DNA of 64,000 bases from assembly GCA_003116975.1 (NCBI GenBank), contig BGKB01000098.1, forward strand, positions 1-64,000. Reading direction: 5' to 3'. Under the pieces are notes generated by a model. It had not been told where the DNA came from and did no database searches. It saw nothing but the letters and a program-made list of their open reading frames with translations. Position 1 is the stretch's first letter. Each line of letters begins with the position of its first letter. Position numbers and translations under genes: made by a program. Positions 1 through 64,000 of this stretch are shown in pieces. This stretch comes from Aurantiochytrium sp. KH105 (taxonomy: Eukaryota > Sar > Bigyra > Thraustochytrida > Thraustochytriidae).

Positions 1-236
1 GACACTCGGCTCAACGGCAAAATACAAACAAGGTGACGAGCTGCGCGTCCCAAGGACGCGGCAGCGGGCCCTGCTGGGCGTGAGCGAACTCATCCGCTCG
101 CAGGTCTCGCTCGCGCAAGAGGAAGAGCGATCCAGAAGGGGAGAGAGCACAGGGGCCAAACGGCGAGGGTCGCGCGTATTGTAACGCGCGATACCATCGA
201 CCTGCTCAGTGGCGCAGCAACAACAAGAACAACAAC

Positions 237-1961
237 ATGGCGAACGCTGTCGTGGAGGACTTGCCCGAGCTCGTGCAGAGAGCGCGCGAGAGCGCTCTCT
301 TGGGCGACTACAGCCGTGGTGAGCAGCTTCTCGACGACGCACATCGAATGGCCGAGGCACAAGTTGCCTCGTGCAAAAAAATTGCTGCGCAACGCAGGGT
401 TGATTCGGATGGGCTCGACGACGGTGATGATGACCTTTCGGCCAAAGACCGCGAGGCTCGAAGGGCACTTGCGTCCTGGGAAAACGTCTTGAGCGCCTTG
501 GCGCAGGAGAGGTCTGTGGTCTCAGGTCTGCGAGCGACTCTCGAGGGGAAATGCGCCAAAGCCGCCCCTCTGGTTACCCCAGGCTTCGGCCAAGATCGCC
601 GAAAAAATGCTCGCGGTGCTCGAGGCATTCCTAAAGATGAGTATTCCCCTGGTCGTGGCGGAAGCGGCGGTGGTGGTGGCAGCGGTAACGGTGGCGCTCA
701 CGGTGATGACGATGACCAAAACTCAAACTCTCCGCACGACACTCCGATTTGGCGTCAGGCTGCTCCGAGCAGCGCTGACCCGCAGCGACGACCCACGTCC
801 GGGAGGACAGCGAGGACACGAGGACCAGGACCGCGCAGAGTACAGCGACAGTCTACAGGATCGAATCAGCGCACACCCGGTCCTTCGGCGTCTCGACGCG
901 AAAGCGGAGCAGAGCGCGCCGGAGGCGGAGCGAGCAAGGCTCGACGAAAGCGAAGCGGAGCCAGCAAATCCACGAGCAACGAACCCACAACGTACGCCGA
1001 AGCGATGGAGGGCAGTCCTGATCTCGAGCTTATCAAACAGATTGAATCGACCATGCTTACACGCAATCCGAATGTGCGCTTTGACGAAATTGCGGGTCTT
1101 CAAGGCGCTCAGCGCGTGCTTCAAGAGGCTGTACTATATCCTCAAATCATGCCACAATATTACAAGGGTATTCGCCGACCATGGAAAGGCGTCCTTCTCT
1201 TTGGTCCCCCTGGCACAGGCAAGACGATGCTGGCCAAGGCGATCGCGTCCGAGTGCGAAACGTGTTTCTTCAATGTGGCCAGCTCCTCACTCACGTCCAA
1301 GTGGCGCGGAGAGAGTGAGAAGATGGTCAGTATTCTCTTTGATATGGCACGCTTCTATGCACCTTCGACGATCTTTATTGACGAAGTCGATTCCATAGCA
1401 TCAGCCCGTGGGTCATCGACGGAACACGAGGCGAGTCGCCGCGTCAAATCAGAGCTGCTCACGCAAATGGACGGCGTTTCCGATGAGGCGGAAAAAACGG
1501 TCATTGTGCTGGCCGCCACGAACCTGCCTTGGGACCTCGACGATGCGATTCGCCGACGTTTGGAGAAGCGCATCTATATTCCGCTCCCCGACGCAGCTGG
1601 TCGTCGCGATCTCTTCAAGCTGGCCACGCGGTCTGTGGAGCTTGAGGACAATGTCGATTTTGACGAGCTTGCGCGACTCAGTGAGGGCTATAGTGGCGCT
1701 GACATTTCCAATGTGTGCACGGAAGCCTCGATGATGCCGGTGCGACGCATCGTTGAGCGCGCAACGCGCGATGTTCGTGCCGCAGGAGGCGGACTCCGCC
1801 AGGAAATCAAGAAACTCAAGGAAATTGGCGAGTCGGCAACGTCAAGTCCTCCCGTTGCGCAGGCCGACTTTGAGGTCGCTCTCAGCAACGTGCAAAGCTC
1901 CGTCGGCGACCGCGACCTTTCCAAATATCAGACATGGATGGACACATACGGTGCACTGTAA
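237..1961 (+). CDS. KATNA1: Katanin p60-type microtubule-severing AAA ATPase
   Basis: Single-exon gene, 574 residues. Residues about 5-60 are helical and look like the MIT domain that binds microtubules or the p80 partner. Residues 60-260 are a Gly/Ser/Arg-rich linker. The AAA module follows, with Walker A GPPGTGKT near 323-330, Walker B IFIDEVDS near 379-386, sensor-1 region LAATN and an arginine-finger region RRRLEKRIYIPLP. The C-terminus, ending in YQTWMDTYGAL, is the Vps4-type helix typical of katanin p60 and spastin. Katanin hexamers pull tubulin tails through the pore and sever microtubules, for example at the spindle and ciliary base. The order GYSGADISNVCTEASMMP favours katanin over spastin, fidgetin or Vps4. 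The start ATG follows a CAACAACAAC leader. Family call is very secure; the A1 versus A-like assignment is less so. Confidence 0.93.
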   Translation: MANAVVEDLPELVQRARESALLGDYSRGEQLLDDAHRMAEAQVASCKKIAAQRRVDSDGLDDGDDDLSAKDREARRALASWENVLSALAQERSVVSGLRATLEGKCAKAAPLVTPGFGQDRRKNARGARGIPKDEYSPGRGGSGGGGGSGNGGAHGDDDDQNSNSPHDTPIWRQAAPSSADPQRRPTSGRTARTRGPGPRRVQRQSTGSNQRTPGPSASRRESGAERAGGGASKARRKRSGASKSTSNEPTTYAEAMEGSPDLELIKQIESTMLTRNPNVRFDEIAGLQGAQRVLQEAVLYPQIMPQYYKGIRRPWKGVLLFGPPGTGKTMLAKAIASECETCFFNVASSSLTSKWRGESEKMVSILFDMARFYAPSTIFIDEVDSIASARGSSTEHEASRRVKSELLTQMDGVSDEAEKTVIVLAATNLPWDLDDAIRRRLEKRIYIPLPDAAGRRDLFKLATRSVELEDNVDFDELARLSEGYSGADISNVCTEASMMPVRRIVERATRDVRAAGGGLRQEIKKLKEIGESATSSPPVAQADFEVALSNVQSSVGDRDLSKYQTWMDTYGAL

Positions 1962-2234
1962 ATTGTAACAATGACAACGCCTGTCCATGCGTGGCCTTTT
2001 TCCTCGTATGATCGATGACGAGATGGAAAAAAACGTAGAATCAACACATCGGGTTACGTCCTGCATTTTCTTGCGCTGACAGATATCTATTCTTTCTTTT
2101 CTTTTTTCCTTCTTTTTTCTTTCCCGTTTTGATTTGAGCAAATCTCCGTCGAAAATAGAGGTTGCGGTTTGTAAGGTCGGTTTGCAAGGCCGTGGAAAAG
2201 CTATGAAAAATCGCGATTGCTGCACACCTCGTCC

Positions 2235-2723
2235 TCATTTCGCTTCTTCGAGTCGAGGAGACGCTTTTTCTTTGACGACTTCCAGTGCCTCGTCCTCGAG
2301 CACACCCTGACGAAATTCATTGCATTTTGTCCACGGTTTGGCGGCCTTGACAACCTCCTCAAAGGAGATGCTGATTTGCATTTGGCCCGCCTCGGAAATG
2401 AGCCGCTCAATCGTTGCGCCGAAGACAACGCGCGAGACACGGCTCCACACGATTGCAGTCGCACACATCGGGCACGGTTCGCTGCTTGAGTAAAGCGTGC
2501 AGCCCTCCAGGTCGGCGACATCGTCTGGGAGCGCATGCTGAGCCATACGGATGGCGTTCATCTCGGCGTGACGCGTGCAATCCCGATCTTTGACGCCAGT
2601 GTTGTACGCCCTCGCCAAGACTTTGCCATTTCCATCCACAATCACGGAGCCATAAGGCCAATCGCCTTCTTTGGAAAGCTCAATAGCCTCGCGCATAAAC
2701 TTCTCGTCCAGCTCGTCACCCAT
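2235..2723 (-). CDS. Cytidine/deoxycytidylate deaminase-family protein, guanine deaminase-like
   Basis: Small zinc hydrolase of 162 residues, the normal length for bacterial-type guanine deaminase (GuaD) and nucleoside deaminases. The zinc site is intact: HAEMNA gives the His ligand and catalytic Glu, and PCPMC gives the two Cys ligands. The following segment, WSRVSRVVFGA, matches this family. The C-terminal part lacks an obvious tRNA-adenosine-deaminase signature, so guanine or another free base or nucleoside is the likelier substrate. The frame is open further upstream through Arg/Ser-rich sequence encoded by GC-rich repeats, so the ATG at 2723 starting MGDELDEKF was chosen. It is convergent with katanin. 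The family is certain; the substrate is inferred. Confidence 0.85.
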   Translation of the reverse strand: MGDELDEKFMREAIELSKEGDWPYGSVIVDGNGKVLARAYNTGVKDRDCTRHAEMNAIRMAQHALPDDVADLEGCTLYSSSEPCPMCATAIVWSRVSRVVFGATIERLISEAGQMQISISFEEVVKAAKPWTKCNEFRQGVLEDEALEVVKEKASPRLEEAK

Positions 2724-3766
2724 CCTGCTCTGCTCTGCTCTGCGCTGCGCTGCGTTCGCGAGTCGCGCTGTCGCGCTGTCGCGCTGTCGCGTTGTCACGT
2801 GTCGCGAGTCGCGTGTCGCGTGTCGCGAGACCAAAGTATTCTACTACCTCTGACGTCGATAACTCTCGATGTGTCCGAGCCTCTGCTCTTGCTTGCGCCG
2901 TGTCCGCCGTAGCCGGTCCACCGCGCCGCAAGATGTCTTCTCAACCTGGTCTGCTCCGAGTTCGCAGAAGCCCGAAAAATGTGGTCTCAGGCCTCATGCC
3001 ACCCTGCGCAACTCTTTTTTCTTTGACCTCGGCCTCGAAGAAAGAGTTGCGCAAATTTTAATGGGTTGTGCAAGCTCCAAATGTTTTGCGGTACCGCAAC
3101 AAGGTCGACGGCGAACCAGATATCCGTTCACCGACACAATCCCCAGCTCAGGCTGCAAGTGACTGAGTGAGTGAGTGAGTGGATGTGTGTGTTTCTAGCA
3201 GGCTGGGGCCGTGCGGCCCTAGCCGGATGCATTGAGGGAGAAAACCAAGCAGGCAGATTACGCTATGGTATCTAACCATCCACCAGTCAGCCGGTTGGTC
3301 GCACACGTCGACAGCGCCGCAAGACATTCTTTGCACATAATCGGCAGGCATAGAGCCATCGACCTGACCTCTGCGAGATCAATTATCGATAATCATTCGT
3401 TTATTCACCTCATCATTGCTTTGCATTTTCTTTCGAGCAGTCGGTGGCCGGCCTGTGGTGAAATTGAGAGTGATCTTCCTTTGCCCCTTGAGGGAGAGAG
3501 AGAGAAACACGGCTAGCGAGGTGAGCGCACAAATTCTGACGCGACAGAAACCAAGTCCTACCAGACGATTGAGAAGCACCCAAGTCGCCAGACCAAGGCA
3601 ACTCAGAGCAAGTCAAAACAAAACAAGGCCAGACCCGGCGATCGCACGCACGAGTGGTGTCGCGATAGATGCGCGTGCGCTGCCCGCGTGCCTCAGCCTA
3701 CGAGTGCGGCGCGGCTGCAGGCACCAACCCTTCTCGGCTCGCACGGCACGCGAGCCGACTGAGATA
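2724..3766. other. Divergent intergenic region with low-complexity tracts
   Basis: About 1 kb between the divergent deaminase-like gene (-) and LRRC9-like gene (+), presumably holding both promoters and leaders. It contains GCTCT/GCGCT repeats at about 2730-2830 and a GAGT repeat at about 3164-3181. A frame upstream of the LRRC9 start is open from about 3416, but it encodes Arg-rich sequence unlike the conserved protein. One short ORF with an acylation motif is listed separately. Confidence 0.5.
3061..3162 (+). CDS. Possible short dually acylated protein or first exon (MGCASSK)
   Basis: A 33-codon ORF begins MGCASSKCF. Gly2, Cys3 and Ser6 match the classical N-myristoylation plus palmitoylation signature. 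The stop codon overlaps a possible donor, AA then GTGACTGAG, followed by a GAGT repeat and an acceptor-like TTTCTAG at about 3192-3198. It could therefore be a short protein or the first exon of a spliced transcript. The rest, rich in Arg and Pro, is not recognised. No homologue is known to me, so chance is a serious alternative. Confidence 0.22.
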   Translation: MGCASSKCFAVPQQGRRRTRYPFTDTIPSSGCK

Positions 3767-6700
3767 ATGCAGAACGTGGAAGACGTCGAGCACACGGTGG
3801 CGCAGGTCTGCACATTCAACAACCTTCGTTTGCCTGGAGAGCGTGCCGACAGTGATGGCGGGACGAACGAACATGCTCGCAGGAGGGCGAGGATGGAGGT
3901 GTACGCAGACGTGAAGGAGCTCGAAGTGTTCCAGCTCGCCGATCTCTACACCATGCGTTTCACAGCCCGATTTCCAGACCTTGTAGAGCTGCGCGTCATG
4001 AGTCAGAGTGGAGTGCAAGAGCTACGCGGCATTGGATCCTGTGTCTTACTGGAAAAGCTTTGGGTCACGAACTGCGGACTACGTAGATTAGGTACTGAGA
4101 TTGGAAACTGTGCGCGTCTCATTTCCATCGACGTCTCTAACAACGAGCTCACGCGCATTCGTGAGCTCGAAACCTTGCGCGATCTCCGCAAACTTTGGGT
4201 CAACGAGAATCAACTCACCTCCTTGGAGGACGTGAGCAAGCTCGAGACGCTCGAGGAGCTTTGGGCTGCTCGGAACTTTATTTCGGAAATCGGCACGTCC
4301 CTCGACAAACTTCATTTGTTACGCGAACTCAATCTGGCCGAGAATGAGCTCCGCACATTCAAGGAGGTGCTCAATCTTGCGCGTCTTCCCAAACTCGACC
4401 AACTCACCCTCAACGATCCTCACTTTGGCAGCAATCCAGTGTGTCTGCTCAGCAACTACCGTACCTACATACTTTGCCACCTGCGATCTCTGAATAGCTT
4501 TGATGGAAGCCGCATCGACGAAGAAATCAAGCTTGTCACAGACGCCACCTTTTACAAAAAGCGCATGTATTACAACATGCGCATCAAAACGCTCAAGCGA
4601 AACATGACAAATGTTCTGCGAAAGGCCAAGGACATGGCTGGAGCCAGCGAGAGTCGCATCAACATGAGCCTGAGTGTCCTTGTGCGCCAACGGAAGCAAG
4701 TGCAACGCGAACTCGATGAACTGCGCATCTATGGCGAGCGCCGAGGCGCCTCGCGAGATAGCGTGGATGCCGCAACCGTCAAGCAACTCGAAAATAAGCA
4801 GCTCGCGCTTGATGCCTGCGTTGCAGGTCGGCGTGCGCAAGTTGCCGCCATTGCGGACGCGCAGATCCAGCTTGGCAAAAACGTACAGCAGATTGGTGCC
4901 AAGGCCATCGACTACCTGAACCTGGAGCTTGAGAGCGGAGGCAATCTTCGTCTCGTCGAGGGTAAGCCCGGCACTGATTCCTTCGTTGACTGGGTTTGCG
5001 ACTTCTGCCGCGACGCAGTGGACGCGACGGCGTACAAGGCTCTTGGTCTCAAAGGTGTCGAGCCGGAGCAAGTTCTTCGTGTGCATAACAAGAGCCTCAA
5101 GGTTCTCTTTGAGCAGCGTGTCGCGCAAATTACAGAAGGCTCAGGGATCTCAAACGTCCCCATTGAGTACGCGTTCTTTGTTGTTGACAAGGACGGCCCT
5201 GTCTCCAGCGATGAGATTGCCGCAGGAGGATTTCCGGACCCAGCCACCTTTTTGGCCGGTACTGGACACGCTGCCATTCCTTTGCGTAATTTTCTCGACT
5301 CAAGAGAGCTGCGAGGAAGACGCACTGGACTTCCGTCGACGAATGAGTTCTCAATCGTGGTCGCGCAAGTTTTTCCGGGCCGGCATGCCAGCAGAGACGA
5401 AGCGTGCGCTCTCGTGGCATCCAAGCAAGCCGTGGAAGCCCAGATCCCGCTCCGTAAACGTACCCATGCGCAAATCATTGTTCCCCCGCACCGCGAAGCG
5501 CGTAAGCAGATCTACGAGGAAAGGCTCTGGGGCTCCCAGGATGCTGGAAGCGCCATGTTTCTGCCAGAGAGCGTGGGGGCCAACACGGTGTTGCCCACTC
5601 GCTTTCGCGGATTTCATGTTTTGGTCGACGAAGCTCCGTCGACCTCTGGAGACCAAAACGAAGTCGGCGCGCAGTCTTCCAAACGTACGCCAGACCAAAG
5701 CTCAGTGCACAAACGCAAAGAGTACCTTGTCTTTGACAAACGACTGGTGTTGCCCGAGTTCATTGTGCGTCTTCGTTGTGTGCCAGAGGAATGCTTGAGT
5801 GTTCGTCAGTGTTCAATGCCTGGTATCGATTCCACCTCCACGTGCCGTACACCATCGACTGTGGAGGCAAGCGAAGTTGATTTGAGCGGGGACGTGGGTC
5901 CACTGCTCGAGCCACTCGTGGAGTTCCTGAATCAATTGCCTCGTTTTGAGATTATGCATGGCACCACCGCAAAGCGCTGTGAACAAGTCATGGCCATGTT
6001 GCCTCGCGTACGCGCTCGTGAAACACTTGCGGAAATGTCGGAACTCGTTGTCCTCAACTGGACATGCCAGCCAAGCCTGTCGCAGCTCACCTATCTCAAT
6101 CTGCACGGTAACAATGTGCGGGAGATTCGAGGCTTGGCAACGTGCAAATCGCTAAAGACCCTCATTCTCTCCTTTAACGAGCTCCAAGAGATTCAAGGTC
6201 TCGACACGAATGTAGAGCTCGTGCATTTGGATCTTGGATACAACGCAATACGCTTCATCAGTGGGCTCGATGCTCTCTGCAAGCTACAGAACTTGGAGCT
6301 TAACAACAACCTCATCCATCGCCTTGGGGATATTATTGCCATGCGACAGCGGTTCCCGGCTTTGGACAAGCTCGATCTTAGCAGCAACGCAGTTTGCGAG
6401 GCACCTCTGTACACGAAACGCTGCCTCGAGACCTTTCCGCTGCTTACCAAGCTGGACGGAAGGGCAGTGACGGATCGAGATCGTCTCCTCGAGGCGGCAC
6501 GCATCGTCGTGTTGGACGACGACACCCTTGCCCAGTTTGCGCGGCGCCTGGCTCCCTCGATAACGGCCAGCTCACTGAAAGAGGTCGAAAAGATCGAGAT
6601 TACCAAGGCGCACCTTCCGGACCTCGTGGGTATCGACAAGCTGACGTCCCTCCGAAGCGTCTCTCTTGCGGGCAACGATTTGGTATCAGTGGAGTGTCTT

Positions 6701-8665
6701 GCACATTGCCAGCTGCTCGAAGAGGTGAATCTTGAGGAGAATCGCATTTCCAAGCTGGACGGCTTGCAAGAGTGCAAATTCTTGAAAAAGCTCGATCTAG
6801 GCAAGAACCGCATAACGCGCATTAGCGGCCTGGAAGGGCTGACGAACTTGGCGCAGCTCAGCCTCGAGGACAACGACATTCGAACTTTGTCGGGCCTGTC
6901 GCGACTCACGGGTCTCATGGAGCTGTACATTGGTAACAATAAGATCGAAGGTCTGCGCGAGCTGCAGCAGCTCCGAGGGTTGCCGCGTCTGCTCATTCTG
7001 GATACATTGGGGAACCCAGTCTCGCGGGAGTCTGCGTACCGCTTGTATGTTGTCTTTTATCTGAAAAAGCTCAAAGTGCTTGATGGCGTGGGTATTGAGC
7101 GCACCGAGGTTGCAGCTGCACGTGAGCGCTTTGCAGGAAGGCTCTCGTTAGAATTTCTTACGGACCAGGTGGGTCACCGGTTTTACGAACAAGTACACGA
7201 ACTGGATCTTTCGCAGAGCAAGTTACGTGACATCGAAAAGGGCTGTCTCACGGGAGAGCATTTTCCGAACCTTTGCTCTCTTGATCTCGGCGCAAACACG
7301 CTAGTCTCGGTGAACTCGATCCGAGGACTGGGGTCGCTCACCGTGTTGCAGCTGTCGAGAAACCGCCTCACGGGACTTGGCGCCAAGGTCCTTGCATCCC
7401 TTCCCCGGCTGCAACATCTCGAGCTCGGTCAGAACCGAATCGAAAGCATAAAAGACCTTCATTTGGGCAAATGCAAGGAACTGAGGGTGTTGCGTCTGGA
7501 TGGGAATGAAATCTCAGTCGTGGACGGCCTCGAGGGTTGTACAGGGCTACGTGAACTGGATCTGAGCAAGAACAAATTTCGTTCGATGGAGTCCTTTGAA
7601 CGCGAAGTGCCTGCGTTGGCAAATCTTCGGTGCTTACACATGGAAGACAATGGCTTGCGAAGTTTGGGAGATCTCAAGCAATGTGTCAAGCTTCATTCGC
7701 TGCACCTCAACAGCAATCGTTTGCTTGATCTCGACGAGCTCGACAGACTCATGTGCATTCCCTTTTTGCTCGAACTCTCGGTAGCAGGCAATCCTGTGGC
7801 GCGCAAGAAAATGTACCGCTCCAGAGTTGTTTTTGGTATGGTGGCACTCAAGTTTCTTGACGGAAAGGAGATCACCAACGAGGAGCGGCTGCGGACCGAT
7901 GCACTTCTAAGTCAAGGGGGCCCAGAGTCCTTGGACCCGATTGCTAGCTCATACCAAGATCCCGGCCTCGCGCTTCCGGCCAGCTCGAATCCTGACTCAA
8001 GAGAGCGGGCCAGTGGCTTCAATCTTGGTGCTTTGACCGTGACAGGCAAGGTCCCGGCCAAAGCGCCAGTCTTTGGTGTGTGCGGACGAGGTGGGTTTGC
8101 AAGTGGCAAGGGTGGCCTGAATGGGAGTAGCGGCGGCGGCAGCAGCGCGGAAAGTGAAGCTGGCGTTGCGAAAAGTCCGGCAAGACGCGGAAGGACCCTG
8201 GAGATCGCGGGTTCTGGGTCTCGGCGCACCTCGTCCTCGCGGATCCGCATTCCTGTATCGCGCAAGCCGGCGGAAGACCTCAATCTAATTGTAAACAACT
8301 CGAACCAAACGCAACGGAAAGTTGCTCGAGGACCTGGTCATCCGGAAGACCGTGTGCGTCTTCCGCGCGTAAGCCCTGACGGCCAGTCTCCAAATGGCAC
8401 GCCTGTCGGCAAGGAGACGCAGGCAACGCATCCTCGGGCTTCCTCGTCTGCTTCGTCAAACTCGTCCATGTCTTCGTCTTCTTATTCTTCTCCGACGAGT
8501 ACTGCACAGACACCGCAATCGAGTACGGGACCGGCGGAAGACGCGGGTCTCACCGAATTTCAAAAGCTGTTTGCGAATACCCACAACCACAAGGCCATCT
8601 GGCAGACGCCGCCGGAGCGTTCGCGCAGTGGGAGACGCTCCTTTGTACAGGCCGTTCGTCGCTGA
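3767..8665 (+). CDS. LRRC9: LRRC9-like leucine-rich repeat protein
   Basis: Intronless, 1632 residues from ATG 3767. The frame is open upstream, but conserved sequence begins here with MQNVEDVEHTVAQVC. There are two long SDS22-type leucine-rich-repeat blocks: N-terminal, about residues 50-240, and C-terminal, from about 770 to 1380 with many LxxLxLxxNxI units. Between them is a non-LRR region with a helical part and a globular part. The cap after the first block (NPVCLLSNYRTYILCHL, then YYNMRIKTLKR) closely resembles animal LRRC9 as I recall it. The last ~250 residues are Ser/Gly-rich and unstructured. LRRC9 is a poorly characterised protein of ciliated eukaryotes, so a flagellar role fits but is inferred. 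It is longer than the human protein of about 1450 residues, mainly because of the tail. Confidence 0.85.
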   Translation: MQNVEDVEHTVAQVCTFNNLRLPGERADSDGGTNEHARRRARMEVYADVKELEVFQLADLYTMRFTARFPDLVELRVMSQSGVQELRGIGSCVLLEKLWVTNCGLRRLGTEIGNCARLISIDVSNNELTRIRELETLRDLRKLWVNENQLTSLEDVSKLETLEELWAARNFISEIGTSLDKLHLLRELNLAENELRTFKEVLNLARLPKLDQLTLNDPHFGSNPVCLLSNYRTYILCHLRSLNSFDGSRIDEEIKLVTDATFYKKRMYYNMRIKTLKRNMTNVLRKAKDMAGASESRINMSLSVLVRQRKQVQRELDELRIYGERRGASRDSVDAATVKQLENKQLALDACVAGRRAQVAAIADAQIQLGKNVQQIGAKAIDYLNLELESGGNLRLVEGKPGTDSFVDWVCDFCRDAVDATAYKALGLKGVEPEQVLRVHNKSLKVLFEQRVAQITEGSGISNVPIEYAFFVVDKDGPVSSDEIAAGGFPDPATFLAGTGHAAIPLRNFLDSRELRGRRTGLPSTNEFSIVVAQVFPGRHASRDEACALVASKQAVEAQIPLRKRTHAQIIVPPHREARKQIYEERLWGSQDAGSAMFLPESVGANTVLPTRFRGFHVLVDEAPSTSGDQNEVGAQSSKRTPDQSSVHKRKEYLVFDKRLVLPEFIVRLRCVPEECLSVRQCSMPGIDSTSTCRTPSTVEASEVDLSGDVGPLLEPLVEFLNQLPRFEIMHGTTAKRCEQVMAMLPRVRARETLAEMSELVVLNWTCQPSLSQLTYLNLHGNNVREIRGLATCKSLKTLILSFNELQEIQGLDTNVELVHLDLGYNAIRFISGLDALCKLQNLELNNNLIHRLGDIIAMRQRFPALDKLDLSSNAVCEAPLYTKRCLETFPLLTKLDGRAVTDRDRLLEAARIVVLDDDTLAQFARRLAPSITASSLKEVEKIEITKAHLPDLVGIDKLTSLRSVSLAGNDLVSVECLAHCQLLEEVNLEENRISKLDGLQECKFLKKLDLGKNRITRISGLEGLTNLAQLSLEDNDIRTLSGLSRLTGLMELYIGNNKIEGLRELQQLRGLPRLLILDTLGNPVSRESAYRLYVVFYLKKLKVLDGVGIERTEVAAARERFAGRLSLEFLTDQVGHRFYEQVHELDLSQSKLRDIEKGCLTGEHFPNLCSLDLGANTLVSVNSIRGLGSLTVLQLSRNRLTGLGAKVLASLPRLQHLELGQNRIESIKDLHLGKCKELRVLRLDGNEISVVDGLEGCTGLRELDLSKNKFRSMESFEREVPALANLRCLHMEDNGLRSLGDLKQCVKLHSLHLNSNRLLDLDELDRLMCIPFLLELSVAGNPVARKKMYRSRVVFGMVALKFLDGKEITNEERLRTDALLSQGGPESLDPIASSYQDPGLALPASSNPDSRERASGFNLGALTVTGKVPAKAPVFGVCGRGGFASGKGGLNGSSGGGSSAESEAGVAKSPARRGRTLEIAGSGSRRTSSSRIRIPVSRKPAEDLNLIVNNSNQTQRKVARGPGHPEDRVRLPRVSPDGQSPNGTPVGKETQATHPRASSSASSNSSMSSSSYSSPTSTAQTPQSSTGPAEDAGLTEFQKLFANTHNHKAIWQTPPERSRSGRRSFVQAVRR

Positions 8666-8874
8666 TTAAGTGGAAGTCCGCAACACTTCAGATCTCTGTG
8701 AATTGCATGCTATAAATAGAATTGGAAAAGAAGAGGATTTCTTGATGAACTTGTTTGTCTTCATTAATTTTAAAAAAAAAAAAACTTGCTTTCGGGCACG
8801 GGTTCCTTGTGCGGATGGGATGACTGACGCACTAGAAGGAGACGCGCTGCGTTGCACTGCACATGACAATTGAA

Positions 8875-9771
8875 TCAACTGAAAAACTTGTTCGTGCCCG
8901 TGATGCGCAAGGCCACCTGCTGGGCCTCTGGAATCTCGACAGTGATAGGATCTTCGAGCGCGGCGCTCTGCGCAACCCATTCGAAAGTCCACCCGAACTC
9001 TTCGGCAGCCTCAAGAAGCGCCTTCCACTCGTGCTCTTCAAAGCCTGGATAGTTGATGAGTTCGTCAAAAACAAGAAGCGTCCCAGGGACAATTCTCGGC
9101 GCAAGCTGGCGCAAGGTATATATCGTAGCCGAGTACAAGTCGGCATCAAGATGAGCTACAGCAACCTTTTGGTCTTCGGCTCCGTCGTGTTTTGCCAAAA
9201 AGGGCTCGAGGGAATCCTGGAAGAGACCCTTGACGAGAGTGACGTTGTCGGCAACCTTGGGGAACTTGCCTTTGCAATCAAAGGTACCTTTGTCAAATTT
9301 ATCTCGCCAGCTTTCGGGGAGGCCCTCGAATGTGTCGAATCCATAGACGGTGCGCCCGGGCGGCGCGTGGCGCGCCATAAGGTTAATGGTTTTGCCGGAG
9401 AAGACGCCGAATTCGAGCCACAGGCCCTCCAAGGGCTTGCCGCGCGAGCAGGCCCACTCGAGCGGAATCTTGGCAATACGGTCGCGCGAGGGACGTTTGA
9501 GATCGAGACGCCACGCTTTGTCTGCGCGCGCCTTGAAGCCGCCCGGCGCGTCGTCGATCTCACCTTCGTCCTCGCTCAGCTCGCCCTCCTCCTTTTCGTC
9601 CTCGTCGTCGTTCGCGCTAATGGTGCCCGCGGCTACTGCCGCGGCGGCTGCGCCATCTCCGCTGTGCGAGTCTATGGCCACAACCTTGGTTTCGTCATCG
9701 GCCTCACCGCCTCGTGCGCGCTTCGTGGTTTCGCCCTCGCCCTCGGCCTCGCTCTCGCCCTCGCGCTTCAT
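8875..9771 (-). CDS. TylF/MycF-type class I SAM-dependent methyltransferase
   Basis: 298 residues from ATG 9771. The first ~90 residues are acidic and Lys/Glu-rich (nuclear-type or disordered). The globular domain then matches the macrocin O-methyltransferase (TylF) family: LEFGVFSGKTINLMA is the SAM-binding motif, YGFDTFEGLPESW is the family hallmark, and VAHLDADLYSATIYTL supplies the acidic metal/substrate site. VFDEL and the WKALLEAAEEFGWTFEW tail complete the fold. Relatives methylate sugars or small molecules with Mg2+; the substrate here is unknown. The frame runs on to 9894, but that stretch is Cys/Arg-rich and likely leader, so 9771 was preferred. It is convergent with LRRC9-like, 209 bases apart. 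Confidence 0.82.
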   Translation of the reverse strand: MKREGESEAEGEGETTKRARGGEADDETKVVAIDSHSGDGAAAAAVAAGTISANDDEDEKEEGELSEDEGEIDDAPGGFKARADKAWRLDLKRPSRDRIAKIPLEWACSRGKPLEGLWLEFGVFSGKTINLMARHAPPGRTVYGFDTFEGLPESWRDKFDKGTFDCKGKFPKVADNVTLVKGLFQDSLEPFLAKHDGAEDQKVAVAHLDADLYSATIYTLRQLAPRIVPGTLLVFDELINYPGFEEHEWKALLEAAEEFGWTFEWVAQSAALEDPITVEIPEAQQVALRITGTNKFFS

Positions 9772-9893
9772 GATCTTCGCAGAGTGCGATTTGCCGTCGT
9801 GGCGAAAATTGTGCGCAAAGACGACTGCAAGACGTCCTTCATCATCAGCGCCAGAACACCGGCTACAGACCACTTTTGCGCTGCGTTGCCACA

Positions 9894-10022
9894 ATGAGTG
9901 TAGAAAATCGCCAGGCGGACTTGCAGGTGAACATGCTCACCAGCCGGGAGCTCGAATCCGCTGCAAAGAGAGCATCATCTGCGGAACTCCACACGCAGCG
10001 CTTATCTCGTCGCTTAGCATAA
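9894..10022 (+). CDS. Possible 42-residue ORF divergent from the TylF-like gene
   Basis: The ATG at 9894 opens a helical, coiled-coil-like peptide beginning MSVENRQADLQ and ending RLSRRLA. It lies divergent from the methyltransferase, about 120 bases upstream of its start, so it could be the first exon of a gene using a shared promoter. The only in-frame donor-like site (CAG then GTGAAC) is weak. A downstream open stretch near 10100-10235, ending EEAAIAVLAPGD, could be a later exon, but no clean splice joins them. No family recognised. Confidence 0.18.
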   Translation: MSVENRQADLQVNMLTSRELESAAKRASSAELHTQRLSRRLA

Positions 10023-10335
10023 CGGCAAATCCGAACGAGAAGGAATGACCTTGCATGGAAAACGAAACGAAAATGTGTCCACTGAAAGACTTGAGAACGA
10101 ATCTTCAAGTGACGTGCGATGGTGGATCAAGGCACAACCAAACGTTGAGCTACGCAAGGCACAAAAGCAAAAGAAAAGGCGAGCGCAACTTCGACGAGGA
10201 GGCTGCAATTGCGGTACTTGCGCCCGGAGACTGACTGGCTTTGTTCGCTTTGGGAGAATACTGTATTTTGGAACACAAGTGTGAGATATGTTTAGGGGCA
10301 ATGCGACCTTTGCTTTCGACGTCGTCCCAGCACAA

Positions 10336-10687
10336 CTAGTTAATGAGCGGCGCTGGTCGTCGGAACAAAGCACTTTTACTCATGAACTGCTCAAGGAGCG
10401 CCACACCAATCATGCAGTCGAAGCTGCCAAACGCGAACATGAGATTCGCGATACTCTCCCACGGGTACTGCTGCTCTTCAAGTGTCTCCAAGGAAGGCGC
10501 ATCTATTGAACGAAGTTGAGAAGTTGCCGTGCGCCTTTCTTCAAGATATCCACACGCGAAGCCGGTGTTCAATTCGCGGAGGCGGCAAGAGATCCGTCCC
10601 TTGCTGCTGCAAGCTGCTCTTTTGACCAAATACTTTCTTTAGTTTCATCGAGCCCAAGTGAAACGCGGCATCAAGCAACGAGGCCAT
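10336..10687 (-). CDS. Possible small protein gene in two overlapping frames
   Basis: The ATG at 10687 opens a protein-like frame, MASLLDAAFHLGSMKLKK, that stops at 10541. A second frame, open from 10629 to 10336, carries a convincing C-terminal half (YPWESIANLMFAFGSF, then MIGVALLEQFMSKSALF). The two overlap for about 90 bases and together would make a protein of roughly 105 residues. A single frameshift, an assembly error or a short non-canonical intron could explain the layout; no clean GT-AG pair restores frame. The opposite strand is also open here (10288-10509), so strand is not certain. Product not recognised. Confidence 0.3.
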
Positions 10688-10699
10688 GGTACAGCGACT

Positions 10700-12762
10700 T
10701 TTGGTCGAAAGTAGACGCGGTACAGGCCTTCTCCGTCGCATTTTCCGCCTCTATCCGTTCCAATGTCAAGATCAGAAAACTGCGGTTTACAATTCGTCCG
10801 CAGCCGCAGCCACGCCACTGGTAACCACGCCACCCGGCGCCATCGGCTGGCTGGCAGGCTGGCTGGCTAGCTGGCAAGCATTTGTTCCACATGCCTGCAG
10901 TTCCCTGCATCATCTGTCGCTGTAAACACCCACCCTCGTAGGATGCAGTGGCCGCTGCATCGTGCGTGCGAAAGAATTGGGCCGTCCGACGACGTAATGA
11001 GCCTTGCCAAGGCCTGCAGTCACGGTGACATCACTCAGCGATGATGATCTCAAAGCGACCCTAACGGCTCTTCCCGCCGTTACTGTATGTCGCCACGCTC
11101 GTGGTCTCTTCGAGTTTGGGTGCCTCACCGCGGGCGTTTCGCCTCGGGCGAGGCGCCGCGTACCTGGCGCTGTCGCGTGCTTCGTGCCTCTCGCGCGGCC
11201 TCTCACCATCTGCATGTCGTCTTACCGCCGCCGCTCGCTGTCGCTGTCGCTGGGCCGAGCCTCCAACAAGTGGCGCTGGGGCAGGCGTGGTGGCGAATTG
11301 GAGTTGCCGGGGGGTCAGTCGCGTCAGTCAAGCAGGCCCAGTGATCGGCCACGGCACATTGTACAAAACAAAAGCCATCTCTACAGCACTATGCTGCAGC
11401 TGCTGCTACTGAGTGATGATGGCCGATTGCTCTGCTCTGCTCTGCTCTGCTCTGCTCTGCTCTGCTCTGCTCTACTCTGCTCTGCTCTGCTCTACCGCGG
11501 AGAAGCCATCGCTCAACCTTCTCATGAAACTTGCTTGCTCCAGCTGCACTGCCGACCGCGATGCGGTCAGTCTTGCGTGCGCAAGCGTGGGTGCATGCAG
11601 CAGCAAAAGGCCCTCCCATTCCGAAACGTCGCTGGGTCGGGTCGGCTGGGACGGATACACCTGTTGTGCACGCGCACGCTCACCTCGCGGTGCAAGGCTT
11701 GCAACAAGCAGCAGCAGCAGCAGCAGCAGCAGCCGCAGCGTAAGCGGTGCAAACGGTCAGCTATCGTCGTCTGGCTGGCCATCGCTCAACCATTCTCCCC
11801 TCCTCGCCACCATCGTCGAGTCAAGGAATTTGGCGGTGGTCCTTGTGCCCGAACGCAGGCCAAGCCGACCTGGAATCAGCGACACTTTGCCCTGCTTCAT
11901 AAGCAGTAAGCAGACTCAGACTGACCCAGGTTCGCTGCGATTTTGCCGTTCCACCCCGCCCTGGCCAAGCTGAGGTCATTCATAGCTCTCTCTGGCCGGG
12001 CAGGCGGGACTGGTCGCGCCCCTCGCGCTTGCTTGAGTTCTTCCTTCCTTTCTTTGCACCCCGGCGCGCCAAGCAAACACGCCAACCAGGACCAAACAAA
12101 CCTCTAAAAAGTGGGCTGCAAGGTCCGCCTGGCTCGCGTCCAGGCAATTAACTAGCCAGCTAGCTAGCTAGGTGCGCAGGGTCCTCCGAGCCCATCGGCC
12201 TCGAGTTCCTCTCGCATCGTCATCATCATCATCAGCAGCAGCAGCAGCAGCAATAAGAACAGCGGCAGCGGCGGCGGCGGCGGTCTTACTTACTTGCTTG
12301 CTTGGCGTCGAGCGAAGGAAAGCGGTCGTCGCTCTCCTCTCCTGATCGCGCTTTAGCGTCGATCGAAGCTCCGCCTCGCTTCGGCCCCGCTTCCCGCCCC
12401 GTTTCCCGCGCGGCCTCGTTCGCCGGCCGGCCTCGCTCGGCCTGCTCCGGCCTGGGCTCGCGTCGCCCCGGCGCTCGCCAAGCAGCCGCGCGAGCGCAGC
12501 CAGACCGGGCAAGAAAGCGAGCACGCACACGCGGCGCGCGCTCGTCGCGGTCGCTAAGCACCGCGTGCGCCGTAAGGGCGAAGAAGAAGAAGAAGAAGAA
12601 GAACAAGGAGAAGAAGAGGAGAAGAAGGAAGAGAGCGCGGTGCACGCGCGGGGACTCGCGCCGCGCGTCCCACTTTGGTGTGCGCACCAAAGTCATCGCA
12701 TACCTACTTTACCGTGCGCGGTCCACGCGCGCGGCCGAGCAGAGCGGCAACGGACGGGCGCC
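10700..12762. other. Gene-free low-complexity region
   Basis: About 2 kb upstream of the LCCL gene with no convincing gene. It holds CTGG/GGCT runs (10845-10880), a TCTGC array (11429-11494), CAG runs (11707-11732), CAT and CAG runs (12218-12252), GGC runs (12262-12285) and a GAA run (12579-12605). Open frames are long but of biased Arg/Ser/Cys composition, as expected by chance at this base composition. Confidence 0.6.
11429..11494. repeat. TCTGC pentanucleotide microsatellite
   Basis: Thirteen tandem 5-base units of TCTGC, with one TCTAC variant near 11472. Shorter versions of the same motif occur near 2727 and 25866, so it is a recurrent microsatellite of this genome. Confidence 0.95.
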
Positions 12763-15207
12763 ATGCGCGCCGACGAGCAAGGACTCACGGCCTTCCGGCG
12801 CGAGTCGGACTCGTCGTCGGGCGCGTCCACGCCGGCGAGCGACAGGGATGGGGATGACGATGACCGAGAAGGAGGCATGGACGAGGTGCACCGCGCGCAA
12901 GCGGCGGCCGAGGCGGCTTGGAGCACGCCGGCGAAGCCAGGCCAGGCTGCCAGGGACGGCGAGCAGGGCAGGCACCAGCGGAGGGAGGTCGCAAGCAGCC
13001 TAGAGACCGGCGACCATGTGCTGGAGAGACGCATCTTCATCTTTGGCGAGGAGTTCATGCCGGGATGCGGTTGCGCGCACCCCTGCGATACTTCGCGAGC
13101 TGCGATGCAAAGACATCGTGCGCAGAGCGACCTGGAAAGCCACGAAGAGGACAGCGAGGTGCACTACTATAGGGAACGAGTCTCTTTTTGCAGGTGCTAC
13201 AAGGACCAGATGCTCTGCATGGACCTCCGTGAGGCGCCTCTGCCGCGCTTGCAGAGCGGCTTCTGGGGAACCTCGCACGTCCTCAAGACCTTTCGATGCG
13301 GCAAGCGCGTTCGCGCAAAATACGGACCTTGGATGCTAGCCATGTACACGTGCATCATTCTTGGCGCATTCTTTGGGCTGGCCTATATTGACTACATGGG
13401 CATGTCCGACGAGCGCCCCACGCCAGTGAGCTGCTCGGCACAGTACTGGTCAAACGCCTCGGCCCTCGACATGGACTGCGGCCTTGGTGGCATGGACTGC
13501 AGGCCACTCGAAACGGAACTATGGTACACCCTGCGCTGCCCGGACCACTGTCTTAACGACTACAGCTCGCCCGTATACGGGTCTGACGTTTACACCGCGA
13601 CGAGCCGCGTCTGCGCTGCTGCAATACATGCCGGTGTCATTGAGGCAAAGGACGGGGGATGCTTTGAGATCAAATTCACCGGAGCACAGACAAACTACAC
13701 GAGCTCCACGCGAAACGGCGTGGTCGCAGAGGCGTACGAAGGATGGTTTCCGCGCAGCTTTGAGCTTCGAGCTGTCGCCAATGGCCAGTGCAATGCCATG
13801 CGATCGTATCTCGATGTATACATTTTCCTCGTCATGGCGGTCACCTTTCTCTTTGTGAGGCCTTCGCCATGGTATCTATTCCTCGTCATGCTTTGCTCGG
13901 GCTACTTGTACCTGGTGACCGAGTACAGGTACTATTCGAGCTTTGCACAGGTCCTCAATGACCGCTCGACACGCCTTTTGGTCATTGTGCTTTTTGGCAT
14001 GGCATTCTGGCCGCGTATCGCCCGAAACACTTTTCCCGACCCTCGCTCGCACCCCATCGACGGACTTCTCTTTTACTTTTTGCCCTTTTGGTTTGGCATT
14101 CATTTTGACATGTTTGCAAACGTGGGCATTGACACAATACTCACGAGCGGCGGCATTACCTCGGCGGGCGCGATCTTAGGCATTGCGCTCATCGTCGGCA
14201 TTGGAACGCCTCTCGTCGCCGTGCAACTTGGACTCTTTTATCGCGCCAGAATGCTAAAAGAGGTCCTTCTTTATGCTGTTGGAACGGCAGTCATAGTCCT
14301 AATTGTCTCGATTGCCACCTCGTCATACTTGTCGCTGCACCTGCATCACTACATGTTTGGCGGGCTCGGTATGATGCTCTTCCAGGGTCAGCCGCGACTG
14401 CGCTACTCGATCGTCCTTCAAGCTGGCCTTCTCGGTCTCTTGGTAAATGGCATTACCATTTGGAACATTGCGCCTCTTTACGACAATGCCTCAACGTCGA
14501 CCACAAGCAGTGCGAGCAAATACATGTACTGGAGCGATATGAACCGTACCGGTTTTGAGCTGAGTCTCGCGTGGGCTCCGCGTGAAACTGTTTTTGGCGA
14601 ATGGAATTGCTCTCAATCGGGTCTCGAGGAGTTTGTTCAAGTCTATAGCGACTATGTGGCTACGAACTCTGGCAGCGATCCCGAAATCGATGGAACGACA
14701 CCCCCAATTGAAGAGTCTGCGTACTACATGAACGAGACGGAAACGACCGTGGCTGCCAAGAGTGCCTCCATCCTGTCCTCGGTCTTTCTTGATGAAGGAG
14801 AGGCGTACGGTGGGGTCACGGTTGGCGGCAGCGATAGTGATAGAAGCGGGGAGGGAAGGCGGCGCGTAGAGGCCGCATCACAGATCATTCCCGCTGATGG
14901 ATCGCCAACTTTCTGGGTTACTGGAAACAATGTTATGCTTACGAGGGACATTTATCCTGCAGATGCGGAAATGTACACGGCAAAAATCAATCTGGGAGTC
15001 CCCGGATCGCCCTTTCTGCTCACGGCAGGAAACTACAATAATTACACGCGATCAATCAAGTTCCGAATGCCCTCAAGCGCAACCTCCGACGACCCGCTCG
15101 TTTTGGGAGCTGGCATGTACGACCTCGCCGCGACGGATTTTACAGATCCTTGTCAGCGCGTCTATGCCTTTTTCCTCATATCACGCAACCGGCTGCCGTC
15201 CTCTTAG
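12763..15207 (+). CDS. LCCL-domain multi-pass membrane protein (fungal type)
   Basis: 814 residues from ATG 12763; upstream in-frame sequence is only a GAA repeat and Arg-rich leader. The first ~185 residues are cytosolic and charged. A membrane helix lies at about 190-210, then an extracytoplasmic LCCL domain at about 222-340 with paired cysteines and the core SRVCAAAIHAGVI followed by GGCFEIKFTG. About six to eight membrane helices follow between 350 and 640, including the segment LHLHHYMFGGLGMMLFQGQPR. That segment matches the HHY...LLLPGT..R signature of fungal LCCL membrane proteins as I recall them. A long Ser/Thr/Asn-rich extracytoplasmic tail with many NxS/T sites closes the protein. 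The biochemical role of the family is unknown; secretory or cell-surface location is inferred from the topology. Confidence 0.82.
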   Translation: MRADEQGLTAFRRESDSSSGASTPASDRDGDDDDREGGMDEVHRAQAAAEAAWSTPAKPGQAARDGEQGRHQRREVASSLETGDHVLERRIFIFGEEFMPGCGCAHPCDTSRAAMQRHRAQSDLESHEEDSEVHYYRERVSFCRCYKDQMLCMDLREAPLPRLQSGFWGTSHVLKTFRCGKRVRAKYGPWMLAMYTCIILGAFFGLAYIDYMGMSDERPTPVSCSAQYWSNASALDMDCGLGGMDCRPLETELWYTLRCPDHCLNDYSSPVYGSDVYTATSRVCAAAIHAGVIEAKDGGCFEIKFTGAQTNYTSSTRNGVVAEAYEGWFPRSFELRAVANGQCNAMRSYLDVYIFLVMAVTFLFVRPSPWYLFLVMLCSGYLYLVTEYRYYSSFAQVLNDRSTRLLVIVLFGMAFWPRIARNTFPDPRSHPIDGLLFYFLPFWFGIHFDMFANVGIDTILTSGGITSAGAILGIALIVGIGTPLVAVQLGLFYRARMLKEVLLYAVGTAVIVLIVSIATSSYLSLHLHHYMFGGLGMMLFQGQPRLRYSIVLQAGLLGLLVNGITIWNIAPLYDNASTSTTSSASKYMYWSDMNRTGFELSLAWAPRETVFGEWNCSQSGLEEFVQVYSDYVATNSGSDPEIDGTTPPIEESAYYMNETETTVAAKSASILSSVFLDEGEAYGGVTVGGSDSDRSGEGRRRVEAASQIIPADGSPTFWVTGNNVMLTRDIYPADAEMYTAKINLGVPGSPFLLTAGNYNNYTRSIKFRMPSSATSDDPLVLGAGMYDLAATDFTDPCQRVYAFFLISRNRLPSS

Positions 15208-15465
15208 AAAAGCAAAAGCTTGAGAACGATTGTCCTCTCTGTGAGACGGGCGGGAACATTTCTTTGTACCTCAAGCCTGTGTATCATACATACAAAACCT
15301 TGCATTTCACATGCAAAAGTATCAATTGCATTTTTCCTTATTTGATCTCTCTGAATTCCAAGAACGCAGTTTTGACTTCGGCGTTCCTTTTTTTCGGATG
15401 AGCGATGACGCAGAGGATCAAAGATTTTTGCTGTTTATTGTTTATAAGAAAAAACTACAACTGTC

Positions 15466-16968
15466 TTACTCAAATCGAATGAGACCATTGTCACGCATCA
15501 GCGCAAAACGATTGCGCCACTTTGGATCCTGCATGTACTCCTGCAGCTTGGCAGGGTCCGCAGCGCACTTTTGCATGACAGCTTGCGTCTCAGGGTCCGA
15601 GAGAATCTCGCGTAAATCGTCGCGAGCCAGGACCTTTTTCACCTCGCGCTGGACCTTGGCTTCTTCCTGCGTCATGACCGCTGGTGCTGTGGCTTCGACA
15701 GCAGCTTGAACTTGCTGTTTTTCAAGTTCTGTGCCCATCTCAGTAAAGTGCTCGCCCAAGGTTTTCATGAACTCTTCGATAAACGCGCGAGCATCAGGTG
15801 TTGTACCATACTCCTTCATTGCGGCTGTCGGGTTTTCCTGGATGCGTTGGAAAAGGGCCGCGCTCCGTGGATCTGCCATGCCTCGTGCGAGGATTGGGTT
15901 GGCAAGAATTCTTTCTTGAAGCTTTTGGTTGGCCCAGTCGCCCTTTTCCAGCTCTCGCACTACCTTTTGCGCCTCTGGAATCTCCCATCTGGCGTCTTCG
16001 CTTTGGGGTCTAGAGTTTGTGGCTTGCTTGTTTTCTTTGCTCCTACTGTCGCGATGTTTGTTTCCGCCAATGACCGGCATCTTGTAGACATCGTAGGCGT
16101 CTGGGTACATTTTTTGGAATTCGCGCTCCAAAGCAGGCTTTTCCTTGGCGCTCACTTTTAAGGAACCGCGCTCGAGACACTGTTTGGCGTCTTGGTGACG
16201 GCCAAGCGTGCGAAGAGCGAGTGCGCGACGGACGTGGGCTTTGGCCCATGTGGATCGAAGCGAAATGGCCTTTGTTGCGTCCGCCTCTGCAGCTTTGGCA
16301 TCGCCGAGCTTGAGTGCCACGAGCGCACGGTTGCAAAAGAGCGCAGCCTCGTCTTCATACCAGCCGGGCTCAAAGCCAGAGGCCTTGCAGTGTTCGATGG
16401 CACGCGTGTATGTGGTGCGTGCTTCGTCAAGCTTGGACTCCTTAAAGGCTGTGTTACCCAGGTATTTGAGTTTGTCAAGCTCTGCAGCACGGTTTTTTTG
16501 TCGCCGAAGGTTGGCTTTCATGGCGTCTGCAAGTCCTGCGCCAAAGCTTTCGTCCATTCGTTTGCGCTCTGCCTCTTTTTGCGCCTGGATTTTCGCTTGA
16601 GCGGCCTCGCTAGCAGCTTGCATTTGCTCCATGAGCGTTGGGCCATCCTCCCCGTCTGGCGTTGGCGGCACCTCGGCGTTCTTCATCGGGACGTTATTCT
16701 GTGCCTTGTCATGCTGATTCGACTTTGTCGCATCGCATACCTCCTTTCCGTCCTCGTGCTGCTCCTCGTCCTCGTCCTCCCCGTCCTCGTCTTCCTCGTC
16801 GCTGTCTGCCAGCGGAGGCGGGACACTCGCTGTGAGTTCTTGCTCGTCGCGCCGCGGGCTCGCGTCACCGGACGTCGTTCGCAGCTCGTCGAGCTGGCTG
16901 TCGCGTCGATCTGCACTCGCTGCGCCGGGCCTGGTCCCGGCCGCGGGGCCTGCCTCCGTCGTCGCCAT
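15466..16968 (-). CDS. TPR and STI1-repeat cochaperone (Sti1/Hop/HIP-like)
   Basis: 500 residues. The N-terminal 120 residues are acidic and disordered. A Lys/Glu-rich helix leads into three TPR motifs (about 160-275: GNTAFKESKLDEARTTYTRAI, ALFCNRALVALKLGDAKAAEADA, KAHVRRALALRTLGRHQDA), the kind that clamp the EEVD tails of Hsp70 or Hsp90. Two STI1/DP-type repeats follow, near 340-410 (PILARGMADPRSAALFQRIQENP) and 430-500 (LREILSDPETQAVMQKCAADP). Hop/Sti1 normally has three TPR blocks, so this single-block protein is closer to HIP or another stripped Sti1 relative. It probably passes clients between chaperones in the cytosol. It is convergent with the LCCL gene and divergent from the gene at 17307. 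Confidence 0.83.
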   Translation of the reverse strand: MATTEAGPAAGTRPGAASADRRDSQLDELRTTSGDASPRRDEQELTASVPPPLADSDEEDEDGEDEDEEQHEDGKEVCDATKSNQHDKAQNNVPMKNAEVPPTPDGEDGPTLMEQMQAASEAAQAKIQAQKEAERKRMDESFGAGLADAMKANLRRQKNRAAELDKLKYLGNTAFKESKLDEARTTYTRAIEHCKASGFEPGWYEDEAALFCNRALVALKLGDAKAAEADATKAISLRSTWAKAHVRRALALRTLGRHQDAKQCLERGSLKVSAKEKPALEREFQKMYPDAYDVYKMPVIGGNKHRDSRSKENKQATNSRPQSEDARWEIPEAQKVVRELEKGDWANQKLQERILANPILARGMADPRSAALFQRIQENPTAAMKEYGTTPDARAFIEEFMKTLGEHFTEMGTELEKQQVQAAVEATAPAVMTQEEAKVQREVKKVLARDDLREILSDPETQAVMQKCAADPAKLQEYMQDPKWRNRFALMRDNGLIRFE

Positions 16969-17306
16969 GCTGCCGCCGTCGCTGCCGCCGTCGCTGCCGC
17001 CGTCGCCAGCGTCGCCAGCCGGCCGGCCGTTGAATTGAATGAAGGTTTGCTGGCCGCCTTCTCCGCGCAGCGGGTTTTGAATTTCGTCGTCGTGCTCTCT
17101 CTCTCCTCTCTCTGTTTTGAAAACAACGTTTGAAAATTCGGCTTCTGCCTCGCAGAGCGTGAACCAGGTCTGCTCGCGCAGGCCGCACGACGGCGTTCAC
17201 GAGGGACCGCCGCCGGGCAGGCAGCGAGCCGGGCAGCAGCGCAGCGCCTGGCCCGCGCCTGCAAAGAGGACGGCGGGAGCTCTCGTCGCTCTCGTCGCGA
17301 CGCGGG
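16969..17306. promoter_or_regulatory. Shared divergent promoter region
   Basis: 338 bases separate the starts of the STI1 gene (-) and the CREST-like gene (+), so both promoters must lie here or overlap the genes. The region has a CTCTCTCC pyrimidine tract near 17093-17113. No TATA box or other named element is visible. Confidence 0.4.
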
Positions 17307-19052
17307 ATGATGATGGCGAAGATGGTGGTCAGAATGACCGCCGCCCTCGTGGCACTCGCCCTCGTGCTCGCCTGCTGCGCCGCTCGCGCTGAGGCCAGGG
17401 CGGACGGCGGCCGCCGCGATGTGATGGCGTGCTGCGAACCATTAGGGACTGGCGCAGCGCCTTCATCGTGCGGGGCCGCCGGATATGGCTATAAATGGGT
17501 CCAGGAAGACACGAAGCAAAGGGACCGCCCGCTGCTGGCGCGCGGCAGCGCCAAGAGAAGAGACGCTGACGTGCAGGCCGGCGGCTTCGCGGCACTTGCC
17601 TGTATCATTGCCGTCGTAACTCTTTTGGGCGAAACACTTGTTTTTGCAGATATTCCGGACCAAACCTTGGTTCTCACTCGGATCGCGTCCGTGCTCGCTG
17701 TTTTGGGCTGTGCTTTTACGCAAATGCGCTGCACCAAGATGTTGGATTTGAGCCCTCTGGGATGGATGCGTGTGGCCAATGTCGCAAGCTTGATGCATTT
17801 ATGCTCGATGCTGAGCGCCGTATGTCTGGGAAGCAGCGCTGAAAGGCGAACAAAGGAAGTCGTCGAGTATTGTTTTGCCGTTATCATTACTTTTGCGCAA
17901 GAAAAGCTATTGTGGAAGCCTCTACAGAGCACGCTGATTCCACTTTTTGCAATGGGTGCAACCATTTTGCTACGTCGACGATTGCGGCTCGAAATGAGCG
18001 TCCTTTTGGTGACTGCAATGGCGCTCGCGACCTTGTCTTTGTTGATGCCGGCCTTTGACGACATGCAGATGGGCCCCGAGGCCAATTTTATGGCGCACAC
18101 AACTTCGCCGGATCAGAGACTTTGGGCTGCTTTGGCCTGGCCGCTCGTGGCACTTCCGGGCGTGGCTAGCATTTGTGCGGCGTGTCGTGGAAATAGACTT
18201 GCGAGCATTGCCTTTGGGATCCCATGCTTGGCAGCACTGAGTTCCATCCTCATGGCCCCCCAAATATTGCCCTTGTTTGCTCGAGACGCTGCAGGTGCTG
18301 GGAACATGGGTCGTTGGTGCTGCTTGCGTCCATTAGTTGAGAGCGGGAAGTGCAATTATGCAACGCGAGGCATGCGCTGGTTTCACCACTTTGAGCGAGG
18401 GACCACGGTGTGGTCGCCCGAGGTGCGCGCAATGACAATTATAACAGTTTTGACAAACTTGAGCGGAATCCCTGTCGCCCTTTCAACGTGGCGCAACGGG
18501 ACAGTGAGCCCATCTATCATCGCAATGGCTACAATCGTGTTTTCTACCCTGTACCATCTTGCAGACACGATCGACAACACAGTCTTGGGCATGACCGAGG
18601 GAAACTGGCATCGTCTGGACAATATCTTCGCAATCTTAAGCTTTGTATCGGTGCAGCTGTATGTGCTCGACGCAACGATCGACTCGCAGACGATGCAGCA
18701 GGTCCGCACGGGTTTTTTACTATTAACCGTTCTGCTACAAGAGATTGGGCCGTGGCGTCTGGAATGCACGTTGATCCCCGTGCTGGCGTCATCTGCTGTG
18801 CTTGCGATATACCTTTATAAGAATCAGCCCATACGTGCGTCATTGAGCCGTAATCCGGAGGGAGCCTTTAGCCGGGCGTTTGCTCTTCTCGGCCTTGGCG
18901 TGATGGGATTTGTCAAGGGCCTTGATGAAGATACAGACTGGCTGCGCATTGCACACGGCTGCTGGCACCTTTTCACGGGTTTAAGTTTTTACTACTTTGC
19001 CAAGGGTTTGCATCACGTTGTGGAGGAACATCAAGCCAAGCGACAGTTCTAA
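17307..19052 (+). CDS. CREST-superfamily membrane hydrolase-like protein with internal duplication
   Basis: 581 residues, with a signal peptide (about 1-28) and roughly 13-14 membrane helices. The C-terminal half carries the CREST metal-site pattern shared by alkaline ceramidases, PAQR receptors, Per1/PGAP3 and TMEM8/PGAP6: S413-x3-H417 (STLYH), D438 in RLDN, and H550-x3-H554 (IAHGCWH). Layout is closest to TMEM8/DUF3522 proteins. The N-terminal half is a diverged copy: W153/W434, QEK/QEI at 198/478 and TLIPL/TLIPV at 209/488 line up with a constant offset of about 280. In the first copy the catalytic Asp is Ala157 and the SxxxH motif is lost. So one active-looking and one degenerate module are fused. 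Lipid or GPI-anchor hydrolysis is inferred from the superfamily. Confidence 0.68.
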   Translation: MMMAKMVVRMTAALVALALVLACCAARAEARADGGRRDVMACCEPLGTGAAPSSCGAAGYGYKWVQEDTKQRDRPLLARGSAKRRDADVQAGGFAALACIIAVVTLLGETLVFADIPDQTLVLTRIASVLAVLGCAFTQMRCTKMLDLSPLGWMRVANVASLMHLCSMLSAVCLGSSAERRTKEVVEYCFAVIITFAQEKLLWKPLQSTLIPLFAMGATILLRRRLRLEMSVLLVTAMALATLSLLMPAFDDMQMGPEANFMAHTTSPDQRLWAALAWPLVALPGVASICAACRGNRLASIAFGIPCLAALSSILMAPQILPLFARDAAGAGNMGRWCCLRPLVESGKCNYATRGMRWFHHFERGTTVWSPEVRAMTIITVLTNLSGIPVALSTWRNGTVSPSIIAMATIVFSTLYHLADTIDNTVLGMTEGNWHRLDNIFAILSFVSVQLYVLDATIDSQTMQQVRTGFLLLTVLLQEIGPWRLECTLIPVLASSAVLAIYLYKNQPIRASLSRNPEGAFSRAFALLGLGVMGFVKGLDEDTDWLRIAHGCWHLFTGLSFYYFAKGLHHVVEEHQAKRQF

Positions 19053-19194
19053 GAATACTTGTTTGTGACACATGTGATTAGTACAAGAAAGAGAGAGAGC
19101 ACAGAGTGCGCGCCATGTTGTGTGGCTGTTGATACGAATGAATGACTAGCTTACTGTTTTTTTTTTTTGGCCCAAAGGCTGGACGTAGACCAAG

Positions 19195-20085
19195 CTACTG
19201 CGCTGAGCCCGCGTATGCAACACCTTGCTGACCTGGCGGACGCGCTTGCGCTGTGGATGATGATGAGGAGGAGGAAGAGGAGGAGGAGGAAGACGTCGCA
19301 GCAGCAGTGGAGTTTTTCCCTGAGGCTGCACTTGTCTTTGCCGCCTCGCTCTTGATCGAGCGCAGCTCAGTGACGAGCGCAGACATTTCAGAGAGCTCTT
19401 GGCAGGTGCGGTCGATTTCCTGAGAAACAAACTTTTGCGCCGCCACAAGAGACTTCATACATTCGGTCTCGGATACTGTTGTGAAACAGGGCCGGAGTTG
19501 CTCAGGCGAGACGTTTCGCGGCAACTTGTTGATGTCATGTTCAGAGAGTGTCTTGTAAAATGCCTCGGTTGGCTCGTGAAAGATAATTTCCTCGTAGCGC
19601 TCCTCAACGACGGGTTTCTTCTTCAGAGTAGCGACATTTGCTGCCGAGCTTCCGGCGGGATAGAGACGCAAAAAGTGAATCATGTCAAACGAGGTTTCGT
19701 CCTCATCCCGAAGCACGACCGTGATTTTGGCATCAAATTCGCCCCAGCCGGACTGTGTCACGACGTAGGGCGGCTTTTCGCACGTAACCACGGGGACCTG
19801 ACAACTTGGATGCAGCGTGAAGATGACGCGACGGATCATGTACGAGAGGTCCTCGTCATCGAGACCGCGAACGTATATGCTCCACTCGTGCGTGGCATCC
19901 TCCGTGCTGCGCTTGCCCAAAAAGAAGGCCACGGACCCGTACACGATGGGCCGTACCACGGTTTTGCCGTGCATGACAGGTCGCGCAGCTGCCGTGGCCA
20001 TTGTCGAGGGTGCAGAGGCAGGCGCGGTCTTGCCGGGCGCTGGCCCCGGCGCGGCCCCCGGCTCCCCCGCTCCACCGGCAGTCAT
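19195..20085 (-). CDS. YEATS4: YEATS-domain protein, GAS41/Yaf9-like
   Basis: 296 residues from ATG 20085; the frame beyond begins at a non-ATG codon. After a 45-residue Ala/Gly/Pro-rich leader the YEATS domain spans about 40-165. The acyl-lysine reader pocket is intact: LHPS gives the His and Ser, and SGWGEF gives the Trp and Phe of the aromatic cage. A helical segment (about 230-265) follows, as in GAS41/Yaf9/TAF14. The tail is a long poly-Ser run. GAS41/Yaf9 is a subunit of SWR1/NuA4 chromatin complexes that reads acetylated or crotonylated histone H3. Yaf9-type proteins are about 226 residues, so the extra length comes from low-complexity ends. Convergent with the CREST-like gene. Confidence 0.88.
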   Translation of the reverse strand: MTAGGAGEPGAAPGPAPGKTAPASAPSTMATAAARPVMHGKTVVRPIVYGSVAFFLGKRSTEDATHEWSIYVRGLDDEDLSYMIRRVIFTLHPSCQVPVVTCEKPPYVVTQSGWGEFDAKITVVLRDEDETSFDMIHFLRLYPAGSSAANVATLKKKPVVEERYEEIIFHEPTEAFYKTLSEHDINKLPRNVSPEQLRPCFTTVSETECMKSLVAAQKFVSQEIDRTCQELSEMSALVTELRSIKSEAAKTSAASGKNSTAAATSSSSSSSSSSSSSTAQARPPGQQGVAYAGSAQ

Positions 20086-20498
20086 CTTCTTGCGCGCTGC
20101 GGCCAGCAACTGATTTTTCAATTTTGGTTATGATTTTGACGGTGTTGTTGTTGGTGTGAGCGATCGATGGCAGCATTTTTTCTTCCGAAGCAAGCCAATT
20201 TAGCCTGAGCACGCACGCTCACCGCGCCAAAGGCGGCCCGTCTGGCCCGAGACTTGGCTCGATAAGCGTTTGATTTGCCACATGCCAATCGAATTTGTTA
20301 TTGTGGCAAGTGTCTCGAAATTCTGTTGGCCGTCATCTGTGAATCTTGCTCGTGACGTGACCACCGCACGCATAAACGGAAACCATCGGCAGACTATTTA
20401 TCGAGAAGGGAATCCGGAGTGGAGCGTAGAGTGACGATGATGTTTCGTAGCGCAAATCCGCTCTCTTTTGATAAAATCTCACATGAGTTATGTATGCG
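20086..20498. other. Intergenic spacer between two minus-strand genes
   Basis: 413 bases between the YEATS start and the end of the ubiquitin-TIR gene. AT-richer than the genes; presumably the YEATS promoter and the 3' end of the ubiquitin-TIR transcript. No gene seen. Confidence 0.5.
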
Positions 20499-22490
20499 CT
20501 AGCAAATCAGACATCCACTACGATCTTGTGCTGGCTGCCGGGTAATGCGCTGGGAAAGACGCGAGGCCGTAGAGGCTGCCGATGATCGCCGTGAAGGGCG
20601 CTTGCCTGCCAGAGCACCGGGGTTGGAGGCCGCAAAAAAGTCCTGGATATCGCGATTGATTTTGCGCACGCACATACCAAAGACGGCATCGTAGATGGGG
20701 AGTGCGTTGGACGATTTGACGCGGTCCAGGCCGTCAGGAAGGACGCTCATTTCGGCGCCAATGTCAACGTGCTCGCGAAAGACGGGAACAATGAGCATTT
20801 TGGGATTGGCGCACGCCAGGCGAAGCTCTTCAAGGCACCAATCGGTGACACCGTTGGCGTGGTTCCTGGCCATGAGCGTTGCAGACGAGAGTTCGGAGGC
20901 CGGAGCCACCCCGCCCGAAGGCGCCGCCGTAAAGAGAGGCATAAGTACGCGGGAGCGCTTGACAGCACGATCAAGTTGGGCTCGAAAGTTGCCCGCACCA
21001 AGACCGTGGTCATCGCTGACGTCGAGAAAGACAGTATAGCCGAATCGCTCGAGGTGCAAACGCAGACGATCCGCAAAGTCGAGCTGCGCACGGCGATACG
21101 AGATGAAAATGTCGTGGTCATACTTGTTGGAGTCCGGTAAATGAAGGGCAAAGTCCTGAGGAAGGACACGCTGGGATGTGCCCTCGTCACTCGAAGCCAT
21201 GTCGGGTGCAGGCGGAGCGTATTGCATGCCGGGCCGGACCGCTGACAGCGAGGGAGTCTGCAGGCCGCTCATGTAGGTCAAAAATTTGCGGAGATCTTTG
21301 ACAGAGTAGCTGGTCCCGGTGGAACCCTTAATAATACGCGCACCGGTCTGAGCCGCAAAGAAATCGTCTGGAGCGATTTCTGGCTTGGCGCTCTGGCCCT
21401 GAACGCCAACGGAGAAAAAGACGCGAGCTTGGGCGCCAGAGGGCAGCGTCAGGCAGGCTGTGATGATGTGGGAGCGCACAGCATCCTGCGTGATGCTGGT
21501 TACGGCAAAAGAGACCATCGACTTTGTTCCTGTCCAAAGCAGGAGATTTTCGGGCTCTGCGCACTGGAAATAGTTTTGGTCAAAGTCGAGGTGAACGGGA
21601 TAGCTCTGGTCGCGCTTGAGAAGGACAGGGCCGTGCATACCGACTTGGACGTTGCCGCCTGTGGGCCCGCTGGGGTCTATAGCGTCTGCAAAGGCCATCA
21701 ATGTGAGAATAAAGGTCTCTTGCGGGGCAACTGCCTGGGCGGGGCCGTAGGCGTTCAAATAGGCAATGTCGAGTTCATCTGCCGAGGAGATGCGAGCAAT
21801 GGTGTCTGGGACCGTGGGAGGCGCTTCGCCGCCGCGCAGACGCAGTACGAGAGAAGCGTCGACACTTGCTCCATTTTCGGAGACGAGTTGGTCATCAAGC
21901 ACTTGCTGGCCGGCAATGATGAGGCGCTGCTGATTGGGAGGGATGCCCTCACGATCAAAAATGCGTTCCTTGGCTTCACCCCAAGTTTCTCCTTGTAAAG
22001 TGTCGAGGTAGATAGTTTTGCCCGTCAGGGTCTTGACGGTCAAGGGGATGGTGGGCTGCGCCATTTTCTTTTTCATGGTTTTCTTGGTACGTGGTTTTCT
22101 TCTTGTTGTAGAGGCTGCTGCTGTAAATGCTGCTGCAAATGCTGCTGCTGCTGCTGGTTCGTTATCATCGAAGGCGAGAAGGTCTCCTTCAGCCCTTGCG
22201 AGTACATCGTCACCATTCTCGTCGTCTTGTTCTGCATCCTCTTCGTCGTCGGCAAGGATGAGACGAACTTCGAAGATGAAAGGAAAATCGAAGAGGTTGG
22301 CAAGAGTACCCTCGTCATCGGCCGTGAACTGCTTGCGCGAGGCAGACTTGCGAGTGCGCGCTTCGAGGGCAAGAATGTCTAGCCCAGGTACCTCTTCGTC
22401 GACGAGCTCAAGCACGTCGGCCACAGCAAGAGTGGGATCAACGTCGAGCGCGAGGATGATATCGCCGGGGATGTCGACCAGCAGCAACAT
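20499..22490 (-). CDS. Ubiquitin-TIR fusion protein with C-terminal CaaX box
   Basis: 663 residues from ATG 22490; the open frame upstream is Arg/Gly/Ser leader sequence. Domains in order: residues 1-79, an acidic beta-grasp-like region (possible second ubiquitin-like fold); 80-145, an acidic then Ala-rich then basic linker; 149-221, a clear ubiquitin domain (VKTLTGKTI, EGIPPNQQRLIIAG) ending LRLRGG; 225-420, a beta-rich region I do not recognise; about 455-615, a TIR domain with KYDHDIFISYRRAQ, box-2-like loop VSDDHGLGAG and plant-type WCLEEL, whose first Glu (554) sits where the NADase catalytic Glu lies. The last four residues are CLIC, a CaaX prenylation signal. Ubiquitin Lys6, 11 and 27 are kept; Lys29, 33, 48 and 63 are replaced. 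A membrane-anchored immune or stress signalling role is inferred. Confidence 0.85.
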   Translation of the reverse strand: MLLLVDIPGDIILALDVDPTLAVADVLELVDEEVPGLDILALEARTRKSASRKQFTADDEGTLANLFDFPFIFEVRLILADDEEDAEQDDENGDDVLARAEGDLLAFDDNEPAAAAAFAAAFTAAASTTRRKPRTKKTMKKKMAQPTIPLTVKTLTGKTIYLDTLQGETWGEAKERIFDREGIPPNQQRLIIAGQQVLDDQLVSENGASVDASLVLRLRGGEAPPTVPDTIARISSADELDIAYLNAYGPAQAVAPQETFILTLMAFADAIDPSGPTGGNVQVGMHGPVLLKRDQSYPVHLDFDQNYFQCAEPENLLLWTGTKSMVSFAVTSITQDAVRSHIITACLTLPSGAQARVFFSVGVQGQSAKPEIAPDDFFAAQTGARIIKGSTGTSYSVKDLRKFLTYMSGLQTPSLSAVRPGMQYAPPAPDMASSDEGTSQRVLPQDFALHLPDSNKYDHDIFISYRRAQLDFADRLRLHLERFGYTVFLDVSDDHGLGAGNFRAQLDRAVKRSRVLMPLFTAAPSGGVAPASELSSATLMARNHANGVTDWCLEELRLACANPKMLIVPVFREHVDIGAEMSVLPDGLDRVKSSNALPIYDAVFGMCVRKINRDIQDFFAASNPGALAGKRPSRRSSAASTASRLSQRITRQPAQDRSGCLIC

Positions 22491-23007
22491 CGTTCGTGCT
22501 CGCGTTCCACCGTCCGTCCGGGCCGGCCGCCCTTCCGGTTCGTTCGTCTGCTCTCGCCCACGTCGCTCGCGTCCGTTCGCGTTTGGTTCTGAAGAGCTTT
22601 TGCTACTTTCCGCAGACCACCGCACACCCTCCTTTTCCCCAGCACAAGGTAGCTGGCCGGCGCGTGCCGCGGCACACACCTTTTTGCGCAACGCATTTTA
22701 GTATCCCCGCTCTTCGCACACCCGCAGTAATCGGGGACCCCGAGGCTCTCGCGATCGCGCTCGCCATCGCCGTCGCTCGCTCCCTGGTGCAGCTGATCCG
22801 AAACAATCTCGATCGATGAGCGTTGGTTGCATGCACAATGGTCGGCCTGGCTGTGGCCTGGTCGCGACCAACTGCCACCACGTCCAGTCCAGTTCTGAGT
22901 CGCGGGGACGGCAGGATTCCAGCCACGCAAAAGCCGTGACAAAAGCTATACGAGTCTCTCGGGCCACGCATGATCCAGCCAGTCCAGGCCGCTCTTTTTC
23001 TGCCCGC

Positions 23008-23043
23008 CACCTGCCATTGCCAGACGGCGGGCAATGGCAGGTG
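23008..23043. repeat. Short perfect inverted repeat (14-bp arms)
   Basis: Arms CACCTGCCATTGCC (23008-23021) and its exact complement (23030-23043) flank an 8-base loop, forming a strong potential hairpin. Related GCCCG bases outside the arms extend it imperfectly. Function unknown. Confidence 0.75.
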
Positions 23044-25400
23044 CCACGGGCGGCGAGCACGGCCAGTCCGGCGAGCAAACAGCAGCTGGCAGCACGCACC
23101 AGCATCAAGCAAGGCGAGCGAGGTCCGGCCAGCAGTAGCCAGCAAGGCTAAAATGGCAATACCTACCACCCAGGCCTAGAAGACCCAGAGTGCGAGCGTG
23201 TCCTCGAGGCAGGGCCGGCCGCTCGATCTTGTTTCCGTCAAGGAGGGACAGCAGAGAGGGCACGCGCCCGCGGACGCACGCCGCCGTGGCCGTGCCACTA
23301 CTGGCGCGGCCTCAAAGCTCGCGATCCCCCCCCCCCCTCCCCTTCCTTCCCCGGCGTGGCGCGCAGATGGACGGCGACGGCGACTAGCAGCTGCAGGTTG
23401 ACGCGCCGCGACGCGCCGCGACGTCGTCACGGTAGTAGCAAGCAAGCTGCAGCTGCAGCTGCACCTGGCTGCGGACGCGTGGCTCTGCCTGGTCGCTGTC
23501 GCGAGTTCGAGTTGGTTGGCGGCGCCTGGCAGCTGGCTGCGCAGGCAGAGCGAGAGAAAGATAGAATGTTAGTTGGACCAAGTTGGAGGCAAAGGGAGCC
23601 TCGCCTCGCCTCGCCTTGGCAGTTCGCAGCCGTGCCGAGTCCGCGGCCCTGTCCCCGCCACCACTGACGGAAGTGGCAGTAGCAGTGGCAGTGGTGGCAC
23701 GAGTTTCGAGTGGTGGTCGTCCACCAGCTGCAGCTGCAGCCAGAGTCTGCTTCTCTGGCTAGTGGTCCTGCAGGCAGGCTGTCCTAATGGCTTCGGACAG
23801 CCAGCTGCGGCACTCACTGCACGCATGGCTGCTGCTGGCTGTGCTGCTGGCTGGCTGTGCTGCTGGCGATGGTTTGGTTCAAGTTGTCCACCATGATGGG
23901 CCGCCGAACACGACCGACCTTGCATTGATTTGAAGCTTTTCAAATCTTCGTTCGCAGCGGCCAGTACAGGCAGCTAGCTCACATGTCAATGCGTGTCCGT
24001 GATCACGGCGGCGGCGGTCTGACTGCCAGTGCTCGCTCTGGCTGCTGCCACTGCTGCTGTTACTGCCAAGTCAGCTGGCTGGCTGGCCGGCTGGCGGGCT
24101 GACTGGCGGGCTGGCTAGCGGCCATGGCTAGCTAGCTAGCTAGCTAGCTCGCTAGCTCTATCTGTCTGTGGCGTTCGCATTTTGGCTTCCTGGCGCGTTG
24201 CCATCCCGCTCCACTTGCTTCCTTCGCTTCTCCCTCTCGCGCTGCTCCGGTCCATCTTGGCAACCGCAAGCAAGCAGGCAAGCGAGCGAGCACGCTTCAT
24301 CGGTCGTCCATCATCATTGTCGTCGTCGTCGTCGTCGTTGTCATCGTCGCCCTCCTCGCGCTCCGCCTCGATTCAAATCGCAGCCCGCGCTGGCTCGCTC
24401 GCTCGCACTGCACTCGCTGCGCAGGCCGCAGAGCTGCTGCAGCTGCTGCTGCTCCTCACCCTGCGCCGCGCCGCCGCGCTGCGCCTCGCCTTCGGTCTGC
24501 GGGTCGTCATCGATGGCGTCCTGCTCGCCGTCCGTCATGGGATTCTGTCTGTCTATCTCTCTCTCTCTGGCTAGCGCCGAAGATTCTGGCTGGTGCACTT
24601 GCGGCTCATTCGTTCACAGTGGATCCGCGCTTCGGCCAGTCGATCTCTCGCGCGCTCCAAGTGCGCAAAGACAGCGGCCAAGGGAGGAAGCGCCTTCCGC
24701 CGCGGTTAGGCTGGGTCGCCTCGGTCGGTAGTTAGGCTGCTTCCGGCAGCGGCCGGTAGCGTTACCTTCCTTCCCTCGCGCCCCTCCCCGGCCGCCCGCC
24801 AGGCCGGCTCGCTGCGCACGGGACCGCGCTGCTGGCCGCCAGGCGCAGCCCAGCGCTCGGGCGGGCGGAAGGAGAGAGGGGAAAGGGGGAGGGAGGCCGC
24901 GGGGGCGGGTGTGCGGGCCGCGCAAAATATGCGGCCACGCCGAGGAGGAAAGTTTGCTTGTCTCTGCGAGCGAGGACACCGTGAGCCAAAAGAAAACTTT
25001 CTTTTTTCATTATTTTTTTATTTCCCATGTTCATTGCTGTTGCAGCGCAGGCGTCTGTCTGTCTGTCTGGCTGGCTGGCTAGCTAGAGCTGCGTCCTGCC
25101 GGACGCCCGTGCGCGGAAGGCGGGCGCGGCGCGGCCGTCTGGTCTGGCCGTGGCTGGTCTGGCCGTGTGTCGTCAGTTGGTCAGTCTGTGAGTCAGTCAG
25201 TCTGTCAGTCTGTCAGTCTGTCTGTCCGCAGCCGTGTGCGCGCTCGGCTTCCTCCTGCTGCTGCTGGCTGCAGCCTTTTGGACAGACAGACAGAGAGACA
25301 GACAGAAAGAAGAAAGAAGAAAGAAAGAAAGAAAGAAAGAAGGAAAGCAGGGAGGGGGACACGCGCGGGCGGTCAGCCTGGGCGCGGGGCGGGGGAGGAG

Positions 25401-25553
25401 TCGGCCGCGCGCACAGTGACTTATGCGCGCATTCCGCACTTGCGGCGCGCGCGCGAACCCGAACAAAGGCGGCGCGCGCGGGCCGCGCGGCGTACACTGG
25501 CGCAAAGCGCGCCGCAAGTGCGGAATGGCGCATAGGCCACTGCGCGGCCGCGG
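25401..25553. repeat. Long imperfect inverted repeat upstream of the MYB gene
   Basis: Left arm about 25401-25450, right arm about 25507-25553, loop about 56 bases. The inner 28-29 bases, from TATGCGC through ATTCCGCACTTGCGG to CGCGC, pair perfectly except for one extra base; the outer ~20 pair imperfectly. It is too long for chance and unlike the simple repeats around it. It might be a folded RNA leader element, a small inverted-repeat element or a recombination relic. Confidence 0.75.
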
Positions 25554-25969
25554 CGGCACACAGAGACAGCCGCGCAGCCAGACGCCAGGCAGACACAGAC
25601 ACAGAGAGAGAGACAGACAGACTCCTATAGCCAGCCGGCCGGCCCGACCCGCGCGAGCCCGAGCGAGACGGCGGCCGCGGCCGCGCCCCGCCGCAGGCGG
25701 GCGGGGGGGAGGAGGACGCGGGCGGACGCGCAGGCGCGCGAGCAGCAGCGCCGCGCGCAGCGAGCGCGCGCGCGCGCGCAGCGCCGCAGGCCGCGCCCCC
25801 GCGGGAAGCGCGGGCGGGATTCGAACGAGCCCCTGCTTAGCTCCAGCGAGCGAGCGACGCCGCCGCTCTGCTCTGCTTAGGCTAGGCTTTGCCTTGCTTG
25901 CTAGGCCTGGCTTTGCTTTCTTCTCGCTCCGCTCGGGCAGGCTTGGCTACATTCTCGCGAGGCTTCTCC

Positions 25970-26028
25970 GCCGCGACGCGCCGCGACGCGCCGCGACGCG
26001 CCGCGACGCGCCGCGACGCGCCGCGACG
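25970..26028. repeat. CCGCGACGCG tandem array
   Basis: About six copies of the 10-base unit CCGCGACGCG in a row, located in the probable leader region of the MYB gene. The same unit also occurs singly near 23402. Confidence 0.9.
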
Positions 26029-26309
26029 CCTCGGCGCGGACGGACGCGCTGGGATCGTCGTCGATTGATTGAAGGCGAGGAGGAGGAAGCAGGCCCGCCT
26101 GAGAGAAAAGGAAAGGCAGAAGGAAGGAAGGAAGGAAGGAAGGACGCGGCGAACCAGCTAGCCAGCTTGCCACCTTCGCAGGCAGGCAGAGAGACAGACA
26201 GATCATACAGAGCCGCGCGGACGGGGAGACGCGCAAGCCGGCCTGCTGCTTGGAGCTAGCCTGCGAGCGAGCGGAGCGGCAGCAGCCGCGCAGACGAGAC
26301 AGGTCGCCA

Positions 26310-26651
26310 ATGGACCTGCCCGGCGTCGACGCCCGGCCCCAGATGCTGCCGGAGCTCAACGTGAGCAACATGCACGAGCTGTCGGCGCGCCTCGCAGCAG
26401 CGGTTGCCGCCGCCAAGCGCTCCGAGACGACCTACCCTGCGAGCGGCACCGCCAACGCCAACAGCAACAGCAGCAACAGCAACGATGATCCCGTTCCCGG
26501 CAATCTGCCTCGCGGTGGCGCGAGCCCAGATCCGGACAAGACCAACACCAGCAATGAGTTCAACATCGGCATGGACTGGCGGAGAGACATTGCGGCCTCC
26601 AGCACCCCGGAAATGCTCCTCAAGTCGCTTCGACAGCGTCTCGATCAGCAG

Positions 26652-26692
<41 letters not shown>

Positions 26693-29678
26693 ACAACAAC
26701 AACAACAGCAACGCGCAGGTGGACCGAGAGTGACCAATGCAGGCCTCTTTGAACTGGCGCAAGCGTCGCAGCAAGACCAACAACATCACCCGCAGCTCTT
26801 GCAGCAATTGCAACTACACCAACAGCAGCACCAGCGCCCGCGACTTTCGCTCTCGCTCGGTCCTGCTCTCGACATGAGCGCGCGCTCTTCGCCGTCCAAT
26901 TCGAGCACCTCGAGCACTTCGAGCATGAACGACGGAGGCGCCTCCCCCAGCGGAGCGCAGGCTTCTGCGCTGCGGCCCGGCAGCCCCATGGACGGCCTCG
27001 CCGAAACCGCAGTCGCTCTGGCCGGCTCACAGCAGTCCCCTTCGGATGCCCTCGGACGTCTCTCCATGTTTCCCAACTTTGCTCTTCTCGCAGGCGCCTC
27101 GACGGCGGCCTCACTCGCGTCATCGTCCAGCTCCATGATGTCTCCTAACCAAGGAATGTCCACGTCCACGCAATCAGATCGAAACGCGAATAATGCTGCA
27201 TCCGGACCCATGTTTTCTCTGAGCACATACTCGTCTGCCGAAAGCACAACATCAAGTGTGGCGAGCCACGCGCATCCTCAGCGCCAGCCTCTCCAGCACA
27301 ATGATAGCGCGGGAAGCAGCAACAACAATGCACAAAGCCTGGCCACAGTTGCCGCTGCGGCTGCTGCCGCCGCTGCCGCAGCCGCAGCTCGCTCATCTGT
27401 CCTCAACGACGCGGACGGTGATGTCGACATGGACGGCAGCGCGTCAATACAGCAAAACGACGTGCCATCCTCGGCCATGTCCACAAGCGGAGACGCCAAC
27501 ACGAGTGACGAGCCCGAGGTCGACGCTTCGGTACTTGTATCCACGCTAAGCCGGAACCAGAGCGCTCCCTCGGAATCCTTGCCCGAGCGCTCCTCGTCTG
27601 CTTCGCTCGCCACGCTCGAGACCTCAGCAAAACAAGGCGCCACGGGCGAAGTCCCGGCGGCCCAGCAGCCATCATCAGATATGGCTGTTGACGGAAAGGA
27701 ACATGAAGCAGCTCAAGGAGGAGGACTCAAGATGCAGCAGCAGCAGCTCAAGGTAGAGCAACAAGATGAACAAGTGCCCGTGCCTGCTGCGTCGCAGACC
27801 GCGGTTCCGCCCCCTGCCCCCCACAGTACCAGCACGAACAGTACGAGCACCAAGTCCTCGTCGGGCGGCAAGTCTCGGCAGTTCAGTGGCTTGTCCTCGT
27901 TTGTCTTGGGTTTAACGCCGGCCTCTCTTGCCAAAACGACCAGCCGCATGCTCGGCGGGGGGCGCCGCAAGTCGTCGGACCATGGCGCGGCTGCAGCAGC
28001 GGCTGCGGCGAATGCAGCACACGAGGCGGCCGCAACTGGGTCGCAGGACGGATCCGGGTCGTCGCTCACTTCCACGTCCGGAAACGGACAAGGCGCGGGG
28101 ACGGCGACCGGCGCGTCGGCACTCAAAGCATCACGCCGAAGTCGCAGTACTAATGCAAGTTCACGAAGGTGGACCGAGGAGGAGGACGAGCGTCTCCGGC
28201 TCGCAGTGGCCCAATTCGGAGACAAGAGCTGGAAAGAAATCGCCGCTGTCGTTGGCACGCGCAACAATGTACAATGTCTGCAACGCTGGCGCAAGTCCCT
28301 CAAGCCGGGGCTCAAGAAGGGACTCTGGCGGCCCGAAGAGGACGAGCTCCTGCGCCAAAAGGTCAAGGAAAAGCAAGAGGACCCCTCGCTCAATTGGACG
28401 TGGGTGTCCAAGTCCATCGAAGGGCGCAATGCCAAGCAATGCAGAGAGCGATGGCAAAACTTTCTTGACGACACCATCAAGCGTGGCAACTGGACCGAGG
28501 AAGAGGACCAAGAGCTCGAACGTCTCCATCGCGAGCTTGGCGGACGCTGGGCTAAAATTGCGCGCGCCATGCCTGGACGCACAGAAAACAGTGTCAAGGT
28601 GCGCTATCAGTCGCTCAAGCGTCTGCGCGAGCGCGAGTCCAATCCAGACGCCGACAATCTCTCGGTCACCACAAATGAGGACGACAATAGCAGCACCAGA
28701 TCGCAACGGACGGCTTCCACGACAAAGGCCAAGAAGAAGGGCGCCAAGCGACCGAGCGGTGTCCCTGCGGACATGGAAGGTATGGTGGGCGCGGCGCGCG
28801 CTGATCATTCTCCGGGTTGGAGCTTTGTCTCCAAGTTCAAGAAGCGCAAGTCCGCCTCCTTGCCCATGGCAGCAATGCAGCAGCAGCAGCAGCAGTCTGC
28901 AGCATCTAGCGGTGGCCAGGACCCCGTCTTTGGTCGGTCGACATCGTCTTCAAGTGTGTCAAGCACCGCGTCATCGTCTACAGGCTCGGTGGCGGCCTCT
29001 TCCTCCGACTCGCAGAGTCCCACACGCGGCAAGAGTTCCTCGCTGGCTTCGTCCGCTGCGACCATGCCTTTTCGTGAGCTCAAGAGAAAGATTGCCCGCA
29101 AGTCTGCCCCGCCTTCGCTGGTGAATGCCTTTCAGGCGATTACGCAGTCCCATATCTCCCCTTTTACTCACCAACGTTCGTTGGGAAATATGGCGCCGGG
29201 CTCTTTGTTTCCAGCTTCCTCGCCATCTTCGTTTTCCTCCGTTTCGCTCGCCTCCTCTACGGCAGCTTCGCCCCATCACCCGCAGCATGCTGTGCCGGAC
29301 CGGTCCATGCGTCCTTCATCGTCGCCTTCTTCTGCTTCCGCATCTGTGGGCGGCATGGGCATGCCCCAATTTGGCTCTCCCAATGCATCGCAGCAGCAGC
29401 AGCAGCAACAGCAGCAACATCACCAACAACAACACCGAGATGCTGCCGTAAGTGCGGCGCTCACGCTCGCTGCGGCTACTGCCGCGGCGACACCCACATC
29501 TCCTCTCGAGACCTCTGGCGCTCGTGAGTTTTCGGTGGGTTCTATTTCGACGGAGACGGCAGCACCGCCTTCCTCCTCCTCGTCGTCGTCATTGTCATCG
29601 CCTGGGCCCTTGCCGAGATCCCATTCGTTCCCGTCTATGCAGACGCTGACGCACTCGCTCGGCTACCTTGGCCCCCAA

Positions 29679-29728
<50 letters not shown>

Positions 29729-29839
29729 GTCTCAATCGGGCATGAGCAGCCCTGGGGCTAGCGCCGCATTTGGGTTTTCTGACGCCATGTCTCACCAGCC
29801 GCAGTCGGCTTCCTTTCAGTTCCTGCATCAACAACTCTT

Positions 29840-29873
<34 letters not shown>

Positions 29874-29876
29874 TAG
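26310..29876 (+). CDS. Three-repeat MYB transcription factor with polyglutamine tracts
   Basis: 1188 residues from ATG 26310 (an in-frame ATG at 26250 would add 20). The DNA-binding domain lies at about 618-777: R1 RRWTEEEDERL, R2 KGLWRPEEDELL, R3 RGNWTEEEDQEL, each followed by the usual recognition helix (QCLQRW, QCRERW, SVKVRY). R2 has a short insert (EKQEDPSLN), and the last core aromatic of R3 is Tyr instead of Trp. The rest is disordered and full of Gln, Ser and Ala runs encoded by CAG/CAA and GCN repeats, including a Gln run near 112-135 and one that ends the protein. Such 3R-MYBs bind YAACKG-type sites and often control cell-cycle genes. The homopolymers are likely length-polymorphic. 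Confidence 0.88.
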
Positions 29877-30452
29877 CAGTAGCCATAGTATTTTGTTCAC
29901 GTTTGTTGGTTGTGCATTCTCTTCTTCTTGCTCTTCTCCTCCTCCTATTTCTTCTTCTTCTACCTCTTCTCGTCGCTCTTCATTCGGGCTTGTCGAAACG
30001 GGCAACTTGCACATGATGGACAACTTGCAAATGGTGGACAACGTGCACATGATCGACAACGTGCACATGATCAACATGCACATGGACACCTCCCTCCCCC
30101 CTCCCTCCTCCCTCCCTCCCTCCCTCCAAGTTCTCGGGCCGACCCGAGTACCTCGAACACCTCCTACGAGGAACCCTGGGCCTGCTCCTCGGTCAGCCCG
30201 GCGATCCCGACGCGCGGCTCGGGTCGCCGCCCTCGCTGCAGACAGACAGACAGAGAGGCGGGCAGAGGCGGGCAGGCAGGCGGGCAGGCGGGAAGACGGA
30301 CGGACGCGCTGCGCCGCTGCCCGCGGACGGCCGGGGCCGGCGGGCGCGAGGCGAGGCGCGCCGCGCAGACGCGCAGGCGCGAGCCCCGCGGCGCGAGGAG
30401 ATTCGGGTTCGGCTCGAGGGCAGCTGGCTCGAGGATAGAGATCGATCGATCG
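29877..30452. other. Intergenic region with pyrimidine tracts and an 18-bp repeat
   Basis: 576 bases between the MYB stop and the next start. It carries CTT/CTC-rich tracts (29918-29975), an 18-base minisatellite (30003-30086), a CCTC run (30089-30126) and GATC repeats at 30440-30452 just before the next ATG. The frame after the MYB stop stays open, but it encodes only repeat-derived sequence. Confidence 0.6.
30003..30086. repeat. 18-bp minisatellite
   Basis: Four full copies plus a partial copy of an 18-base unit of the type CAACgTGCACATGATcGA, at 30003-30020, 30021-30038, 30039-30056, 30057-30074 and a remnant to about 30086. The period is a multiple of three, so every frame is free of in-repeat frameshifts. 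Confidence 0.9.
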
Positions 30453-32234
30453 ATGCAGAGCGCGGTGGCAAGGCTCACGGCCAGACACGCAACGCCAGCG
30501 GCGGCGGGCCCGGCACTCCTTGCGGCGAGCACGATCCCGCTCCGGCAGAGCTCGGGGCGCGCGGGAGCCCAGAGCGCGCGCAGGCTGCGGCACCTGCGAA
30601 CGATCCTCTTGGCGCCCTTGTCTGCGGTCTGCGTGCGCGCGGCGTCTACGACGACGGCGGCGGCGGCGGCGACGGCGACGACGACGACCACGTGCGCTGC
30701 GCAAATGGAGCCCATGGAGGCGGCGAGCTGGAACGTGGCCGCCATCAACAACAACCCGTTCGAGTACTGGATCTCGTACGATGACGACGCGTACAATGGC
30801 ATGATGGAGGACGTCCAGCGCTTCATTGAGGCCCCTGGCGACGACGACGTGCCCGTGTCGGAAGTGATCAACGATGGCATGGTCGGCGAGCTCATGGAGC
30901 TCATGAAGGCCTATGGCTGGACTGACCTGGACGCCGTCGAGGCCAAGTGGAACGATGAATTCCGCGACCGCAAAATCGTGTCGGGCTTTCTCAAGGACAA
31001 GGAGATTGGCAACAAGCGCTTGGCATCCATGCTGGATCGCGTCACCAATACCATCAATTTGGCCGATGGCTCGCAGGCGTACCGTCCAACGCCCATCAAC
31101 TGCTACCAGGACACCTTTTCATCCTTTGCAGACTGGTGGGCCCACTGGAAGACATTCATGTTCAAGGATAAGCTGCGCGTGCGACTCAAGGGCAAGGAAG
31201 TCGAAGTCCTCCCTGCGGACCTCTTGCTCCCCATCAAGCGCTCCAAGTACCCGGCCATCACACCGGAGGAAGAGGCCATGAGCTTGCCGCTTCAGACGAT
31301 TTGTGCAGCCGCCTTTGACGGCATTCTCGTGCATATGCTCAACAAGGTGGCCGGACAGGAAACGTGGCAAGACCTGCGCAAACAGCTGAGCAATGCGCTC
31401 AATCGGCAAAAGAACGTGCGTACGCTTCAAGTGCTTGACGAGACATACGGAAGCGCGGATGTCATCTTTCTGCAAGAGGTCGCAGGGGCCTTTATCACGA
31501 GTCTTGAGCAGCACCCTTCCCTCTCTCAGCGCTATTCAGTCCTCGCGCCCGTCACCTCGGGGAAGCGCGATCAGCTTTCGGTAATCTTGGTCAAGAAGGG
31601 TGTCTTTGATGCGAGTACGGCCAAGGATGTCACAGATGCCGTCGCTGCCAAGTTTCCCAGTGATGTGGATGTGCCCGTTGCCGAGGGTGATCTTGCTGCC
31701 TTTCTTGTGGCGAGTGGCTCTGGCACGGACGCCCGCTCCTTTTTGTTGGCTTCTTTCCATGGCGACACCAACGGTCTTGCGACGATTCCTGTTGTCAAGG
31801 CCGTGACAGACTACGTCAAGGAGGATCTGGAGAGCGGAATTCCACTTCTCTTCGGTCTCGACGCCAACACGTACGAAGAGGGCAAGCCGGGCAAGACCCA
31901 GGACGTTTTAGAATTTGGCAAATTCTTTGTTGAGCAAGGCCTCACCTCGACGTGGGGAGACGTGCCTCGACCCACGGAATACACTACGTTTAACGCGCGC
32001 ACGTTCTTGCAGCCGCAGCTCAACAAGGCTGTGACCAAGGAGGAAGTGCGTGCCAAGGGCGATGTCAACCCCAAGGACTTTATCCTCTTTTACAAGGACC
32101 AGATGGAGGCTTCTACTCCGACGGTCAAGGACAACACGGGAGATCGCACCTTTGTAGAGGCTGTTTTTCCCACTCTTACTTTTCCATCGGACCACGCCGT
32201 CATCTCGGCCAAGGTCAAACTTTTGGACGCCTAA
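30453..32234 (+). CDS. Endonuclease/exonuclease/phosphatase-fold protein
   Basis: 593 residues from ATG 30453. The first ~80 residues are rich in Arg, Ala and Ser and lack acidic residues, resembling a mitochondrial or organellar targeting leader. The EEP fold follows: SWNVAAINNNPFEYW near 92-106 is the Asn metal motif, VIFLQEV near 340 supplies the catalytic Glu, SFHGDTNG is the His-containing strand, LFGLDANTYE near 467 is the Asp/Asn motif, and TFPSDHAVISAKV near 577 is the Ser-Asp-His signature. About 230 residues, largely helical, are inserted between the first two motifs. The family includes DNase I, APE1, Angel/CCR4 and inositol phosphatases; substrate cannot be told. An internal ATG near 30705 would remove the leader. 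Confidence 0.82.
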   Translation: MQSAVARLTARHATPAAAGPALLAASTIPLRQSSGRAGAQSARRLRHLRTILLAPLSAVCVRAASTTTAAAAATATTTTTCAAQMEPMEAASWNVAAINNNPFEYWISYDDDAYNGMMEDVQRFIEAPGDDDVPVSEVINDGMVGELMELMKAYGWTDLDAVEAKWNDEFRDRKIVSGFLKDKEIGNKRLASMLDRVTNTINLADGSQAYRPTPINCYQDTFSSFADWWAHWKTFMFKDKLRVRLKGKEVEVLPADLLLPIKRSKYPAITPEEEAMSLPLQTICAAAFDGILVHMLNKVAGQETWQDLRKQLSNALNRQKNVRTLQVLDETYGSADVIFLQEVAGAFITSLEQHPSLSQRYSVLAPVTSGKRDQLSVILVKKGVFDASTAKDVTDAVAAKFPSDVDVPVAEGDLAAFLVASGSGTDARSFLLASFHGDTNGLATIPVVKAVTDYVKEDLESGIPLLFGLDANTYEEGKPGKTQDVLEFGKFFVEQGLTSTWGDVPRPTEYTTFNARTFLQPQLNKAVTKEEVRAKGDVNPKDFILFYKDQMEASTPTVKDNTGDRTFVEAVFPTLTFPSDHAVISAKVKLLDA

Positions 32235-33215
32235 ATAACTTCATACCTTTTTTTTGGTGGTGGGAGAACGGTGAGAATGTCTCGATCATGGCAAGAAGAG
32301 CTCATGAATCCAGTCGTATGGTCGACCGAATGTTGACACTCGACATGTGACTTGTCCTACGTAAAGAGATGAGATGATTGGTGGGATGCTCAATCGCGCT
32401 CAGTGAGCTATAACACCAACATCAAAAACAAAATTTGAGGGCAACGAGAGGTTCATCAAAAGGGCGTTTCGCACATTAATTCGCGGTCTCATGTTAGCTA
32501 TGGCGTTTAATCTGTGTTCTCTGTCGGTTCCACGGTGATTTCTTAATTTTTAATTTTTTTATTATAATTATATAAAAAAAAAAAGAAAAAAAGAAAAAAA
32601 GAGGAACTCTGGGTTCAAATACCTGCACAGCTTGTGTATTTTCAACACGCTCGGAGATTTTCGAGGATCTATGTGAGGCGATGTAGTTTGGTTGGGTGAT
32701 CTCTTGGAATACTCGCTTTGATTTGGCCCAGCTTTGGGGATCATGGCCAGAGGACGAAAGGCGCACAAACCAAATGCACGGTTTCGTTTATTTATTTTAA
32801 TGGCGTCCTCCACCGCAAAGTTCGGGATAGTATAGGGCAAGTCTTGACAGAATTAAAAAAACGAAAGCAAGAATACACACTAGCTTCGCGCGGGTCTTCT
32901 TGAAAAGATTTTGCAAAGAACGCAGTCCCATTGCGCGGAGAGTAATTTGTTTCAAAAATTGAGCTTTACTTTGCAGTATAGAATCTGCAAGATCCCTTTC
33001 CCTTTGACAAGGCTTGCTTGATTTACGTACGTGTGCCCCTCGTTTGTACGGGCAAGTGAGCGTTGTTTGAAAATCACTTGCAAACGCACGTGCGCTGCAA
33101 GCAAGACTAACTAATAATTGTAAAGTGAAATCAAGCAAGAAATCGTTTGACTGGACAAATTGTGTTCAAAGCTAGCTAAACATGACAGTTGCAGAACATG
33201 TTGTGAGATTTTGCA
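32235..33215. other. AT-rich convergent intergenic region
   Basis: About 980 bases between two convergent genes, clearly AT-richer than the surroundings, with oligo-A/T tracts at 32536-32602. One minus-strand frame at 32797-33138 ends in a short, basic, hydrophobic peptide (LVCILAFVFLILSRL), but it has no further support. No tRNA-like fold was found. Confidence 0.5.
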
Positions 33216-34274
33216 TTAGCGCACGAGCATGAGGGCAACAAAGGCACCGATGAAGGAAGCCTGCACCGAGGAGGCGCTCGAGGGTGCGTTGGTAGGCCAC
33301 ATGGTCGGGCTGCCCGTCCCCGAGGAGGTCGTGGGCTGAGGGGTGGTGTTATCACCCGGGAAGCTGCCACCACCCGGAGCACCGCTAAAGTTACCGCCAG
33401 GGCCACCCATGTCTCCGCCAGTGGGGCCGCCGCTGCCACCACCAGTGGAGCCGCCGTCGGAAGTCTCGTCGGTCTCGAAGCTCTCAACACCGACCGTAAC
33501 GGTGCCAAAGACGCCCTCGGTGATGTCCTCGCCCGCGTACAATGCCGTAAGGTTCATGAGGCCATAATCGCCATCCTGGTTTGAGAAGATGCTATCTTCG
33601 GCAAGAGTCATGACCGTGGCGGTGTTGTTCTCATAGTACCAGGTCGAGTGAATTGTGTCACGTTCCTCGTCCGGGAAAAAGAGCTGGCCAACGTGCGAAA
33701 CGGTGCCGCCAGTGTACGACTCTCCGCCGTCTGTCTCGGTGATGTTGAAATGCACTCGAACGTGAATGTGAGTGACGCGACCTTCATACCAGCCCGGGAA
33801 GACGGTGCTGATCTTGACAACACCAGAAGCGTTCGTGTACTGAATACCGCGCAGAAAGGTCGAGTTATCCGTGGCGGTGCCTGTGTTGGTGCTCTGCTCG
33901 TAAAAGTGCGAATAGATGCCATCTGCGTCGCAGTGCCAGAATTCCACGGCCGCGCCTTCGATTTCTTCGCACGTGGTGGAATTCACAACGGTAAGCTCGA
34001 TCTCAAAGGGAACGCCCAGCCTGTCTTCTGTGATGTTCTCCCGAATGGGCGCCTCGTCCCAGACGTAAGGGCCCTCGGTGACTTCTGGGTCCAGAGGACA
34101 GACCTCGTCGAGCGCGCGGCCTTTGGCAAGGCAGGCCTCCGACAGCCTTCGTCCATGCGCGTTCACGCGCTCAAAGTTCGGGATGGCCGCCGACCAGTGG
34201 CCCTTGGGCGCGTCGTGCGCCTCGGCCGTCACGGCCAAGACGGCGAGCGCCAGTGCTGCTGCGAAGCCCTTCAT
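33216..34274 (-). CDS. Secreted intradiol ring-cleavage dioxygenase-like protein, copy 1
   Basis: 352 residues from ATG 34274, beginning with a signal peptide (MKGFAAALALAVLAVTAEA). The intradiol fold spans about 55-290. The four Fe(III) ligands of catechol/protocatechuate dioxygenases are recognisable: Tyr70 in TEGPY, Tyr163 in FPGWY, and His169 and His171 in THIHVRV. Several NxS/T glycosylation sites are present. A Gly/Pro/Thr-rich spacer of about 60 residues precedes a hydrophobic C-terminus (SFIGAFVALMLV), which suggests a GPI anchor or short membrane tether. Extracellular intradiol-like enzymes occur in fungi and oomycetes, where they attack aromatic compounds; substrate here is unknown. 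A paralogue lies at 37495. Confidence 0.85.
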   Translation of the reverse strand: MKGFAAALALAVLAVTAEAHDAPKGHWSAAIPNFERVNAHGRRLSEACLAKGRALDEVCPLDPEVTEGPYVWDEAPIRENITEDRLGVPFEIELTVVNSTTCEEIEGAAVEFWHCDADGIYSHFYEQSTNTGTATDNSTFLRGIQYTNASGVVKISTVFPGWYEGRVTHIHVRVHFNITETDGGESYTGGTVSHVGQLFFPDEERDTIHSTWYYENNTATVMTLAEDSIFSNQDGDYGLMNLTALYAGEDITEGVFGTVTVGVESFETDETSDGGSTGGGSGGPTGGDMGGPGGNFSGAPGGGSFPGDNTTPQPTTSSGTGSPTMWPTNAPSSASSVQASFIGAFVALMLVR

Positions 34275-36500
34275 CCTTGCTTTTTTCTTGCTGTGATTTG
34301 GTCTTGTATCTCCCTTCTTCCTTGCTTGCTTGATTGCTCGCAGTCGCCTCCGTTTCGGGTTTGCCTGCCCCGCCTCAGCTCGCGCACGAAAGCGAGCAGG
34401 CAGGCAATCAGGCAGATAAGCTGGCAGGCGCCATCTTGCCAGTGAGCATCTGCCTCGGTCGGTGCTCGGAGTCAGCGGCGGCGGTGGCCAGCTGGGTGCT
34501 TCTACTGACAAGTAGTAACAAGTGAGCGACGGCAAACGAAAGAAAACGAATTCCCCTCGCGGCTCCCACCTGGTTGACCAGGTGGCTGGCCTGCGGCTGA
34601 CTGACTGGCCGCTCCGCTCCGCCGCTCCTACGCTGCTCCGCTCCCATAAGCCGGACCGCGACGCCGGGTCGGCTGGGTCACGCGCCGCTCCCACGACTCA
34701 GCGCCGTCGCGTCCTCGCAAGCACGCGCGCAGGGCGCGCAAGGCCCGGCACGGCACGAGCAGCACGGCTCACCTAAGGAGCGCGGGCTCAGGCACTCCGA
34801 AGAAGGCGGGTCTCGCTGCATCCGTGGACGAAGAGAGGGGAGCAGAAAGCGGGGTAGGCGCGAGTCTTCCTTCCTCTCCCACCCGGCCAGCCGCCTTTCT
34901 CGAGGCTCTCTCTCTCCCCTTGCCTTGGCCTTTGCCTTCGCCGCCTCGAGCGCGAAGAAAACGCGGCCGGGTGCGACGGCGAGCGAGCGGCAGCGGCAGG
35001 ACTCCGGAGGAGGCGACCGGGAAATCCCGGTCACGGTCCTCGCTGTTTCGCATCTATCTTACAAGCAATCTGTTACGCGCCTGGCGGGTGGGAGCGCCGT
35101 TCAGGGCCGCGGCCCAGGCCTCCGGCGAGACCTCCGGCGCGGCCCGGCCCGGCCCTCCTCGCGCCGGCGCGCCCGCCCGCGGGTACGGCACGCCCAAACC
35201 CAAGGCGCGCGCGCGTGCGCTCGCCGACGCGTCGCGTCGCGTCGCGTCGCGTCGCTCGAAAACTCGCCATCGATGATCTGCGCCGCGCGGTCGGAGCAGC
35301 GCCCCCCGGCTGCGGGGGGCGCCGGACCGCTGTGGGGGTCCCAAGTACCGGGAGCGGGGCCGACCCAGCAGCGCCGCGGCGAGCTCGGCGGGAAAGCAGC
35401 GCGGCGAGGAGGCGAGAGCGTGCGGGCAAAGCGCCGGCGGCCGGCGTTGGCGGGGAGGAGGAGGAGGAGGGTGGGAAGAAGATGGCCGGTGGAAAGACCC
35501 CTGGCAGGTCTCGAGACCGTGGCGCGGTCGAAGACGGGGGTGAGTGAGATTGGTTAATCGATCACCTGGCGGAAGCAGCACGCTCGCTGAGCGAATTGGC
35601 TCGCGAGCCTTTTTCGCCTTGGGGAGCTGGAGTGAGTAGGTAGAGGATGGACGGAGATAAACTTCCTTCGTGCGTGCGTGAGTGTCGACTCGTCGAGCCT
35701 TCGCGTGATCTCTCTGCTTTGAGGTGGGTTTGGATAACAAGGACGAGAACTTGAAAGAATTTGGACGTGAGAGACCTGGCGGACTCGTGACTGTCCGTGC
35801 GGCGCGAGAGATGTGGAACGCAGAGCAGGTAGGATGGGCGGAGATCGTCACACTCATCATGTCACATCACGTCATCTCGCGAGCCTTGCCTCGCCCCGCC
35901 TCACCTCGCCTCATCGCACCTAACATAATGGACCTCGCCGTTGATCAATCACTTAGCATCATGGCTGCCAGACTCAGAAAACCTGAGATCGCAAGGCGAC
36001 GGACTGCTCGATCGATTCCGAGTCAAGGTCACGCGAGAAGCGAGTGGGGAATGCGAGAACTGCGATTCAGAGCGCAGGTGGCCTGCAAGATGGCGGGTCA
36101 CCGGCCGCCCCACCCTCCCTCCCGTCCCTTCCCTTCCCGGGTATCCTGAGGAGTCTACACCATGAGAAATAGACATGCCCGGCCTGCCACCAAACCAATC
36201 AGTCGGCGCAGGCGCGAGGGTTGGAGCTGTAACGTGGAGGCAGGTGGCGACACGTTTCGTCTTGTTCCGCCTCGTTATCATCCATTTTCTTGCCGTGCAA
36301 GCCTTGCGTGAAAACGCAAGCCGGTGATGATGATCGTATCGTCCTGGACCTTGACTTGACAAGAAATATAACCTCACGATAAAGCCGCCTCCTTGCCCCT
36401 TGTCCCTCTTTTTGAAGCTACCCACCCTCATCACGAGCAAATATGATCACTGCCATGCGTCATCGTCGCTCAAAATTTTGCCAGAAATGCCGCCAAGAAC
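34275..36500. other. Gene-poor region between the two dioxygenase genes
   Basis: About 2.2 kb with simple-sequence patches (TTCC/CTTG runs near 34315-34335, GTCGC repeats at 35233-35257) and a short palindrome CCACCTGGTTGACCAGGTGG at 34567-34586. Long frames near 34700-35560 on both strands are Arg/Pro/Ala-rich shadows of each other. No gene is supported. Confidence 0.5.
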
Positions 36501-36700
36501 CTTGCTCGCTTTGCAAACATTAAACCTTGCTCGCTTTGCAAACATTAAACCTTGCTCGCTTTGCAAACATTAAACCTTGCTCGCTTTGCAAACATTAAAC
36601 CTTGCTCGCTTTGCAAACATTAAACCTTGCTCGCTTTGCAAACATTAAACCTTGCTCGCTTTGCAAACAAAAAACCTTGCTCGCTTTGCAAACAAAAACG
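36501..36700. repeat. 25-bp tandem repeat, eight copies
   Basis: Eight head-to-tail copies of CTTGCTCGCTTTGCAAACAT plus TAAAC. The first six are essentially identical; the last two carry AAAA in place of the TTAA segment. Near-identity indicates recent expansion. Confidence 0.95.
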
Positions 36701-36868
36701 GGATTAGGACCGAGCTCTCTCTTTGTCCCTGTGAGCTGGTGGCTGTTGCAAGTACCGAGCCGCCCGGCCGAAGCCACCAACGGTGCGAGGGAAAAGTGGC
36801 ACTACGTGCGGCTGAATGATAAGGCCACGGTTTCGTGGACCGAGAGGGCCAGATAAGAGGAGTCAGAG

Positions 36869-37225
36869 TCAAACAGCCGCGAGAATCCGTAGCTGCCATT
36901 GCAGCATCGACTGCTTGGAAGAAGGGCGCCCCCGTAAGTGCCAAATACGTGACACTCGCAGTCAGTGCCTCACCTGGAGCTTGTCATCTACCTGGGCGTC
37001 ATCATGGCCGCTGTCACGTCGGAGTTGTTCAACGGCTTCGAAACCGGAGGTCAATGCTCGAAATGACTCGAGCAGCTGCTCAAGTCGTGCGCATGGCCGC
37101 AGATGCCACGCGGAGCTCAAGTGAAGCAAAGGACTCACCTGCTCTAAGCCTAGCACGAGAGCAACACGAAAGGAGCTGGCACCAATGATGACAGGAGAAG
37201 CAAAACAATGTGTTATATAATCAAA
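36869..37225 (-). CDS. Possible spliced gene, 3' exons only
   Basis: Three minus-strand blocks keep one reading frame when two canonical introns are removed: exon 37225(max)-37139, intron 37138-37076, exon 37075-36974, intron 36973-36911, exon 36910-36869 with stop. Both introns are exactly 63 bases and run GTGAG...CAG, phase 0. The joined peptide, about 76 residues, contains VIIGASSFRVALVLG, a Leu/Glu-rich helix, and ends WQLRILAAV. No starting ATG lies in the first block, so an upstream exon would be needed. Product not recognised. A chance arrangement or non-coding spliced RNA is possible. Confidence 0.3.
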
Positions 37226-37494
37226 CTAGACGACCCTTGTTTGGACGCGACGGACTTTGGCGGACTTTGACGGATTTAGACGGACTTCGTCAGGTCGGCT
37301 TGCTCGCGTGTGTTTAGTCAATGATCCTGGTCAGAATGAGCTAGCCTTGATGATGGATGAATGGATGGCTGTTGACCTTCTCATGAATGGCTTTCCTTGT
37401 TTGGACTGCCCAAATGAAGTTCGGAATTGACCAAAAGTGGGATGGCGCAGCCAGAAAAGTCTGCACTGATTGCTGCGCTCGGCACGGCACTCAC

Positions 37495-38436
37495 TCACAT
37501 GGTGAGCCAAGAGGACACGAGCAGCGTAACCGTGGTAAAGAGCGCGAAAGCAGAAGTTGTGAGACGGCCAGACGAAGAGGGACGAGCCGTGGCAGGCGCC
37601 GGGGTAGTGGTGATGGCCGTGTCGCTGTCAATGCCAACCGTCACGTAACCCACAACGCCAGACAGAATACCCTCGCCCTCATTCATTTCCGCAATCGTCA
37701 TGAGCCCATACGTGCCGCCCTGATTGCTATAAATGTTGTCCGAAGCAAGCGAGGTCTTCGAAGCCGAATTATCCGCATAGGCATCATCCGTGGCAAGCTC
37801 CTCCACAACATCATCCGCAAAAAAGAGCTGCCCTACGTGCGTCACTGTTCCGCCCGTGTAGCTCTCGCCATCTTCGGCCGCAACGATGTTAAAGTGCACG
37901 CGAATGTGAACGTGCGTCGTGCGGCCTTGATACCATCCAGGGAAGATCGAGTTCATGACCGCGGTACCCGTCGAGTTCGTGTACTGAATGCCGCGCAAAA
38001 AGGTTGAATCATCCGTCGCGCTTCCTGAATTCGTGCTCTGCGCGATAAAGTGCGAGTAGATGCCGTCTGCGTCGCAGTGCCAGAATTCGACAGCAGCGTT
38101 GGCGACGGTCTCGCACGAAGAAGAGTTGACCACCGTCACCTGCATCTGAAAAGGCACGCCGTCTCTGTCCTCGGTCATGTCGGCGCGGATGGGCGCCTCG
38201 TCCCACACATAGGGGCCTTCGGTCACCTCTGGGTCAAGCGGGCAGACCTCGTCGAGCGCGCGGCCTTTTGCCAAGCAGGCTTGAGACAGCTTGCGGCCGT
38301 GTCGCTCGAGACGCTCAAAGTCGGGCACCTTGGCGGCCCAGTGGCCCTCGGGCACATCGTGGCCGTGCGCCGGGGTCGTCGCCACCACGGCCACGAGCGC
38401 GGCCGCCCAAGCCAGTTTCGTGCCGACCGCGATCAT
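37495..38436 (-). CDS. Secreted intradiol ring-cleavage dioxygenase-like protein, copy 2
   Basis: 313 residues from ATG 38436, with a signal peptide (MIAVGTKLAWAAALVAVVATT). It is a paralogue of the gene at 33216 in the same orientation: blocks such as GRALDEVCPLDPEVTEGPYV and VEFWHCDADGIYSHF are nearly identical. The iron ligands (Tyr in GPY, Tyr in GWY, His-x-His in THVHIRV) are kept. It differs in a shorter C-terminal spacer, lacking the Gly-rich stretch, and in its own hydrophobic C-terminus (ALFTTVTLLVSSWL), again compatible with a GPI signal. Probably arose by local duplication. The last codons overlap a GTGAGT sequence, so alternative splicing at the 3' end cannot be excluded. Confidence 0.85.
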   Translation of the reverse strand: MIAVGTKLAWAAALVAVVATTPAHGHDVPEGHWAAKVPDFERLERHGRKLSQACLAKGRALDEVCPLDPEVTEGPYVWDEAPIRADMTEDRDGVPFQMQVTVVNSSSCETVANAAVEFWHCDADGIYSHFIAQSTNSGSATDDSTFLRGIQYTNSTGTAVMNSIFPGWYQGRTTHVHIRVHFNIVAAEDGESYTGGTVTHVGQLFFADDVVEELATDDAYADNSASKTSLASDNIYSNQGGTYGLMTIAEMNEGEGILSGVVGYVTVGIDSDTAITTTPAPATARPSSSGRLTTSAFALFTTVTLLVSSWLTM

Positions 38437-38764
38437 CTTGGGAGAAAGAGACCAACGAGAGGTGCTGAAAGTGGTCCGCTCACGCGATGCCTGCACGTGC
38501 TCGCTGTACGCGCGCTGCGAAGCAGAGCAAGGGGTGGGGAGGAGCCCGAACGCGGAGGCGGGCAGCACGAGGCGGGGGGCGAGGGGGATTGAGGACTGCC
38601 GGCACGTCGCGTCGCGCCTGAGCGGTCGATGGACTAGGGTTTGAGAGGGTGCAAAGTACCACTCCAACCCTGCCTGGAACCCTGGAGAGGAGCATCCCAG
38701 CGAGGGATGTAGACACGCGCCAGTGGCCCTGGCGGGTGGGTGCATACCGACTTCATTCTAATGA
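38437..38764. other. Spacer between dioxygenase copy 2 and the bestrophin-like gene
   Basis: 328 bases that must hold the dioxygenase promoter and the end of the upstream minus-strand transcript. The dioxygenase frame is open far upstream, but the sequence is Pro/Arg/Ser-rich and not conserved with copy 1. Nothing else seen. Confidence 0.4.
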
Positions 38765-40558
38765 TCACCTTGGCTTGGCACGAGAGACCTGGAGCTCGGG
38801 CGCATGCCGTGCCACGGTCAGGTCTGCATCTTCATTTTTATGCAAATGCGAATGAGTGGCTTCCGCGTGCTGGTAGTGCAGAAAAAGGCCTTGGATGCAA
38901 GAGGCGAACTCGAGCTCAAGCTTGATGGAGTCAAAGCCACCACCCACAAAGCAGTCCTCGAGAATACGCTGCGAATTAATGAGGCCGTGCAGGACGGTAA
39001 AGACGAAAATGGCCAACAGGGCTGCGTACACATACGTGGTCTCGTAATCCTCTGTTGTTGTCTGGAGCGAAGCAACCCAGCCAAAGTAAGGCCAGATGAT
39101 CCATGGCATGAGAAAAATGTACACGCGACCGAAAGATCGAATGCTTTGCGGGGTGCGGTACGACTTGGACACGCGGAGCTCCTCGATGCGCTGCTGATGA
39201 TACCAGTGGTATTGATGCAAGCGTGAGGCTTCGCCCGAGGGAAATCCCGCACGCTTCATGATTTCGGCATGGTGAGAAATTTTGCTGAACACCTTGTTAA
39301 AGTTCTTGACAAGGTCGTTCTGCAAGGCGTGCACGCGTTTCGTCTCCTTGCGGTAATTGGGAAAAACTTGGTGTCGGCCGTGGCCGACTGTCGGCATGGA
39401 AAGGTATTTGAAGGCAAGCTGTACGAGCTCAATGTGGTCTTCCAAGACACGCTTGTTGAAGCCATTGGGAAGACAGCAGCGACCCGTCATGCGCTTCGGA
39501 TGCTCCGGATGCGGCCACTCCCACGTGAGTGTGGCGAGGCAACTTTGCATCACGAGGGCGCGAAAGTCCGCCAGACGAAGCAGAGCGGACTCGCGCCGTG
39601 TGTATGCTAGTGTAATTGCCGATGACAAAGGCTGTGCACAAGCGGGCGAGCGAGCGAGCGAGCGAGTTAGTGATCACGTAAGTCCTTTTCTCTCTTTCTT
39701 TTTCTTTCCCCTAATGGCGAGCGAGCTGTTTGGCGAGGTAGACGTCCACCCTTCCATGATCCAAAGAGGAGAAAAGGAAAAACTTACAAAGATGACGGCA
39801 AAACCGAGAAAGCTAAAGTCAAGCTTGACTGCAAAAATGTAATCTGTGCCGTCGTCCATAAAGACGAGCATTCCATAGGTAGCCACAAACGTATTGATGA
39901 CTACCAAGAGAGTGTCCATCGTACACGAGTGGCGGGCATAAATGGCGAGCGAAGCAAGCATATCCACCATTGCGAGGCGAAAATTGTCATAGGCCGTGCC
40001 ACACAGTCCTCGAGACTCTTGGCGCCGCGCCTGCATGTCGGCCTCTTCATTGACGAGGTACTCTGAACAGGATTCAAGGCTTGGGATCTCCATGGACCGG
40101 GAGCTGAGCTCGGCCCATTCAATTTCTGTGGCGCCGTCCACGTTGCGAAGCGAGGGCATTTGAAAGATGCCACTTCTCGACGAATTCATCTTGCTCTTTC
40201 GTCGACGATGCCGCCGCTTGCTCGTGGGACTCGAGCCCATGTCAATGCTCTCGTGATTTAACTGTGGACTTTTGGGTGATGTCGTATCGCCATCGTTGGC
40301 GTGTGCATTTCCGGCCTCGACATCAATGTGCACCTGCGCATTTTCTTCGAGGGCCTTCCCCTTGATTCTCGCTTCGGCTTCAATCTCGCTGTTCATGCTC
40401 TCCTCGCTGCTCGTCTCCTGTACCTCCATGGTCTTGTCGCCGTCCTTTCTCTCCGTCGTCACCGTGTACGAGACGGGCACAGCCTCGCCTTCTTGAGCAG
40501 GCGTTTCGGGACGGCGATCATCTTTCGACCCGTCCTCTTCCGGCCGCTTCGCCTCCAT
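38765..40558 (-). CDS. Two-exon multi-pass membrane protein, possibly bestrophin-like
   Basis: Exons 40558-39788 and 39631-38765, intron 39787-39632 (156 bases, GTAAGT...GCACAG, phase 0), giving 545 residues. Splicing joins LDFSFLGFAVIF to PLSSAITLAYTRRESALLRLADFRAL, a continuous family-like block; unspliced, each half ends in simple sequence. The first ~190 residues are acidic and disordered with a basic patch (KRRHRRRKSK). Membrane helices lie near 207-226, 238-265 and 435-485. The pattern of a membrane strand followed by RRE.AL..L..FR, and the late LINSQRILEDCFVG-GFDSI segment, recalls bestrophin/UPF0187 anion channels (RTN..Y.RW and NPFGEDDDD regions), but the match is distant. Ion transport is inferred only. 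Confidence 0.6.
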
Positions 40559-42849
40559 CGTCCCGCGTCCGCCGAGCGAGCGAGGCCCAGCCAGAAGAGA
40601 GAAAGGTCCCTTTGCAGGCCCGCTCGCCCCCGCGCGCGCGAGGGAGAGAGCGTCCGAGGACTTGGATACACGCGCGGCGACGCGGAGCCTGGTTTCGCAG
40701 TTTTCGCTTTGCCGTCCTTCACGCGTCTTCACCCTACAGAGAACGCAAGAAAGTTCACCCCACAGACAGAGAAACCCGATTTGCTTTGCGATCGATTTTT
40801 GCGATCGAAGACGGGCGGGTGAAGCCCAGCGACGATCGTGCACAGTTCTGCCTCTGCAAGCAGCAGCAGCAGCCGCTGCAGCGTTCATCGTCGCGCGTGC
40901 GTACGAGCGCGAGTGCTGGGCTCGAGTCAAGTAAGTCAAGTCGCTGTTGCGAGACGCAACGCACGCATTTTGGGCAGTGCTCTTATGGCTGATGTGCGAA
41001 GAGTTGTACTACTAGTCTGGCAAGTTGGGACGAATGAACGAAGATGAGATGATGTAGGGCCTAGAGCGTGGTGGATGGACAAAGAGAAAGCTGGCAGCTC
41101 TGTAAGTCGCAGTCGCTGTTGCTGGCGCGGCATGGCGCCAAAGGGGAGGGCCATTGGCCTGCAGCAGCGAGCAGCTTGTTCTTGTCCTTGTTCTGGCTTC
41201 TTCTCGCGTTCGCCTCTTCTCTCTATCAACACGCGTTCGTTCGTCTGCCAGTGCGTGTAGTATACGGAAAAACGTGCCGGTGAGTCTCTCGTCCCACATC
41301 TTTGACGCGGCAACGCAACTGCAAGCGACGGCGAGCTCGTGCCTTCCTTTCCATCAAAAAAACCGGGAAACCTTCCGCCAGAACGAGCTTTGCCGCGGCC
41401 CTCCATCAACCAACTTCGAGTCATCAAATCGGCACTCTCGAGAGCGCCAAAAACCATGCAACCTACTGCTGCAGTTGGTTGATCATGCCGAACAAGAAAA
41501 TCCCGCAACGCAAAATACAGTCTCCTTCCGTGCACGATAAGCCCATCCATATCGCTGCCGCCACACCCACATGTGAAGAAAAGCAATGAAAAGAGACAAA
41601 GTCACCTGCCACTCATTCTGCGCAACCCATTCCCATCCATCCGCGCAACCCATTCTTCATTCTGCGCAACCCTTTTTCCTCTGCCGGCGGGAATGGTGGG
41701 TGGCGGCGGGGGCCGGGGTTAGGGTACGGGGTGATGCGGCGCGGAGGGCGGGGTAGGAGGGCCCTAGGGCGCAGCTAGGCGGGGTCCCGCGGGGGCGGCG
41801 CCGGAGTATCGCTGGCGGCGCAGAGGCCAAAACCCAATTCTGACGTCCTCGGAGAAGTTGAGCAGCAGCAGCTCGCGCACGCACGCCAAGGAAAGATGGC
41901 CGGCAAGTAAGTTGGGGCGAGGCGAAAGCGCCCGCGGGCGCACGCGATGCGACGCGATGCGACACGACGCGAGGTGAAGCGAGGTAAAGCGAGGCAGCCA
42001 GCACGGCGAAGCGAGGATGGATGGCTTGGCATCTTGAGATGTGGCCCTTCCTTGGCTGGCTGGCTGGCTGGCTGGCGGAAGGGGTGGGGAGAAGAGGTGA
42101 GCTTGCACGCGTATGCGGGTTGAGGGGCGTGTTTTGGTGGAGTACAAGAGCAACGTCGTTTACGGCATTGCTCCTTGTCTGGCGTGCAGTCATGGAGCTG
42201 CGTTTTCTGATAAGTGGAGTGAAGGCAAAGATGATCGATTGGCTGGCTGCTTGCTTGCTTGCCTGTCGATCATTCTTCAACTGCTTCATCGATGATTACG
42301 CGCCCATACGCACAGTGATTGATTTCGCGAAGGATGGGCTGTCCAATCCTCTCGCGACCGAAGACGGAGCATCTTCACTTGCTTTCAGGGCTCGTGAATG
42401 GTGCTCGCGGTAACCTTGCTGATCGTGTCCGTGTCGTTGCGCGACGCTTACGAAAGGCAGGGCTCGGCCGCTCTCCAGTGCAGAACGCGTGAACCTGCTC
42501 TTAATCTTTCTTTGTTTGCTTTTGTCTCAACTTTTTGTTGAGGGTTGAAGCAAAAAAGAGGAGCAAGAGTTAGTGTCACACCTCGGCCTGGGTCTGTTGT
42601 CCCTTTGCGGTTGTTTTCGCCCTGGCGATACATCGCGTCATCGTTAGCCCCTCCTTTGAGGGACTGACTGGGATTAAATACCAACCTTGCGGGAGTCAAA
42701 CTCAATATTCTGAGCCACATACCATTCACACATGCGCACACTTGCGCGCCCACAATACCTGCGACGCCGATCCCTCTTCTCCTTCTTCTTCCTCGTGTTG
42801 ATATCTCTATTTGTTGATTTTTTGGCACCGGACGAACGAACGACTGACC
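40559..42849. other. Gene-poor divergent region upstream of RPL7
   Basis: About 2.3 kb between the bestrophin-like gene (-) and RPL7 (+). Features: CAG/CTG run near 40861-40877, three TGCGCAACCC boxes (41617, 41644 variant, 41661), GCGAT repeats near 41945-41960, GGCT run near 42054-42076, and pyrimidine-rich sequence before the RPL7 ATG. No gene supported. Confidence 0.5.
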
Positions 42850-43575
42850 ATGGAATCCCGCAACAGAGTCCCCGAGTCTGTGCTCAAGCAGCGCGCCTCC
42901 ATCCAGGAGCGCAAGGAGCGTACCGCCGAGGAGCGCAAGGAGCGCACCGCCAAGCGCAAGGAGCTCAAGGAGAAGGCCTTCAAGCGTGCTGAGCAGTACG
43001 TGAAGGAGTACCAGACCGAGCAGAATGAGCTCGTCCGCATGCGCCGCGCCGCCAAGGCCGCTGGCAACATCTACGTGGACCCTGAGCCCAAGGTTGTTGT
43101 CGTGACCCGCGTCCGCGGTATCATGGGCAACTCCCCCAAGGTCCGCAAGATCTTGCAGCTCCTCCGCCTTCGCCAGATCCACAACACCGTCTTTGTCAAG
43201 CTCAACAAGGCCACCGTCAACATGCTCCGCCTTGTCGAGCCCTACATCGCCTACGGTGAGCCCACCCTCAAGACGGTCAAGCAGCTCATCTACAAGCGCG
43301 GCTACGCCAAGGTCAACAAGCAGCGTCTTGCCATCACCGAGAACACCATCATTGAGGAGAACCTCGGCAAGCACGATATTATCTGCGCTGAGGATCTCGT
43401 CCACGAGATCTTCACCTGCGGCCCCCACTTCAAGGAGGCCAGCAACTTCCTCTGGCCCTTCAAGCTCTCCGCCCCCAAGGGCGGCTTCAAGAAGAAGCTC
43501 AACCACTTTAACGAGGGCGGTGATGCTGGCAACCGTGGTGTCCACATCAACGAACTCATCCAGCGCATGATCTAA
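42850..43575 (+). CDS. RPL7: 60S ribosomal protein L7 (uL30)
   Basis: 241 residues, a normal length for eukaryotic L7. The N-terminal 50 residues form the basic eukaryote-specific helix ([20 protein letters not shown]). The uL30 core follows with [20 protein letters not shown] and [18 protein letters not shown], and the C-terminus has the typical [20 protein letters not shown]. It is a structural subunit of the cytosolic large ribosome. Codon use is strongly biased to C-ending codons (AAC, AAG, ATC), as expected for a very highly expressed gene and more extreme than its neighbours. The ATG at 42850 was chosen over non-ATG in-frame sequence upstream. No intron is needed within the coding region. 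Confidence 0.97.
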
Positions 43576-44021
43576 TCTAGACCTAGGAGCCTATTTTGAC
43601 CTCGTTGTTTTTGTGATTTCTCCCTCTCATTTCGCTCACCTTTTCATTGTCCCCTTCTTGCTCTTTTGGTGAAATAGATTTTTTGCAGTCCAGGTTTTCT
43701 CAGTTCTTCTTCGCCTACTTGATTCTTATTACAATTGTTTAATGTGGCATGTGCGTGTATACTTGTCGTGCATGTGTAGTCTATACTTGTCGTGCATGTG
43801 TAGTCTATACTTGTCGTGCATGTGCGTATACATGCCGTGCACATGTGACGTTATCTCACGACCGCCACGTTGCGTGTAGGTTAGTACGACCAGGCAAATG
43901 AATGACGGCCCAATGAGAGAGAGAAAAAAGGGTTGCGCAAACTTTTGTCTGCCTAGCAAATCCTTCGACCGAAGCGAGCGCGTGAACCAGCGAGCGAGCG
44001 AGCGAGGGAGCAGCCGCTGCC
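43576..44021. other. Intergenic region between RPL7 and PRMT5
   Basis: 446 bases with T-rich sequence after RPL7 and a 24-base minisatellite at 43761-43830. A GAGC run (43988-44008) lies just before the PRMT5 start. No gene seen. Confidence 0.5.
43761..43830. repeat. 24-bp minisatellite, about three copies
   Basis: Tandem copies of ACTTGTCGTGCATGTG followed by TAGTCTAT, the third diverging after CATGTG. The CATGTG/CACATG words make it partly self-complementary. Confidence 0.9.
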
Positions 44022-46247
44022 ATGGCGAGTGAGGAGGAGTACACCCGGGAACCGCTGGTGTGTGGCCTTCAGCTGCGCTTTACGGCGGATATCTGCGCAG
44101 CGTTGCAGCAGGTAAGTCTCAAGCGAGGTCGACCAAGTCTTGGCCATGGCCACCAATTCACCCTGTGCACCGGCAAGGCGGCCACGCTACGCTCAAAGAG
44201 CTCGTGCTAGGCACTGCAATGGCCCTGGGATAAGAAAGGTCGACGAGCATCGTGGTGATGTGCTCAACGGGCGTGACGGTTGAGAACTAACTCGTTCAAA
44301 TGTAAACGCAGTATGTGTACAATGGAGCATTTGCCTACATTATGACCCCTTTGGTTCATCCACGGCTGCGCCGGGACTGCGCACAAGTTTCGGACAAGCG
44401 CGAGACACCTCTTACCCGTAAGTAGAATGCTGCTCAACCTTGTGTGTCGAAGAAATGCTCGACTCGTGAGCCATACTGACAATTGCTTTCTCTTTTCCGG
44501 CATCACTGCAGGCTCGGATCTCATCCTTGAGAGCTCCACGTGGAACAACAACGTCGTTGGCGAGCTTTCCAAATGGATTGATCTGGATGCTGCCAATGCG
44601 CAGCTTCGACATGCTAGCGAAAAGGCACTCAAACAGGAACTCATGTGGGCTTCCCATCTCTCACTCGCTGCTGTCGTCGCACCCTGTCCGAGCAAGTCAT
44701 GCTTGAATTACGCCAACGCAATCCAACGTCTTACTTCGAAGAATCCACGCATCAACCTATGGATCTCTGTGCCGCTCAGCGTGCCTGCAAAAGGTGCGGG
44801 CTCCACAGACGACCACGACGAGGCCGCTAGTCCGTGGCATGCATGGAACAAGTTGCGTGTACTTTGCAACAACACCAACTCGATGGGCGTTCTTTTGGAG
44901 CTTTCAAGCAACCTGCCCTCCCAGGCGGACCAGGATCGCTGGTTTGCTGAACCGGTGAAAGCCGTCCTGATCCCTACATCCATTTTTACGGCCAATGCCA
45001 AGGGCTACCCTGTTCTTTTGGCCGCGCACCAAAAGCTCTTGGTGCGCCTGCACCAGTACGACGTTCAATTTATCCTGTCTGGGCGCCCAAAGCACATGGA
45101 TGGTCTTGCGCCATACTATCTTTACCTCGACCATCTTGCAAAGCGTGCTCCGGCGCCCTCCATGAAGGACGAGTTTGAGTCCCCCTTTTACGACTGCCTT
45201 CAAACGCCGCTACAACCTCTCATGGATCACCTCGAATCGCAAATGTATGAAACGTTTGAAAAGGATCCCATCAAGTACGAACAGTACGAAAAGGCCGTGG
45301 CGCGCGCTCTTGCTGACACTCCGGTCGACAAGGTTTCGGTTGTCATGGTCGTTGGCGCCGGCCGCGGGCCGCTTGTCCGGGCTTCGCTGCGCGCCGCCGC
45401 CTCCGTCCAGCGCGAGATCCGCATGTTTGCAGTCGAGAAGAACCCCAATGCCGTCATCACATTGCGCAACATGAAGGAGATGCTTGCTTGGGGCGACACC
45501 GTAACGATTGTGCACACTGATATGCGATACTGGGAGGCACCCGAGCAGGCCGACATTCTCGTGAGCGAGCTCTTGGGCTCTTGGGGCGACAATGAGCTCT
45601 CGCCTGAGTGCCTCGATGGCGCAGAAAAATTTCTCAAGCCGGACGGAATTTCGATTCCATGCGAGTACACCTCCTTTGTGGCGCCTATTTCTACGCCGAG
45701 GCTTTGGACAGACTGCAGGGCCTTTGGCGACCTCAAGTACATGGAAACCATGTACGTGGTCAAGCTACACAAGTTCAACGAGTTTGACGACCCTCAGCCT
45801 TGCTTTACCTTTGCGCATCCATCGTGGCGCAAGGCTCGGGATGCAAGCACTGGTCGGGAGTACTTTGCATCAGAAAAGACTGTGCTTCCTGCACTTGTCG
45901 ATGGCGAAATCGACAATGCTCGCTTTCGCACGCTCGAGTTCACGGCGCGTCACTCTGGCATGCTTCACGGATTCGTGGGCTACTTTGAGGCCAAGCTCTA
46001 CAAGGACGTGAGCATTTCCATCAATCCGGCCACCTTTAGCGAGGGCATGTTTTCTTGGTTTCCCATTTACATTCCAATTCGCGTACCGCAGCTCGTGCGT
46101 CGTGGAGAGACCATTCGCGCGGCCTTTTGGCGGCATTGCAACACTTCACAGGTTTGGTACGAGTGGGCCCTCGACGCTCCGCATCCGACTCCAGTTCACA
46201 ATGTCAATGGTGAGTCGGCACCCATCAAGCTCACTTCCGAGGACTAG
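44022..46247 (+). CDS. PRMT5: Protein arginine methyltransferase 5, three exons
   Basis: Exons 44022-44111, 44312-44417 and 44512-46247, total 643 residues; introns of 200 and 94 bases, both GTAAGT...CAG, phase 0 and phase 1. The joined sequence gives PLTRSDLIL followed by WNNNVVGELSKWIDLD and EKALKQELMWASHLSL, typical of the PRMT5 TIM-barrel. The catalytic part has motif I VVGAGRGPLVRAS, the SAM-binding EKNPNAV, and the double-Glu loop SELLGSWGDNELSPE. The C-terminal beta-barrel/dimer region includes SGMLHGFVGYFEA and WFPIYIP. PRMT5 makes symmetric dimethylarginine on Sm proteins and histones H2A, H3 and H4, usually with MEP50. The length agrees with the human protein (637). Confidence 0.96.
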
Positions 46248-46983
46248 GCCCTGCAGTCAGGCTCGGCGCCTTTTCTTGCGCTCATTGAAATTGGTACTAA
46301 ATAGCAGAATTTCTACCTGGGTGCGAAACCCCGTCCAAATTCTTTCTTCAGCCAGGCAGGCGCCTGGCGGGTCATACAGGAGAGACTTGTGTCTCTCGTG
46401 AACTTTCCACAGCACCTTTCCTGACCGCCAATGATGTCGCCGTACGAACATGTCGTTTTCACCGTCGAGTCTGAACTGCCTTCTCCTTCGCAGGCACTGC
46501 GGAAAAACTCGCCAGCTTGCTCCGGGTTGCTTTGAGCTACTTGAACATGACTTGCTTTTGGTCTTGCCTTGTTTTTCTTCCGAGCTCCTTAATCTTTAAT
46601 ATGCTTTCCATTGCGTCGACGAGGCTCGCAACTTTCAACAGGAACGCCCGTCTCCATCGCGACATCGCCTCCTCCTTCTCCTCCACCATCGCCATGACGC
46701 GTGGTATGTATATAGAAAAGCTCCTCCGGGGGGCGTCCGCGAGGGCGTCCGCGCCGACTAGCGGAAACCGTAGCAGGCCGTAGACGCGCGACCAAGATCC
46801 TCGGCGCCAGACCCCGAGCGAGGAGCTTCGCGCGGTTCGCGCGAGCGGCGGCGGCGGCGGCAGCGCGGGAGCGGTCGCGCGGCAGCCCGCGGGCGTCCCG
46901 TCCCCCTGTCGCGTGCCGCCCGTCCGCGGGCCCCCGGCCGGGCCGAGGCAGCGGCGGCGACCGCGGCGATCTTGGCGAGCGAG
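46248..46983. other. Intergenic region upstream of the coiled-coil gene
   Basis: 736 bases. A TATA-like TATGTATATAG lies at 46704-46714, about 270 bases before the next ATG. From about 46730 on, the sequence becomes very GC-rich with GGC runs. A minus-strand frame crossing this region into the next gene is a shadow of the plus-strand gene. Confidence 0.45.
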
Positions 46984-47780
46984 ATGAGCAACAACGCAGC
47001 CCACGACCACCACGCCCACGCGGGCGGCGGCGGCGCGGGCGCGGGCGCGGGCGCGGGCGGCGGCGGCGCGGAGGGCTCCGCGGAGTCCAAGACGGAGCTG
47101 CTGCTCCGCGAGCGCGAGATGCTGGAGCGAGAGCTCGCGTACAGCCTCATGATGCACGACCAGTTGACCCGTGCGCAGCAGGCTTCCGACGCGAACCACA
47201 CCTTGCAGGCGCTCTCGCGGCAGCGGCGTGACTTTGGCGGCGACGGCGGCGACCTGGAACACGCCTTCCAGAGAAGAGGCAACGCGCTCAATCGCCACGA
47301 CCAGGTGCACGCGAGCCAACTGCAATTCAATCACTTTGGTGCTGGCGCTGGTAACGGCGCGCGCGGCGACGGCCGCGTCCAGATTGTGCAACTCGATGAC
47401 GAACGCGCTCGCGAAATCGAGCACATGCAGCAGCTTGACACCATCAGCGAGGCAATCCAGGAACTCAATGCTGGTCTTGCTCGCGGGGACAAGGCCCCGG
47501 AAGAAATCCAGCGCGATCTCGACCGTCTCACGGAGCTCAGCGTCAGGCTTGACGAGCTGTCTTCTGCTTTTGCCGGCCCCGACGCAGCGCCGGGGCGGAG
47601 TCCGAGCGCCAATAGCTCCGGAAGCGCTAATGCACCCAATGGAACGGGCGCCAGCGCAGCGAACGGCATGGGCGCCGTCAATGGAATCGGTTCGCCTAAT
47701 GGAATCGGCACCTCGGCAACCGCGAATGGGGGTTCCCCCTATGCCGAGCGCAACGGTCTCTCGAACCGTCACGGAGTCCC

Positions 47781-47813
<33 letters not shown>

Positions 47814-50037
47814 GGCCTCGAATGCACGATCCGAATACAATGTACAGGAGCGCGAACGGGAGCAACCAGACGATCAAGACCATAATCGCGCCATGATGGA
47901 GCTCATGTTCCTCTTGCAGCAGCAACAACGACTTCAGCAGCAAGAGGAACAGCTACAACGCGAACAGGAGGCGCATGCGCATCGCCAGACCCGTCAGGAT
48001 GAGTTTTCTTCCTTGCGCCAACAGCAGCAAGAGCAAGAGCGACGACGACAGAGCGCAGGTGAGATTGACGGGCTGTCGGCGAATGGGGATCTTCTCGACG
48101 TCCAGCTTGTCGTGGATCAGCACAATCGCGGCACGCGGGAAACGCTCCAGCAGCTTAACGAAATCCGGGAAGAGATCGCTTCCTTGCGGGACATGGAGGA
48201 GTCTAGCCCCGAGTCCCGCGCTGCTCAAGCGGCGCGCTTCGCAGAACTCGTTAGCAAGTTGGAGCGCCTCGAGCAGGAAAAGGACAACTTGCACCAGGCA
48301 CTCTCGCAGCACAACGGAAGCAATCGCTCGTACCGCAGCGGAATCGACTCGCCGCCTGCTATGTTTCAATCTTCATACGCGCAGCGTTCGCCTCCTGACG
48401 ACCAGGATAGCCTCGCGCCTGCCACCGACGGCGATCCGGAAGATGTCCAGGATGTGGAGCGCCTGCTCAAGCAGCTCGAGCAGGCGCGAGAGCTTGGCCG
48501 GTTCAAGTCGCTCCAGCTCAAGCGCCAGGAACAAGAAGTTGCGACGTTGCAGCGCAGCATTGAAGGCTTGGAATCGCGCCTCCTTCGCGTTCGTCCCGAG
48601 TTTGGCTCTGGCGGCATGAGCCAAGTCGGCGATGACGAAGATGATGATAATGGTGTCGTTGACGACGATGAAGACGGAAGCGGCGATCGAGTGGGTGATC
48701 TGCGCCATGCGCAGCTCCACGTGGGTAGGGGGAGCCTTTTGCGCGCTGAGATCATTGAAGAGGCCGAGGCCTCGTCGGTGCAGGTGGAAGCCGTGTCGCA
48801 GGGCAGAAATGGGGACGCTGAAGATGACGACGATGACGTCGCAGCCGTGGACGACGACGACGACGACGAGAGCGTGGACGGTAACGAGGAGGCGAACGGA
48901 CGTGGCTCTCGCGCTGATCGACTCTCGCAGAACACCGACGGGCACCGGCTTGGACCTGGCGCCGACCAGGTCGAGGGCGACACTGACGACGAGAACGAAA
49001 GTCGTCCGGACGATGACGGGACACGCTCTGTGCAAACGGACGGCGCGCGTACGCGCGTAACGACTCGTTCCGAGGTCGACCGCGTTAGCACTGCAGCCAT
49101 CAAGGGCGACGATCCTGATGCAGATGAGGAAGATGACGTCTTTCACGCAGGTTCTTCCATCCTTAGCCTGGGTCGCAGCAGCGTGGGAGCTAGGTGCGCG
49201 AGCGCCAGCGCCGGCGCCGGCGGAAACGATGATGACGATGATGCGGATGCGGTCGACGACGACGACGACGGTGCGGCCGATCACCCTGGAAATATCAACG
49301 GGCAGTCTGAATCGGCGCCAGTGAGTGCAGCGGTCGCGGCGGCGAACTCTCGATTCTCAAGGTCCTCTCTTGTGCACAAGGCTGTTGTGGAGAGCGCAAG
49401 TGTGGTCGCTCGCGCCGGTTCCACGGCCGGGGATGTTGATGATGGCGGGGCGAGTACATATTTCGAAGACGATGACGACCCAGAGCACGACGACGACGAC
49501 GATCATGATGACGACGATGACGATGACGACGATGACGACGACGACGATCAGGAAACAACTGCTGCCGTGGACGGCTCGAGGGTATCGCGCGGCACGCTCG
49601 ACAGGGAACGTGCGGACGAGAACGCGAGCGAGCTCTCTGAGGCAATGGACCAAGTGCCACCAAGTCTGCAGTTCAGGTTCCGGCAGCGATCGCGCGGCGG
49701 GGGTCGTAGCAACAAGCGAGTCGGTATTGCTGGTAGTCGAAGCAGGGGTATTGCGTCGCCGGCCAGCAGTGTGGTGACGGCAGCGTCAGTGGATCTTCCT
49801 TCGGACGAGTTTCTGGACGCCTCGGACTACAAGATTCTCATGGAGGACATTTACGAGTTTGTTAGGGACTGCCGCGGACAACGTGGTGGCGTGGACCCGT
49901 CGACTTCAGATCGAGACTTTGGCCGCCGCATGATGAATTTTGTTTCCAAGCTTCTCAACGAGCTCGGCCATGTCGACGTGGCTAACCAAGACCAGCAAAG
50001 ACGAATTCTCCGCACCATTCGGAGCATGAGCGACTGA
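46984..50037 (+). CDS. Large acidic coiled-coil protein, function unknown
   Basis: 1017 residues from ATG 46984 (the longer frame begins at a TTG). The start is Gly/Ala-rich. Predicted coiled coils: about 35-70 (ELLLREREMLERELAY), about 140-200 with regular Leu/Glu heptads, 305-370 (Gln/Glu-rich) and 375-440, then 480-540. A CAG-encoded Gln run lies near 266-277. From about 545 to 875 it is extremely acidic with several long Asp runs encoded by GAC/GAT repeats. A conserved-looking helical C-terminus (about 935-1017, DYKILMEDIYEFVRDCRG, then RRMMNFVSKLLNELGHV) may be the functional end. I do not recognise the family; a centrosomal, scaffold or nuclear role would only be a guess. Confidence 0.7.
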
Positions 50038-50184
50038 TGGTTCGATTCCCTAGCAAGCGTCGAGACGCGCTGCCACGAAAATGATGAAAAATTTCCGATC
50101 GACATGTTTCTTTTTCTCTATTACTTTATATCTTTCCAGTGGCGAACGCGAGGTGTAACTTGAGCTTACCATGGGCCTATTTCA

Positions 50185-50886
50185 TCAGAGCTCTTGTTTG
50201 TCGGTCGCTTGGTCTTCAGTGCCAAAGGTGGTGATGCGCTTGAGAATCTGCAGACGGCGAGCGAGCCAATCTGCTAGGTCGGGCTTCATCTTGGATCCTT
50301 GCATGCCGGTGAGGCGCTCGATTTGCTTTGCTACTTCTTCGGCGGACGTACCGCGCATCTTGGTGGCGTACTTTGCCTCGCGCTCATCGCAGTTCTCGAG
50401 CGTCGTCGGATCGCACCGCATAGCAGGGACCTTGTTGCCATTGATGGAGAGAAGTTCAATGGTGAAGACGAGTGCGGCCCCGGGCGGGATCGAGGGCGGC
50501 GCGCCGCGGTCACCGTACGCAAGGTCGCTCGGAATGTACAGCTCGAGTTTGTCGCCTTCCACCATGAGCTGCATCGCCTCAGTCCATCCACGAATGACCT
50601 GATTCGGGGCAAAGTCGATGGGTTCGTCGCGATCAACGCTCGAGTCAAAGACCTCGCCCGAAATGAGGGTTCCATGGTAGTGGCACGTGCAAGGCGAGTC
50701 GACTGTCGGATGGAACTTGCCTTCACCGCGCTGAAGCACCTTGTACTGCAGGCCGGACTCGAGCGACACCACGTCCGGCTTTGCGGCGTTGGCCTTCAAA
50801 AAGGCAACGCCCTCCGGGTCTGCCTCGCCATGTGCGGCCAGGACTGCCGAGGCAGCCACGGCCGCCGCAAGGAACCAGGCGCGCAT
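50185..50886 (-). CDS. ER-luminal FKBP-type peptidyl-prolyl isomerase
   Basis: 233 residues from ATG 50886 (six codons further upstream is a TTG). It has a signal peptide (MRAWFLAAAVAASAVLAAHG). The FKBP domain spans about 42-135, with VHYHGTL-like CTCHYHGTLISGEVFDSS, the active-site segment VIRGWTEAMQLM, and YGDRGAPPSIPPGAALVFTIELL. After it comes a helical extension with two Cys. The C-terminus is KQEL, a KDEL-type retrieval signal, so the protein should reside in the ER lumen and assist proline-limited folding of secretory proteins, as FKBP13/22-type enzymes do. It lies head-to-head with the tRNase Z gene. Confidence 0.93.
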   Translation of the reverse strand: MRAWFLAAAVAASAVLAAHGEADPEGVAFLKANAAKPDVVSLESGLQYKVLQRGEGKFHPTVDSPCTCHYHGTLISGEVFDSSVDRDEPIDFAPNQVIRGWTEAMQLMVEGDKLELYIPSDLAYGDRGAPPSIPPGAALVFTIELLSINGNKVPAMRCDPTTLENCDEREAKYATKMRGTSAEEVAKQIERLTGMQGSKMKPDLADWLARRLQILKRITTFGTEDQATDKQEL

Positions 50887-51196
50887 CTTGCCGCGCAGAG
50901 ACAAGGAAGGAGCCTCGGGTCAGAAGGCGGGCGGCGGGCGAGGGGCACGCACAAGCTGTCCGGCAGCGACGAGAGATTCAAGGTCTGATGAGAGACCAAA
51001 CGGCACGCGAAAAACTTCAATCTCCCTCGCTCTGGCGGGTACTGATCTCTGGCCAAGTTTGGTCCCACGTGCGCCGCCCCTCCGTTTTCCATTTCTGCGC
51101 ACCACCACCAAAGCAGAGGCAGAGCAGCAGCCTGCTGCTACGAGCCCACGTTGCGAGGCAACGAGGACCTCTTCTGGTTCGGCGGAGCCCGCGAGG
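50887..51196. promoter_or_regulatory. Shared divergent promoter region of FKBP and tRNase Z genes
   Basis: 310 bases between two start codons facing apart. The tRNase Z frame remains open throughout but would overlap the FKBP signal peptide in antisense, so the conserved-looking ATG at 51197 was taken as start. No TATA box is visible. Confidence 0.4.
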
Positions 51197-53533
51197 ATGG
51201 AGTGCGAACACAGGGTCTCGGTGCTGGCCACCGGGTCCTTTGGTACGGCACCGACGCTGGTGCTGGCCGTAGAGGCGCCGGGGAGAGTCAAGATGGACCC
51301 TTTGCGCGAAAAGGCCCAGGAGGGCCACGGGAGCTCTTTGGCGGCGCAAGGCCAGGGCAAAGTCGATATCGAGGAGGATCATGAACTGCAGCAACTCGAG
51401 GATGAGGCTCATAAAGTCTATGGTCGGATACTTTTCGACGCAGGCGAGGGCACGCAAAGGTTGTGTGCCCAGTTCCGGGTCAAGTCTGCCAAAGTCCGTG
51501 CGATCTGCCTTACAACGCTAGACGCAGCCACCGCTGGCGGCGTTGGCGGGATTTACTTTTCGCTGGCCGATGCAGGTTCCCCAGCACTTGCAGTACGGGG
51601 ACCGCAGGGTACTCTGGATTTTGTCAATGCGCACAAACGCTTCATTCCTCGTCGATGGCCCGAAGTCAATGCTGTGGATGTAGGTCGTGCAGCTTGTCAT
51701 CAGGCCAAATATGAAGAGCTCGATCTTGTTGATTTGCTCATGGTCACGCTTCGAGCGGGTGAGAACGCAGTGGAAAAGCAATCTAATTATTGCCATTGGT
51801 GTGCCGTTGATCGCGCACGAGAAACAAGTGACAGCAGTGACGACGACGACGACGACGACGAAGAAGAAGAAGATGATGATGATGATGATGACGATGATGA
51901 GGATGACGACGACGACGACGATGACGATGACGACGACGACGTTGACGATGAAGAGGAAGAGGACCAAAAGGACCAAGAGGAGGAGGAGGCAACGAGCATC
52001 GTGTATCTCGTTCGACTGTGGCAGCGCATTAACTACGATGGCAAAAGCCCTCGTCGAGATGGAGCAAACATGATTCTTGCCATCGTAAATTGCCCGAGCG
52101 AAGCGCACCTTTCGTCCATGACATGTAGCATCCATTTGAGAACCGACAAGACATGTGGCCATGAGGCAAAAACGATCATTCACTTATCCCCCAAATGTGT
52201 GGTGGAGACTCCAGCATACCAGACGTGGATTGCTGCACGGTCGATCGCACGACACGTTTTCGTGCATGAGAGCTTTTGCAAGGCCAAACCGGACCCATTC
52301 GCATCGTCTGCGCGTTGGAACGCCCGTGTTCGTGAGGCATCTCCCCGTCTATTACCGCGAAGCGCTGCAGAGGATGCTCTTTGTGCTGAAGCAGACACAA
52401 TCGGCGCGACGCAGCCAACGCAAAAACTTCTCGCCCCAGGGAGCAAGGAATACATTGGGGACCACATCATGGCAGCTGTACATTTGACAGTAAAGTCCAT
52501 GGAAGTGTGTCGCGACGATCATCGAGCACATGGTTTTTTGCTGCAGCGTAGGCTACTGAGCAAGGCTGAGAAGGATGCAAAGAAGGACACGGATGCGGGT
52601 GGCACAGATGCTAACGAGGTGTGCATCGACGATGTTGTCATGGAGGAGACTGCCAGCAGCAGCAATGAACATCATGGAGATGCAAGCATTACATTTCTGG
52701 GCACGGGAGCCGCCAAGCCAGCAAAACTGCGAAATTGCAGTGGCATTTTGCTACAATTTGCTAATGGTCAAGGCTACGGCTTGCTTGATGTCGGTGAAGG
52801 AAGCTACTCGCAAATGGTGCGCCTCTACGGCTTGTCGCGTGCGCAAGAAGTTGTGCGCGATCTCCAATGGATTTGCATTTCGCACGCTCACCTAGACCAC
52901 CATGGCGGACTTGCTCGAATACTTGAGGTTCGGGCTGCCTTGGGTGGTGCAGAGACGCTTGTTATCTATGGCCCGGGTACCGTGGGTCAGTTTCTCGAGG
53001 ATCTCGTCAAGCTTCAGCCCATGGTGCGCGCTACCTTTCGGCACTTTCGCCAGGCGCAGCAGGGACTGCGCAGTCTAAATGCTCAAGTGTGTGATGTTTT
53101 CCATTGCCGAGACGCCTTTGCCATTGGACTTCTGGTGCCCACGCGGGATGGTTCGAGCGTATGGCTCGTGTACTCTGGTGACACGCGTCCGTGTCCGAAG
53201 ATGTGGCGCGCACTGAGTAGTCCGCCGCGGGGCGCGGTAGCTGCTTATCGCGTTCTGGTACACGAAGCGACCTTTGACGATTCGCGTAAAGACCAGGCCG
53301 TGCGCAAGAGACATAGCACGATTGGTGAAGCTTGTGAGGCAGCTCAAGCGATGGCGTCGAACGTGCTCGTTCTAACGCATTTTAGTCAGCGTTATCCTCG
53401 TAGCGCGACGACGCAGATTGCGAGTCAAGCTCCCACCATTCTTGCTTCTGATCTTTTGTGCGTACCTTTGCTGTCGAATCTTAATGAACTGCAGGCGCTT
53501 GCTCGAACGCAACGATTGGATCGATTGTCATGA
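51197..53533 (+). CDS. ELAC2: Long-form tRNase Z (ELAC2-like 3' processing endonuclease)
   Basis: 778 residues. The N-terminal half is the degenerate metallo-beta-lactamase domain of long tRNase Z: GEGTQRLCAQFRVKSAKV, then a region matching ETAGGLPGLLLTLAD of ELAC2. It is interrupted at about 214-259 by a nearly pure Asp/Glu stretch encoded by GAC/GAT/GAA repeats. The C-terminal half is catalytic: ITFLGTGAAKPAKLRN, the zinc motif SHAHLDHHGG near 561, YSGDTRPCP, HEATFDD, KRHSTIGEA and the final His in LTHFSQRYP. This enzyme removes tRNA 3' trailers in nucleus and mitochondria. No targeting leader is obvious. All catalytic residues look present. Confidence 0.93.
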   Translation: MECEHRVSVLATGSFGTAPTLVLAVEAPGRVKMDPLREKAQEGHGSSLAAQGQGKVDIEEDHELQQLEDEAHKVYGRILFDAGEGTQRLCAQFRVKSAKVRAICLTTLDAATAGGVGGIYFSLADAGSPALAVRGPQGTLDFVNAHKRFIPRRWPEVNAVDVGRAACHQAKYEELDLVDLLMVTLRAGENAVEKQSNYCHWCAVDRARETSDSSDDDDDDDEEEEDDDDDDDDDEDDDDDDDDDDDDDVDDEEEEDQKDQEEEEATSIVYLVRLWQRINYDGKSPRRDGANMILAIVNCPSEAHLSSMTCSIHLRTDKTCGHEAKTIIHLSPKCVVETPAYQTWIAARSIARHVFVHESFCKAKPDPFASSARWNARVREASPRLLPRSAAEDALCAEADTIGATQPTQKLLAPGSKEYIGDHIMAAVHLTVKSMEVCRDDHRAHGFLLQRRLLSKAEKDAKKDTDAGGTDANEVCIDDVVMEETASSSNEHHGDASITFLGTGAAKPAKLRNCSGILLQFANGQGYGLLDVGEGSYSQMVRLYGLSRAQEVVRDLQWICISHAHLDHHGGLARILEVRAALGGAETLVIYGPGTVGQFLEDLVKLQPMVRATFRHFRQAQQGLRSLNAQVCDVFHCRDAFAIGLLVPTRDGSSVWLVYSGDTRPCPKMWRALSSPPRGAVAAYRVLVHEATFDDSRKDQAVRKRHSTIGEACEAAQAMASNVLVLTHFSQRYPRSATTQIASQAPTILASDLLCVPLLSNLNELQALARTQRLDRLS

Positions 53534-53689
53534 GAGTCTGCTTGGTTTTTTCTTTTCTTTTTTTTCGTAGTATCTGACAATGTCTCAAGGACGTCCGTGT
53601 AGTTTATATTTTTGCGGGAAGAAAGAAATCCTTTGCGCTGCGACTACAAAGTATGAGTTCCTTGAAGTGAAAAGGATAGATTTAGAGAT

Positions 53690-55846
53690 TTATTGCGAAT
53701 TAGGAGTTGCGATGGCGTTGAGATCGATGCCGCAAACCTGAAGAGTTGCCGGGTCCCGAAGGAAACAGTCTCCCGTCAAGGTAAGAGAGCCATTCTTGAA
53801 TCCAGGGAGGGCAGCCAGATCCCTGCGCACGAGAGGGGATCCAAAATAGGGGTGGGCAACGCAAGGCTCGGTAAATTCATGGCCCAAGGTCACGCAGGTA
53901 TACCCATTGACGCAAACAGTGTGACCATCGGCGAGAAGAAGATTGTAGACGGCGTCAACATTGCGCGCGTCAGAGAGGGAGGCCTCGGGAAGGTCGCACG
54001 GGAAAGCCCAAGCCTTGCTCGCAGAAATGTACATGGGGTGGTAGGGCGTGATGCGAAGACCACCGGGGAAGCTGACGAGCGGATCGGGAATCTCGGAGGT
54101 CGCTGACGACCTTGAAAGCTCGAAACGGATGACGCAGTCCACGCGAGCAGGCTTGTTACCCCAAGAAAGAACGTGGTCGCCCCGTTCGATCTCGGAAATG
54201 GGCTTTTGCGACAGCTCACTGCCGGGGGCCATGTCGACAACGCAGTCCGGCGCAAAGCAGCCGCGCGAGACATTGAGGTACAGATTGCGCATGGCCTCGC
54301 GGGAGACAGGCTCTGCCGACTGCCGGCGTGACGGTTTGGGAGGAGGCACAGCGTCGAAGGAAGCCTCGGCCTTGTCGCGAATCGTGAGGAAGCGGGCGCC
54401 ACGCGCGTAAATCTGAACGCCAGGATCCTTGAAGTTGTTGCATACCTCAAGAGAGTGCGCGCTGAGCAAAGAGCGCAGATAGCGTTGTCCCCATCGCTCA
54501 AAGGCATCATTTGTGCTCACAGCCTCAAGAATTTGACCTTTAGCGTCAGCGAGCATGGCCTCGACTGCGGCGCGAGCAGAGGGGTTCGAGAGCGTCGACG
54601 TGGCATTTTGCAAGTTCTCGCAGAGCGCCTTTACGTCGCTGGCAAGCTGGGGCTTGAAGTTCGTTTCGCAAAGGCTGGCCAGTGTCCGAGCAAGGTCGCT
54701 CCGCTGCGCAGCGACAATGGTGTTTTGCGCGGTGTCAGGCGATGAAGGCACGACGTTAGCCTCGACTCGAGTTAGATCTGGTGCACAGGTTTTTCGAAAG
54801 GTGAGCCCCACGTCGACGAGGTCGGTGGCCTTATCAAACTCAAGGTACACGGATCGAGGCTGTGCGTACTGCAGGGCGCCGAGGCGAAGAACAAGACCCC
54901 AGTCGATCATGTCGAGCGCGAAACGTGCACGGAGTGAATCCAGACAAGCCTTGGTGAGAGCAAGGCCGTCGGGCAGGCTGATGCTGAGACGCGTGTCCAT
55001 GGCAAATGTGCTAAAGGTGTTTGCACAAGCGTGAATGAAGACGGTGCCGACCATGCCGGCATCGGGAATGAAAGCGTATGATCCTGCGCATACGCGCGCA
55101 ATGCTTTGCAATAGCGTGGCGTCCATGTTGTACCCAAACCCAAAGGTGTTTACAGTACAAGGCAGGCGACCCTCGGTCTCAATGTGGCGTTCCAGGGTTG
55201 GGATATGGCCGCGAGGGGGTTCAACGTTGGGCATGCCGTCAGTAAAGAGAAAGATGGATGCGAGGCCCTCTTTGGCTTGAGGGTCCTTGCTGATGAGATT
55301 GAGACCATCTCGCAGACCGCTCCAGAGATTGGTGGCTGCTTGTGGGTGAAGACGATCGAGGTGGTCTTGCACTTCCATTTTTCCGGCGTCGTCGCACTGC
55401 ACTCTTTCGCAAATAATCTTGGATACGGAATGGAAAGTGACCAAGGATATGTAGTCGTTGTCCGACATTGTTGCAAGAATGGTGGAGATGGAGTGCTTGA
55501 CGACGTCGAGCACGGAGAGCCCGCTTGACTCGACGCCGCCGTCGACGTCCTTGACGCTTGCATCGGCGCCCATGGATCCGCTCACGTCAATAACGCAGCA
55601 TACATGATGCGGGGCGACCTCTTGGTCGATTTCCCCGGGGGGGTGGATCGTCAGCAGAGCAGCGTGTCCCTCCTTTTCCTTGGAGATGCTCACGCGCGTC
55701 TCCTTGCTCCCCCCCTCGCCTGCCTCGGCGCCCGCGTCCCCTTTCGTGGCGTCCAAGTTCGTCCCGCTTGCTGCCGCCGCTGCAGCCGACTCCGTCTCGC
55801 TGTTCCCCGGCGCGGGCGGCGGGGTGCTGGGCTCCTTGTACACCAT
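53690..55846 (-). CDS. VWA domain protein with C-terminal Hint domain
   Basis: 718 residues from ATG 55846; the longer frame is Arg/Glu-rich leader. The VWA domain (about 78-265) has an intact MIDAS, DVSGSMG at 87-93, and LFTDGMPN. A helical/beta middle section (about 265-500) matches the region seen between VWA and Hint in such proteins. The Hint (hedgehog/intein) domain begins at Cys530 (RGCFAPDCVVDM), with ISEIERGDHVLSW and the late VNGYTCVTLGHEF block holding His. VWA-Hint proteins occur in protists, fungi and some animals. The first residues resemble self-processing Hint domains, so cleavage before Cys530 is possible but not shown. No signal peptide is visible, suggesting a cytosolic protein. 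Convergent with tRNase Z. Confidence 0.87.
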   Translation of the reverse strand: MVYKEPSTPPPAPGNSETESAAAAAASGTNLDATKGDAGAEAGEGGSKETRVSISKEKEGHAALLTIHPPGEIDQEVAPHHVCCVIDVSGSMGADASVKDVDGGVESSGLSVLDVVKHSISTILATMSDNDYISLVTFHSVSKIICERVQCDDAGKMEVQDHLDRLHPQAATNLWSGLRDGLNLISKDPQAKEGLASIFLFTDGMPNVEPPRGHIPTLERHIETEGRLPCTVNTFGFGYNMDATLLQSIARVCAGSYAFIPDAGMVGTVFIHACANTFSTFAMDTRLSISLPDGLALTKACLDSLRARFALDMIDWGLVLRLGALQYAQPRSVYLEFDKATDLVDVGLTFRKTCAPDLTRVEANVVPSSPDTAQNTIVAAQRSDLARTLASLCETNFKPQLASDVKALCENLQNATSTLSNPSARAAVEAMLADAKGQILEAVSTNDAFERWGQRYLRSLLSAHSLEVCNNFKDPGVQIYARGARFLTIRDKAEASFDAVPPPKPSRRQSAEPVSREAMRNLYLNVSRGCFAPDCVVDMAPGSELSQKPISEIERGDHVLSWGNKPARVDCVIRFELSRSSATSEIPDPLVSFPGGLRITPYHPMYISASKAWAFPCDLPEASLSDARNVDAVYNLLLADGHTVCVNGYTCVTLGHEFTEPCVAHPYFGSPLVRRDLAALPGFKNGSLTLTGDCFLRDPATLQVCGIDLNAIATPNSQ

Positions 55847-56626
55847 CTCGTCCTCTCCCCGTGCTCGCGCTTCTTGCTCGCTCGCTCGCGCCGACCTCCG
55901 ACCTCTTTCTCTTCGCTCGGCTCGTCTCGACTCGGCTCGACTCGACTCGCCTCGGGTTTCTTGGTCTGCTCCGAGTCGCTTTGCTGTGCTCGTGTGCACG
56001 TTCCGGGTTTGCTGGCGCCCTCGCCGGCCTCGACTGCGTGCACCCCCTCGCCGGTATCTCGATCGACGATCTCGCGCGCCCTGCTGGCGTTCTCCCGCCA
56101 GCCACGCGGCAGCGTCGACGATCGCTCGCCGCTCTCGTCGCGCGTGGTCTCAAGACCGCCAGCCCGGCGAGTTGGTTTTTGTTGTGCAGGGTGTATGCAT
56201 GTATGGGACGCGGAGTGTATCCACTATCCGCGTAGCGCACGCTGGGTGGAGAACCGGCGAGTAATAGAGGCCGCACTGCATGGCTGACCGACGCGAGCAG
56301 CGGGGACGGGATGTGTGTAAATGCGCACGCGCAGCTCGCGGGCCTGGTGGCCAGGGGCGATCGAGCTGCAGCTGCTGCAGCTGCAGCTGGCTGGCGAAGA
56401 GCCGAGCGTGCCAGGTTAGAGGCCACGGCACGGGCCTCGAAGGGAGGTTCTCACTGGTCAACGCCGGACTCTGTTGCTCTGGGGACGCGAACGGCTTTCG
56501 TTGCTCTGGGGACGAGTACGGCTTCTCGATGCCGGCCATGGAGAAGAACGAGCCTTGAACCGGACGGGGACGGAGGTGTGAGGTGGAGAACTGGGTTGAG
56601 ATTCGCTTTCGTATGATGGTGGAGGG

Positions 56627-56659
<33 letters not shown>

Positions 56660-56737
56660 CAAAAAGGTATTGTTCATTACAGAGAGAGAAAAGGCCTTGC
56701 ACTCCGCATCACAAAAAGCATAGTAAAGGTCGCAGGC
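55847..56737. other. Intergenic region with AAGC microsatellite
   Basis: 891 bases between two minus-strand genes. Contains a CTCGACTCG-type repeat (55917-55955), GCAGCTGCAGCTG palindromes (56363-56392) and an AAGC microsatellite (56628-56660). Open frames on both strands are repeat-derived. Confidence 0.5.
56628..56660. repeat. AAGC tetranucleotide microsatellite
   Basis: About eight copies of AAGC. The same unit recurs as GCAA at about 62010-62043. Confidence 0.95.
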
Positions 56738-58288
56738 TTAGCCCGACGTGTCAATGAAAACGCGAGGCATGACGCTTTGGTCTTGGGCGCGACGGCGGTC
56801 GCGGCGACGCTTGGAAATCGTGATGAGGGCGGCAATGGTGGCGGTGGCAAGGACGAAGACGCCAAGGCCGATGAAAATGAGGTAGTCCGTGATGGCAAGC
56901 GTGTTGTCGGTGGAATCCTCGGGCTCGAAGATGACGCCAACCTCGGCGAGAGAGGAGGAGGCCACGATATCTCCGTTCGGCGTGATCGCGATCGCGCTCC
57001 CCATGGAGTCGCCAAGACGCGAAGCCTCGGCAAGAGGACTCTTGATGCGGGAGGTCTCTCCCCACGTTTTTGAAGCGTCGAAAACGCGCAACGAGGGAAT
57101 CACATCATCACTGTCGTCATCGCTGGTCGCGCTGGGGTCCAAGACGGGTGCAGACACCACGAGCATGTTCCCGTCAAAAGCCAGACTTTCGGCGAAATTA
57201 AATTCGTGACGAAAGAGACCCGAGACATCGTCGAAGAGCGAGCGATTATGCATCCAGTCGGCCTGCAAGGATTCTCGAATGTAAATGTGGACAGCGCCAG
57301 ATCGTGCCTCGGTCGTCATGTTCTGGCCCAGGAGAACCTCTTCGCCGTCAATCGAAATGTAGCCACTGATGCGACGCAAGCCGCGCGAGGCTACCGCGAG
57401 AATCTTTTTGTCGGGAGAGATAGCCACGGCGTGACCAAAGAGAGCGCACGTGTTTTGTACTTGAAAAGAGCTAGAAGTAGTTTCGTTGTTGAGGCTGCTC
57501 GTTTGGTAAACCGTGCGCAAACAGCGCGAGTCATCTGGAGCCTGAAGACTGGCTGTCTGGACCCAATATGAGTCGGTGTCGTTACGCTCAAAAATGAGGA
57601 GATCTCCATAGGCAGAAAGAAGCATGTCGTCCGTTGTGGGTTCATCAGTGAGCGAATCCCCTACAACAAGCATGGTGGCGTCCGTGCTGAGCGCCAGGGC
57701 GGATCCGAAGGTTTCAGATTCAGAAAAGGCAATCGTTTGTACGCCTAGGGTGGTGCTGTCCGCATTTGCGACACTCCACAAGGGTTCAGCTTTTATCGTA
57801 GTCGATGAGCTCTTGCTTGCAAGAATAGCGTCTTCGTCTTGCTCTCCATTGGTGATCAAGAGTTGACGCGTTGCGGCTGTTTGATTACCATCGATGCAAA
57901 CCAAGGCAACAGCTGCCTCTTGCAAGTGCATGTTGACGGGCAACTCGCAGACGCCGTCGAGCCATGTTGATGTGCTCTCGAGGATAAAGCTCGCGGTTGC
58001 GTCATTGAAGGTGTAGCGGTTTATGACGGCGCCATCGGTGGCGACAAAGTTGTCGCGATCGATGGCAAAGACAAAGTCGACGTCGACGCTTTCCATGTCA
58101 TTGTCTACAACGTCGACGAGCGACCATTCAGAGAGCCCCTGGTCATTTTTCCCGTCGAGCTGCAGCACGTTGGGGCTTCCCGCGCTCAGCGCCACAACGA
58201 TACCATGCGACGTGCTGAGCGCATACGCCTCCCCTCCGTACAGCCCTTCGCGCACGCCGTCAACTGCAGAAGGGAGCCACGCCACCAT
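56738..58288 (-). CDS. FG-GAP-like beta-propeller, single-pass membrane protein
   Basis: 516 residues from ATG 58288; the frame beyond reaches a stop after a non-ATG start. The extracytoplasmic part has repeated propeller-type blades: FGSALALSTDATMLVVGDS, FGHAVAISPDKKILAVASRG, FAESLAFDGNMLVVSAP and MGSAIAITPNGDIVASSS, similar to FG-GAP/integrin-alpha blades. There are many NxS/T sites. A single membrane helix at about 469-491 is followed by a stop-transfer tail KRRRDRRRAQ, giving type I topology. No signal peptide is encoded at this start. One could be supplied by an upstream exon, since hydrophobic frames and a GTGAGG donor-like site lie at about 58330-58420, but no frame-consistent ATG model was found. 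Function unknown; adhesion or recognition at the surface is inferred. Confidence 0.65.
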   Translation of the reverse strand: MVAWLPSAVDGVREGLYGGEAYALSTSHGIVVALSAGSPNVLQLDGKNDQGLSEWSLVDVVDNDMESVDVDFVFAIDRDNFVATDGAVINRYTFNDATASFILESTSTWLDGVCELPVNMHLQEAAVALVCIDGNQTAATRQLLITNGEQDEDAILASKSSSTTIKAEPLWSVANADSTTLGVQTIAFSESETFGSALALSTDATMLVVGDSLTDEPTTDDMLLSAYGDLLIFERNDTDSYWVQTASLQAPDDSRCLRTVYQTSSLNNETTSSSFQVQNTCALFGHAVAISPDKKILAVASRGLRRISGYISIDGEEVLLGQNMTTEARSGAVHIYIRESLQADWMHNRSLFDDVSGLFRHEFNFAESLAFDGNMLVVSAPVLDPSATSDDDSDDVIPSLRVFDASKTWGETSRIKSPLAEASRLGDSMGSAIAITPNGDIVASSSLAEVGVIFEPEDSTDNTLAITDYLIFIGLGVFVLATATIAALITISKRRRDRRRAQDQSVMPRVFIDTSG

Positions 58289-59068
58289 GTCGCTCGAGCC
58301 AGCGTCAGTGCCCGATGCGTGATGCAAACCTCACTTCTTGTTTGCAGGCTGCCTGGCTTGCTCGCATCGACCGACGGGTGGTCGAGGAGGCAACGTAGTA
58401 CAACGCGATCGCAAGCAAGCACGCACGCCGCAAAGCCTTTTGCTCGGCCTCTTCGCCTGTCCGTCGGAGTGGTCTGTCTGTCTGATTGTCTGCCTGCAAG
58501 TCTGTGGAAGGCAGCAGGCTGCAGGTGCCCCTTGATCGACTATCCCAGGGTTGGCGAAGCTCCCTCAAAAGGTGCGACGAGACTTCTCTTACGGAAAGTT
58601 TGTGCCATTCATTTGTTCATTCATTCACTGACTTTCAGTTCATTGCATTCACAGTCAGTCAATCGGAACGTCGCAATCGAGTGCACGCCCACACCTCTTT
58701 TTCTCTCCACGAAGCTGGTCTGTCTAACGGCCGCTTTGCACGTACCATCGTGCTAGCTCGGGCCAGCCTGCCGGCTACGGATCCTCGCGCAAGCGCAAGC
58801 GTGAAAGGCGCGCCTCGCCGCGCGGCTTGCGTCGCGACGAGACTGCAGGGGCTGGGAAGGTTGCTGATGAAAAATGAAAAATGGAAAAAAGAATTTGAAA
58901 AAAGCCGTCGCGCAGCCGTGGGCAATAGTAGGGAAAGGTATAGGTAAGGCTTAGCGTCCGTCGGCACGTGCCGCGGCTGCACGTGCGGAATGAAGGCAAG
59001 CCAGTGCCGAGGCACCGGAGATTTACGCCCGCTTCGTGCGCGTGAAAAGGTAGGTAGACACGCCAAAG

Positions 59069-59164
59069 CGCGACCGCGTGGTCAATCGCAAGGGTCAGTG
59101 CGCGACCGCGTGGTCAATCGCAAGGGTCAGTGCGCGATCGCGTGGTCAATCGCGAGGGTCAGTG
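59069..59164. repeat. 32-bp tandem repeat, three copies
   Basis: Copies at 59069-59100, 59101-59132 and 59133-59164 of a unit beginning CGCGACCGCGTGGTCAATCG. The third has two substitutions, one creating CGCGATCGCG. A fourth partial copy starts at 59165. Confidence 0.93.
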
Positions 59165-59261
59165 CGCGAGCACGTCCTCTGGAGTTAATTTTTAAAAGCG
59201 CACCAGAAATGCTCAGAAATCACCTCGACCTTGCAAACAAACTCTTGTGTGCCAGCGCAAT

Positions 59262-60056
59262 CTAGCGTAGTCTCCTGCGCGCGAGTCCTCCGTTTTGCCT
59301 TACCCGCGCCACACCATTGCCGGAAGATATCTCGCAAGTTGCACGATGATCTCTCCTCTTCTCGGCGCAAAAGACTTCGACTCGCGCTTGGGGCTGGACT
59401 CTCGGCGAATGAAACACCTCCCCCAGCAAAAAGCAAACTTGGCAGCGCAACCAGAAAGCGTTTATGATGAATACGAGCGACCCGCCAGCCGCCTTGCCGC
59501 CGATCGCTTCGTCTTTCGTCAGCAATTTCAAATTGTTTTTTGTTTCTTGTTTTGGTGATAGTAGGCCTATTCTTTCCGTCGGCATCGGAGCACACAACAT
59601 GAAGACTGTTTCCGCTTGGCTCTTGCGCAGCATTTTCGTTTCGACTGCAATTGGAGCCGTTGTACAAGCATCCGCCGTCCCCAACACCAAAAGAGGATTT
59701 GGGTTGGTTTTCTCGAACGCTTTGTGGCCCATCTCCACGCGTGGCAGAGTGAGAAAAAGTTGCCAGCAACAGCCCTGCGGGGGTTGTCGTCGTCGAACAG
59801 CCTTGGACGGGTGAACTTTCTCAGCAAAGCGAGACCCATTTCCCATTTGGGAAATCTCAGGTAGTCTGCAGGAAGCATTGTCTCCAAGGAGCGTGATGGG
59901 GCGGTTGGGCCAGCGCAAGGTGAAAATGCGAAGAGCTGCAGTCTCCGAGACCCCACTCTCTTGAAGGACCGACACCAAGAACTCCTTCGCGGTCACTGCT
60001 GATTTCGTTGTCGTTGTCGTTGTCGTCCGCGGAACGACCAGGGCTGGAGCATACTA
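59262..60056 (-). CDS. Unresolved minus-strand open frame, possibly an internal exon
   Basis: One frame is open for about 260 codons below a TAG at 60057-60059. Its first part is protein-like (YAPALVVPR, a Thr run, then TAKEFLVSVLQESGVSETAA and LRWPNRPITLLGDN); the second half is less so. There is no good ATG at the beginning. The sequence CTCTTAG just upstream would serve as a splice acceptor, and a TATA-like run lies about 200 bases further upstream, so a first exon could lie between. Other frames are also open in parts (59567-59956). Product not recognised. Confidence 0.25.
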
Positions 60057-60253
60057 AGAGGGTGCGCTCTTGTTGTCATCTCCATCATCATCATGACTGA
60101 CGAAGACTGCAAAGATTACCCCCGCGTCGGGCAAAGGTTCAGTATGACTGTGTGGGTGCGCCCATGGGTTCAAAGCGAGACACGAAAAGTTGCAGGTGGT
60201 GAGGGCGACAAATGGGGACGAACATCTTGCATGTAGGCACGTATGATAGAGTG

Positions 60254-60268
60254 TATATATATAAATAG
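60254..60268. promoter_or_regulatory. TATA-like element
   Basis: TATATATATAAATA on the plus strand (read as TATTTATATATATA on the minus), the only strong TATA-like run in a GC-rich neighbourhood. On the minus strand it would sit upstream of the unresolved frame at 59262-60056. No transcript is proven. Confidence 0.35.
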
Positions 60269-60357
60269 GGCCTCCCTCTTGCTCGGGGATTGGATTGCGG
60301 TTCGCAGACGTCGTCAAGCAAAAAGGTTGCTTTATTGCTTGCTTTTTTGACGAGCGG

Positions 60358-61743
60358 TCAGTCTTGCGGCGCAGTTTCGGGGGGGATTGCGGGAAAAAGA
60401 CCCTGGCGCATCATCTGCTTGCCAAGGCTCTCGAGGTGCACGGCGTAGGCAGTGACGCGCTCGCCAATGGAGGGGCCCAAGGATCCATCGGCGCAAAGAT
60501 ACCTATCGATGCTCTCGTCGCAGGGCACCGAAAAGATGGAAGTGCAAAGCGTGCCGTCCTTGATGTCGGGCTGCGGCCGAACAATTTGGCCGAGCAGAAA
60601 AGAGCGGTCGCTGGAATTATCTTCGACAATGTTCGTGGGTGCGGTGATGCTGCAGCCCAGAAAAGCCTCTACCTTTTCAGTGTAGCGGGGATTAGGTCCA
60701 TCAAAGCAAGGTTCCAACATGACCCTTGCCTCGGAAAAGAGACGCGTGTCTGTGGTTCCAAGCTCCTCGTCGTCGAAAGCAATAAGTTTGATGCCCGGGT
60801 GCGAGACTTGCGGCGTAATGTCGCGAATTTTGCCTGTGGAGCGCTGAATATCGTGCTCGACGCGGTCGAGAAAGTCCGGGTCAGAGAGCGAGCCCCAGAT
60901 AACCTTGAACATTTCGGCGGCAGACAAGGCAATAAACCTGTCTCGCGCGTCCATGTCAAAGCGCAGGGCGATGCGGCGCGCCGAGCTCCGGTCGCAGCCG
61001 AGGGGTAGGAGCTGATAGCGAAAAGAGACGTTGTAGGGCTGTCCGGGAAAGAGATAGTACCGTCTACCCTCGTGCCAGGTGTGATCGTAGCACCCGTAGC
61101 CGATGCCGAGTATTTGGGCCACGGAGGAGTCTTGGCAGCCGCGCAAGAGCATGATGGTCTCCTCATCCTCGGCTTGGGTTTCTGCCTTTTGCACGCCACG
61201 AACAAGCTGCGAGACGGACGCGCGCATTTTCATGACTTGCATACGTAAGAGCTCGTTTTCCATGCGCAAACGCGTGTCTGTGGTGAGGCCCGCGCAGCGG
61301 AGGGCCTCGACCTCGCACTGGAGGTCGGCGATTCTGCTCATGAAGATGCCTCGTTCTTCGACCATGGAGTCTATTTTCTTTTGCAGTTCCTCGCGCTCGA
61401 TCTTGCGCCGCAGCCGGTGTCTCCTGCAGGCGGCTGCGTTATCGCCACCGGGCGCGCGCCGCCGGGCCTTTTTCTCCTGCGACGAGTTCGAGGACACGCG
61501 CGAGGGCGCCTTGGTCGGCTCGAGCTTGAGCGGGGGCTCTCCGGCCTCGGTCCCGCTCGTCTCCGAGTGCAGCGGGCTCTCGGCGCACGAGGGCGACCCG
61601 TGCGTTGTCCTGCTGCGATCTGTCTCGAGGACGAGCCACGGGTCGTCCAGCTCCACGTAGCCGGCGCCCTCGAAGCCGGCGCCCTCCTTGTCGCCGTGTT
61701 GAGCGCCGGAGTCCATGCCTGCCCAGTTCATGCTCGCGCTCAT
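60358..61743 (-). CDS. bZIP transcription factor, stramenopile-style
   Basis: 461 residues from ATG 61743. The basic region and zipper keep the exact bZIP spacing N102-x7-R110-x9-L120, in DNAAACRRHRLRRK, with heptad positions L120, M127, F134, L141 and L148. Two usual DNA-contact positions differ: the Ala at N+4 is Cys106 and the Ser/Cys at N+7 is His109. A second helical stretch (about 155-190) may extend the coiled coil. The C-terminal ~260 residues form a globular domain (YDHTWHEGRRYYLFPGQPYN, ARDRFIALSAAEMFKVIW, a Cys-containing tail) which I recognise only as the kind of large domain found after bZIP regions in oomycete and other stramenopile proteins. Nuclear DNA-binding regulator; targets unknown. 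Confidence 0.83.
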   Translation of the reverse strand: MSASMNWAGMDSGAQHGDKEGAGFEGAGYVELDDPWLVLETDRSRTTHGSPSCAESPLHSETSGTEAGEPPLKLEPTKAPSRVSSNSSQEKKARRRAPGGDNAAACRRHRLRRKIEREELQKKIDSMVEERGIFMSRIADLQCEVEALRCAGLTTDTRLRMENELLRMQVMKMRASVSQLVRGVQKAETQAEDEETIMLLRGCQDSSVAQILGIGYGCYDHTWHEGRRYYLFPGQPYNVSFRYQLLPLGCDRSSARRIALRFDMDARDRFIALSAAEMFKVIWGSLSDPDFLDRVEHDIQRSTGKIRDITPQVSHPGIKLIAFDDEELGTTDTRLFSEARVMLEPCFDGPNPRYTEKVEAFLGCSITAPTNIVEDNSSDRSFLLGQIVRPQPDIKDGTLCTSIFSVPCDESIDRYLCADGSLGPSIGERVTAYAVHLESLGKQMMRQGLFPAIPPETAPQD

Positions 61744-62010
61744 GGTCCTGGCCCGGCCCGCGCAGCCTGCGCTGCCGCCGCGCAGCCAGTCGGGTTGCCG
61801 CTGCCGCCGCGCCTGCGTCTGCGCGTACGCGTCAAGAGCTGCGCGAGGGCGCGCGCGCGCGCACGAGGGCGAGAGATGGAGAGAGATCAGTCGTCGGCGG
61901 CGATGACCTCAATTTTCAAACCCAACCCAAATCAACTCCGCCCGCCCGCCCGCCGCGCCGCGCCCGCGCGCGCTGCTGCTCCCGTTCGCGCGCGCGCTTC
62001 CGCCGCGCAG

Positions 62011-62044
<34 letters not shown>

Positions 62045-64000
62045 CCGCCGCGCCGCCGGCCTCTCGCCTGCTGCTGCAGCCGCGCTTCGGAGTTGCTTCT
62101 TTGCCGCGCCTCGCCTTCTTGCCCTCGCTGCTTTCTCTCCTTTCTTTCCCTCTTTCCTCCTCTCTCTCTCCTGCTTTCCCGCTTCCTTTCTCGCCCTCCC
62201 TCCCTCCCTCCCTCCCTAGCTTTGCTCTGCTTCGCCTTGGGGCGCCGCCCCCACAGTGAGCTGGCCCCGCGCGCGACTGTGGCGCCGGCCGGCGCCGCAA
62301 TGTGTTTTAGTCCACTTGCCAGCCAGCCGGCACAGTCGCCTTCCGCGCGCCGGCCAGTGGTGGGGGGCCGCCGCGCGGGCCAGTGGGGGAGCTTCGTTCG
62401 ACCCCCCTTTGCTGCTTTTCTGTCCTTTCGCCCCGCACCAGGCTCTGCTGCGCGCGGCTTCGGGTAGATAGATGGCTACCACAGCCGCCCGCACGCGGCC
62501 CACGTAGAGGTCGGGACGCCCCGCAGCGGACACGCGGCGCGCTTCCAGCGACGCCTTCGTCGCGGAGGGAAGGCCCGCAGCGAAGCCACGCGCTAGCTTT
62601 GCTTTCGCGCCGGCCGCCCCACACAACCTACCGCCGGCCGCTTCCTTTCGACCCCTCCTCGCGCCGCGAGCGGGTCTCCGCACCTCCCACAGCTGGACGC
62701 CGCTGCGGGTCTGTCCTCGGTTGCCGCGCTACTCTCGTCCCGCGTGCGTCCTTGACGCCGCGCCGCGCGCGGTTCGCTCTCCGGCGAGGACGTCGTCTCG
62801 CTCGCAGTCGCAGTTGCCGCTCACGCGCTCAGCGTGGGCTCCTGCCGCGCTCTCCAGGCCCGCCCCGCGCCCCTGCGCCGGGACACCCCCGGCACCGGCC
62901 AGGGCGCCTCATCTGCCTGCTGCTGCTTCTCGCGTGACTGTCTGTCTTGGCCTGAGCTGGCTGTTTACGTCTGTCTCCGTCTGCCTCTGCCAGTGTGTAT
63001 ACCGCAGAACAAACTAACTGTAACTAACTCTCGGCTGCCGTTGAACCGGCCGCCCCCGCCCTGTGAGGGAGACACGACTTTCATTCATATGTCGATGTCG
63101 AAAACATAGGCACGCAAGGAGAAAGACAGACGGAGAAAGAAAGACGGCTTTCTCTCCCGCGCGCTGCACTGCGATCTCGTCCGTCCCGAACCGGCAGCAG
63201 CTGCAGCTGCTCCCGCTCGCCCTCGCGCCCACGCGCCCGCCCGTCTGCGCTGGCCGCGACAGCCGCTGTCGGCGCGTCGTCCAGGCACCGCGGCCACACC
63301 TCTCGCACGAAGGCGCCGCGGGAAAGAAAGAGGGAGCGCGAGGAGGGCCTGGCGGGGAATGGATTCGAGAGAGACACCCACGAAGAAACAAATCAGGTGC
63401 GCGGACCGGGCGCCGTGCCTCGCTCTCGCGTGCACGGCGGCGCCCTGATCCGCGCAGCGCAGCAGCAACGCAGCGCAGCGCAGCGCGGCGAGCGAGCGAG
63501 AGGGAGGAGCAGCCAGCTGCAGCTGCAGAGGCTCGCACGAAGGGCGAGAGCGGCCGGTGCAGAGAAAGCGTCCCGCGCGAAACAGCCGTGGCCGGCCCGG
63601 GCGCGCTCCGCGATAGTGGTGCGCGTGAAATTATGTCCGGGACCGACACGCCCGTCGCAGCAACGTCACGTACCGCAGACCCCGCGGGCGCCGCGCAGTC
63701 TCGTGTCGGCCGCCAGCCAGCAGCCGCCGCCTGCACTGCGGCTGCGGCTGCGCGCTCGGACGATGGAACGAACGGTCGCGGCAGCTGCGACGAAGAGCGG
63801 CGAGGAGTCCAGGCTCGCGCGCTCGCATCGCGAGCCTGGATCGTCCGTGACGGCACCCCGGGTCAAGCCAAGCCAAGCCAAGCCAAGCCAAGGAAAGTGA
63901 CCAAGCAGCCGCGCTTGGTTGGCCCGGCCGCGCGTCGTGTCGGCCCAGCCGTAGCTTCGCGCATTTGCGCTCGCAAAGCAAGACCGCGCAAGCTGGCGCA
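61744..64000. other. GC-rich low-complexity end of the window
   Basis: About 2.3 kb with CGCG runs, a GCAA microsatellite (62010-62043), TTTCC/CCTC runs (62138-62218) and an AAGCC run (63861-63892). Long frames occur on both strands, but all are Arg/Ala/Pro/Ser-rich mutual shadows. The bZIP promoter must lie at the left end. No gene supported; a gene could start beyond the window. Confidence 0.55.

Follow-up and report, generated by a model that had tools for sequence, protein, structure and literature searches.

A ubiquitin-like and a SARM1-like TIR domain joined in one protein-coding frame with a CaaX-type end in the thraustochytrid Aurantiochytrium sp. KH105

The window analyzed here, that is, the entire 64,000-nucleotide stretch taken from contig BGKB01000098.1 of Aurantiochytrium sp. 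KH105, contains a long open frame, the predicted parts of which are given in Table 1. The interval proposed for this gene in the sequence-only reading of the DNA stands, with a 663-codon frame found there, and only the strand has to be assigned differently: frame 1 of the plus strand of 20499-22490 is interrupted by stops, and the minus strand yields 663 residues followed by a stop. The neighboring genes in the window encode a YEATS-domain protein (19195-20121, minus strand), a DUF3522 protein (17307-19052, plus strand) and a Myb protein with long polyQ runs (26250-29876, plus strand).

Table 1. Parts of the coding frame, with positions in the window and the evidence for each
Feature	Position	Strand	Basis
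Coding frame, 663 codons and stop (stop 20499-20501)	20499..22490	-	Translation, second copy, dN/dS; one exon as far as visible
N-terminal domain of no recognized family (residues 1-80)	22251..22490	-	No Pfam match; dN/dS 0.077
Linker, residues 81-146, acidic, then Ala-rich, then basic	22053..22250	-	Translation and alignment of the copies
Ubiquitin-like domain, residues 150-221, LRLRGG end (216-221)	21828..22043	-	PF00240, PDB ubiquitin chains, mapping on the organism's own ubiquitin
Middle region of no recognized family (residues 222-455)	21126..21827	-	No Pfam match up to E 10
TIR domain, residues 456-612; FISYRR 462-467, GLGAG 496-500, WCLEEL 551-556	20655..21125	-	Pfam TIR_2, PDB profile search
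C-terminal tail, residues 613-663; CLIC 660-663	20502..20654	-	Composition; CLIC in the second copy too

A Pfam search of the 663-residue protein, one of the checks proposed along with the sequence-only reading, detected two domains, each above its cut-off: ubiquitin (PF00240; residues 150-218, E 1.7e-11, 44.1 bits against a cut-off of 25.4) and TIR_2 (PF13676; residues 461-573, E 3.3e-10). With 41 bits against a cut-off of 28, the latter region belongs to the TIR family by the curated model. The same scan, at E up to 1, revealed nothing beyond these two domains. The four motifs that had been named at the outset, LRLRGG, FISYRR, WCLEEL and the C-terminal CLIC, are all located in the translated protein, and the Pfam matches together with the motif positions place the ubiquitin-like part, the TIR domain and the CaaX-type end in a single frame and in the claimed order.

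Searching the genome (76 Mb, 367 contigs) for copies and relatives of this gene revealed a second copy (C367:106383-108362) that is 97% identical and collinear with the window across the approximately 9 kb compared. Paired matches of this kind are frequent in the genome, so that the two copies are probably haplotypes or homoeologues. Across 659 codons, the copies differ by 40 synonymous and 22 non-synonymous changes, which corresponds to a dN/dS of 0.17 (one-sided Fisher test, p 1.2e-11) in a test that compares two copies only, 97% alike. For the individual stretches, the dN/dS values, followed by the one-sided Fisher p values (given as ranges where half counts were rounded either way), are 0.077 for residues 1-80 (0.0003), 0.26 for the linker 81-146 (0.009-0.04), in which the copies also differ in length by a few residues, 0.10 for the ubiquitin part (0.0036) and 0.24 for residues 223-450 (0.0003-0.0013); the TIR domain contains no amino acid change in 157 codons (0.0033). 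The tail, residues 613-663, has a dN/dS of 0.19 and, taken alone, with three differences in all, does not reach significance (0.18), so that purifying selection is significant in five of the six stretches tested. In the alignment of the 200 bases that precede M1 in the two copies, there are indels with lengths not divisible by three; given that these indels break the frame, M1 is the likely start, and the frame is very probably translated from this position.

The alternative that the locus consists of two separate genes or is a frame artefact was rejected because both copies keep one frame, with selection evident on both sides of each domain junction. The same codon-level conservation makes a split into two mRNAs unlikely, in line with the original claim of a single protein. 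The comparison of the copies thus demonstrates one protein-coding frame under purifying selection, which runs from the N-terminal domain through the predicted ubiquitin-like domain and the middle region to the SARM1-like TIR domain and the CaaX-type end. As a separate observation, the portion that encodes the TIR domain and the tail (20502-21125) shows fewer synonymous differences from the C367 copy than the rest of the gene (6 of 156 sites vs 34 of 327; Fisher p 0.013), which may reflect gene conversion, extra constraint or chance.

Two parts of the protein have no recognizable relatives in the collections searched. Neither residues 1-142 nor the middle region has a Pfam match up to E 10; within the genome, residues 1-80 produce, apart from the second copy, only matches at E 0.24 or more, and a search with the middle region yields nothing but the two copies up to E 10. 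Residues 1-80 display a vaguely beta-grasp-like pattern, with similarity to ubiquitin that is not significant, and a second ubiquitin-like domain at this location was rejected (hhalign probability 0.3%; shuffle z 2.2; HMM rank 170 of 1001; no Pfam match). Homology of the middle region to the corresponding part of a paralogue, described below, was likewise considered and rejected: there are a few matching alignment positions, but the hhalign probability is 0.6% and the genome search found no paralogue match.

The ubiquitin-like part had been described as near-canonical, which turned out to be an overstatement: only 38 of 74 residues (51%) are identical to the organism's own ubiquitin, and there is a two-residue deletion near H68, a residue of the ubiquitin binding face. 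Thus, the near-identical sequence typical of ubiquitin is missing, and the C-terminal LRLRGG is present, exactly conserved in both copies. All the same, the closest relatives are ubiquitins, both in the PDB (among the best 60 of 346 matches) and in the same genome, where the ubiquitin genes with open frames are 47-53% identical to this domain. Mapping on the organism's own ubiquitin indicates that the equivalents of L8, I44, V70, R42 and R72 are retained along with the LRLRGG; R42 and R72 are contact residues for many deubiquitinases. Of the lysine positions, K29, K33, K48 and K63 are replaced (by R176, R180, Q195 and V210, respectively), and the equivalents of K6, K11 and K27 are present. The residue directly after the GG is Glu222.

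The PF00240 search of the genome yielded 41 matches at E 0.01, with all 55 of 55 candidates scored, and this set was used to compare how 12 other Ubl-bearing loci end, represented by one copy each except for one seen in both copies; a further pair, C18/C73, which looks like SUMO with an intron before its tail, was left out. The RGG is absent from all 12 loci. Measured in the same way, identity to the organism's own ubiquitin is 54% for the domain analyzed here (38 of 70 aligned residues) vs 19-41% for the 12 loci. The PF00240 score, 48.8 bits in this comparison, is exceeded by several ordinary Ubl frames among the 12, which reach up to 76.9 bits. The GG tail is kept in the ubiquitin genes of this genome, in the ribosomal fusions and in one tandem-Ubl protein. 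Lack of a diglycine tail, a feature of integral Ubl domains, does not apply to this domain, which retains the tail; a retained GG in a long non-ribosomal protein is unusual in this genome and gives the strongest hint that the tail is important. Among the NCBIfam models, Rad23 gives a weak match (20.1 bits against a cut-off of 207.3). Two other Ubl-containing frames of the genome deserve a separate mention. The tandem-Ubl frame (C8:574000-575400, with a partner on C218) consists of 178 amino acids with two Ubl domains, the second of which is 50% identical to ubiquitin, and ends with LQLRGG followed by AATH and a stop, resembling a processed tandem modifier; at C187:7972-8154 and C4:501052-501234, the Ubl match lies within an open frame roughly 8,350 residues long.

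The TIR part is most similar to SARM1. Compared alone with the PDB, it matches SARM1 at E 3.1e-5; with a three-row profile that includes the paralogue (hmmsearch), SARM1 is the nearest solved TIR by sequence (E 6.5e-11), the match spanning nearly the whole domain. The conserved glutamate at the W-C-x-x-E position is Glu555, which aligns with that of SARM1 and is kept in the paralogue; in SARM1, Glu642 is the catalytic residue. The sequence-only reading had singled out Glu554 instead, a choice that has to be revised: the paralogue carries Arg at 554 and Glu at 555, so that a control mutation at 554 would miss the relevant residue. Matches to prokaryotic defense models are weak, namely, PADLOC SAVED_TIR at E 2.4e-7 and NCBIfam ThcB4 (Thoeris type III) at E 6.8e-4, the latter with 18.6 bits against a cut-off of 220, which places the protein outside that family.

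The genome contains at least 150 TIR_2 matches marked as above cut-off (150 of the 258 candidates were scored), in a search that also gives matches in 4 of 14 control genomes; with such an abundance, TIR shuffling forms the background to this gene. When the TIR_2 matches listed were compared by eye, by position, with the 41 ubiquitin matches, both were found in one frame only in the two copies of this gene. Among seven TIR frames chosen from 25 loci, some of them cut by the locus end, two combine COR-A with TIR, three combine ankyrin repeats with TIR, and two consist of TIR alone. A search of the genome with the whole protein yields, at E 1e-3, no further TIR matches except a pair of paralogous loci on C35 and C9, 38% identical, which suggests that the TIR of this gene stands apart from the large TIR families of the genome. 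The paralogue is an 806-residue open frame with long acidic and basic low-complexity stretches. The two proteins have in common, in addition to the 38% identity of the TIR domains, the IFISYRR and LFTAAPSG motifs and the equivalent of Glu555; what sets the paralogue apart is a scanned part devoid of any ubiquitin match and an end, ANAQ, that is not of the CaaX type. Independently of these families, the same genome harbors PfaA-like PUFA-synthase parts in separate frames (C72/C155 and C290/C61), one of which reaches 930 bits over model positions 6-1035 and another, on different contigs, 456 bits over positions 1759-2567; the 930-bit frame is below the family cut-off of 1010, and this search gives sub-cut-off matches in 11 of 14 control genomes. 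Such frames are compatible with a labyrinthulomycete or a similar protist bearing a PUFA synthase, short of proof.

The C-terminus is of the CaaX type (Cys-aliphatic-aliphatic-X), CLIC in both copies, and resembles that of yeast Ras1, which ends with CIIC. It is preceded by a basic tail, also common to both copies, with 8 K/R and 1 D/E among the last 35 residues. Prenyltransferase alpha-subunit frames, recognized by their repeats, are present in the genome. With the composition taken from three of the window's genes, this one among them, a CaaX-type end is expected by chance in about 4e-4 of proteins, that is, about 1 in 2,400.

Beyond this genome, relatives were sought in collections of prokaryotes and viruses. 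No confirmed relative was found in viral contigs, searched with the protein and with a four-row alignment, or in prokaryote genomes, searched with the alignment; because these scans start from few short peptide patterns, they may miss distant relatives. A DNA-pattern scan of genomes returned at least 118 stretches; of the 80 examined, 73 contain an IFISYRR frame, and these are bacterial TIR frames only. In a BLAST comparison, 9 of the 73 frames match the TIR part at E 1e-3 (best, 3e-7), and in none of them does the middle region find a match below E 0.1. In our searches of the open-access full-text literature, including the available portions of PMC6040629, PMC11354881, PMC10732462, PMC8195603 and PMC8605321, we found no ubiquitin-TIR protein named, which agrees with the original remark that no described protein with this order was known to its author; nor did we find in these searches a paper joining 'thraustochytrid' with 'TIR domain'. 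In choanoflagellates, the partners of TIR mentioned in the available part of PMC6040629 are Ank, Arm and SH2. The ubiquitin-like domain, the TIR domain and the CaaX-type end are each familiar, and it is their apparent order in one chain that we did not find described.

The combination of these features is best accounted for, with a probability that we put at roughly 0.4, by a TIR enzyme tethered to a membrane and equipped with an in-line, non-degradable ubiquitin that serves ubiquitin-binding partners as a mark. The C-terminus would be prenylated after translation, with the preceding basic stretch helping, and the TIR domain would thereby be held on the membrane. The presence of CLIC and the basic tail in both copies, along with the prenyltransferase alpha-subunit frames, supports this step; the chance frequency of CaaX-type ends and the lack of significant selection on the tail alone weigh against it. 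The TIR domain itself would be an enzyme that consumes NAD or makes nucleotides and is active upon assembly of several copies, with Glu555 as the catalytic residue, as suggested by the conservation of this glutamate and of FISYRR in both the 38%-identical paralogue and SARM1. That the TIR domain is instead a non-catalytic scaffold for TIR-TIR assembly, with NAD not being the substrate, seems quite improbable: many TIR domains indeed are adaptors, as is generally known, but Glu555, FISYRR and the neighboring residues agree with SARM1 and the paralogue, and the domain shows no amino acid change between the copies.

In the proposed mechanism, the ubiquitin part would act as an in-line mono-ubiquitin mark that shows its I44-type face to ubiquitin-binding proteins, and ubiquitin-binding adaptors would gather the TIR at the membrane, or hold it back, during stress or infection. 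The retention of L8, I44, V70, R42, R72 and LRLRGG with the concomitant loss of K29, K33, K48 and K63, and an identity to the organism's own ubiquitin above that of the 12 other Ubl-bearing loci, are the features that favor this role. Because the K29 and K48 positions lack lysine, the ubiquitin part would not be made into the usual degradation signal of uncleaved fusions, and we infer that the loss of these two lysines would let the in-line ubiquitin persist; a mark for binding proteins rather than a degron is what leads to adaptors that gather or hold back the TIR. The available part of PMC8605321 describes yeast ubiquitin fusions without K29 as fully stable and a need of Ufd2 for K48. The same part of PMC8605321 reports K11 linkages on ubiquitin fusions and treats K6 and K11 as possible starting points, so that, with K6, K11 and K27 remaining, degradation stays conceivable. 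Against the mark, the PF00240 score is below those of several ordinary Ubl frames and, since H68 falls in the deletion, binding to ubiquitin receptors may be lost.

A different role for the ubiquitin tail is possible, if rather doubtful: it might be a cutting site, where a deubiquitinase would cut after Gly221. This would take off residues 1-221 and release the middle region and the TIR as a membrane-bound fragment starting with Glu222. The N-terminal part would then be a removable cap keeping the TIR off, or else the new N-terminal Glu would make the fragment short-lived. Binding needs no LRLRGG, and the 12 other Ubl-bearing loci do without it, which favors cleavage over mere binding; indeed, the motif is exact in both copies, RGG is missing in those 12 loci, and the GG tail is otherwise kept in ubiquitin genes, ribosomal fusions and the tandem-Ubl protein. 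The residue that follows the GG is Glu, not Pro, which in this position blocks cleavage of ubiquitin, and the deubiquitinase contacts R42 and R72 are retained. However, 51% identity and the two-residue deletion near H68 may prevent recognition, and the agreement of the tails carries limited weight, the copies being closely related. On balance, the conserved LRLRGG tail would favor a cutting site, whereas the divergence and the deletion near H68 would weaken both this possibility and that of a ubiquitin mark.

An ordinary integral Ubl of the Rad23 type, docking to the proteasome or p97 and retaining the conserved tail as a remnant, is in our estimate a very doubtful description of the ubiquitin-like part. 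Such a role would be compatible with its position in a long protein, like that of other Ubl frames, with a Pfam score (48.8 bits) within the range of those frames and below several of them, and with the weak Rad23 match; it fits poorly with an identity to the organism's own ubiquitin of 54%, as opposed to 19-41% in the 12 others, and with an RGG that none of these keeps.

Returning to the membrane-tethered TIR enzyme with an in-line ubiquitin, one could tentatively, and with the odds clearly against it, envisage a ubiquitin-gated version in which the in-line ubiquitin, not a degron given the loss of K29 and K48, would be cleavable at LRLRGG, and deubiquitinases or ubiquitin receptors would switch the membrane-anchored, NAD-consuming TIR on or off. 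If correct, ubiquitin signaling and TIR immunity would be directly coupled in this single-celled eukaryote, whose TIR repertoire is very large. For the most part, TIR signaling and ubiquitin meet via separate proteins in animals and plants. The presence of both modules in one selected chain makes a direct ubiquitin-TIR link open to ordinary biochemistry, and the genome of this protist, with its 150 or more TIR matches, is a source of unexplored TIR architectures.

Comparison with known systems brings out both likenesses and differences. SARM1, the animal NAD-cleaving TIR enzyme, is the nearest solved TIR by profile and shares the Glu in DW-x-x-x-E, but SARM1 carries ARM and SAM domains, neither of which is detected in this protein (Pfam, E up to 1), and to our knowledge has no ubiquitin-like part. 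Bacterial TIR proteins (SAVED-TIR, Thoeris ThcB4 and the FISYRR frames) show weak similarity in the TIR domain, whereas the middle region is unmatched in the 73 frames and the ThcB4 match is far under the cut-off. The ubiquitin fusions, i.e., polyubiquitin and the ribosomal L40 and S27a fusions, likewise have an LRLRGG end with the next protein directly after it, but here the ubiquitin part is 51% identical rather than near-identical to ubiquitin, is preceded by an N-terminal extension and is joined to a non-ribosomal partner. The closest printed ideas that we found, in the available part of PMC8195603, are the TRADD-N/ubiquitin proteins and the TERNS3 systems. The TRADD-N conflict proteins of marine animals resemble the present case in that ubiquitin domains are among the variable partners of immune and cell-death proteins; they differ in that the partner is TRADD-N, in animals, and section 13 of that article, where they are treated, names no TIR-Ub order (PMC8195603). 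In the bacterial TERNS3 conflict systems, TIR is the most frequent partner, and a Ubl-conjugation set (E1, Ubl, E2) forms part of some of these systems, but TIR and Ubl are parts of one gene system joined via EAD1 domains (PMC8195603, available part), whereas the protein described here is predicted to be a single eukaryotic polypeptide that has both a ubiquitin-type tail and an end of the CaaX type.
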